From: a virus
Direction: 5' to 3' (one strand)
Virus record (IMG/VR): IMGVR_UViG_3300017917_000462
Location: 1-25,693 of that record
DNA length: 25,693 nt
Shown here: positions 1-25,693 of the stretch, piece after piece
Layout: each line of letters begins with the position of its first letter
How positions within the stretch are numbered: position 1 is the first letter of the stretch
Translations under genes and position numbers: made by a program
Notes under the pieces: generated by a model
Database searches by the model: none
Told to the model about the DNA's origin: nothing
What the model saw: the letters and a program-made list of their open reading frames with translations, nothing else

Positions 1-8
1 AACGTAGA

Positions 9-305
9 CTAATTAGTCTCTAAAAAAATTGCACCCTCTGGAACTTTACCCTTATATTCTGAATCATAGAATACTGGATGTTTGCCGTCTAGCCTACCAG
101 TAATGATATCGCTAATCTCATTCATTGACCACAAATACTCTGAGCCTTCTGGCTGACCATAGGCAGACCATGCATTTAACAATCGTTGTTTAACTAAACT
201 AATAGCAGCATCTCTGTGATGTGCAGCAAACTCATTAATTGCATCTACATCTTCTTTGGTTGCTGTGCTATCTAGCACCAGCATTCCGTTTTCAAACTTA
301 ATCAT
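9..305 (-). CDS. Unknown protein, 98 aa
   Basis: I do not recognise a family. The protein is soluble, acidic and without cysteines or membrane segments; its C-terminal half is rich in Gly, Tyr and Pro. The start is well supported: an AAAGGAG Shine-Dalgarno lies about five bases before the ATG, and a TATAAT hexamer (329-334) lies a little further upstream. It runs leftward and its TAG stop is nine bases from the window edge. It is separated from the next upstream gene (352-561) by its own promoter, so it can be transcribed alone. Confidence that it is a gene is good; function is unknown. Confidence 0.75.
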   Translation of the reverse strand: MIKFENGMLVLDSTATKEDVDAINEFAAHHRDAAISLVKQRLLNAWSAYGQPEGSEYLWSMNEISDIITGRLDGKHPVFYDSEYKGKVPEGAIFLETN

Positions 306-328
306 TTGTCTCCTTTGTTTGTACTACT

Positions 329-334
329 ATTATA
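329..334 (-). promoter_or_regulatory. -10 hexamer TATAAT for the 98-aa gene
   Basis: A perfect TATAAT on the minus strand sits about 24 bases before the ATG of the gene ending at 9. A start site 6-7 bases downstream would give a short leader that still holds the AAAGGAG site. No TG extension is present here, unlike other promoters in the window. Confidence 0.5.
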
Positions 335-351
335 GGTACACCGTAGGACAT

Positions 352-561
352 TTAAATACCGAGTTCATCATAGCCAATATATTCTAACTCATTGGCTGGA
401 TACTGCTCTTGACATACTGTGCAATAGTGGGTAGGTTGATATTCTCCAATGCCACAGCCACCAAGAATTACCTCGCCAGCTTCTGCCATATCAAACATTT
501 CCCCAGATGGAAATCCATATACGAATGGGGTCATTTCTGTATTACATTTGTTACACTTCAT
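352..561 (-). CDS. Small two-CxxC zinc-ribbon protein, 69 aa
   Basis: The protein begins MKCNKCNTEM and has a second CxxC near residue 47 (HYCTVCQ), a four-cysteine zinc-ribbon layout. The central VYGFPSGEMF stretch and the VILGGC segment resemble a widespread family of short bacterial zinc-ribbon proteins of unknown role (recalled, not searched). The reading frame is open further upstream to a TTG at 573, but GGAGG lies five bases before the ATG at 561, so I use that start. The 5' leader is unusual: it holds a 9-bp stem-loop followed by a T run (579-612), and an extended -10 lies just beyond it. Role in the phage is unknown; nucleic-acid or protein binding is possible. Confidence 0.75.
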   Translation of the reverse strand: MKCNKCNTEMTPFVYGFPSGEMFDMAEAGEVILGGCGIGEYQPTHYCTVCQEQYPANELEYIGYDELGI

Positions 562-578
562 ATTACCCTCCAATTAAA

Positions 579-612
579 AACCACGCTAGGAACTTAATCA
601 ACCAGCGTGGTT
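579..612 (-). promoter_or_regulatory. 5' leader stem-loop with T run (attenuator-like)
   Basis: Bases 579-587 and 604-612 form a perfect 9-bp inverted repeat (AACCACGCT / AGCGTGGTT) with a 16-base loop. On the minus strand it is followed at once by a run of Ts, the form of an intrinsic terminator, and then by the GGAGG site of the zinc-ribbon gene. The predicted start site from the -10 at 621-626 is one or two bases before the stem. It could terminate, attenuate or stabilise that mRNA. Position and pairing are seen; the role is inferred. Confidence 0.6.
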
Positions 613-620
613 AGATATCT

Positions 621-629
621 AGTATACCA
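621..629 (-). promoter_or_regulatory. Extended -10 (TGGTATACT) for the zinc-ribbon gene
   Basis: On the minus strand the sequence reads TGG TATACT, an extended -10 element. It would start transcription near 614, at the foot of the 579-612 stem-loop. It faces away from the rightward promoter at 634-642, so the two form a divergent pair only a few bases apart. Confidence 0.5.
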
Positions 630-633
630 TATG

Positions 634-642
634 TGTTATAAT
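634..642 (+). promoter_or_regulatory. Extended -10 (TGTTATAAT), leaderless start for the HAD gene
   Basis: TGT TATAAT on the plus strand, with the hexamer at 637-642, is followed by exactly six bases and then the ATG at 649. This puts the expected +1 on the start codon itself, so the mRNA should be leaderless. There is no Shine-Dalgarno before this ATG, which fits. Confidence 0.65.
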
Positions 643-648
643 TAGTAA

Positions 649-1017
649 ATGGCAACTATTGTAGACATTGATGATACCCTGCTTCGCAACGGCACTCAAC
701 CGATTCAGCGAACCATTGAGTATATTAAAACATTAAAAGGACCAATCTACATTGTCACAGGTCGCAGTCCCAAACAGCGTTCAGAAACTGTTAGAGCCTT
801 AAGGTCTGCTGGTGTCCGATATTCCGCATTATATATGAATCCTGGTCCTATGTCTGATAATGAATACAAGGGTGAGATGGGTAAAAAACTAAAAGCTCGT
901 GGTGCTACTCTTGCAATTGAAAACAATCCAGATGCTCGTGCTGCTTACAATAGAGCAGGATTGGCAACTAAAGACCCTGCTACCTTACCAGACGTATCTA
1001 AGATGTGGATTCTATAG
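649..1017 (+). CDS. Small HAD-superfamily phosphatase
   Basis: This is a 122-aa HAD-fold hydrolase. Motif I is VDIDDTL with nucleophile and acid Asp6 and Asp8; motif II is the Thr of IVTGR near residue 38; a later LAIENNPDA segment fits the loop with acidic motif III/IV residues. The overall pattern, with RTIEYIKTL before the GR motif, resembles the 3'-phosphatase domain of T4-type polynucleotide kinase, but no kinase domain is present. A role in 3'-end repair of tRNA or DNA is therefore possible but not shown. It is a single rightward gene between two leftward blocks and appears to be translated from a leaderless message. Confidence 0.75.
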   Translation: MATIVDIDDTLLRNGTQPIQRTIEYIKTLKGPIYIVTGRSPKQRSETVRALRSAGVRYSALYMNPGPMSDNEYKGEMGKKLKARGATLAIENNPDARAAYNRAGLATKDPATLPDVSKMWIL

Positions 1018-1047
1018 AGTGACACCCACAGGAACATTCTATACCCC

Positions 1048-1080
1048 AAGATGTTTTATATAAACAATCTTTGTGGTATC
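1048..1080. terminator. Weak imperfect hairpin between convergent genes
   Basis: The 83-base gap between the convergent HAD genes contains AAGAT-GTTT and AAAC-A-ATCTT arms around a TATA loop, with a bulge. It could act as a weak terminator for either side. It lacks a strong G+C stem, so confidence is low. Confidence 0.25.
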
Positions 1081-1100
1081 CAGTCATACACCAACCAAAC

Positions 1101-1823
1101 TTAGCCAAGAAACTTTGTTACTCTCTCAACAGTATCTTGTGGCTTTACGACCCTTAGACAGGTTACCCCAGCAACTAAAGCAGGATAATCATTCTCTCCT
1201 GGGCGGAATTTATCTCCAACATAAAGAATATCTTTTGTGTTAAGTTTTAGATATCTCATTAGTTCATTTAAAGCAAACTCTTTATTGATGCCTTCTTGAG
1301 ATACGTCAATGCTATTTGTTCCACCAAGACGAATATTATATTCTGGCAAAGCTTTCTTTAATGCCGTTATCATTTCTTTACGCTTAGTGCCTCTTGGGTC
1401 CCAAGCTTCTTTGTCTTCTAGTTTTGCTTTCTGTCCTAATGCAGAAAATGTAATCTGAGCTTTTCTATCTTCAATAATTTCACCTGCTGGATTTTCTTCC
1501 CAGAAGCCCAAACTTTCTGCAGTAACTTTAATAATACTTTTAATTATTTCACGCTGTATAGCAGGAATTTCTTTTTTGTACATTAGATTTCCACGACATT
1601 CATAGATAGCACCAGAGCAGGACATTAGATGCATCTTTGAATGCAATTCATCTGGTAGTCTTTCTAAAACCTGTGTTTCAATTTGTTTCATTGTACCACC
1701 AGTAATAATAGCAATTTCATAATCACTAGCAAGATTAACTATGAACCTAGCAACCCTATCTTCAATTGGCTGTTTTGATTCTGCTAGTGTGCCATCTAGG
1801 TCAAAGGCTATTAGTTTATACAT
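1101..1823 (-). CDS. Phosphomannomutase-like HAD-IIB phosphatase
   Basis: A 240-aa HAD protein. Motif I is FDLDGTL (residues 8-14), motif II is AIITGG, and the cap and C-terminal parts carry the marks of the alpha-phosphomannomutase group: a QITFSALGQ segment, a WDPRGTKR segment, GGTNSIDVSQEGINK, and the motif III/IV region VGDKFRPGENDY. In that family these residues handle hexose-6-phosphate to hexose-1-phosphate interconversion. The likely reaction is mannose-6-phosphate to mannose-1-phosphate. The start overlaps the end of the upstream cytidylyltransferase-like gene by 8 bases, so the two are co-translated. A mannose-6-phosphate-isomerase cupin is encoded at 17124-17462 in the same window. 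A generic Cof-type sugar phosphatase is the alternative. Confidence 0.8.
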   Translation of the reverse strand: MYKLIAFDLDGTLAESKQPIEDRVARFIVNLASDYEIAIITGGTMKQIETQVLERLPDELHSKMHLMSCSGAIYECRGNLMYKKEIPAIQREIIKSIIKVTAESLGFWEENPAGEIIEDRKAQITFSALGQKAKLEDKEAWDPRGTKRKEMITALKKALPEYNIRLGGTNSIDVSQEGINKEFALNELMRYLKLNTKDILYVGDKFRPGENDYPALVAGVTCLRVVKPQDTVERVTKFLG

Positions 1824-2250
1824 TCTCTTTCCATTCTTTTAGAATCCAACTAGAGCTATTCTTTTTATCATTACCGCCAACACCAAAGACAAAGGCAAGA
1901 CGACTATCTTGTAGTTCCATCTCTGGAATATTGTCTCTACCCCTGTCGCCACCGTTAGCAAATATAATCATTGCATCTTCGTAATACCACAAAAGTTTTT
2001 GGATAGCATCTTTAGCAGAATTATCAGAGTCGTCAAACATAATTACTTCATCTACACAACGCAACTCTGAAATGATTGTTTCACGCTCACCAAACGGCAT
2101 AAACGGCTTTCCCTTTTTACGAGTAAGCCATTCATCGGAGTTAATTCCAACAACAAGCCAGTCTCCCAATTTTGCTGCTTCTTTAAAATAACTAATGTGA
2201 CCTGAGTGAATTGGGTCAAAGCCACCAGTAACTAAAACAATCTTACGCAT
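1816..2250 (-). CDS. Cytidylyltransferase-fold (RfaE/HldE-C-like) nucleotidyltransferase
   Basis: A 144-aa enzyme with the N-terminal nucleotide-binding motif GGFDPIHSGH (the HxGH signature), VVGINSDEW and a C-terminal NSSSW segment at the position of the family's second phosphate-binding motif. Size and motifs match the nucleotidyltransferase domain of ADP-heptose synthase and glycerol-3-phosphate cytidylyltransferase, which join a sugar- or polyol-phosphate to a nucleotide. Three ATG codons occur in a row; AAGGA is correctly spaced only for the third, at 2250. It overlaps the small membrane protein upstream by 8 bases and the phosphomannomutase-like gene downstream by 8 bases. The substrate is unknown; a phosphosugar made by its neighbour is a fair guess. 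Confidence 0.82.
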   Translation of the reverse strand: MRKIVLVTGGFDPIHSGHISYFKEAAKLGDWLVVGINSDEWLTRKKGKPFMPFGERETIISELRCVDEVIMFDDSDNSAKDAIQKLLWYYEDAMIIFANGGDRGRDNIPEMELQDSRLAFVFGVGGNDKKNSSSWILKEWKENV

Positions 2251-2335
2251 CATCATCCTTATTATCTGTTGCCCATGCTAATAGCATTATTAAAGGAATA
2301 CCTATGATTAAAATAATCCACTCAAGAACGCTCAA
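2243..2335 (-). CDS. Tiny single-pass membrane protein, 30 aa
   Basis: This 30-residue frame starts at a TTG with GGAG six bases upstream, and reads as a short N-terminus, one strongly hydrophobic segment (about residues 5-21, with IILIIGIPLIMLLAW), and a charged DNKDDDA tail. It overlaps the genes on both sides by 14 and 8 bases, which is the joint style of this operon. It has no recognisable family. Its N-out or N-in orientation cannot be fixed, though the acidic tail suggests the C-terminus may be outside. A chance frame is possible because it is so short. Confidence 0.5.
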   Translation of the reverse strand: MSVLEWIILIIGIPLIMLLAWATDNKDDDA

Positions 2336-2504
2336 CGTTTGCTCCACGGTTTATGCCAGCAATGTAGCCAGCCTGAAAAGCTTTAATCTCACCTTCCGAT
2401 GGAAGTTCTGTCAGAGTGACAATCCAATCTTCCATATCTTTTTTAGCTTTACGCTTTACCGAGTTCAGAAGTCTCTCGTTCTGTCTCTTTGTTTTTCTGT
2501 CCAT
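2322..2504 (-). CDS. Small basic protein, 60 aa, unknown
   Basis: A short soluble protein with a very basic N-terminal half (MDRKTKRQNERLL, then KRKAKKDM) and a C-terminal helix-like segment ending in AGYIAGINRGAN. A TTG three bases upstream of the ATG is an alternative start. It overlaps the upstream 58-aa gene by about 56 bases, long for this operon, so either that gene or this start may be misjudged. The basic part suggests nucleic-acid contact but no known domain is seen. Confidence 0.55.
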   Translation of the reverse strand: MDRKTKRQNERLLNSVKRKAKKDMEDWIVTLTELPSEGEIKAFQAGYIAGINRGANVERS

Positions 2505-2625
2505 CAATAATTCTTTCTACTAATTCTTGTCCAGTTATCTCAACAACATTGCCAAAACCATCCCTGATAAAATAAATTCTGTCTGGGAAAATTTGATAGC
2601 GATATTTATCCGTTAACCTTAGCAT
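2449..2625 (-). CDS. Small protein, 58 aa, unknown
   Basis: The frame begins MLRLTDKYRYQIFP and continues with IYFIRDGFGNVVEITGQELVERIIDG before a charged Lys/Glu-rich tail. The alternation in the first half looks like a small beta-rich fold. It overlaps the 45-aa gene upstream by 20 bases and the 60-aa gene downstream by more than 50. No family is recognised. The protein-like composition and position in a tight chain support it. Confidence 0.55.
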   Translation of the reverse strand: MLRLTDKYRYQIFPDRIYFIRDGFGNVVEITGQELVERIIDGQKNKETERETSELGKA

Positions 2626-2743
2626 CTAATTCTTCTATCTTAGCAATAAGCAAAGAAATAATTTGGTAAGACATTTCTACCCCAGTACCGCTTGCAGTAC
2701 CAACTTCTTCCCATTGTGCTAAGATATTTCTAATTTCTTCCAT
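2606..2743 (-). CDS. Small protein, 45 aa, leaderless, unknown
   Basis: The frame begins MEEIRNILAQWEEV and ends in a helical segment rich in Ile, Leu and Glu (LLIAKIEELDAKV), suggesting a short helical or coiled-coil protein. It is the first gene of the leftward chain. An extended -10 (TGGTATAAT) stands exactly six bases before its ATG, so it should be read from a leaderless mRNA. The promoter placement is the strongest evidence that this is a real gene. Confidence 0.6.
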   Translation of the reverse strand: MEEIRNILAQWEEVGTASGTGVEMSYQIISLLIAKIEELDAKVNG

Positions 2744-2749
2744 TCATCA

Positions 2750-2758
2750 ATTATACCA
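2750..2758 (-). promoter_or_regulatory. Extended -10 (TGGTATAAT), leaderless start for the leftward chain
   Basis: The hexamer TATAAT (minus strand, 2755 to 2750) is preceded by TGG and followed by exactly six bases before the ATG at 2743. This would drive the six-gene chain to 1101. It is divergent to the promoter at 2783-2791. Confidence 0.65.
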
Positions 2759-2782
2759 GATGCTGCGAATAAAGTAAACATT

Positions 2783-2791
2783 TGATATAAT
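2783..2791 (+). promoter_or_regulatory. Extended -10 (TGATATAAT), leaderless start for the Stealth pair
   Basis: TGA TATAAT on the plus strand is followed by six bases to the ATG at 2798 (or three bases to an in-frame ATG at 2795). The expected +1 falls on the start codon. Together with 2750-2758 it forms a divergent promoter pair with the two hexamers about 30 bases apart. Confidence 0.65.
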
Positions 2792-2797
2792 TATATG

Positions 2798-2935
2798 ATG
2801 GACGAGATTGATGAATCCGACCCAAGATATATTTTCTTTGCAAAACTTAGGGAATTAATAATGGAAAAAGACCTGGAGAACGACGAGGTAGCTGCTGCTG
2901 TCCTTGGCTGGGCATACGAACGATTGGCTGAGTAA
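2798..2935 (+). CDS. Small acidic protein, 45 aa, unknown
   Basis: The protein starts MDEIDESDPRYIFFAKL and ends in an amphipathic helix with AAAVLGWAYERLAE. It is acidic, soluble and of no family I recognise. Two ATG codons stand in tandem (2795 and 2798); the second is at the leaderless spacing used elsewhere in the window. Its TAA stop shares one base with the ATG of the Stealth-like gene (TAATG), so the two are translationally coupled and may work together. Confidence 0.65.
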   Translation: MDEIDESDPRYIFFAKLRELIMEKDLENDEVAAAVLGWAYERLAE

Positions 2936-3606
2936 TGGATTTAGTTTACATCTGTAGAGATGGAGACAACGAAGAGTTAAGATACTCTATTAGGTCTGCT
3001 GTTGCAAACCTGCCTCACGATAATATTTGGGTATTTGGTGGTAAACCAGATTGGTATATTGGAAACCACGTTAGACTAAAACAAAATACAAATAAATACG
3101 ATAATGCTAGAGCTAACCTTGCTGCTATTAGTAGAAATTATGATGTGTCAGAAAATTTTGTATTAATGAATGATGATTTTTTTACTGTCAGACCTGTTGA
3201 TGAAATTAAAAATTATCATCGTGGAACAATGCAAGAACATATTGACATGATTCAGGTTAGTGTTGGATACCGTGTATTACTTGAAGAAACACAAGATGTC
3301 CTTAACTATTTAGGATATGATAATCCACTTAGTTATGAACTTCATGTTCCAATGATAATGAATAAAAACAATCTTGCTAAAGTTATAAGAACATTAGGTC
3401 TATGGCGTTCTAACTATGGCAATATGTATAATGTTGGTGGAGAAAGATATGACGATGTTAAAGTTCATCACCACGTTACCCTGGAACAAATTATGAATAA
3501 TCCTTTGCCATATATTTCTACAAATGACGATACATTTCAAGGAGTTCTGGATGGGTATTTAAAAGACGCTTTTCCAGAACCAAGTAAATACGAAAAGCAC
3601 CCCTAG
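2935..3606 (+). CDS. Stealth-like sugar-phosphate transferase
   Basis: A 223-aa protein whose N-terminus matches the conserved regions of Stealth capsule proteins: DLVYICRDGDNEELRYSIRS (2-21) resembles CR1 and the start of CR2, and FVLMNDDFF (75-83) is the CR2 acidic NDD motif expected to bind metal and nucleotide sugar. Stealth proteins transfer hexose-1-phosphate from a nucleotide sugar to a glycan. It is shorter than cellular members and I see no clear CR3/CR4. The C-terminal part has VHHHVTLEQ, which may replace them. It is coupled to the small gene upstream, and its last nine bases overlap the 3' end of the convergent tRNA-Arg gene. A GT-A-like transferase of another family is the alternative. 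Confidence 0.75.
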   Translation: MDLVYICRDGDNEELRYSIRSAVANLPHDNIWVFGGKPDWYIGNHVRLKQNTNKYDNARANLAAISRNYDVSENFVLMNDDFFTVRPVDEIKNYHRGTMQEHIDMIQVSVGYRVLLEETQDVLNYLGYDNPLSYELHVPMIMNKNNLAKVIRTLGLWRSNYGNMYNVGGERYDDVKVHHHVTLEQIMNNPLPYISTNDDTFQGVLDGYLKDAFPEPSKYEKHP

Positions 3607-3670
3607 TAGGAATCGAACCTACGACCAAGAGATTAGAAGGCTCTTGCTCTATCCACTGAGCTATAGGGGT
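3598..3670 (-). tRNA. tRNA-Arg (anticodon TCT)
   Basis: The minus strand folds as a standard cloverleaf. The acceptor stem ACCCCTA/TAGGGGT is fully paired, the discriminator is G, the D-arm is GCTC/GAGC, the anticodon loop is CTTCTAA with anticodon TCT, and the T-arm is GTAGG TTCGATT CCTAC. One C-T mismatch sits at the bottom of the anticodon stem. CCA is not encoded. It reads AGA codons, a useful supplement for an A+T-rich phage. It lies seven bases after thyX and its 3' end overlaps the stop of the convergent Stealth-like gene. Confidence 0.95.
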
Positions 3671-3676
3671 AAACCA

Positions 3677-4378
3677 TTACTGATGCAAGGCTTTAAAAGT
3701 TTCTGGAAATGACTGATGTGCCAAATCTTTGACAGCAAGAGCATAATCCTGAATCTCTTTTTGAGCATCGTGTTCTAGTCGCTGGTCAAGGAATGTCATA
3801 ACTCCTTGTAGCGATACTGTCCAACGCCAACGCACATACATACCATAAGCAGGTAGGAACAAGCGAGCAATTTCTGGAGCAATATTATCAGTCATTGCTT
3901 CGTGATAAAGTTGTGTTCCAAGTTCAATAAACTCATTAAGCTTATTAGTGTAGTGATATCCAAGACTAAAATGAATCGGTTCTCCACTACCCTGCTTGCT
4001 ATTCTCAGGCTTACTACGCCACGCTGAAGCAGATGGAATATAAAACTCTTCTGCTTCTGTAATGTAACGACGAGAACTTTCGTTCCATCCATTTTGTTCG
4101 TCTACATGGGTAGATGCTACTGCATATTTCCACCATTGTCTTGCGACAAAGAGTGGGGCATATACTTCGAATGTAATCGCAGCATGGCGGAACGGCGACG
4201 TGTGACCCTCCCTGATAAGAAAGTTAATGAGACGTTCATCTGCTTTGCTAAACTCAGTAACTTCTTTGTCATAACTAACACGAGCAGCATTAACAACAGA
4301 TAAATCATTACCAAGAGTATCAACAATACGGACATATCCTTTATCCAATACATCAATCTTGTTTTGCATTCTTACCAT
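3677..4378 (-). CDS. thyX: Flavin-dependent thymidylate synthase ThyX
   Basis: A 233-aa ThyX, converting dUMP to dTMP with FAD, NADPH and methylenetetrahydrofolate. Visible family marks are SPFRHAAITFEVYAP near residue 61, FVARQW, and the C-terminal half of the ThyX signature, NESSRRY. The signature is unusual: where RHR is normal the sequence reads WKYA, and about eight extra residues separate it from NESSRRY. The ORF opens at an ATG at 4378, but an ATG three codons in is equally possible. It overlaps the 81-aa gene upstream by about 26 bases. A dCMP deaminase encoded at 14685-15059 would supply dUMP. The assignment is firm; full activity is less certain because of the altered motif. Confidence 0.92.
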   Translation of the reverse strand: MVRMQNKIDVLDKGYVRIVDTLGNDLSVVNAARVSYDKEVTEFSKADERLINFLIREGHTSPFRHAAITFEVYAPLFVARQWWKYAVASTHVDEQNGWNESSRRYITEAEEFYIPSASAWRSKPENSKQGSGEPIHFSLGYHYTNKLNEFIELGTQLYHEAMTDNIAPEIARLFLPAYGMYVRWRWTVSLQGVMTFLDQRLEHDAQKEIQDYALAVKDLAHQSFPETFKALHQ

Positions 4379-4598
4379 TTTCTAACTGTGTAATTGCCCC
4401 ACGCAAATTAATTCCGCTTGGGTCAAGTGCTAATAGCTTTAAAAAGTCAATGATTGCTTCTCGTTCTTCTGCCCTAGCTTGACGCTTATAGTCTTCCAAC
4501 AATTCACGAGACATAGTTAGATAGTTTTCCATACCTGGAACCGTGCTGATAGTTGGAATGCTGTCAGTAAATAATTTTTTAAACTTTTCTTCGTCCAT
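4353..4598 (-). CDS. Unknown charged protein, 81 aa
   Basis: No family is recognised. The protein is charged and mostly helical, with an RELLEDYKRQARAEEREA segment that could form a short coiled coil, then a LKLLALDPSG turn. Its ATG shares a base with the groES stop (TAATG) and its end overlaps thyX, so it is part of the groES-thyX transcript. Nothing in the sequence shows what it does. Confidence 0.65.
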   Translation of the reverse strand: MDEEKFKKLFTDSIPTISTVPGMENYLTMSRELLEDYKRQARAEEREAIIDFLKLLALDPSGINLRGAITQLENGKNAKQD

Positions 4599-4888
4599 TA
4601 CTCGGACTCCAATACCGCCAACACATCACGATATGGCAAGACTAGATATGTCTCTCCATCGTGAGTAACTTCAGTGCCACTATACTTGGCAAAAATAACC
4701 TTGTCGCCCACCTTAAGGTCAAGGTCAACGTGTGCTCCGCTTGGTAACGTGATTCCTGGACCAACAGCAACTACAATTGCTTCCTGTGGCTTTTCATCAG
4801 TCTTGCTAATCAAAAAGCCAGATGCGGTTGCAGAAATATCTTCTACAATTGGCTTAACTACTACTCTATCTTCTATAGGTTTTAACAT
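4598..4888 (-). CDS. groES: GroES co-chaperonin
   Basis: A 96-aa Cpn10. The family pattern is clear: the start LKPIEDRVVVKPI, the mobile-loop region between about 17 and 34, AIVVAVGPG, the LKVGDKVIFAKYSGTEV strand pair and the LPYRDVLAVL ending. It caps the GroEL ring during protein folding in the cytoplasm. No groEL is present in the window, so it would work with the host's GroEL, as T4 gp31 does for capsid folding. AAGGAGA is well placed before the ATG. The start also shares a base with the stop of the small membrane protein gene upstream (TAATG). Confidence 0.95.
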   Translation of the reverse strand: MLKPIEDRVVVKPIVEDISATASGFLISKTDEKPQEAIVVAVGPGITLPSGAHVDLDLKVGDKVIFAKYSGTEVTHDGETYLVLPYRDVLAVLESE

Positions 4889-5064
4889 TAATACTCTCCT
4901 TGTTTGTGTGTAATTTTGTGCTTATCATCAATATACTTGTGAATTTTGCTAAACAGTTTTGCTTTTGACACTGCCCAAACTACAAGGGCAAATACAGCAT
5001 TCCAAAAAAATTCTGCAACGATGTGGTCAATTCCAAATACAACATCTATAATGCTGTGTTCCAT
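4888..5064 (-). CDS. Small single-pass membrane protein, 58 aa
   Basis: The frame fills the space between the 85-aa gene and groES and joins both with TAATG overlaps. It has a short N-terminus, one hydrophobic segment around residues 14-33 (IVAEFFWNAVFALVVWAV), then a basic tail with many Lys and His. The positive tail suggests an N-out, C-in membrane protein. No family is recognised. The exact fit to both neighbours is the main support. Confidence 0.75.
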   Translation of the reverse strand: MEHSIIDVVFGIDHIVAEFFWNAVFALVVWAVSKAKLFSKIHKYIDDKHKITHKQGEY

Positions 5065-5321
5065 TATTTACCTTTTCTAATTAACTCAATGGCACGTTCT
5101 AAACCGTACACATATTCTTTATTTAGTGTTGCATCAACTGAACCAGACTTAATTTCATCTTGAATTAATTTAATAAATACTTTGCGAGCTTCTGTTACAG
5201 CCTTTTTAGAACCAACTAAAAATCCTTCATCATATCCATACTTTTGACCTTCGTGATAACCAAGGTCATATTTGCGTTTAAATGTGCGTTGCAGTCTCTC
5301 TGCCCAATCTGGTTTTGTCAT
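5064..5321 (-). CDS. Unknown protein, 85 aa, with Tyr/Gly-rich helix
   Basis: The N-terminal third carries spaced Tyr-Gly pairs (YDLGYHEGQKYGYDEGFLVG), a pattern seen in other phage proteins with a repeated YxxGxxxG helix but not diagnostic. The rest is a charged helix. It has its own strong promoter and appears leaderless (see 5328-5356). It is the first gene of a leftward unit that runs on to the membrane protein, groES and thyX. Confidence 0.7.
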   Translation of the reverse strand: MTKPDWAERLQRTFKRKYDLGYHEGQKYGYDEGFLVGSKKAVTEARKVFIKLIQDEIKSGSVDATLNKEYVYGLERAIELIRKGK

Positions 5322-5327
5322 ACTTAT

Positions 5328-5356
5328 ATTTTACAGCATACCGTGCCGTGTGTCAA
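5328..5356 (-). promoter_or_regulatory. Consensus promoter (TTGACA-17-TAAAAT), leaderless
   Basis: On the minus strand a perfect TTGACA (5356-5351) is followed by a 17-base spacer, TAAAAT (5333-5328), and then exactly six bases to the ATG at 5321. The -35 box overlaps the thioredoxin stop codon. This is the only promoter here with a clear consensus -35, and it would start a leaderless message for the 85-aa, membrane, groES and thyX genes. Confidence 0.75.
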
Positions 5357-5616
5357 GCATACATAGATAGGATTTTTTCTTCGGTGGCAATACCAACGTG
5401 AGTGTCAACTAACTCTTCGTTTTGAATGCTCCAGAAAGTAGGAACAGACATTACAGAACCAAAATAAGATGTATACTTATCAAATAATTCTGTATCTTTT
5501 TCAATATCAATTTTAATGTAGCTTCCTACGTTTTCAGAAACAACCTTATCAATTAGTGGTTGCATTCTTTTACATGGCTGACACCAATCAGCAGTGAAAT
5601 GAATAAATGTTTTCAT
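5353..5616 (-). CDS. Thioredoxin
   Basis: An 87-aa single-domain thioredoxin. The active site is W11-C-Q-P-C15 in the usual ADWCxPCK setting, and the cis-proline is in MSVPTF. It reduces protein disulfides in the cytoplasm, possibly also a ribonucleotide reductase elsewhere in the genome or the Fe-S and Cys-rich proteins of the same operon. It is slightly short at the C-terminus compared with cellular thioredoxins, as phage glutaredoxin-like forms often are. It follows the 251-aa gene after an eight-base gap. A strong promoter begins inside its stop codon for the next unit. Confidence 0.93.
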   Translation of the reverse strand: MKTFIHFTADWCQPCKRMQPLIDKVVSENVGSYIKIDIEKDTELFDKYTSYFGSVMSVPTFWSIQNEELVDTHVGIATEEKILSMYA

Positions 5617-5624
5617 TTTGTTAC

Positions 5625-6380
5625 CTATCTGTTTTCAAAGGCAGAACCCTGCCATACTTTGTTTGATTTCTCACGCTCTACGATTGCACGAGACCAAGCA
5701 AAACCTGCGTCTCCGCCCCAGGCATCCCACATAATTTTACCATTGCTAGGATTGCTTGAGTTATTGAAGTCTTTACCTTTTTTATCTACTTCGTGACGAG
5801 AAAAGAACGAATACATACGTCTAACAACACTAATAGACATTGAGCGACCTGCTACGATATCTCTGGCTCTACCCCAGCCAACAGGAGTTCCTGCACCAGT
5901 AGCCTTGCCATCTTCTTTCCATTTTAATGCACGACGAGCAGCAGCCTTCATACCAGCAGTTGGTGTATAGGTGTCTGCCTTCTCTAGCACTTCATAATAC
6001 TTTTGTACTGGAACACAGTTGGGGACCATCTTACCACCCTTATCCTTCATACCACGCTGAACATAACCATCCCAACAAGGAGATTTCTTTGCCATGTGCT
6101 CTAGGTCTTCTAGATTATCTTCTTCCATAACAATATTTAAATCATCAATCTTGGATGCGTCAGATGCAAGCATACCGATTGAATATGCAGTTGGATACCA
6201 TCCACCTTCGCTCTCCTCAAAAATTCTAACAGCCATTGCTGGATTTTCTGGTGTAGATTCAATAGCATATTCTGTTCCAGGTGTGCCATATGTGCCACCT
6301 TCAAGCATAACGTGCTCTACCTGTCCTGTTACCATACCTTCTGAGGTATTTCCTGTAACGTAATCGCCTTCTTTAAACAA
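5625..6380 (-). CDS. Conserved phage two-part protein, probable virion-associated, 251 aa
   Basis: Residues 1-85 look like a small beta-barrel (FKEGDYVTGNTSEGMVTG and later EYAIE, AVRIFEE). A spacer with CWDGYVQRGMK and VPNCVPV follows. The C-terminal 110 residues (AARRALKWKEDGKATG, GWGRARDIVAGR, RMYSFFSRHEVDKKG, then IMWDAWGGDAGFAWS) form a block I recall from many phage head-cassette and portal-associated proteins, function unknown. The start codon is TTG, overlapping the previous gene by eight bases. Its neighbours (Cys-motif protein, MPYHIG protein, Dps) suggest a structural or head-maturation unit. Confidence 0.7.
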   Translation of the reverse strand: MFKEGDYVTGNTSEGMVTGQVEHVMLEGGTYGTPGTEYAIESTPENPAMAVRIFEESEGGWYPTAYSIGMLASDASKIDDLNIVMEEDNLEDLEHMAKKSPCWDGYVQRGMKDKGGKMVPNCVPVQKYYEVLEKADTYTPTAGMKAAARRALKWKEDGKATGAGTPVGWGRARDIVAGRSMSISVVRRMYSFFSRHEVDKKGKDFNNSSNPSNGKIMWDAWGGDAGFAWSRAIVEREKSNKVWQGSAFENR

Positions 6381-6792
6381 TTTTGTTCACACTCCTTGGG
6401 TCAAATGAGCCACCCCATACAGACTTAGCAACCATTTCAACGTCTCCAGCAGCCTCCTGTGGCTGTTCAGACGGTGTTTCTGTCAATTCATCTTCTGGGA
6501 TAACCCATAGTTTGCAAAGTCCTTCTGGGTCAATCTGACCTTCTACAACAATGCATTGGTTTGCATCTTCATTGAAGAAAATACAATTATAACACTTAAC
6601 TCCCTCTGCTTTAAAAGGATTTTTGGAGCCATCAAAATAGTGAGCACCATTGGCAGAAGAGTCTTGCTTAAACATACCAAATTCCATAGCAAGTTCAGCA
6701 GTATTTTCTGCCATTTCTTTTTGTCTATCTGATAAAGCTTCCCATTCGGACATCTCTTCTTCAGTAGCATCTTTAATAAGTTCTTCGTTCAT
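6373..6792 (-). CDS. HiPIP-like four-Cys phage protein, 139 aa
   Basis: The centre carries CYNCIFFNEDANQC and, after VVEGQIDPEG, CKLWVIPE: four cysteines with spacing 2, 9 and 12 and the final CKLW, which resembles the cluster-binding region of high-potential iron-sulfur proteins. Similar motifs occur in head-cassette proteins of other phages (recalled). It may hold a [4Fe-4S] cluster or zinc. The N-terminal 50 residues are acidic and helical and the C-terminus is a Pro/Glu-rich linker ending in SVWGGSFDPRS. It is coupled to its upstream gene by TAATG. The cofactor is inference. Confidence 0.65.
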   Translation of the reverse strand: MNEELIKDATEEEMSEWEALSDRQKEMAENTAELAMEFGMFKQDSSANGAHYFDGSKNPFKAEGVKCYNCIFFNEDANQCIVVEGQIDPEGLCKLWVIPEDELTETPSEQPQEAAGDVEMVAKSVWGGSFDPRSVNKIV

Positions 6793-7157
6793 TATGCCCC
6801 CATGCTTCCGCCAGCTCCACCAGAGCTAAATGCTCCACCAGAACCTTCACTACCAATACTTTGAGACCCTCTACGAGCCTTTCTTGGCTTTCTAATAATA
6901 TTTTTAGACCTACGAGCAGCAGTCAGGCTTGTAGGATATTTGATGCCTACACCTGGAATGGTGGGATTTGGAGTTGATGAAGGATTTAAAGCACCGTCTG
7001 CTTTATTAGCATTAGGCTCATTAATGTGTAGGGCTGCTAATTGTTTACCTGCCTTACCAGCAGTTTCGTGACAACCCATAACTTCACCAGTTGATGTTTT
7101 TACTACAGGATATCCCGAACATCCATGTGAGCCACGCTCTCCGATATGGTAAGGCAT
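6792..7157 (-). CDS. Small MPYHIG-type phage protein, 121 aa
   Basis: The N-terminus MPYHIGERGSHGCSGYPVV, then GEVMGCHETAGKAGKQLAAL, is a motif I recall from short actinophage and cyanophage proteins of unknown role; it has two Cys and two His that might bind metal. The rest is low complexity: a Pro/Asn/Thr linker, a basic AARRSKNIIRKPRKARRG segment and a Gly/Ser-rich tail. The basic part could bind DNA or the inside of a capsid. Both ends join neighbours through TAATG. Confidence 0.65.
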   Translation of the reverse strand: MPYHIGERGSHGCSGYPVVKTSTGEVMGCHETAGKAGKQLAALHINEPNANKADGALNPSSTPNPTIPGVGIKYPTSLTAARRSKNIIRKPRKARRGSQSIGSEGSGGAFSSGGAGGSMGA

Positions 7158-7651
7158 TATGCCTCCTGTGAAGCGTCTTGCTGTGCTGGGGCTTCTTCCA
7201 TAGGCTCTGGCTTAACGACTGTACGTAATTGCCAAATCCATTTCTGATGCATGGTCTGGCGGTCTGCCATAAAGTTAGCAAGACCATTTTGCTTTGCAGC
7301 AGTAGCCAAGTCAAAGCCTTGAACAAACTTTGGTGTAACTAATTCAATAGATGCCAGTAAGTCAGCAGACATTGCTTCGTGGTCAGTAGTTACTGGGTTT
7401 TCTGGGACTGTTGATAGAGATGCTAGACGAGATAGTGAGAATGGGGCGTACTGTTTGTTGTCAACCATTCTAATCCACTCTGCAAGTGGGTCAATAGCGG
7501 AATCAAAGTCCTGATAGATGTCTCCAAAGAACTCGTGGTATTGTGGGAAATCGTCTGTCTCAACGTTCCAGTGATATCCGTGTGCCTTGAACTTCAGGGC
7601 AATGGTATCAGCAAGCAATACTTTTAATAGATTGATAAGTTCTTCATTCAT
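7157..7651 (-). CDS. dps: Dps/ferritin-like protein
   Basis: A 164-aa ferritin-like four-helix protein. H27 (in HWNV), H39 (in HEFF), D54 and E58 (in DPLAEWI) fall at the same spacings (12, 15, 4) as the ferroxidase residues His51, His63, Asp78 and Glu82 of E. coli Dps. The protein would oxidise and store Fe(II) and could guard DNA against peroxide. The C-terminal tail is a Pro/Glu/Gln-rich extension rather than the basic tail used for DNA binding. It is the first gene of a five-gene unit ending with thioredoxin and looks leaderless. It could also be a virion protein, as its downstream neighbours suggest. Confidence 0.88.
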   Translation of the reverse strand: MNEELINLLKVLLADTIALKFKAHGYHWNVETDDFPQYHEFFGDIYQDFDSAIDPLAEWIRMVDNKQYAPFSLSRLASLSTVPENPVTTDHEAMSADLLASIELVTPKFVQGFDLATAAKQNGLANFMADRQTMHQKWIWQLRTVVKPEPMEEAPAQQDASQEA

Positions 7652-7658
7652 AACATAT

Positions 7659-7667
7659 ATTATAGCA
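7659..7667 (-). promoter_or_regulatory. Extended -10 (TGCTATAAT), leaderless start for dps
   Basis: TGC TATAAT on the minus strand is followed by seven bases and the ATG at 7651. There is no Shine-Dalgarno. It would drive dps and the four genes coupled to it. Confidence 0.6.
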
Positions 7668-7674
7668 TAGATTT

Positions 7675-7697
7675 GGGACAGTTTTAACTCATGTCCC
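7675..7697 (-). terminator. Hairpin between hsp20 and dps
   Basis: GGGACA (7675-7680) pairs with TGTCCC (7692-7697) around an 11-base loop. It lies after the hsp20 stop and just before the dps promoter, a sensible place for a terminator or a processing site. There is no long T run, so termination would be weak. Confidence 0.35.
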
Positions 7698-7720
7698 AGG
7701 AGTATATGACTATTTAATTA

Positions 7721-8107
7721 TTAACTGATTGCGATTTGTTTTGGCTTTTTCTCTTCTGGAATGTTACGGATTAGGTCAATAAACAAAATACCGTCCTCAA
7801 ATCCAGCAGACTCTACCTCAAAATATTCAGGCAAGGTAAAGGCACGAGTAAACTTACGAGCAGCAATACCCTTGTGGATATATGCCTTTTCGTCAGCAAC
7901 CTTATCTGCCTTAATTGTTAGAGTATTTTTTTCAGTAGTGATAGTAATGTCACTCTTTTTAAAACCAGCCACGGCAAATTCCATTACGATTTTGTCGTCA
8001 TTAACTTTGACAACATTGTAGGGTGGGAATGCAGTTGTTGCTGGGGTGTTTGGAAAAAACTTGTCAATATCTAGACCAAGTGTTCCGAATGGTGAATTAA
8101 TAACCAT
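7721..8107 (-). CDS. Hsp20-family small heat shock protein
   Basis: A 128-aa alpha-crystallin-domain chaperone. The region from PPYNVVKVNDDKIVMEFAVAGF to IDLIRNIP covers the IbpA-type beta-sandwich, with the RKFTRAFTLPEY and FEDGILFIDL strands typical of the family, and the C-terminus ends in an IAIS anchor resembling the I-x-I motif. It holds unfolded proteins without ATP. AGGAG is nine bases before the ATG at 8107 but touches the ATG at 8116, so I use 8107. The leader (8156-8108) holds a short ACCTGCC/GGAGGT hairpin that could be temperature sensitive; that is speculation. It shares a divergent promoter with the glycan island. Confidence 0.92.
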   Translation of the reverse strand: MVINSPFGTLGLDIDKFFPNTPATTAFPPYNVVKVNDDKIVMEFAVAGFKKSDITITTEKNTLTIKADKVADEKAYIHKGIAARKFTRAFTLPEYFEVESAGFEDGILFIDLIRNIPEEKKPKQIAIS

Positions 8108-8162
8108 ATATATCATCTCCTATTAAGCGAGTTGTATACCTCCAAATGGCAGGTACTTATAT

Positions 8163-8171
8163 ATTATAACA
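8163..8171 (-). promoter_or_regulatory. Extended -10 (TGTTATAAT) for hsp20
   Basis: The hexamer at 8168-8163 (minus) is preceded by TGT. It would start near 8156 and give a leader of about 50 bases that contains the AGGAG site. It abuts the opposite promoter at 8172-8180. Confidence 0.6.
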
Positions 8172-8180
8172 TGATATAAT
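8172..8180 (+). promoter_or_regulatory. Extended -10 (TGATATAAT) for the glycan island
   Basis: TGA TATAAT on the plus strand would start near 8187 and give a leader of about 23 bases with AAGGA before the TTG start at 8210. It is the only obvious promoter for the six coupled genes up to 13188. Confidence 0.6.
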
Positions 8181-8209
8181 TGTTTTAGCTAGCAGTAAGG
8201 AAAAAATAA

Positions 8210-9172
8210 TTGGCTAACATAGTATTTTTAGGAAACTTTGATGTTCCTTTTAGTAGTGAGAATCATCACGTAAACAGCCTAGAGGCATTAGGACATAAGG
8301 TATTAAAGCTTCAAGAGCGAATCATGCCCTCAGAAAAAATTTATCGCAGAACCATGTGGTTTGAAGCAGACCTATTTGTTTGGGTTCATACTCATGGATG
8401 GGAAACCCCAGGCAATCTTGAAATGACAGAAGTATTAAGAATGCTAAACCAGCAAGGCATTCCAACAATGACCTATCATCTAGACCTTTGGTTTGGATTA
8501 GATAGACAAAAAGATTTGGAAGAAGATAACTTTTATAAAACAATCGGACACTTCTTTACAGTAGATAAACTTATGGCTGATTGGTTTAATGAAAACACAA
8601 AAGTTAAAGGACACTTCCTTACCGCTGGAGTCTATGACAAAGAATGCTATTTAGATAAATCATATGACAAAAATAATTTTGATTATGATGTTATCTTTGT
8701 TGGTAGCAAAAGATATCATCACGAATATCCATATCGCCCTCAGCTAATTGATTTTCTTAGAGCAACATATGGTTCTCGCTTCTTGCACGTTGGTGGAGAT
8801 GGAGATACAGGAACAGTGCGTGGCAATGAACTTAACAGAATTTATGCTAAAAGCAAAATTGCCATTGGAGATACTTTAAACTTAGGATTTAACTATCCTT
8901 ATTATACTAGCGATAGACTATTTGAGTCTACTGGACGTGGTGGCTTTACTATCTACCCTCGCATTGTAGGACTAGACAATTATTTTGAAGATGGTAAAGA
9001 GATTGTGTTTTATGAGCACGGTAACTTGCAAGACCTAAAAGAAAAGATTGATTATTATCTTGTTAATGATGAAGAGCGAGAGTCAATTAGAATTGCTGGA
9101 CATAATAGAGCTAAGGCAGAGCATACCTATAAACATAGATGGGCAACAATCCTTGGAGAGTTAGGTCTATAG
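8210..9172 (+). CDS. CgeB-like GT-B glycosyltransferase
   Basis: A 320-aa GT-B enzyme. The N-terminal Rossmann half begins ANIVFLGNFD and the C-terminal half has the CgeB/Glyco_trans_1_2 pattern: a YDVIFVGSKR strand, an IYAKSKIAIGDT segment, SDRLFESTGRGGF, and the closing GNLQDLKEKIDYYL, NDEERESIRIAGHNRA helices. Such enzymes add a sugar from a nucleotide donor to a surface glycan. The start is TTG, supported by AAGGA and by the MANIVF beta-strand. It is the first gene of the island and its stop overlaps the next start (TAGTG). Confidence 0.85.
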   Translation: MANIVFLGNFDVPFSSENHHVNSLEALGHKVLKLQERIMPSEKIYRRTMWFEADLFVWVHTHGWETPGNLEMTEVLRMLNQQGIPTMTYHLDLWFGLDRQKDLEEDNFYKTIGHFFTVDKLMADWFNENTKVKGHFLTAGVYDKECYLDKSYDKNNFDYDVIFVGSKRYHHEYPYRPQLIDFLRATYGSRFLHVGGDGDTGTVRGNELNRIYAKSKIAIGDTLNLGFNYPYYTSDRLFESTGRGGFTIYPRIVGLDNYFEDGKEIVFYEHGNLQDLKEKIDYYLVNDEERESIRIAGHNRAKAEHTYKHRWATILGELGL

Positions 9173-9831
9173 TGAAATACGTTGCCTGTTTGCCTTTTCG
9201 TGTTAAAGAATTCAGAGATGAGTTTATGTCTGGCTGCAAGTTAGATATTTTTGAAGTTGACAATACAGAAAACAACATTGGCATTATGGCTAGTCACAAT
9301 CTTGGGATAGAAAAGCTTTATGCAGATAATGCAGAGTGGCTCATTATTTTTAGTGCAGCAGTAAGGTTTGGAGAAAGTGGTGGTCTTGACATTATTCAAT
9401 ATCTTTCCAAAACAGATGCTCAGATTGTTGAAGGAAAGCCTTTGTTTGGCTGGCATCTAGTGGCATTTAGAAAAGATGTTATTGATACAGTAGGTGGCTG
9501 GGATGAAAACTTTACTCCATATGGCTACGATGATTTAGACTATGCAATTAGAATTAAAAAAGCAATTCCAAACGTTAAATGGGAAAAGATTATTTTTGAT
9601 GTTTCTGATACAGTTATGGGTCACAGCATTAACCTTGGCGGAGTAAGGTCTAACGACAACATTCTTCACCAATATTTTTATAACAAGTGGGGACACTATC
9701 CTGGTGGAGGTCATCCAGCAGAAGAATATTACGCTACCCCATTTAATATTCCTGGGGCAAGCATAAGTTATTGTCCAACAGAAGATGATGAAAATCATGT
9801 TAGCAAAATAACCAAAGGAAGGTATAGCTAA
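9172..9831 (+). CDS. GT-A glycosyltransferase (GT2-like), 219 aa
   Basis: The start is GTG at 9172, overlapping the previous TAG; upstream in-frame extension into the CgeB-like gene is unlikely to be translated. The first residues KYVACLPFRVKEFRDEF give a GT-A first strand. IGIMASHNLGIEKL and the later VGGWDENFTPYGYDDLDYAIRI match the GT2/GT7C region in which the GW and (E/D)D residues bind acceptor and catalyse transfer. The protein is short for GT2 and lacks a plain DxD. It is coupled to the methyltransferase by TAATG. Confidence 0.75.
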   Translation: MKYVACLPFRVKEFRDEFMSGCKLDIFEVDNTENNIGIMASHNLGIEKLYADNAEWLIIFSAAVRFGESGGLDIIQYLSKTDAQIVEGKPLFGWHLVAFRKDVIDTVGGWDENFTPYGYDDLDYAIRIKKAIPNVKWEKIIFDVSDTVMGHSINLGGVRSNDNILHQYFYNKWGHYPGGGHPAEEYYATPFNIPGASISYCPTEDDENHVSKITKGRYS

Positions 9832-10541
9832 TGACAGAGATGGTAAAAGCTGTTCTCAATGGAGAATGGGAAATGGTCTTGCCTAAACACAGAGCAGATA
9901 GACCAGAATGGTACACCGAAAAGGGATGGGAAAAGAAAAGACTAAAGTCTATGCATGATGGTCTTGGCAAGGGCGATGTAATCTATTACGTTGGTGCAGA
10001 AGAAGGTGAGATGCCAGCACTATGTCAGATATGGGGGGCAGAGGTGGTCCTGTTTGAACCTAATCCAAAAGTCTGGTCTCATATGCCAGCAATCTGGGAA
10101 GCAAACAATCTTGAGTTGCCACTAGCAACAGTTCCTGGATTTGCATCTGACGTAACCAATAACCTTGCTCGTGTTTATAAAGGAGAGTTCCCACCAGAAG
10201 CACAGCAAGAAATTGTGGCAGCCCACGGATTTAAAGAGCTATACCTTGAAGGTGACTACTATGGTCAAGTAACAATTGACGCTTGTGTTCAACACTATGG
10301 CATTAAGCCACCTACAGCAATCACCCTTGACGTTGAGGGTAGTGAATGGAAAGTTTTGGGGGGAGCATACCAAACAATGAAAGAATACAAGCCAAAGATT
10401 TGGCTATCTGGACATCCAGAATTTATGTTTCATCAGTATGGTAAGTACCTTGCAGAATTAAGGCATTGGCTTAAAGAAGAATTTGGCTATACAGAAACAC
10501 TATTAGATTACCAACACGAGGCACATTTATACTATGAATAA
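9831..10541 (+). CDS. FkbM-family methyltransferase
   Basis: A 236-aa SAM-dependent methyltransferase. The SAM-binding motif is in DVIYYVGAEEGEMPAL with the acidic loop VVLFEPNPKVW, and the FkbM hallmark ITLDVEGSEWKVLGGA follows near residue 164. FkbM enzymes O-methylate sugars or polyketides. Among four transferases it most likely methylates a glycan, perhaps as a cap. It is joined to its neighbours by TAATG upstream and an 8-base overlap downstream. Confidence 0.85.
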   Translation: MTEMVKAVLNGEWEMVLPKHRADRPEWYTEKGWEKKRLKSMHDGLGKGDVIYYVGAEEGEMPALCQIWGAEVVLFEPNPKVWSHMPAIWEANNLELPLATVPGFASDVTNNLARVYKGEFPPEAQQEIVAAHGFKELYLEGDYYGQVTIDACVQHYGIKPPTAITLDVEGSEWKVLGGAYQTMKEYKPKIWLSGHPEFMFHQYGKYLAELRHWLKEEFGYTETLLDYQHEAHLYYE

Positions 10542-11391
10542 TATTAAAGCATATCTATTAGCCGTTGATGGCAAAAGTTTTCCAGACCACAAATGGGACT
10601 TTGGTTTTGTTAAAGAAGCATTTGATAAAAATAAAATAACTTATGAAGAAGTAACCTCATTACCCAAAGTTGATAAAGCATTTGTAGTTATCTGTGGTTT
10701 TGAAAATAGAAGTCTTACGGAAGAGGTTGCTAGAGAATTACGCAAGGTTCAAAAGGTTGTTTTGTTTGTTACAGCAGATGAACGTGGGTTATTTAGAGCA
10801 GACAAAATAGCACACCACAATATTGATATTTGGATTCAGTCTCCGTATCCTGGCAGACATGACCAATTTAATAAAATGCCAATAGGATGTCCATCACATA
10901 TGAAAGATAATCTTCCTGAGTATGCCAACAAAAAGAATGATGTATTTTTCTCTGGTCAGATAACTCACGATAGGCGTAAACAACTTGCAGAGGTGATGCC
11001 CAATATTCCTAATGGATTATTTAATCCTACCCCTGGATTTACTCAAGGATACGAACCAAAAGAATACTATAAGCACATTCTTGAATCTAAAATAACTCCA
11101 TGTCCAGCAGGAACTTCAACCATTGATTCATTTAGATTTTATGAAGCTTTAGAAATGTTATCTTTACCTATTGGAGATAATAGAAGTTCCAGCAATGAAA
11201 AGTACGATTATTGGGATTTTGTTTTTGAACAAAATACTCCAGTACCAAAAACATCAAACTGGTATAATTTACCTGAGATTACAAAAAATGTTTTGTATGA
11301 TTATCCTGCAGATATGCACAGGGCAGTCAGTTGGTGGATTAAATATAAAAGAGATTTTGCATATAAAATTATGGAGCAAATAAATGGATAA
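10534..11391 (+). CDS. Exostosin-like glycosyltransferase
   Basis: A 285-aa protein with the pattern of bacterial exostosin (GT47)-type transferases: NDVFFSGQITHDRRKQL near residue 134, the EYYKHILESKITPCPAGT segment, and SFRFYEALEMLSLPIG, which is the nucleotide-sugar binding face of the second Rossmann half. The N-terminal half has VVICGFEN and QKVVLFVTADE strands. It would transfer a sugar in glycan assembly. It overlaps its neighbours by 8 bases on each side. Exact donor and acceptor are unknown. Confidence 0.72.
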   Translation: MNNIKAYLLAVDGKSFPDHKWDFGFVKEAFDKNKITYEEVTSLPKVDKAFVVICGFENRSLTEEVARELRKVQKVVLFVTADERGLFRADKIAHHNIDIWIQSPYPGRHDQFNKMPIGCPSHMKDNLPEYANKKNDVFFSGQITHDRRKQLAEVMPNIPNGLFNPTPGFTQGYEPKEYYKHILESKITPCPAGTSTIDSFRFYEALEMLSLPIGDNRSSSNEKYDYWDFVFEQNTPVPKTSNWYNLPEITKNVLYDYPADMHRAVSWWIKYKRDFAYKIMEQING

Positions 11392-12157
11392 AAAAGACAT
11401 AACAGTTGTACTTGTGACTTCTGTCATTCCTAGCCATCCTGAAACATATATTGTTGAAGAGACTATTAAAAGTATTAGACATCATTTACCAGATAGTGAA
11501 ATCATTCTTCAGATTGATGGATTAAGAGAAGAACAGGCACACCGTAAAGAACAGTATGATGAATACAAAACACGAATGCTTTGGAAGTGTTTGCATGAAT
11601 ATAAAAATGTTTTGCCAGTTATTTTTGAAGAACACTCTCACCAAAGCACAATGATGAAAAAAACAATTGATATGATTAAAACTCCACTTATGCTTTACAT
11701 TGAAGGAGACACTCCGCTAGTAATTGATGAACCAATTGACTGGACTGCCTGTATTAGTCTTATTGATTCTGGTAGGGCTAATACTGTTCGTTTTTATCAC
11801 GAAGCTACCGTCCCAGCTGTTCACGATTGGCTAATGCTAGATATGGTTGGTGAATTTTTACAAACATATCAGTGGAGTCAAAGACCTCACCTATCGTCTG
11901 TACAGTATTACAAAAATGAAATACTTAATAACATTCCAGACAAAACCTTTATTGAAGATTATGTTCATGGAATGGTACACGAATCTTATGTTATTCCCTG
12001 GGCAAAGTATGGGTCTAGAGAAGGCTGGAACATTCACAAACTTTGGATTTATTATCCTAGCATGACAAACTCCAAGCGTTCATATCATACTGATGGTCGT
12101 CAGGGATTAAAGAAGTTTACTGGTGATGACATTTCTTGGGGATTAACAGAAGCATGA
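11384..12157 (+). CDS. GT-A-fold glycosyltransferase, 257 aa
   Basis: The start DITVVLVTSVIPSHPETYIVEETIKSIRHHLPDSEIILQIDG (described here in parts: first strand, then the VEETIKSIRHHL helix, then IILQIDG) is a GT-A nucleotide-binding fold. PLMLYIEGDTPLV near residue 102 is where a DxD-type metal site is expected, written as EGD. The C-terminal half is rich in Trp, His and Tyr, as in acceptor-binding sites. It probably adds another sugar. It overlaps the next gene by ATGA. Confidence 0.68.
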   Translation: MDKKDITVVLVTSVIPSHPETYIVEETIKSIRHHLPDSEIILQIDGLREEQAHRKEQYDEYKTRMLWKCLHEYKNVLPVIFEEHSHQSTMMKKTIDMIKTPLMLYIEGDTPLVIDEPIDWTACISLIDSGRANTVRFYHEATVPAVHDWLMLDMVGEFLQTYQWSQRPHLSSVQYYKNEILNNIPDKTFIEDYVHGMVHESYVIPWAKYGSREGWNIHKLWIYYPSMTNSKRSYHTDGRQGLKKFTGDDISWGLTEA

Positions 12158-13188
12158 AGCTTGGAATTATTGCTAGAGCAGACAAAACTGGTCTTGGCAA
12201 TCAAACTAAAGAATTAGTTGATATGCTCAAACCAGATAAAATCTTATTGATTGACTCTTCACATTTTAATGGAAATAAACAATATCCAGAATGGTATGAA
12301 GGGTATAATGTAATGACCACAAGTGAAGGATTTGCCACCTATGCAGAGGTTGGACAATTTTTAACTGATATAGATGTTGTAATTAGTTGTGAAATATTTT
12401 ACAATCACAGGCTAACTGCACTTGCTCACCGTCGCAACATTAGAACAATCTTACAATACAACTATGAATTTTTTGAACATTTTGTTCACGATGGCATAAG
12501 ACAACCAAACTATTTACTTGGACCAAGTTTATGGAATATAGATAAAATGAGAGAGTATTTTGGAAGTCATTCCAGGATAATGCATTTACCACCACCAACT
12601 AGTCCAGAAATATTCAAAGAAGCTAAAGAAATTAATCAGGCTAAGACTCATAAACGGATTCTTCATGTTGCAGGTAAAAGAGCACACAATGACAGAAATG
12701 GTACAGACATCGTTATTGAGATGCTTAAATATTCTAAAGCAGATTATGAATTAGTAGTTACTAGTCAAAGTGATTACAATCCAGATTGTGACGACCCAAG
12801 ACTAACTCTAGATAAAAGCAATCCAGATAATAGGGCTGACCTATATAGTGGATTTGATTTAATGATTCTACCTCGCAAATATGGTGGATTGTGTCTTCCA
12901 ATGAATGAAGCTTTGCTGAGTGGCATTCCTGTTATTATGACAAATATATCACCTAATAATACCATCCTACCTTCAGAATGGCTTGTAGAGGCTTCCTGGG
13001 ACCGCAGAATAAACTTTAAGGGTCCAGCAGATTCCTATGAGACAGACCCACAAAAGTTAGCAGAACTTGTTGATAAATTTATAAATGACTATGATATTCC
13101 TGCAGCAAAGCAACAAGCATATGAAATTGGATACAATAACTTTTCACCAGATGTTTTAAAAAATAGATACTTATCTATTTTAGAGTAA
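12154..13188 (+). CDS. GT4-like glycosyltransferase
   Basis: A 344-aa GT-B enzyme of the GT4 type. The start MKLGIIARADKTGLGNQT carries the N-terminal glycine loop, and the C-terminal domain has the hallmark LPRKYGGLCLPMNEALLSGIPVI, including the Glu that contacts the donor nucleotide. The start at 12154 (ATGA joint) is preferred to the upstream in-frame TTG at 12136 since the protein then begins on its first beta-strand. It is the last gene of the island and is followed eight bases later by a strong terminator. Confidence 0.88.
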   Translation: MKLGIIARADKTGLGNQTKELVDMLKPDKILLIDSSHFNGNKQYPEWYEGYNVMTTSEGFATYAEVGQFLTDIDVVISCEIFYNHRLTALAHRRNIRTILQYNYEFFEHFVHDGIRQPNYLLGPSLWNIDKMREYFGSHSRIMHLPPPTSPEIFKEAKEINQAKTHKRILHVAGKRAHNDRNGTDIVIEMLKYSKADYELVVTSQSDYNPDCDDPRLTLDKSNPDNRADLYSGFDLMILPRKYGGLCLPMNEALLSGIPVIMTNISPNNTILPSEWLVEASWDRRINFKGPADSYETDPQKLAELVDKFINDYDIPAAKQQAYEIGYNNFSPDVLKNRYLSILE

Positions 13189-13195
13189 AAGAAAA

Positions 13196-13213
13196 GCCAG
13201 GGAAAACCCTGGC
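13196..13213. terminator. Bidirectional rho-independent terminator
   Basis: GCCAGGG (13196-13202) and CCCTGGC (13207-13213) form a perfect 7-bp stem with an AAAA loop. A T-rich run follows on the plus strand and TTTTCTTTT follows on the minus strand. It sits between the convergent glycan island and the leftward holin-like gene and should stop both. Confidence 0.9.
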
Positions 13214-13229
13214 TATCTTTTTACTTTTA

Positions 13230-13493
13230 CTAATTCTTTGGAGCAGTCTTTTTTGCTGGAGCCTTCTTAGGCGTAGCCTTTGCAAGTGCTTCCTGAACTT
13301 CCTCAACCTTTGGTGTTCTACCAAAAGCAGGGTCATTTGGGTTTACATAACGCAATCCAACAGGTAGTACAGCAGCTACTAGAGACCATAGAAGGTCTGT
13401 AGGGTCAGTTACTCCTGCTAGGTAAAGTGCAGCAGCAGCGGATAGAACTGAGCGTCCATACGATGCTACGAGTGCCTTTAGTTGTGCATTCAT
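13230..13493 (-). CDS. Holin-like small membrane protein, 87 aa
   Basis: The protein has two hydrophobic segments (about 13-28 and 34-50: VLSAAAALYLAGV and LLWSLVAAVLPVGL), then an NPNDPAFGR turn and a Lys/Ala/Pro tail. The form resembles actinophage proteins often annotated as holins or as minor membrane proteins. It is the last gene of the long leftward block. AAGGAG is well placed before the ATG. A role in lysis is plausible but an M23 endolysin and two other two-pass proteins are far upstream, so this is uncertain. Confidence 0.6.
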   Translation of the reverse strand: MNAQLKALVASYGRSVLSAAAALYLAGVTDPTDLLWSLVAAVLPVGLRYVNPNDPAFGRTPKVEEVQEALAKATPKKAPAKKTAPKN

Positions 13494-13511
13494 TTTATTC
13501 TCCTTGTTTAT

Positions 13512-13526
13512 GCCTAATTGTTAGGC
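13512..13526 (-). repeat. Short inverted repeat at a stop codon
   Basis: GCCTAA-TTG-TTAGGC is a perfect 6-bp stem that includes the TAG stop of the 145-aa gene. It could weakly slow ribosomes or protect the mRNA end before the next Shine-Dalgarno. No T run follows. Confidence 0.35.
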
Positions 13527-13951
13527 GTTTGTTTATTCTCTGGCAACAAATCTTTTAATTGTTTGTATGCCATTGAAATTTCTTTAATTTTTTCTGAGTG
13601 AGGATTGTCACCAGTTGATGCCCCATAGGTTTCATTCCACTTAATAATTTTGGTAATCTGTTTATCAAACTTAGAAAGACTATCCTGAACATTTTCAATA
13701 TACTCAAAAGCAGATTCACGAGAATCAGAAAGAAACTTTACAAAGTCGTCAGACTTCTCAAGCTTTTTGTTTTCTAGTTCTTGCAAGATACTTGAATATT
13801 CATGTAGCAAAATATTTCTTCTTATTTCGGATTCAGATTTAGCAACTACAGCATTGTGAAAATTACGTCTTAGTATTAAATTTCTAAAACCTAAGTATGC
13901 AATGAGCAAAGTTAGCAATGAATAAATAACAATAGTGATTATTGTGTTCAT
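13514..13951 (-). CDS. Membrane-anchored helical protein, 145 aa
   Basis: One N-terminal membrane segment (about 4-22, TIITIVIYSLLTLLIAYLGF) followed by a long charged, mostly helical domain with EYSSILQELENKKLEKSDDF and FEYIENVQDSLSKFDKQI. The layout is a single-span anchor with a cytoplasmic coiled coil, somewhat like an inner-membrane spanin or an Rz-like protein, but a Gram-positive host has no outer membrane to fuse. It is coupled to the 81-aa gene by ATGA. Confidence 0.65.
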   Translation of the reverse strand: MNTIITIVIYSLLTLLIAYLGFRNLILRRNFHNAVVAKSESEIRRNILLHEYSSILQELENKKLEKSDDFVKFLSDSRESAFEYIENVQDSLSKFDKQITKIIKWNETYGASTGDNPHSEKIKEISMAYKQLKDLLPENKQTPNN

Positions 13952-14193
13952 TCGTCTATTGGTCTCCTGCTTATCTGTACAATAGCACCATTACGTTCTA
14001 GTGCGTCTTTTACTCGTACCATATATTCTACAGCACTACGCTTATCTTCGTCAAGTAGTTTGATGAACTTTGCTTCATCTGCTACGACTTCAATAAAGAA
14101 CATACCCTCAACGTTGTGCTCAAATATCTCAACCTGAAAATTAGGTGGTGGAGTAATTGAGTGAAAAGCTCTTTTCATTTCTAATGTGTACAT
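13948..14193 (-). CDS. Unknown protein, 81 aa
   Basis: A small soluble alpha/beta protein with no recognised motif: MYTLEMKRAFHSITPPPNF, then IFEHNVEGMFFIEVVADE and a DKRSAVEYMVRVKDALERNGAIVQ helix-strand ending. It is joined to the membrane-anchored gene by ATGA and follows whiB by nine bases, with TAGGAAT as Shine-Dalgarno. The two coupled products may interact. Confidence 0.65.
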   Translation of the reverse strand: MYTLEMKRAFHSITPPPNFQVEIFEHNVEGMFFIEVVADEAKFIKLLDEDKRSAVEYMVRVKDALERNGAIVQISRRPIDE

Positions 14194-14202
14194 ATTTTAT
14201 TC

Positions 14203-14487
14203 CTATTCAATCGTTAAGTTTTGCCAAGTGTTAGCCCAGTCTGCTTTTGTTTTATGTCTATTAAATTCTCTAGATACCTTGCCAGCATCCAAATAAACTC
14301 CACCCCAAACACCATATTCTTTGTTTGAGATACCAACAGCAAAACACATTTTAGCTACTGGACACATAGAACACATTTCATCTATGGCTGGTCTTAGTTC
14401 CAAGTCTTCTTCGTATTTATCAAAGAATAGATTGGTGTCAAAGTCAAGACACTGGGCATCCTCTTTCCATTCATCTTTGTGGCTCAT
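14203..14487 (-). CDS. WhiB-family iron-sulfur transcription factor
   Basis: A 94-aa Wbl protein. The four cluster ligands are C13, C39, C42 and C48 (CSMCPVAKMC), and the GVWGG turn follows at 59-63, all as in the family; a basic C-terminal HKTKAD tail could touch DNA. WhiB proteins bind a [4Fe-4S] cluster and act with the primary sigma factor in actinobacteria. They are almost confined to actinobacteria and their phages, so this gene is the best host marker here. It may tune host or phage promoters during infection. It overlaps the 77-aa gene upstream by about 17 bases. Confidence 0.95.
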   Translation of the reverse strand: MSHKDEWKEDAQCLDFDTNLFFDKYEEDLELRPAIDEMCSMCPVAKMCFAVGISNKEYGVWGGVYLDAGKVSREFNRHKTKADWANTWQNLTIE

Positions 14488-14701
14488 TTTCGCTCACAAA
14501 CTTTTTTGGAATGTTCCAGCCATCGTTCCATTCGTATCTCTTACGAATAATCCATTCGTCATTAACGAATGCACCTTCTACAGACGTATAGGCTGTGGGA
14601 GACTTTTTGGACTCAATTACTGTCCATCCGTCCCAGGATAGAGAGCTATTGTTTTCTACAATGCTTTCCATTTGTTCTAGAGAATCAATTAACATAATCA
14701 T
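14471..14701 (-). CDS. Unknown Trp-rich protein, 76 aa
   Basis: A small protein with five tryptophans, including WDGWTVIESKK and later WIIRKRYEWNDGWNIPKKF, which looks like a compact beta-hairpin fold. The frame can also open at a GTG at 14707, but AGGA is seven bases before the ATG at 14701. It overlaps both neighbours. I recall similar short Trp-rich proteins in actinophages without function. Nothing points to a specific role. Confidence 0.65.
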   Translation of the reverse strand: MIMLIDSLEQMESIVENNSSLSWDGWTVIESKKSPTAYTSVEGAFVNDEWIIRKRYEWNDGWNIPKKFVSENEPQR

Positions 14702-15059
14702 TCTCACTTCCTGTGTATATTACTTTTTTGATTTGTGTTTCTTCAATCACTACCATGCATCTATCGCATGGCTTGCTGTTTCTATCCTTGCCCTGATTGT
14801 TAATCCTAGCAACGTAAAGGACAGCTCCTTTTACATTCCACTTAGCATCTCTTATTGCATCAACTTCTGCATGAACAGAACAATGTGCCTTAATGTGTTC
14901 TGGTGAAACAATGTCAGGGTGGTTGCGGTCTTTATTGAAACCAGTTCCAATTACACTACCACCCTTAACAATAATCGCTCCGTGTCTGTGTCTTGAATCT
15001 GATTTAGATGCAAGATATCTAGCAACGGAGAGAAATGCTTTCTCTCTCTTACTAAGCAT
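14685..15059 (-). CDS. dCMP deaminase
   Basis: A 124-aa zinc deaminase of the dCMP/ComEB type. The zinc and proton-shuttle motif is VHAEVDAI and the second zinc motif is PCDRC. HGAIIVKGGSVIGTGFN is the usual lead-in. It turns dCMP into dUMP, which ThyX (3677-4378) then methylates to dTMP. RNA- and tRNA-editing members are larger or have different loops, so a nucleotide substrate is most likely. It starts with a TAATG joint to the SLOG gene. Confidence 0.9.
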   Translation of the reverse strand: MLSKREKAFLSVARYLASKSDSRHRHGAIIVKGGSVIGTGFNKDRNHPDIVSPEHIKAHCSVHAEVDAIRDAKWNVKGAVLYVARINNQGKDRNSKPCDRCMVVIEETQIKKVIYTGSENDYVN

Positions 15060-15409
15060 TAAAATCTATAAACTCCAACTTCAACATCTTTGGCATCTGC
15101 CAGCGTAACAATATCTGGTAGCGATTCCTTTGGCTTACTAAAGTATGCTAAGTAATCAATCTTGTCAATGTTTTCTTTAATCCAGTTAGGTGGAATCTTA
15201 ACAAGTTTAATTCGAATACCACGAGCCTTAAGGCTACGCTCTGTAATGTTTGAAAACTCCTGACCAAATGAATTAATCTGGGCAGGACCAGCAGACATGA
15301 TTGTAATCATTTTATCATCTTCTGGGAGCTGTGTCAATGCTGTGTGCATTGCTCTTAGGAAAATATTGTAGTCTGTAAAACTACGGCTTCCGTGGATAGC
15401 CACTATCAT
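15059..15409 (-). CDS. SLOG-domain (DUF2493-like) protein, 116 aa
   Basis: The start VAIHGSRSFTDY matches the GSR(x)F nucleotide-binding loop of the YspA/DUF2493 branch of the SLOG superfamily, and MSAGPAQINSFG is the second conserved loop. The rest follows a Rossmann-like order, with FSNITERSLKARGIRIKLVKIPPNW. SLOG proteins bind nucleotides or NAD-like ligands and act as sensors or hydrolases, in some cases in defence. What it senses here cannot be told. It overlaps the membrane-anchored gene upstream by 29 bases. Confidence 0.75.
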   Translation of the reverse strand: MIVAIHGSRSFTDYNIFLRAMHTALTQLPEDDKMITIMSAGPAQINSFGQEFSNITERSLKARGIRIKLVKIPPNWIKENIDKIDYLAYFSKPKESLPDIVTLADAKDVEVGVYRF

Positions 15410-15800
15410 TTCCTTTTCCTTCCGTTAGTTTTTGGACAATGAATTGAGTCTTTTCTAATTGTACATCATTCATGGTCATTGTGTCAACCTTTCTTGTTGT
15501 TTCATTATCAACAATTCCGTCAACTATGTTTGCTACATAAAGTGTTTGGTCTACAATCCAGTAAGCTTCGCCTTCAATAATAATAACTCTTACTTCTTGA
15601 CTAGCCTTATATTCTGATGATTGTGTTTTCTTTTTTACCACTGGCAAAAATTGTTCTATCATTTTTTGAGAAATCATATCGTCAATGTATGATTGAGAAA
15701 TTCTGGGACGATTGAGTGGTTTGGACATAACTTTTGCAGAACGTTTACCAAAGTAAGACATGATTAACAAAGTAATCAATGAGCCAAGAAAGTATTCCAT
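15381..15800 (-). CDS. Membrane-anchored protein, 139 aa
   Basis: A short N-terminal hydrophobic segment (MEYFLGSLITLLIMSYFG) is followed by a basic linker (KRSAKVMSKPLNRPR) and a soluble C-terminal domain with a beta-hairpin pattern VRVIIIEGEAYWIVDQTLYV. This suggests an N-out/C-in signal anchor. No family is recognised. A short leader with AGGTGA and a TATAAT hexamer lies directly upstream, so it starts a transcript that includes the SLOG, deaminase and whiB genes. Confidence 0.65.
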   Translation of the reverse strand: MEYFLGSLITLLIMSYFGKRSAKVMSKPLNRPRISQSYIDDMISQKMIEQFLPVVKKKTQSSEYKASQEVRVIIIEGEAYWIVDQTLYVANIVDGIVDNETTRKVDTMTMNDVQLEKTQFIVQKLTEGKGNDSGYPRKP

Positions 15801-15815
15801 ATGTCACCTAATATT

Positions 15816-15821
15816 ATTATA
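15816..15821 (-). promoter_or_regulatory. -10 hexamer TATAAT upstream of the 139-aa gene
   Basis: TATAAT (minus, 15821-15816) lies 15 bases before the ATG at 15800 and just after the DUF7455 stop. The short leader retains AGGTGA. There is no TG extension. Confidence 0.5.
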
Positions 15822-15824
15822 CTA

Positions 15825-16043
15825 CTAGTAGTCGTCACCCTGAGATTTATTTTCAATCAAGCGGTCTCGCTCGTCAATAATCTCAAATGCAAATGCTTGT
15901 AGCTTATCGCCATCTGCTTTTTTAAAGTGATGCCCACAGAACATAAGGTCTCCTGCAACACCCTTGATTTGCACATAAGCCTGTGCTCCGCAAGCGTCAC
16001 AGCGGTCTAGTCCTGTGAGCATCCACTCTTTTGCTTCTACCAA
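15825..16043 (-). CDS. DUF7455-type zinc protein, 72 aa
   Basis: The core reads CDACGAQAYVQIKG, then LMFCGHH: Cys15, Cys18, Cys36 and His38/His39 make a compact zinc site. This is the DUF7455 pattern common in actinobacteria and their phages, of unknown function. The start is TTG, directly after the upstream TAA (TAATTG), with AAGGA seven to eight bases before it. The acidic tail is simple. It supports an actinobacterial host. Confidence 0.8.
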   Translation of the reverse strand: MVEAKEWMLTGLDRCDACGAQAYVQIKGVAGDLMFCGHHFKKADGDKLQAFAFEIIDERDRLIENKSQGDDY

Positions 16044-16220
16044 TTATTTGTCCTTACTGTAAAATCCGCTACCATTAAATTGTATTGCTCCTACTGAGTA
16101 TACACGAGTCATTGCAATTTTGCAAGTCTCACACTCATATCCAGGGTCAGTTTCCATAATAGAGCGAGTTACAGTAAGTACTGCCTCACATTGAGAACAT
16201 TTATAATTGTAGCTTGGCAT
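16044..16220 (-). CDS. FmdB-like zinc-ribbon protein, 58 aa
   Basis: The protein starts MPSYNYKCSQC and has a second CETC at 30-33, then a GAIQFNGSGFYSKD ending. This order (MPxYxYxCxxC, CxxC, and the GSGFYxxD tail) is that of the FmdB regulatory-domain zinc ribbon. In bacteria it is a putative regulator; in phages its job is unknown. It sits exactly between the endolysin stop and the TTG of the DUF7455 gene. Confidence 0.85.
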   Translation of the reverse strand: MPSYNYKCSQCEAVLTVTRSIMETDPGYECETCKIAMTRVYSVGAIQFNGSGFYSKDK

Positions 16221-16222
16221 TT

Positions 16223-16765
16223 TTATTCTGCTTTAGCCTTTGGTGTAACAATTGGCTTTGCTGGGTCTGCCTTTGCAGCAGGAGCCTCAGCTTTAACTGG
16301 CTTGTTGTTCTGGTCAATGTGCTTGTGAACATCAACTAGGTCTTCCATTGCCACTAGGTGAACATCTTTACCATGTGCCATTGCTGTACCTGCCATATGT
16401 AGATGGGCACCAGTGGAGGCGGAACCACTTGGTGTATTCTTACCTCCACCAACTTTACCAATGACTGACTTGCCACCCTCAAGTGGTGAATCAATTTCAA
16501 GTGCTGGCTTTTCTGCAAGGTGTGCGTATAGCCAATAGAAACCATCATCTGAAGACTGCACTAGGCAATGTCCTAGAACATCTGTCCAGAAAATCTTCTT
16601 GACCTTTCCATCAGTAATAGCCTTGATTGGCTTTAGTTCAATTGCTTTTTTGATACCCCAGTCAGAACCACGGTGTGGGTGCTTTCTGTATGATGCCATG
16701 TTTCCGAGTTCATCCCCACGGTTTCCTGGGAATGGGTCGAAATATTGTGCTGGTTTAACTGCCAT
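16223..16765 (-). CDS. M23-family peptidoglycan endopeptidase (endolysin)
   Basis: A 180-aa zinc metallopeptidase of the LytM/M23 type. Ligands visible are H31 and D35 (HRGSDWG) and H121/H123 in the GAHLHM motif, with H82 in the YAHL segment as the catalytic partner. It would cut peptide cross-links of the cell wall. There is no signal peptide, so it needs a holin, and no separate wall-binding domain; the C-terminus is an Ala/Lys/Pro tail that might bind anionic wall polymers. A virion-associated lysin is the alternative. The leader holds a stem-loop and AAGGAG, and three tRNA genes lie directly upstream. Confidence 0.87.
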   Translation of the reverse strand: MAVKPAQYFDPFPGNRGDELGNMASYRKHPHRGSDWGIKKAIELKPIKAITDGKVKKIFWTDVLGHCLVQSSDDGFYWLYAHLAEKPALEIDSPLEGGKSVIGKVGGGKNTPSGSASTGAHLHMAGTAMAHGKDVHLVAMEDLVDVHKHIDQNNKPVKAEAPAAKADPAKPIVTPKAKAE

Positions 16766-16780
16766 TTTATTCTCCTTCTA

Positions 16781-16797
16781 TGTAGAGTTTATCTACA
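16781..16797 (-). promoter_or_regulatory. Leader stem-loop before the endolysin Shine-Dalgarno
   Basis: TGTAGA and TCTACA make a 6-bp stem with a 5-base loop, immediately before the AGAAGGAG site of the endolysin. It lies about 20 bases after the 3' end of tRNA-Thr, so it would be the new 5' end of the lysin mRNA once the tRNA is cut out. Confidence 0.5.
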
Positions 16798-16816
16798 AAT
16801 CTATTTTATCACTAAT

Positions 16817-16892
16817 TGGAGCCACCTGTGGGATTCGAACCCACCACCTACGCATTACAAGTACGTTGCTCTACCGAATGAGCTAAGGTGGC
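16817..16892 (-). tRNA. tRNA-Thr (anticodon TGT), CCA encoded
   Basis: The acceptor stem GCCACCT/AGGTGGC, D-arm, anticodon loop CTTGTAA with anticodon TGT, and T-arm GTGGG TTCGAAT CCCAC are all well paired. The 3' end reads T-CCA, so CCA is encoded, unlike the other three tRNAs. It reads ACA and possibly other ACN codons. Confidence 0.95.
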
Positions 16893-16896
16893 AAAG

Positions 16897-16970
16897 CGAC
16901 TCCAATGGGACTTGAACCCACGACCCCCACCGTGACAGGGTGGTGCTCTAACCAACTGAGCTATGAAGCC
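16897..16970 (-). tRNA. tRNA-Asp (anticodon GTC)
   Basis: Acceptor GGCTTCA pairs with TGGAGTC with two G-T wobbles, discriminator G. Anticodon loop CTGTCAC gives GTC; the stem CCACC/GGTGG is strong, and the T-arm is GTGGG TTCAAGT CCCAT. CCA is not encoded. Only four bases separate it from tRNA-Thr. Confidence 0.95.
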
Positions 16971-16974
16971 AAAT

Positions 16975-17041
16975 GACTCTAAACAATACCTACTTTCTAG
17001 AATTTCAGTATTGACCGCATCCACTTTTGTGTCCGTGAGTC
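16975..17041 (-). other. Folded spacer between tRNA-Asp and tRNA-Asn
   Basis: GACTC (minus strand) near 17041 can pair with GAGTC near 16975, enclosing small CAC-AAAA-GTG and AATAC/GTATT hairpins. The three-stem plan is tRNA-sized but has no T-loop or anticodon arm. It could be a tRNA relic or a processing structure. Confidence 0.25.
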
Positions 17042-17045
17042 TTTG

Positions 17046-17117
17046 CTGACCATCCTGGATTCGAACCAGGAACCTTAGAGTTAACAGCTCTCTGCTCTGC
17101 CGTTGAGCTAATGGTCA
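17046..17117 (-). tRNA. tRNA-Asn (anticodon GTT)
   Basis: Acceptor TGACCAT/ATGGTCA is fully paired, discriminator G, D-arm GCTC/GAGC, anticodon loop CTGTTAA with anticodon GTT, T-arm CCTGG TTCGAAT CCAGG. One mismatch closes the anticodon stem. CCA is not encoded. It follows the cupin gene by six bases. Confidence 0.95.
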
Positions 17118-17123
17118 ATATGT

Positions 17124-17462
17124 CTATTCTACTACACGACCATAGTCGTCTTCTAGTCTTTCGATATCATCTTCCCCAAGATATGAACCAAACTGAATCT
17201 CAACAATTTTTAAATCAGTTTTAGCAATGATTCTATGCTCTACATTCTTGGGAACATTAACTGTAACACCATGAAACAATGGAAGCTTTCCACCACGAAC
17301 AACTGCTGTTCCTGTGCCAGAAAGAACATACCAAGTTTCACTACGATACTTATGTTTTTGTAGGCTAAGTCTTTGACCAGCATGAACATTCAGTATTTTA
17401 ATTTGAAAATGTTCACCAGTCTTTACAACCTCATAGTTGCCCCAGGGTCTAATAGTTTCCAA
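17124..17462 (-). CDS. Mannose-6-phosphate isomerase, type II cupin
   Basis: A 112-aa cupin with the full pattern of the C-terminal isomerase domain of bifunctional GMP/PMI proteins: RPWGNY at 5-10, QRLSLQKHKYRSETWYVLSG (metal ligands H37 and E42), PKNVEHR (H76) and the ending GSYLGEDDIERLEDDYGR. It interconverts fructose-6-phosphate and mannose-6-phosphate. Together with the phosphomannomutase-like enzyme at 1101-1823 it would make mannose-1-phosphate. The start is TTG in a TAATTG joint with the upstream gene. A stand-alone cupin of this size is usual in phages and some bacteria. Confidence 0.88.
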   Translation of the reverse strand: METIRPWGNYEVVKTGEHFQIKILNVHAGQRLSLQKHKYRSETWYVLSGTGTAVVRGGKLPLFHGVTVNVPKNVEHRIIAKTDLKIVEIQFGSYLGEDDIERLEDDYGRVVE

Positions 17463-17663
17463 TTAAACAAGCCATTTCACTACAGGGCAACATGGGTCTC
17501 CGCCATCTTCCCAATCTTGTTCTTCTTCTGCGGTCATATAGTTATCACCGTCATGGGTCATACAGAATCCTTCTGTAATCCAACCTTTATCGATACCGAT
17601 GTGCAGCCAAGCGACTGCTTCTTCTACTTCTTCTAATGAGAAGTCTTTACGCTCAATAGTCAT
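17463..17663 (-). CDS. Conserved small acidic protein, 66 aa
   Basis: The C-terminal half, FCMTHDGDNYMTAEEEQDWEDGGDPCCPVVKWL, is given here only by its marks: CMTHDG, an acidic EEEQDWEDGG run, and a PCCPVV ending. I recall near-identical short proteins in actinobacteriophages with unknown function. The three Cys and one His could bind metal. Its Shine-Dalgarno (AGAAAGGG) lies inside the right arm of a 12-bp inverted repeat that spans its own promoter (17670-17715). Confidence 0.75.
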   Translation of the reverse strand: MTIERKDFSLEEVEEAVAWLHIGIDKGWITEGFCMTHDGDNYMTAEEEQDWEDGGDPCCPVVKWLV

Positions 17664-17669
17664 AATGAA

Positions 17670-17715
17670 AACCCTTTCTAGGTCTGTAACAATTATACAT
17701 CAACTAGAAAGGGTT
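17670..17715 (-). promoter_or_regulatory. 12-bp inverted repeat flanking a promoter and masking a Shine-Dalgarno
   Basis: AACCCTTTCTAG (17670-17681) and CTAGAAAGGGTT (17704-17715) are perfect complements 22 bases apart. Between them lies TATAAT (minus, 17697-17692), whose start site near 17685 leaves only the promoter-proximal arm in the new transcript. A read-through transcript has both arms and would fold the AAAGGG site of the 66-aa gene into the stem; TTTTCATT follows the stem, so it may also act as a terminator. Confidence 0.6.
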
Positions 17716-17720
17716 GTCAA

Positions 17721-18011
17721 TTATTTCTTTGTGGCTTTTGGTGTCTCTTCTGCTACATCTTTAAGTGCAATTGTCTGACGGAAAGCAGCATCAATTTCTG
17801 CTCTAGTAAGTTTACCGTCTTCAAGGAATGCAAGGGATAATAGTTCTACAACTTTGGCTACAGCCATGATACCACCCATAGTGGCACTGAACCAAATAGG
17901 AATATCAAGACCGCTTACCTGTCCTGCTACCGAACCTGCACCAATAACACCAAGTGCTGATGCAACGAATGTAGCGACAATACGCATAATAACGTTTCCA
18001 AGTAAATTCAT
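17721..18011 (-). CDS. Holin-like two-pass membrane protein, 96 aa
   Basis: Two hydrophobic segments (about 5-27 and 37-58: VIMRIVATFVASALGVIGAG and PIWFSATMGGIMAVAKVVELL) are followed by an EDGKLTRAEIDAAF segment and a Lys-rich tail. The form matches small actinophage membrane proteins called holins. AAGGAGG precedes the ATG at 18011, so the longer upstream frame is not used. It is coupled to the 59-aa membrane protein by TAATG; the pair could be holin and antiholin. Confidence 0.72.
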   Translation of the reverse strand: MNLLGNVIMRIVATFVASALGVIGAGSVAGQVSGLDIPIWFSATMGGIMAVAKVVELLSLAFLEDGKLTRAEIDAAFRQTIALKDVAEETPKATKK

Positions 18012-18190
18012 TAGTCTTCCTCCTTTTCTGCTGCGTTTCTGAGTGGGTAGGTAATAATCCATAGACCCATTGTGCCTAGAATTGCCCAGCCTACTACATC
18101 TTTTGCTGAACCCTCAAGGACTAGCCATGCAACAAACATACCTAGAAGGGTCCAGGCTTGACCTAGCATATCATTTAAAAATTTCTTCAT
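18011..18190 (-). CDS. Small two-pass membrane protein, 59 aa
   Basis: The frame has a short basic start (MKKFLNDM), two hydrophobic segments (AWTLLGMFVAWLVLEG and VVGWAILGTMGLWIITY) and a charged tail. AGGAGG is eight bases before the ATG, and the start shares one base with the PA14 gene stop (TAATG). A holin or antiholin role with the 96-aa protein is plausible; alternatively it could serve the exported PA14 protein directly upstream. Confidence 0.8.
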   Translation of the reverse strand: MKKFLNDMLGQAWTLLGMFVAWLVLEGSAKDVVGWAILGTMGLWIITYPLRNAAEKEED

Positions 18191-20613
18191 TATTTTATCC
18201 TCCTTCTTAATGTTCCACCTGATGAACCACCTGCTGATGCTCCACCTGATGCTGGTGCTGCTGCTGTTAGGGCTGCCCCTGTAGCTGCGTTAACGGCTGC
18301 TCCAACAGCAACAACTGCTGTTACAACAACCTTTTTTGATTCTTCTCTCACCTTTGGGGACATATCGGCTCCAACGTTACCAATAAAGTTAATTGCATCC
18401 ACAAGGGCTACTGCCCCTGGGATTGCTGCTAATTCTTCTGAGATTACAATGTCGTCTGCTTGGGCTGCTACGAATAGGGCTTCAAGTGCCTGTTCATATT
18501 CTGGTGAGCCTTGTGTTGCTGTTTCAAATGTTTGTAAAGCTGCTTCTTTAAGCTGTTCTACCTGTGTATCTGTTAGTTGTGCTGGGTCTACTTTTTCCAA
18601 ATTAATGTCAGTTAGACTTGTAATAACTTCTGGAATGTTTGGGTCTCCAGTTGGTTCTGGGGTTGGGACTGGCTCTGGGGTTGGTGTTGGCTCTTGTGTT
18701 GGTTGTTCTGTTGGTTTAGGTTTTGGTTGTGGGTCTACAATTGGTTTTTCTGGTGTTGGAATGTTTGCTAGTTTTTTAATAGCATTTGAAAGCATTGCAG
18801 AAGCACCTTCAACTACTGCCTGTTGAGCAATAGCTTTTTGTGATACTGATTGTGCCATTCTTGTAATTGACTGTACCTGCTGTTGAGCATTTGTAACCGA
18901 TGTTGTTTGTGTAGACACATTTGATTGAGTCACGTCTTTGGCTTTGATTTCATTGTTTAAAGCATCTTGTAAATCATTAACTGCATTAATATTATCTGAA
19001 ATATCTTGTCTTGTTTGGTCAAGGCTGTCTTGTAATAGTTGCAAAGCAAACTTTTCTGATGTTAGTGTAGATTGTTTTTGAGCAATAAGTAATTGTTGTT
19101 CTGCATATGATACTTGAGCTTCTTGAAGTGCTTGTTCTGCAGAGTTTAGCAATACAGTAGAAGCAATTACATCTGCATTTGCACCTAATTTAAGTTGTTC
19201 TGCATCTGTCATTTCGGTTTGTTTTGTTTGCCAATTTGATACCGCAGCATTATAATCGTCAATTGCTAATAAGTATTCTGTGTTTGCTGTTGTTGAGTTT
19301 GTAATGGCTAGTGAGTATGCTGATTGTGCAATTGCTAGGTCTGCTTGCTTTTGTTGCAATACCGCTAGAAGTGCAGGGTCATTTTCATATGTTGGTTGTA
19401 CTGGCTGATTTTGTGAGAACCATGATGCAGGAACTAGATTCCAGTCAACCTGTGAAGAATAATATAGATAGTTACAGGCTCCGCCACCCCACTCATACAT
19501 CCAGGCATCAATTGCATATGATTGACCTGCATTAAGTGTTATATTGGAACTCCAGTTTCCTCCACATCCTTTTAAATACCAGTTGTCATTTACAACTGTT
19601 CCACCAATTGTCATATACCATCCATCGTCAACGTTAGCTAAGAATTGATAACTCATTGTTGTTGGAACTGTTATATATCCTGTGTAGTGAATCATAATAT
19701 AGTCGCCACCACAACCCTCAATGTCTCCACCACCCCAGTTTTTTGCAATCTGAGAAACAGTAATTGTTTTACAATATGTGTATGCTGTGTCAGAACGTTG
19801 TGGGTTTGGCTGTGGAATGTTCTTATAAATTTTTGCTTTTAATCCAGAAATTGTTGGTTGTGAGTTTGCTGGATAAACTGCAATAAGATTATGTGTATAG
19901 TTATAGTTTGCTGTATCTACTGCATTTTGTGCGTTTGTAAGTTGTTGTAATTTTGTTTGTACATTTGCCAATGCTTGATTGTATGCATTAGATTTGCTAT
20001 CAACAATTGAACCTTTTGTTTGAACATTGGTTACGGATGCATTGTAATTTAATACCGCAGCATTATATGCAATATTAGCTAGACTAAAATCTTCATCTGA
20101 CTTTTGTTTTTTAAAATTAGCAATGTTTAATTTATCCTGAGAGTCAATTATTTTTTGTGACAAGTCTGATAATTTTTGAGTCTCTGTTTGTAGTTCTGAT
20201 GTTTTGATTGTAACTATAGAAGATTGTTCAACAATATTAGTTGAAACAATTTCTAGTTGACTTTGCTTTGTTTGAAGATTTAGTTTTGCGTTTTCAAGTG
20301 CAGATAAGGCAGATTGTACAATTACTGACTGCTCCTCGTTTGCCTCAATTGCAAGATTAAGGTTAGCCTGAGCCTGGTCTAAAACGCTCTGTGAGGATTG
20401 TAGAGACGTTTCTAGGTCGTCTTTGGATGTATTTAGGGCATTAAGTTCTGCCTGTTGTGTTGCTAATTCTGCTTGTGCTGCAGCAACATCAGCCTGTGCT
20501 TGAGCTACCAATGCGTCATATTCTGATTGCGTAATAGCAACGGCAGGGGAGGCATAGGCTAGTGGCAAAAACATTAAGATAAATGCTAGGGTTATATTTG
20601 CAAGCTTTTTAAT
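18190..20613 (-). CDS. Large exported coiled-coil/PA14 surface protein, start codon ATT
   Basis: About 807 aa. Order: signal peptide (1-27: KKLANITLAFILMFLPLAYA, cut near SPAVA), long Gln/Ala-rich coiled coil (about 30-230), PA14 domain (about 255-400) with the DDGWYMTIGG motif and four Cys likely forming disulfides, second coiled coil (about 410-625), a Pro/Thr/Glu linker, a small helical domain, a hydrophobic Ala/Val segment near the end and a Gly/Ser tail ending RRRIK. PA14 domains bind carbohydrates. The topology suggests a stalk that holds PA14 outside the cell with a C-terminal membrane anchor. The first ATG (20574) would cut off the basic end of the signal peptide; ATT at 20613 has GAGGAG eight bases upstream. 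A tail fibre is less likely because of the signal peptide. Confidence 0.82.
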   Translation of the reverse strand: MKKLANITLAFILMFLPLAYASPAVAITQSEYDALVAQAQADVAAAQAELATQQAELNALNTSKDDLETSLQSSQSVLDQAQANLNLAIEANEEQSVIVQSALSALENAKLNLQTKQSQLEIVSTNIVEQSSIVTIKTSELQTETQKLSDLSQKIIDSQDKLNIANFKKQKSDEDFSLANIAYNAAVLNYNASVTNVQTKGSIVDSKSNAYNQALANVQTKLQQLTNAQNAVDTANYNYTHNLIAVYPANSQPTISGLKAKIYKNIPQPNPQRSDTAYTYCKTITVSQIAKNWGGGDIEGCGGDYIMIHYTGYITVPTTMSYQFLANVDDGWYMTIGGTVVNDNWYLKGCGGNWSSNITLNAGQSYAIDAWMYEWGGGACNYLYYSSQVDWNLVPASWFSQNQPVQPTYENDPALLAVLQQKQADLAIAQSAYSLAITNSTTANTEYLLAIDDYNAAVSNWQTKQTEMTDAEQLKLGANADVIASTVLLNSAEQALQEAQVSYAEQQLLIAQKQSTLTSEKFALQLLQDSLDQTRQDISDNINAVNDLQDALNNEIKAKDVTQSNVSTQTTSVTNAQQQVQSITRMAQSVSQKAIAQQAVVEGASAMLSNAIKKLANIPTPEKPIVDPQPKPKPTEQPTQEPTPTPEPVPTPEPTGDPNIPEVITSLTDINLEKVDPAQLTDTQVEQLKEAALQTFETATQGSPEYEQALEALFVAAQADDIVISEELAAIPGAVALVDAINFIGNVGADMSPKVREESKKVVVTAVVAVGAAVNAATGAALTAAAPASGGASAGGSSGGTLRRRIK

Positions 20614-20627
20614 TTTGGGGTCTCCTC

Positions 20628-20643
20628 GTTGGAAAAGTCCAAC
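20628..20643 (-). promoter_or_regulatory. 5'-terminal stem-loop before the PA14 Shine-Dalgarno
   Basis: GTTGGA and TCCAAC make a 6-bp stem with a 4-base loop. The first base is seven bases after the -10 hexamer, so the mRNA should begin with this hairpin, followed at once by GAGGAG. It may shield the 5' end. Confidence 0.55.
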
Positions 20644-20649
20644 AAAAAT

Positions 20650-20658
20650 ATTATAGCA
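20650..20658 (-). promoter_or_regulatory. Extended -10 (TGCTATAAT) for the PA14 gene
   Basis: TGC TATAAT on the minus strand. The predicted start near 20643 is the first base of the 20628-20643 hairpin. It would drive the PA14, 59-aa and 96-aa genes. Confidence 0.6.
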
Positions 20659-20695
20659 CGTTATTGATAAGACAGGTTTTGATTTTGATTGTTTG

Positions 20696-20748
20696 GAGCC
20701 ATCCTGCTTTGATTATTGTATCTAATTGCACTTATTTTGTGCTGGCTC
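20696..20748 (-). ncRNA. Possible structured RNA between terL and the PA14 gene
   Basis: GAGCCA (20748-20743, minus) can pair with TGGCTC (20701-20696), enclosing a GCAC-7-GTGC hairpin directly stacked on it. A promoter lies upstream at 20845-20853 and another downstream, so a short RNA from this gap is possible. No T run ends it. This is weak evidence. Confidence 0.3.
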
Positions 20749-20749
20749 T

Positions 20750-20838
20750 TTAATAAATTCCGTGGTCGTCGCAAATGCAAGTGTTGACTTTTCTCAAGAT
20801 GGAAAGGTTTCCAATTGCTATTGACCATGAATCTCCAT
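20750..20838 (-). pseudogene. Possible frameshifted mini-gene (~29 aa) with CxCxxH motif
   Basis: An ATG at 20838 sits six bases after a TGCTATAAT element, the leaderless spacing used elsewhere, but its frame stops after six codons (20818). The frame one base off reads a protein-like stretch, GDSWSIAIGNL then NTCICDDHGIY, and ends at a TAA at 20750-20752. One added base after the ATG would join them. It may be a broken gene, a sequencing slip or chance. Confidence 0.3.
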
Positions 20839-20844
20839 GAGAAA

Positions 20845-20853
20845 ATTATAGCA
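20845..20853 (-). promoter_or_regulatory. Extended -10 (TGCTATAAT) overlapping the terL stop
   Basis: TGC TATAAT on the minus strand; the TAA stop of terL is part of the hexamer. Six bases later is an ATG at 20838. It would start a short transcript through the terL-PA14 gap. Confidence 0.5.
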
Positions 20854-22633
20854 TATTAAACTGTGTTAAATAGTCTTTAGCATCATCAACAGTCTTCTGT
20901 TCAAAGACAATTGTGTTTTCTGGCAATGCTTCTTTTGGCTTGTCTTTTCTATCTCTAAAGGTATGAATCTCTACCTCTTGATTAATATTTCTTGGTGTGT
21001 GTGAGATTGCACCAAATACCGCACCACAAACAGCATCCGCCAAGTCCTTAGATGATTTACGAGGGTGGTCTACACGATTGTTTTTTACAATCTTAAGCTC
21101 TGTAAGTTCTTCGAACAAAAGTTCGATAGATGGCATAACAAGACGCTCTTCATAAACAAGCATAGCCATATCTTCATAGTGCTTTTTAGCAACAGAAACA
21201 GTATCAGTACGAATACCGACAGCCTTTAGTTCATTTTGAATATCGAATGAGTTCCAGCGGTCAAACGAAACCATACCAATATTAAAACCAAGTCTTCGTA
21301 GATTTTGAATCCATTGCTTTACTTCTGACAAGTTTACAGGACCTTCTTTACGAGGCTCCCACCATGCTACAGCATCTACTACAACTACTGGAACGACTTG
21401 CTCGTAGTCTTTCATTACTTGAACTGATACCCATTTTTCAACGTGAGCAATAGCAACAGCACACTTGTCGTGTCGCTGTGCAAGGTCAGCATGAACAAAG
21501 TAAGTTTTCTCTGGGTCAGGCTCAAAGGTTTCGTCAAATCTTCTAACAGTGTCTAAAGGATTTCTAATTGTCATACAGGCACGAACTTTTTCCTGCTGCT
21601 TAAAGAATGCGTCAGAAGCGTAGGTTGGGATACAGGCAAAGCGTTGCATAGCATCTCCAAGGTCTGTATAGAAAGCTAGTTTAAAATCATCAATCTTACG
21701 AGTAGGGTTTACCACCCAAGTTGGTCGCTTTAGTGCAAACACACCTGGATACTTGTATGAGATAATGCTGTCTTCGTCCCACTCAATTTCTAGCGTATTT
21801 CCTTCTGCAGTTTCTGGTAGGTCTGGATTCATAATAAACTTGTGAGTCTTAGTAACAACATCTTTTTCTGCAATTACTGCATCGTAACGCTGAGAAATAA
21901 AGTCACCAGGATAACGTGGGAACGATAGAAGAGCTACCTTGCCTAAGTCTGGAAAACGAGAATCTACAGAAGCACGGAAGGCTTTATAAATATTGTCTGC
22001 TGTCTTACCTTGGTCATTTCCAGTAGTATTTTCCTGAGCAAAACCAGAAATCTCGTCAAGTACTGCTAGGATAAGGTTAAGACCCTCGTGAGATTCACGC
22101 TCAGAGTGACCAGAATAAACAGTAAGAGACTTGTCAAACTCAATTGATTCTGCCTTAGCGTAGAACTTACCAGCAAACCAAGGTGAGCGTTCAATCTTGG
22201 TTTTAAAACCCTTAAAGAAAACGTTCTTAGCCTGTTGTGCGTTAATAGCAACGTTAATAATATCAATAGCGTCACCTGCTGGCTTACCAAAGTATCGTGC
22301 TGGGTCTTTAAGACAAAGTAGTTTATAAACGATATAGGCACACGCTACTGTAGATGTAAAGTCCTTGCCAGAACCTTTACCAAGTTGTAGGATAACTTCA
22401 TTCTTTGTGTACTTCTTGTAATATCTGCGACCTTCGGTGTCGCCCATAATGTCAATCAAATCTTCTAGCTTATAGATTTGACTCATTGCTTCAACAATGT
22501 CATACTGCACATCTGATAACGGTGGTTGACCAAGATAGTCAGCACCCTCTACAAACGTACGAGCATCTACTGGAGTCTCTTCAAAGTTATTGTTTTTTAA
22601 AACTTCAAAGAACTCATTGAACATCGTTGACAA
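20846..22633 (-). CDS. terL: Terminase large subunit
   Basis: A 595-aa phage packaging motor. Walker A is GKGSGKD (85-91), Walker B is LILAVLDE (187-194) with Asp193 and the catalytic Glu194. The C-terminal nuclease has acidic residues in VHADLAQRHDK (Asp383), VSFDRW (Asp458) and KDLADAV (Asp530/Asp533). It cuts concatemeric DNA and pumps it into the prohead using ATP. The start is a TTG at 22633 with AGAGG nine bases before it; an ATG three codons later is the alternative. It overlaps the probable small terminase by 20 bases. Confidence 0.95.
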   Translation of the reverse strand: MSTMFNEFFEVLKNNNFEETPVDARTFVEGADYLGQPPLSDVQYDIVEAMSQIYKLEDLIDIMGDTEGRRYYKKYTKNEVILQLGKGSGKDFTSTVACAYIVYKLLCLKDPARYFGKPAGDAIDIINVAINAQQAKNVFFKGFKTKIERSPWFAGKFYAKAESIEFDKSLTVYSGHSERESHEGLNLILAVLDEISGFAQENTTGNDQGKTADNIYKAFRASVDSRFPDLGKVALLSFPRYPGDFISQRYDAVIAEKDVVTKTHKFIMNPDLPETAEGNTLEIEWDEDSIISYKYPGVFALKRPTWVVNPTRKIDDFKLAFYTDLGDAMQRFACIPTYASDAFFKQQEKVRACMTIRNPLDTVRRFDETFEPDPEKTYFVHADLAQRHDKCAVAIAHVEKWVSVQVMKDYEQVVPVVVVDAVAWWEPRKEGPVNLSEVKQWIQNLRRLGFNIGMVSFDRWNSFDIQNELKAVGIRTDTVSVAKKHYEDMAMLVYEERLVMPSIELLFEELTELKIVKNNRVDHPRKSSKDLADAVCGAVFGAISHTPRNINQEVEIHTFRDRKDKPKEALPENTIVFEQKTVDDAKDYLTQFNML

Positions 22634-23150
22634 TAGTTATTACCTCTTGCTCTTTCGATATTTGAGAAAGCCTACGCATAATTTCATCACGAATCTGTGG
22701 ATACTCTGATGCAATGTCACGAAGAATGTTTACCAAGATATCTTGCTTACGCTCAATCTCTAGCATCTCTTCTGCCAACTCTTTATTCTCAAGTAGACCA
22801 GCTTTTTGTAGCATATCAATACGCTTAGATTCAATATCAAGCACTAGTTTAATAGCACTTGTTTTAGCAGTTAAGTTTGCAGTAGTGGTAGCATCATCAA
22901 TAACTTCATATGCTTTTGTAATTAATTTGCTGTAGTGAGCATCTGCTCCAACCAGAGCTTCCTTTGCTCTAGCACGAATAACTGCATTGTCAGAAGCCAT
23001 TTGCTTCCACTCATTTAGATATGCCACAACCTTTTGTCTTGGCATAGCAAGCTCTTTAGAAATCTGGGTAGGCTCAACGCCCTGCAGATACTTCTCTACG
23101 ACCTTGTTTACCTGGTCAAGGTGTTCAATCAGTTGTGCTTCCGTTGACAC
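22614..23150 (-). CDS. Probable terminase small subunit
   Basis: About 178 aa. An N-terminal helix-turn-helix (VEKYLQGVEPTQISKEL, PRQKVVAYLNEW) would bind the packaging site. A long helical region follows with AKTSAIKLVLDIESKRIDMLQKAGL and ENKELAEEMLEIERKQDIL, the coiled-coil pattern of small terminases. Immediately upstream position to terL supports the call. GAGGAG five bases before a GTG at 23150 fits better than the longer frame start at 23180. A generic DNA-binding protein is the alternative. Confidence 0.78.
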   Translation of the reverse strand: MSTEAQLIEHLDQVNKVVEKYLQGVEPTQISKELAMPRQKVVAYLNEWKQMASDNAVIRARAKEALVGADAHYSKLITKAYEVIDDATTTANLTAKTSAIKLVLDIESKRIDMLQKAGLLENKELAEEMLEIERKQDILVNILRDIASEYPQIRDEIMRRLSQISKEQEVITIVNDVQ

Positions 23151-23430
23151 GCTTACTCCTCTTGCCTCTAGTTGGTACACGCTTTACACGGTCTACCTTG
23201 AAAGAACGAAACACTGATGGAACCTTGTTGATAATCTCAAAGCAGTCTACCCAACTAGCTCCAGTTTCAACATTAGTTACGTGGTAGTCAACTTTAAACT
23301 TACCGCCATGTTCATCCTTAATCTTAATTATATCACCACGGTTAACCTCAAATCCGTTAACTACAAAGGATTCTGCTCGCTCAAACTTTAGTGAGATTAG
23401 TGGTGCTGCATATTTACGCTTACGTCCCAT
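23125..23430 (-). CDS. Conserved small actinophage protein, 101 aa (DUF7246-like)
   Basis: A basic N-terminus (MGRKRKYA) is followed by a compact beta fold: LKFERAESFVVNGFEVNRGDIIKI, then YHVTNVETGASWVDCFEI and FRSFKVDRVKRV. The NVxTGAxWVDCFE pattern is one I recall in short actinophage proteins, perhaps DUF7246, without known function. The very basic C-terminus could bind DNA. It overlaps the small terminase start. Confidence 0.7.
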   Translation of the reverse strand: MGRKRKYAAPLISLKFERAESFVVNGFEVNRGDIIKIKDEHGGKFKVDYHVTNVETGASWVDCFEIINKVPSVFRSFKVDRVKRVPTRGKRSKRVNGSTTD

Positions 23431-23669
23431 TACTTGTATTGCCCTTCTAGTCGCTTAATTTCGTCTTGGATATAGAAGATAGCCTTCTCTAAATCCTGAA
23501 TAGTTTTTTGCTCGTCTTTGAGACCTGCTCGCCATAGATACTTAAATGCATTACCAATGTTAAAGTTACGATGTCTAGTAATCTGAATACACTCAACACC
23601 GCTGGGGTCAGAGGTATAGTGTGGTGGATGATTTACTTGGTCTACTGTAATGTTTAGCTTAGTGCTCAC
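23430..23669 (-). CDS. DUF3310 protein, 79 aa
   Basis: The pattern VNHPPHYTSDPSGVECI, then NIGNAFKYLWRAGLKD and the closing LEKAIFYIQDEI, is DUF3310, a small helical domain common in phages and sometimes fused to nucleotide-metabolism enzymes; its own role is unknown. The start is GTG, overlapping the stop of the HTH gene (GTGA). TAATG joins it to the next gene. Confidence 0.88.
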   Translation of the reverse strand: MSTKLNITVDQVNHPPHYTSDPSGVECIQITRHRNFNIGNAFKYLWRAGLKDEQKTIQDLEKAIFYIQDEIKRLEGQYK

Positions 23670-23821
23670 CTTTTTGATTTCCTTAATCCGAACTTGGCTA
23701 AATAGACGTAGATAGTTTCTACGCTAGTACCGCATTCCTTTGCAATGTCTTGTGGTGTTTTCTTGTCAACATGATAACGCTTTTTTAACCATGCTTCACT
23801 AGTATACAGCTTACTTGCCAT
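23666..23821 (-). CDS. Small helix-turn-helix protein, 51 aa
   Basis: From the ATG at 23821 the protein reads a short start, SEAWLKKRYHVDKKTPQDIAKEC, then GTSVETIYVYLAKFGLRKSKR. The second part is a helix-turn-helix of the homeodomain-like resolvase or sigma-region-4 type, ending in a basic tail. A longer upstream frame exists but overlaps the RuvC-like gene heavily. It may be a phage regulator or an accessory to the resolvase. Confidence 0.75.
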   Translation of the reverse strand: MASKLYTSEAWLKKRYHVDKKTPQDIAKECGTSVETIYVYLAKFGLRKSKR

Positions 23822-23825
23822 TTTG

Positions 23826-24404
23826 TCAATACCCAAATGCCTTATCCCAATTTGACAAAGCCCAGTGACCAATGGCACAGGCATCTGCCACATCGTCGTC
23901 TGTCAATGCTTTATCATAATTGATATTAATATAGTTTATTGTTCTTTGTTTACGAATGTTACGCTCTTCATTTTTAAGCCAGGAAACTGACTTGCCAGGA
24001 TTTGCTTTTACAATCGCTGCCTTTTCTTCCTTGGTTAGTTTCTTATTGCCAATGTAGTTTTGCCATGTCATTGGAGAAACTGAGCCAATCTTTTTTACCC
24101 CAGCAAGTCCTGCAGCCCCTAGTAGTGCTCCTTGCAAAGTAGCAAGTTGTGCAGCTGTCTTGGGACTATTCATAAATACTGTGTGTTCAATAATGATTGC
24201 ATCAAAATCAAACTTATCAAAGAAAGCTTTTGTTTTCTTGGCAGCATCCATAACCTTGTCATAAGTTGTAATACCTGAGAAGTTAATCTTTCCACAAGAA
24301 ATAATTTTGTTACCATCAAAAATAGCAAAAGCCAAGGTATTGGTACTGGCATCAATTGCACAGAACTTCCTTGGCTTTGCCTTTAGCTTATTCAGATTCA
24401 TCAT
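23826..24404 (-). CDS. RuvC-like Holliday junction resolvase
   Basis: A 192-aa RNase H-fold nuclease. The acidic site is visible as Asp18 in FCAIDAS, Glu73 in AIIIEHT, and the C-terminal DDDVADACAIGHWA with Asp171 and Asp174. This is the RuvC order. It would resolve branched DNA before packaging. Two ATG codons begin the frame; either may be used. It sits between a Cas4-like nuclease and the terminase genes. Confidence 0.88.
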   Translation of the reverse strand: MMNLNKLKAKPRKFCAIDASTNTLAFAIFDGNKIISCGKINFSGITTYDKVMDAAKKTKAFFDKFDFDAIIIEHTVFMNSPKTAAQLATLQGALLGAAGLAGVKKIGSVSPMTWQNYIGNKKLTKEEKAAIVKANPGKSVSWLKNEERNIRKQRTINYININYDKALTDDDVADACAIGHWALSNWDKAFGY

Positions 24405-24678
24405 TCATCAACTTCTTAATGTCTCGTAAAGCTTTTGATACATCTTTTGGATTTACATCACACAACTGACATAATTGACTATCATTATATGCTGATAGCA
24501 ATGCGTTACATGACTTACAAAATCGTTTTATAGATGCCCTCTTTTTTGCTCGTTCCTGAATATATCTTTGTGCAATCTTTTCTTTGGTTGCTTCTTGTCT
24601 GCATTCAGCAGAGCAATAGATTTGGTATTTTACCTTTTGGGTAAACTTGTGGTCACACCACTCACAGTGCTTTATCAT
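24388..24678 (-). CDS. Zinc-ribbon protein with two Cys clusters, 96 aa
   Basis: The first cluster is CEWC at 5-8 with C22 and C26 in YCSAEC; the second is CKSC and CQLC further on. Between them is a basic helical stretch (RYIQERAKKRASIKRF). Short proteins of this type are frequent in actinophages and may bind nucleic acid. GGAG lies seven bases before the ATG. It overlaps both neighbours. Confidence 0.75.
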   Translation of the reverse strand: MIKHCEWCDHKFTQKVKYQIYCSAECRQEATKEKIAQRYIQERAKKRASIKRFCKSCNALLSAYNDSQLCQLCDVNPKDVSKALRDIKKLMNDESE

Positions 24679-25462
24679 CTAATGGCTCCAGAGATTTGAT
24701 TTTAATCACTCCAGAACCAGCATCTGCACAGGCTTGTTGGATAGGACAAGTCTTGCAAATTTTAGAATTTGAACGGTAGTTCTTTTCTGGCAGGGTTTTA
24801 TCTTCCCAAGCCTTTCGAACATTTCGCATCCATTCAAAAGCGTTCTCTACCCACTTAAAATAGTTTTCATTCAACTCAACAGGAAGAATAAGTAACTCAT
24901 GGTTATTCTTGTTTTCATAAATTAGAATTGCTTTACTTCTGTTAAGAATCTTCATATAGATAAGCAACTGGATAAGGTGTCCAGTCTTTGGCTTACCTGC
25001 AATTTTACGGTACTCAAATCCTTCATGTGGCATAGTCTTGATTTCACCAAGCAAATCCATACCTTCCCAATCAAGAATAACGTCACCATATCCAAAGATA
25101 GGTGGGTCGTCATAAGTAACCTTAAATTCTGAATCCTTTAGAATACCTGCGTTGCCCATAGCTTCCTGGATACGTTCGTGTGATTTTGTACCAGCAGTCA
25201 TGTTAGCACCACCGTAGGCATCTGCGTTGTCTGTAAAGATGGCACCATCAAAAGCCAAGTACCAATAGCGAGGACATTCTCCGTGAGAGAATGCAATTGT
25301 ACTAGGTGCAAATGTCTTCTTTTGCTGAAACTTGTCTACACGATTTACAGTGTATCCAGTATTAATCTTTTCTATAAGTGCCTCTTTGTCAAGGAACGAT
25401 GGCTTAGATGTAATCTTATCCTCTACCTTGAGCATTACTTGTTGCAATAAACTTTTTGCCAT
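24662..25462 (-). CDS. Cas4/RecB-like Fe-S PD-(D/E)XK nuclease
   Basis: A 266-aa nuclease of the Cas4-like family. Active-site residues are His95 (GTKSHERI), Asp127 (GYGD), Glu140 and Lys142 (GEIK), and the QLLIY motif follows at 165-169. Cys63 (ECPRYW) with Cys236, Cys239 and Cys245 (CKTCPIQQAC) make the split four-Cys [4Fe-4S] site of Cas4 and AddB. It probably works as a phage recombination exonuclease; there is no sign of a CRISPR locus. The gene starts eight bases after the partial gene upstream. Confidence 0.88.
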   Translation of the reverse strand: MAKSLLQQVMLKVEDKITSKPSFLDKEALIEKINTGYTVNRVDKFQQKKTFAPSTIAFSHGECPRYWYLAFDGAIFTDNADAYGGANMTAGTKSHERIQEAMGNAGILKDSEFKVTYDDPPIFGYGDVILDWEGMDLLGEIKTMPHEGFEYRKIAGKPKTGHLIQLLIYMKILNRSKAILIYENKNNHELLILPVELNENYFKWVENAFEWMRNVRKAWEDKTLPEKNYRSNSKICKTCPIQQACADAGSGVIKIKSLEPLDDKAL

Positions 25463-25469
25463 AATGATA

Positions 25470-25693
25470 CTAGCGAGTAATATATTTAAGAGCCGATACG
25501 AGGTTGTTGATTGCCTCAGCAGCGGTATAATAAATATTCTTCTTCGCTCTATCTCCTTTATCTACGTTGGTTAGCCAAGTGGCTTTGAAGGACATTTTAG
25601 CTGCAATTGCTTGCAAGCGTACAATCTCCACAGTTGCAACATTTAGTGGAATGTCTGGTTTAATAATTAGTTTTGCAATGAATGTAAGTGCTG
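25470..25693 (-). CDS. Conserved phage protein, C-terminal part only
   Basis: The frame is open to the window edge and ends at TAG 25470. Seventy-three residues are visible: a start ALTFIAKLIIKPDIP, then a helical ATVEIVRLQAIAAKM and a DRAKKNIYYTAAEAINNLV segment. I recall similar short proteins next to Cas4-like genes in actinophages, function unknown. The 5' end lies outside the window. Confidence 0.7.
   Translation of the reverse strand, partial: ALTFIAKLIIKPDIPLNVATVEIVRLQAIAAKMSFKATWLTNVDKGDRAKKNIYYTAAEAINNLVSALKYITR

Follow-up and report, generated by a model that had tools for sequence, protein, structure and literature searches.

A predicted PA14-tipped, membrane-anchored stalk encoded with lysis genes in phages of freshwater actinobacteria

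The DNA analyzed here, referred to below as the window, is a single 25,693-base virus record from IMG/VR. Its TerL (20846-22633) is 55% identical to the TerL of Streptomyces phages of the Stanwilliamsviridae, and a WhiB-like protein, a mark of actinophages (PMC10202952), is encoded at 14203-14487 (PF02467, E 8e-12); the virus is a phage of freshwater actinobacteria. On the minus strand, an open reading frame at 18193-20613 (stop at 18192-18190, open from before 20613) specifies an 807-residue protein, here called the stalk, composed in order of a signal peptide, a helix, a PA14 domain, a second helix, a proline-rich linker, and a C-terminal domain (CTD) that has a hydrophobic helix and ends in RRRIK. 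The features of the locus are as follows.

20650..20658, minus strand: predicted extended -10 promoter-like element TGCTATAAT, recognized by sequence and conserved upstream of relatives
20628..20643, minus strand: 5'-leader stem-loop GTTGGA-CTTT-TCCAAC, recognized by sequence, immediately 5' of the Shine-Dalgarno sequence
20622..20627, minus strand: Shine-Dalgarno sequence GAGGAG
20611..20613, minus strand: ATT start codon; the aligned position in the clade is ATT, ATC or ATA
20536..20613, minus strand: signal peptide IKKLANITLAFILMFLPLAYASPAVA, residues 1-26, with a hydrophobic core and an AxA site; cleavage predicted after ASPAVA
19891..20529, minus strand: stalk arm 1, a single helix, residues 29-241 (AF2 pLDDT ~95)
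19381..19887, minus strand: tip PA14 domain, residues 243-411, with invariant Asp329-Asp330 (Pfam PF07691; AF2; Foldseek)
18766..19377, minus strand: stalk arm 2, a single helix, residues 413-616 (AF2 pLDDT ~95; length covaries with that of arm 1)
18601..18765, minus strand: proline-rich linker, residues 617-671 (composition; low pLDDT)
18193..18600, minus strand: C-terminal anchor domain (CTD), residues 672-807, with hydrophobic helix 762-784 and the end RRRIK
18011..18190, minus strand: TM59, 59 aa, two hydrophobic helices; its start overlaps the stalk stop (TAATG)
17721..18011, minus strand: holin-like protein, 96 aa from an ATG that overlaps the TM59 stop (TAATG)
17692..17720, minus strand: perfect consensus promoter TTGACA-17-TATAAT after the holin gene (12 of 12 matches)
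16223..16765, minus strand: M23 endopeptidase without a signal peptide (PF01551, E 2.7e-8; PHROG endolysin, E 3.7e-7)

The first three genes form an operon, with the stalk gene first, followed by those for TM59 and the holin-like protein, each joined to the next by a TAATG overlap. This arrangement bears out the original prediction, made from the sequence of the locus, that the stalk and two small membrane proteins are made as one unit: TM59 has two hydrophobic segments and the holin-like protein has several. The latter matches a PHROG holin family (phrog_443, E 0.004) and, with a better score, a family labelled nuclease (phrog_26427, E 2.8e-20). The consensus promoter at 17692..17720 likely marks the end of the operon, and the M23 endopeptidase is, judging from its database matches, probably the endolysin of the same lysis region.

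No in-frame ATG, GTG, or TTG precedes the signal peptide in the window sequence, and the first in-frame ATG (20574) falls within the signal peptide. The ATT at 20613 is located 8 nt past the GAGGAG Shine-Dalgarno sequence, and homologues support it as the predicted start: across ~30 distinct loci of the window's clade the start codon is mostly AUU, otherwise AUC or AUA, and never AUG, while a Shine-Dalgarno spacing of 6-9 nt is kept in about 30 relatives (members with these starts are the window, at 20611-20613, and L002-L007, L012-L021, and L076-L118). TM59 genes beside these stalk genes have an ordinary start codon, and ATG or GTG starts occur in other lineages with a fused CTD (L121, L123, L127, L132, L134, and L144). 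A single copy of TATAAT combined with TTGTTGG..CCAAC is present in the window, against 0 expected from shuffles, and the leader stem-loop, for which we infer a function, is found in most relatives of the terL clade. Gene finders will misplace the start of stalk genes in this AUU/AUC/AUA clade; if conserved as it appears, such a start would be a rare natural example of a phage gene under selection to begin with a codon other than AUG.

The signal peptide, a hydrophobic segment at residues 762-780 (mean KD 1.91), and the RRRIK end agree with the earlier proposal of an exported, membrane-anchored stalk; LPXTG is absent from the C-terminus (VVVTAVVAVGAAVNAATGAA...RRRIK). The CTD is the best-conserved part of the family and forms a separate -1-frame ORF in relatives in which the gene is split; in the AF2 model of the window protein it is of low confidence together with the transmembrane (TM) helix (pLDDT <50 at 765-807). 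Proline-rich linkers span 108-121 residues in L117, L121, L127, and L123, which have little or no coiled coil, versus 55-73 residues in most others, which would fit a need to maintain reach across the wall.

Prediction of the full chain, which had been suggested as a check on the proposed architecture, returned two helices of ~210 residues each (pLDDT ~95) that flank a beta domain at 243-411, followed by a disordered proline-rich linker and C-terminal helices at 682-784. The pTM was only 0.33, so the AF2 model alone does not establish the global placement of these parts. Among relatives, the lengths of the two arms covary one-to-one (97/86, 101/90, 124/116, 143/133, 149/140, and ~230/219 residues), with a correlation of r = 0.88 over 17 distinct length pairs and no value as high in 20,000 permutations, a figure that overstates certainty because the relatives share phylogenetic history. 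Two relatives depart from this relation, L011 and L120, and both carry N-terminal extensions. When the whole chain was searched with Foldseek, it matched the enterococcal protein PrgA (6z9l) over 726 columns (E 1.4e-8, identity 12%). Because arm lengths covary one-to-one across relatives, the original view of an antiparallel hairpin with PA14 at its tip is well supported, and it draws further on the AF2 model and the PrgA match. A subgroup typified by L012, L015, and L084 has alternating-hydrophobic sequence on both sides of the tip, which we read as a two-stranded ribbon; a structure prediction for L014, which has another type of tip, reached a mean pLDDT of 56 and was used for secondary structure only.

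The hairpin had first been proposed from a YNAAV..QTK pattern shared by the two arms. The copies (residues 183-200 and 454-464, in the 807-residue numbering) do lie at mirror-image heights given the AF2 helix ends, the arm-2 copy mirroring 190-200. As evidence for a hairpin, however, the pattern by itself is weak, since the arms as wholes are no more alike than heptad-preserving shuffles (score 100 versus 97 +/- 13, with 195 of 500 shuffles as high), and we rejected it as proof.

The tip exceeds the Pfam gathering cut-off for PF07691 (E 7.3e-6; 26.3 versus 24 bits) and contains four cysteines. D329-D330 is invariant across 16 sequences and aligns with the PA14 domains of 6m8m and RsgI3, and the best structural matches in Foldseek are sugar-bound PA14 domains and yeast flocculins and adhesins. 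These sugar-bound matches, together with the invariant Asp-Asp of a sugar/calcium site, make it likely that the stalk tip binds a glycan. More than 60 relatives combine the same membrane anchor with exchanged heads. The other heads found on closely related anchors are a distant PA14 lineage (L084, L110, L116, and L151), a beta-module without assignment, recognized by eye (L013, L014, L018, L102, and L125; L014 and L018 gave no Pfam match), and, also by eye, a different beta-domain (L121 and L127) or a beta plus Fn3-like head (L124). Window-type PA14 domains form one supported clade (98/92) with domains from very large freshwater Microbacteriaceae/Micrococcales surface proteins; within it, host rows (L054-L058 and L064, from small-genome members of these groups) are interleaved with phage rows. 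Through this relationship, the heads may report glycans that these bacteria display.

Four of the host proteins (L054, L055, L057, and L058), from metagenome-assembled genomes (MAGs) of freshwater Microbacteriaceae/Micrococcales, are giant surface proteins of about 1200-1500 aa with a signal peptide, PA14, Ig/Fn3-type repeats, an Ala-rich helix, and a G/S linker; they end in a C-terminal multi-TM domain without a Pfam match that resembles the phage CTD-plus-TM arrangement. L117 and L119 carry PA14 on a pure proline-rich stalk without coiled coil, and their PA14 clusters, weakly, with host PA14 and not with other phage tips; it is possibly a separate capture from a host. Pelagibacter phage HTVC008M (L023:7710-9035) encodes a PA14 protein that has curlin-like repeats by eye and whose gene adjoins genes annotated csgF, csgG, and csgB; it was set aside as a relative, its similarity being confined to the PA14 domain and its setting being one of curli genes.

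A TM59 scan of IMG/VR yielded at least 512 relatives, of which 80 loci were fetched and ~67 proved distinct. In essentially all of the distinct loci the CTD is directly upstream of TM59, either as part of a fused exported protein or in the -1 frame (the CTD motif was missed in L126 and L135, the latter being fused by sequence). Phage DSL-LC01 (OQ999401; L053:11698-14532) encodes an exported protein of 944 aa whose end is a TM59-like segment of two helices (28% identity), a faint indication that it may possibly be a natural fusion of a stalk-type protein with TM59. Cultured Streptomyces phages were dropped as relatives despite their TerL identity, as neither stalk nor TM59 was found after terL in the two annotated regions inspected (Yaboi and Francob). 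CTD and TM59 had no match in the phages collection, and PADLOC returned only coiled-coil noise.

Lysis genes accompany TM59 almost throughout. Among 50 distinct TM59 loci with >2.5 kb of downstream sequence, an M23 gene was located within 4 kb in 43, a holin gene in 36, and either one in 47. Four gene orders were observed: terL-stalk-TM59-holin-M23; holin-stalk/CTD-TM59-M23; stalk/CTD-TM59-M23-holin; and stalk-TM59-M23. Where terL is not adjacent, the M23 start usually falls 185-650 nt past the TM59 start. A search for homologues with the same gene order had been proposed earlier; adjacency of CTD and TM59 is indeed kept, but the order of the lysis genes varies. The cassette occurs in unrelated phages, including a siphovirus-like genome (G002) and a myovirus with a tail sheath (G003). 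That the genes stay together in rearranged orders speaks for a common function at lysis, although late co-expression alone could also explain it. Because TM59 and holin or M23 genes accompany the stalk in unrelated phages, its most likely role moves to lysis or progeny release, and superinfection exclusion, one of the possible roles suggested earlier, becomes the main rival. Membership of a lysis cassette is new relative to the original prediction.

In split relatives, the route to the CTD is different. All 23 reach it via a -1 frameshift at a slippery heptamer (CCCAAAA in 14, TTTAAAA in 8, and AAAAAAA in one) that fits X XXY YYZ at the end of the 0 frame, with the 0-frame stop in or one codon past the heptamer in every case (for example L008:7017-7026, L009:6319-6328, L010:7401-7410, and L128:4729-4735, with 19 others). 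The -1 continuation lacks a strong start of its own, ATG starts being nearly absent from that frame, and exchange of CCC and TTT at the heptamer preserves the slip rule while altering the codons. A stem is predicted 5 nt after the heptamer (median z about -2.3 versus mononucleotide shuffles); tested for covariation, it received no support because its pairs hardly vary. The frameshift is absent from the window, whose clade has the CTD fused. The short 0-frame product would be secreted without an anchor, and both the frameshift and the AUU/AUC/AUA start would, as far as sequence can indicate, lower the amount of anchored stalk. A strict rule of two throttles, frameshift or AUH start, was rejected since some fused lineages start with ATG or GTG; throttling is a tendency only.

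Several known systems resemble parts of this arrangement. PrgA is a surface-exclusion protein with a tip domain on a ~40-nm stalk (PMC10588982). Like the phage protein, enterococcal PrgA (pCF10; 6z9l) is an exported, long two-helix stalk that displays a tip domain at the cell surface. PrgA, however, has a protease-type tip, is anchored to the cell wall (LPXTG), is plasmid-borne, and regulates conjugation (PMC10588982), whereas the phage stalk has a PA14 tip and a TM anchor with TM59, and belongs to a phage lysis cassette. The tip itself shares its fold and the Asp-Asp of the carbohydrate/Ca site with PA14/GLEYA lectins (MpAFP PA14, 6xa5; Flo5; Epa1; RsgI3); to our knowledge, none of these is carried on a helical hairpin.

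In BFVD, the stalk matches A0A6J5KND8 (E 2.5e-33) and A0A6J7WJ61 (E 5e-26) of uncultured Caudovirales phages, both of which are, by similarity, very probably family members. So far the family goes under no other name in BFVD than 'PA14 domain containing protein', for entries from uncultured phages, and the match table carries that label alone, without function, partner gene, or recoding. A limited search of the open-access literature found no description of the stalk-TM59 gene pair, its frameshift, or its start codon.

Two sets of lysis proteins are closer in genomic setting. LysF1a of mycobacteriophages is a small two-TM protein, and LysF1b has one TM in N-out/C-in orientation; both are encoded in the lysis cassette and both are needed for efficient lysis (PMC13056207). 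Compared by description, they resemble the stalk system as membrane proteins of a lysis cassette but are much smaller and include no exported stalk or lectin. LysZ of corynephages CL31 and Cog is described in the same source as a membrane-anchored protein of 177 aa with N-in/C-out topology that is needed for full plaque size and whose extracellular part has been proposed to target lipid-anchored glycans of the host during lysis (PMC13056207). By this description, the stalk is like LysZ in being membrane-anchored, encoded with lysis genes, and associated with an actinobacterial host, and it differs in its PA14 domain, hairpin, TM59 partner, and recoding. We did not file the stalk as a LysZ because its signal peptide and C-terminal TM predict the N-out/C-in orientation, opposite to that reported for LysZ.

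We tentatively favor a reading in which the stalk is an envelope-spanning lectin that acts at lysis or release in a manner similar to LysZ or spanins. The protein would be exported by Sec late in infection and held in the host membrane by the CTD and TM59, while the two-helix rod of ~31 nm (213 residues x ~0.15 nm) and the proline-rich linker would carry the tip through the cell wall to bind a host surface glycan outside. Once the holin fires and the M23 enzyme cuts peptidoglycan, this membrane-to-surface tether would help to break up or release a glycan-rich outer envelope so that progeny escape, a role of the kind proposed for LysZ and comparable in principle to that of spanins. Output of the anchored form appears to be throttled, by the -1 frameshift in split lineages and by the AUU/AUC/AUA start in the window's clade. 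Support for the lysis reading comes from the anatomy of the protein, the lysis-gene association in 47 of 50 loci, its recurrence in unrelated phages, the TAATG coupling, and the stalk having its own operon; constancy of the CTD-TM59 pair, the kept reach, the LysZ precedent, and, weakly, the DSL-LC01 protein point the same way. Against it, the closest full-length fold match is a surface-exclusion protein, PrgA; the differing topology and size of LysZ, the low model confidence of the CTD and TM, and the lack of the frameshift in the window also count on that side. With somewhat more reserve, we suggest that the family may represent a new class of lysis factor with which phages act on single-membrane bacteria, a lectin tether built on CTD and TM59 with exchangeable heads and stalk types and a throttled anchored form, serving as a counterpart of spanins or as an outside sensor for the holin. 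With >500 TM59 relatives in IMG/VR, one conserved anchor, many heads, and two translational controls, the family is widespread and testable.

The main rival, which we consider less likely than the lysis reading, is surface exclusion or receptor masking, in which the tip would occupy or shield a host receptor glycan and block superinfection or the re-adsorption of progeny to the infected cell or its debris. The full-length Foldseek match to PrgA (6z9l, E 1.4e-8, 726 columns) favors this, as do the exchange of heads on a constant anchor, which is expected where receptors differ, and the placement of the tip in one group with PA14 domains from giant freshwater Microbacteriaceae/Micrococcales surface proteins. 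But the tip of PrgA is a protease domain and not PA14. Exclusion genes, moreover, tend to be early genes without a tie to holin and endolysin, and here the stalk is found with the lysis cassette almost universally. The same PA14 was not found on tail genes in the records searched, each genome having only one PA14 place; a ligand shared with the receptor-binding protein is therefore not supported, and the idea of one lectin on both stalk and tail fibre was rejected.

A sensor of lysis timing, in which the tip would perceive an outside signal (a superinfecting particle, a neighbouring cell, or a glycan) and the CTD and TM59 would restrain or trigger the holin by analogy with the RI/T logic of lysis inhibition in T4, seems improbable to us. 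The TAATG coupling of stalk, TM59, and holin, the apparent throttling of the anchored form, and the diversity of the extracellular tips would suit such a device, but the holin is upstream, farther off, or not recognized in several lineages, the argument is purely inferential, and we know of no sequence relation between the stalk system and RI. More doubtful still is an adhesin that would make infected or lysed cells aggregate or stick to particles and so aid spread: yeast flocculins and adhesins have the PA14/GLEYA fold, and the host PA14 relatives are large surface proteins, but this leaves the lysis-cassette position, the constant TM59 partner, and the variable tips unexplained. We consider a place in the virion, for example as a tail fibre or receptor-binding protein, very improbable and rejected it; the original prediction had already thought a tail protein less likely. 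Phage tail proteins can contain PA14 domains and coiled coils, and frameshifting is common in tail genes, but the stalk has a signal peptide and a C-terminal TM, matches no PHROG tail family, is separated by ~14 kb from the tail module of G002, a relative of 93 kb, and keeps holin and M23 company in both siphovirus-like and myovirus genomes.

Elsewhere in the window, sugar genes are abundant (8210-13188, 1101-1823, 2935-3606, and 17124-17462) and include several glycosyltransferases, an FkbM-type methyltransferase, a phosphomannomutase-like HAD protein, a Stealth-type protein, and a mannose-6-phosphate-isomerase cupin. A Ferritin/Dps-like protein is encoded at 7157-7651 and an Hsp20 small heat-shock protein at 7721-8116.
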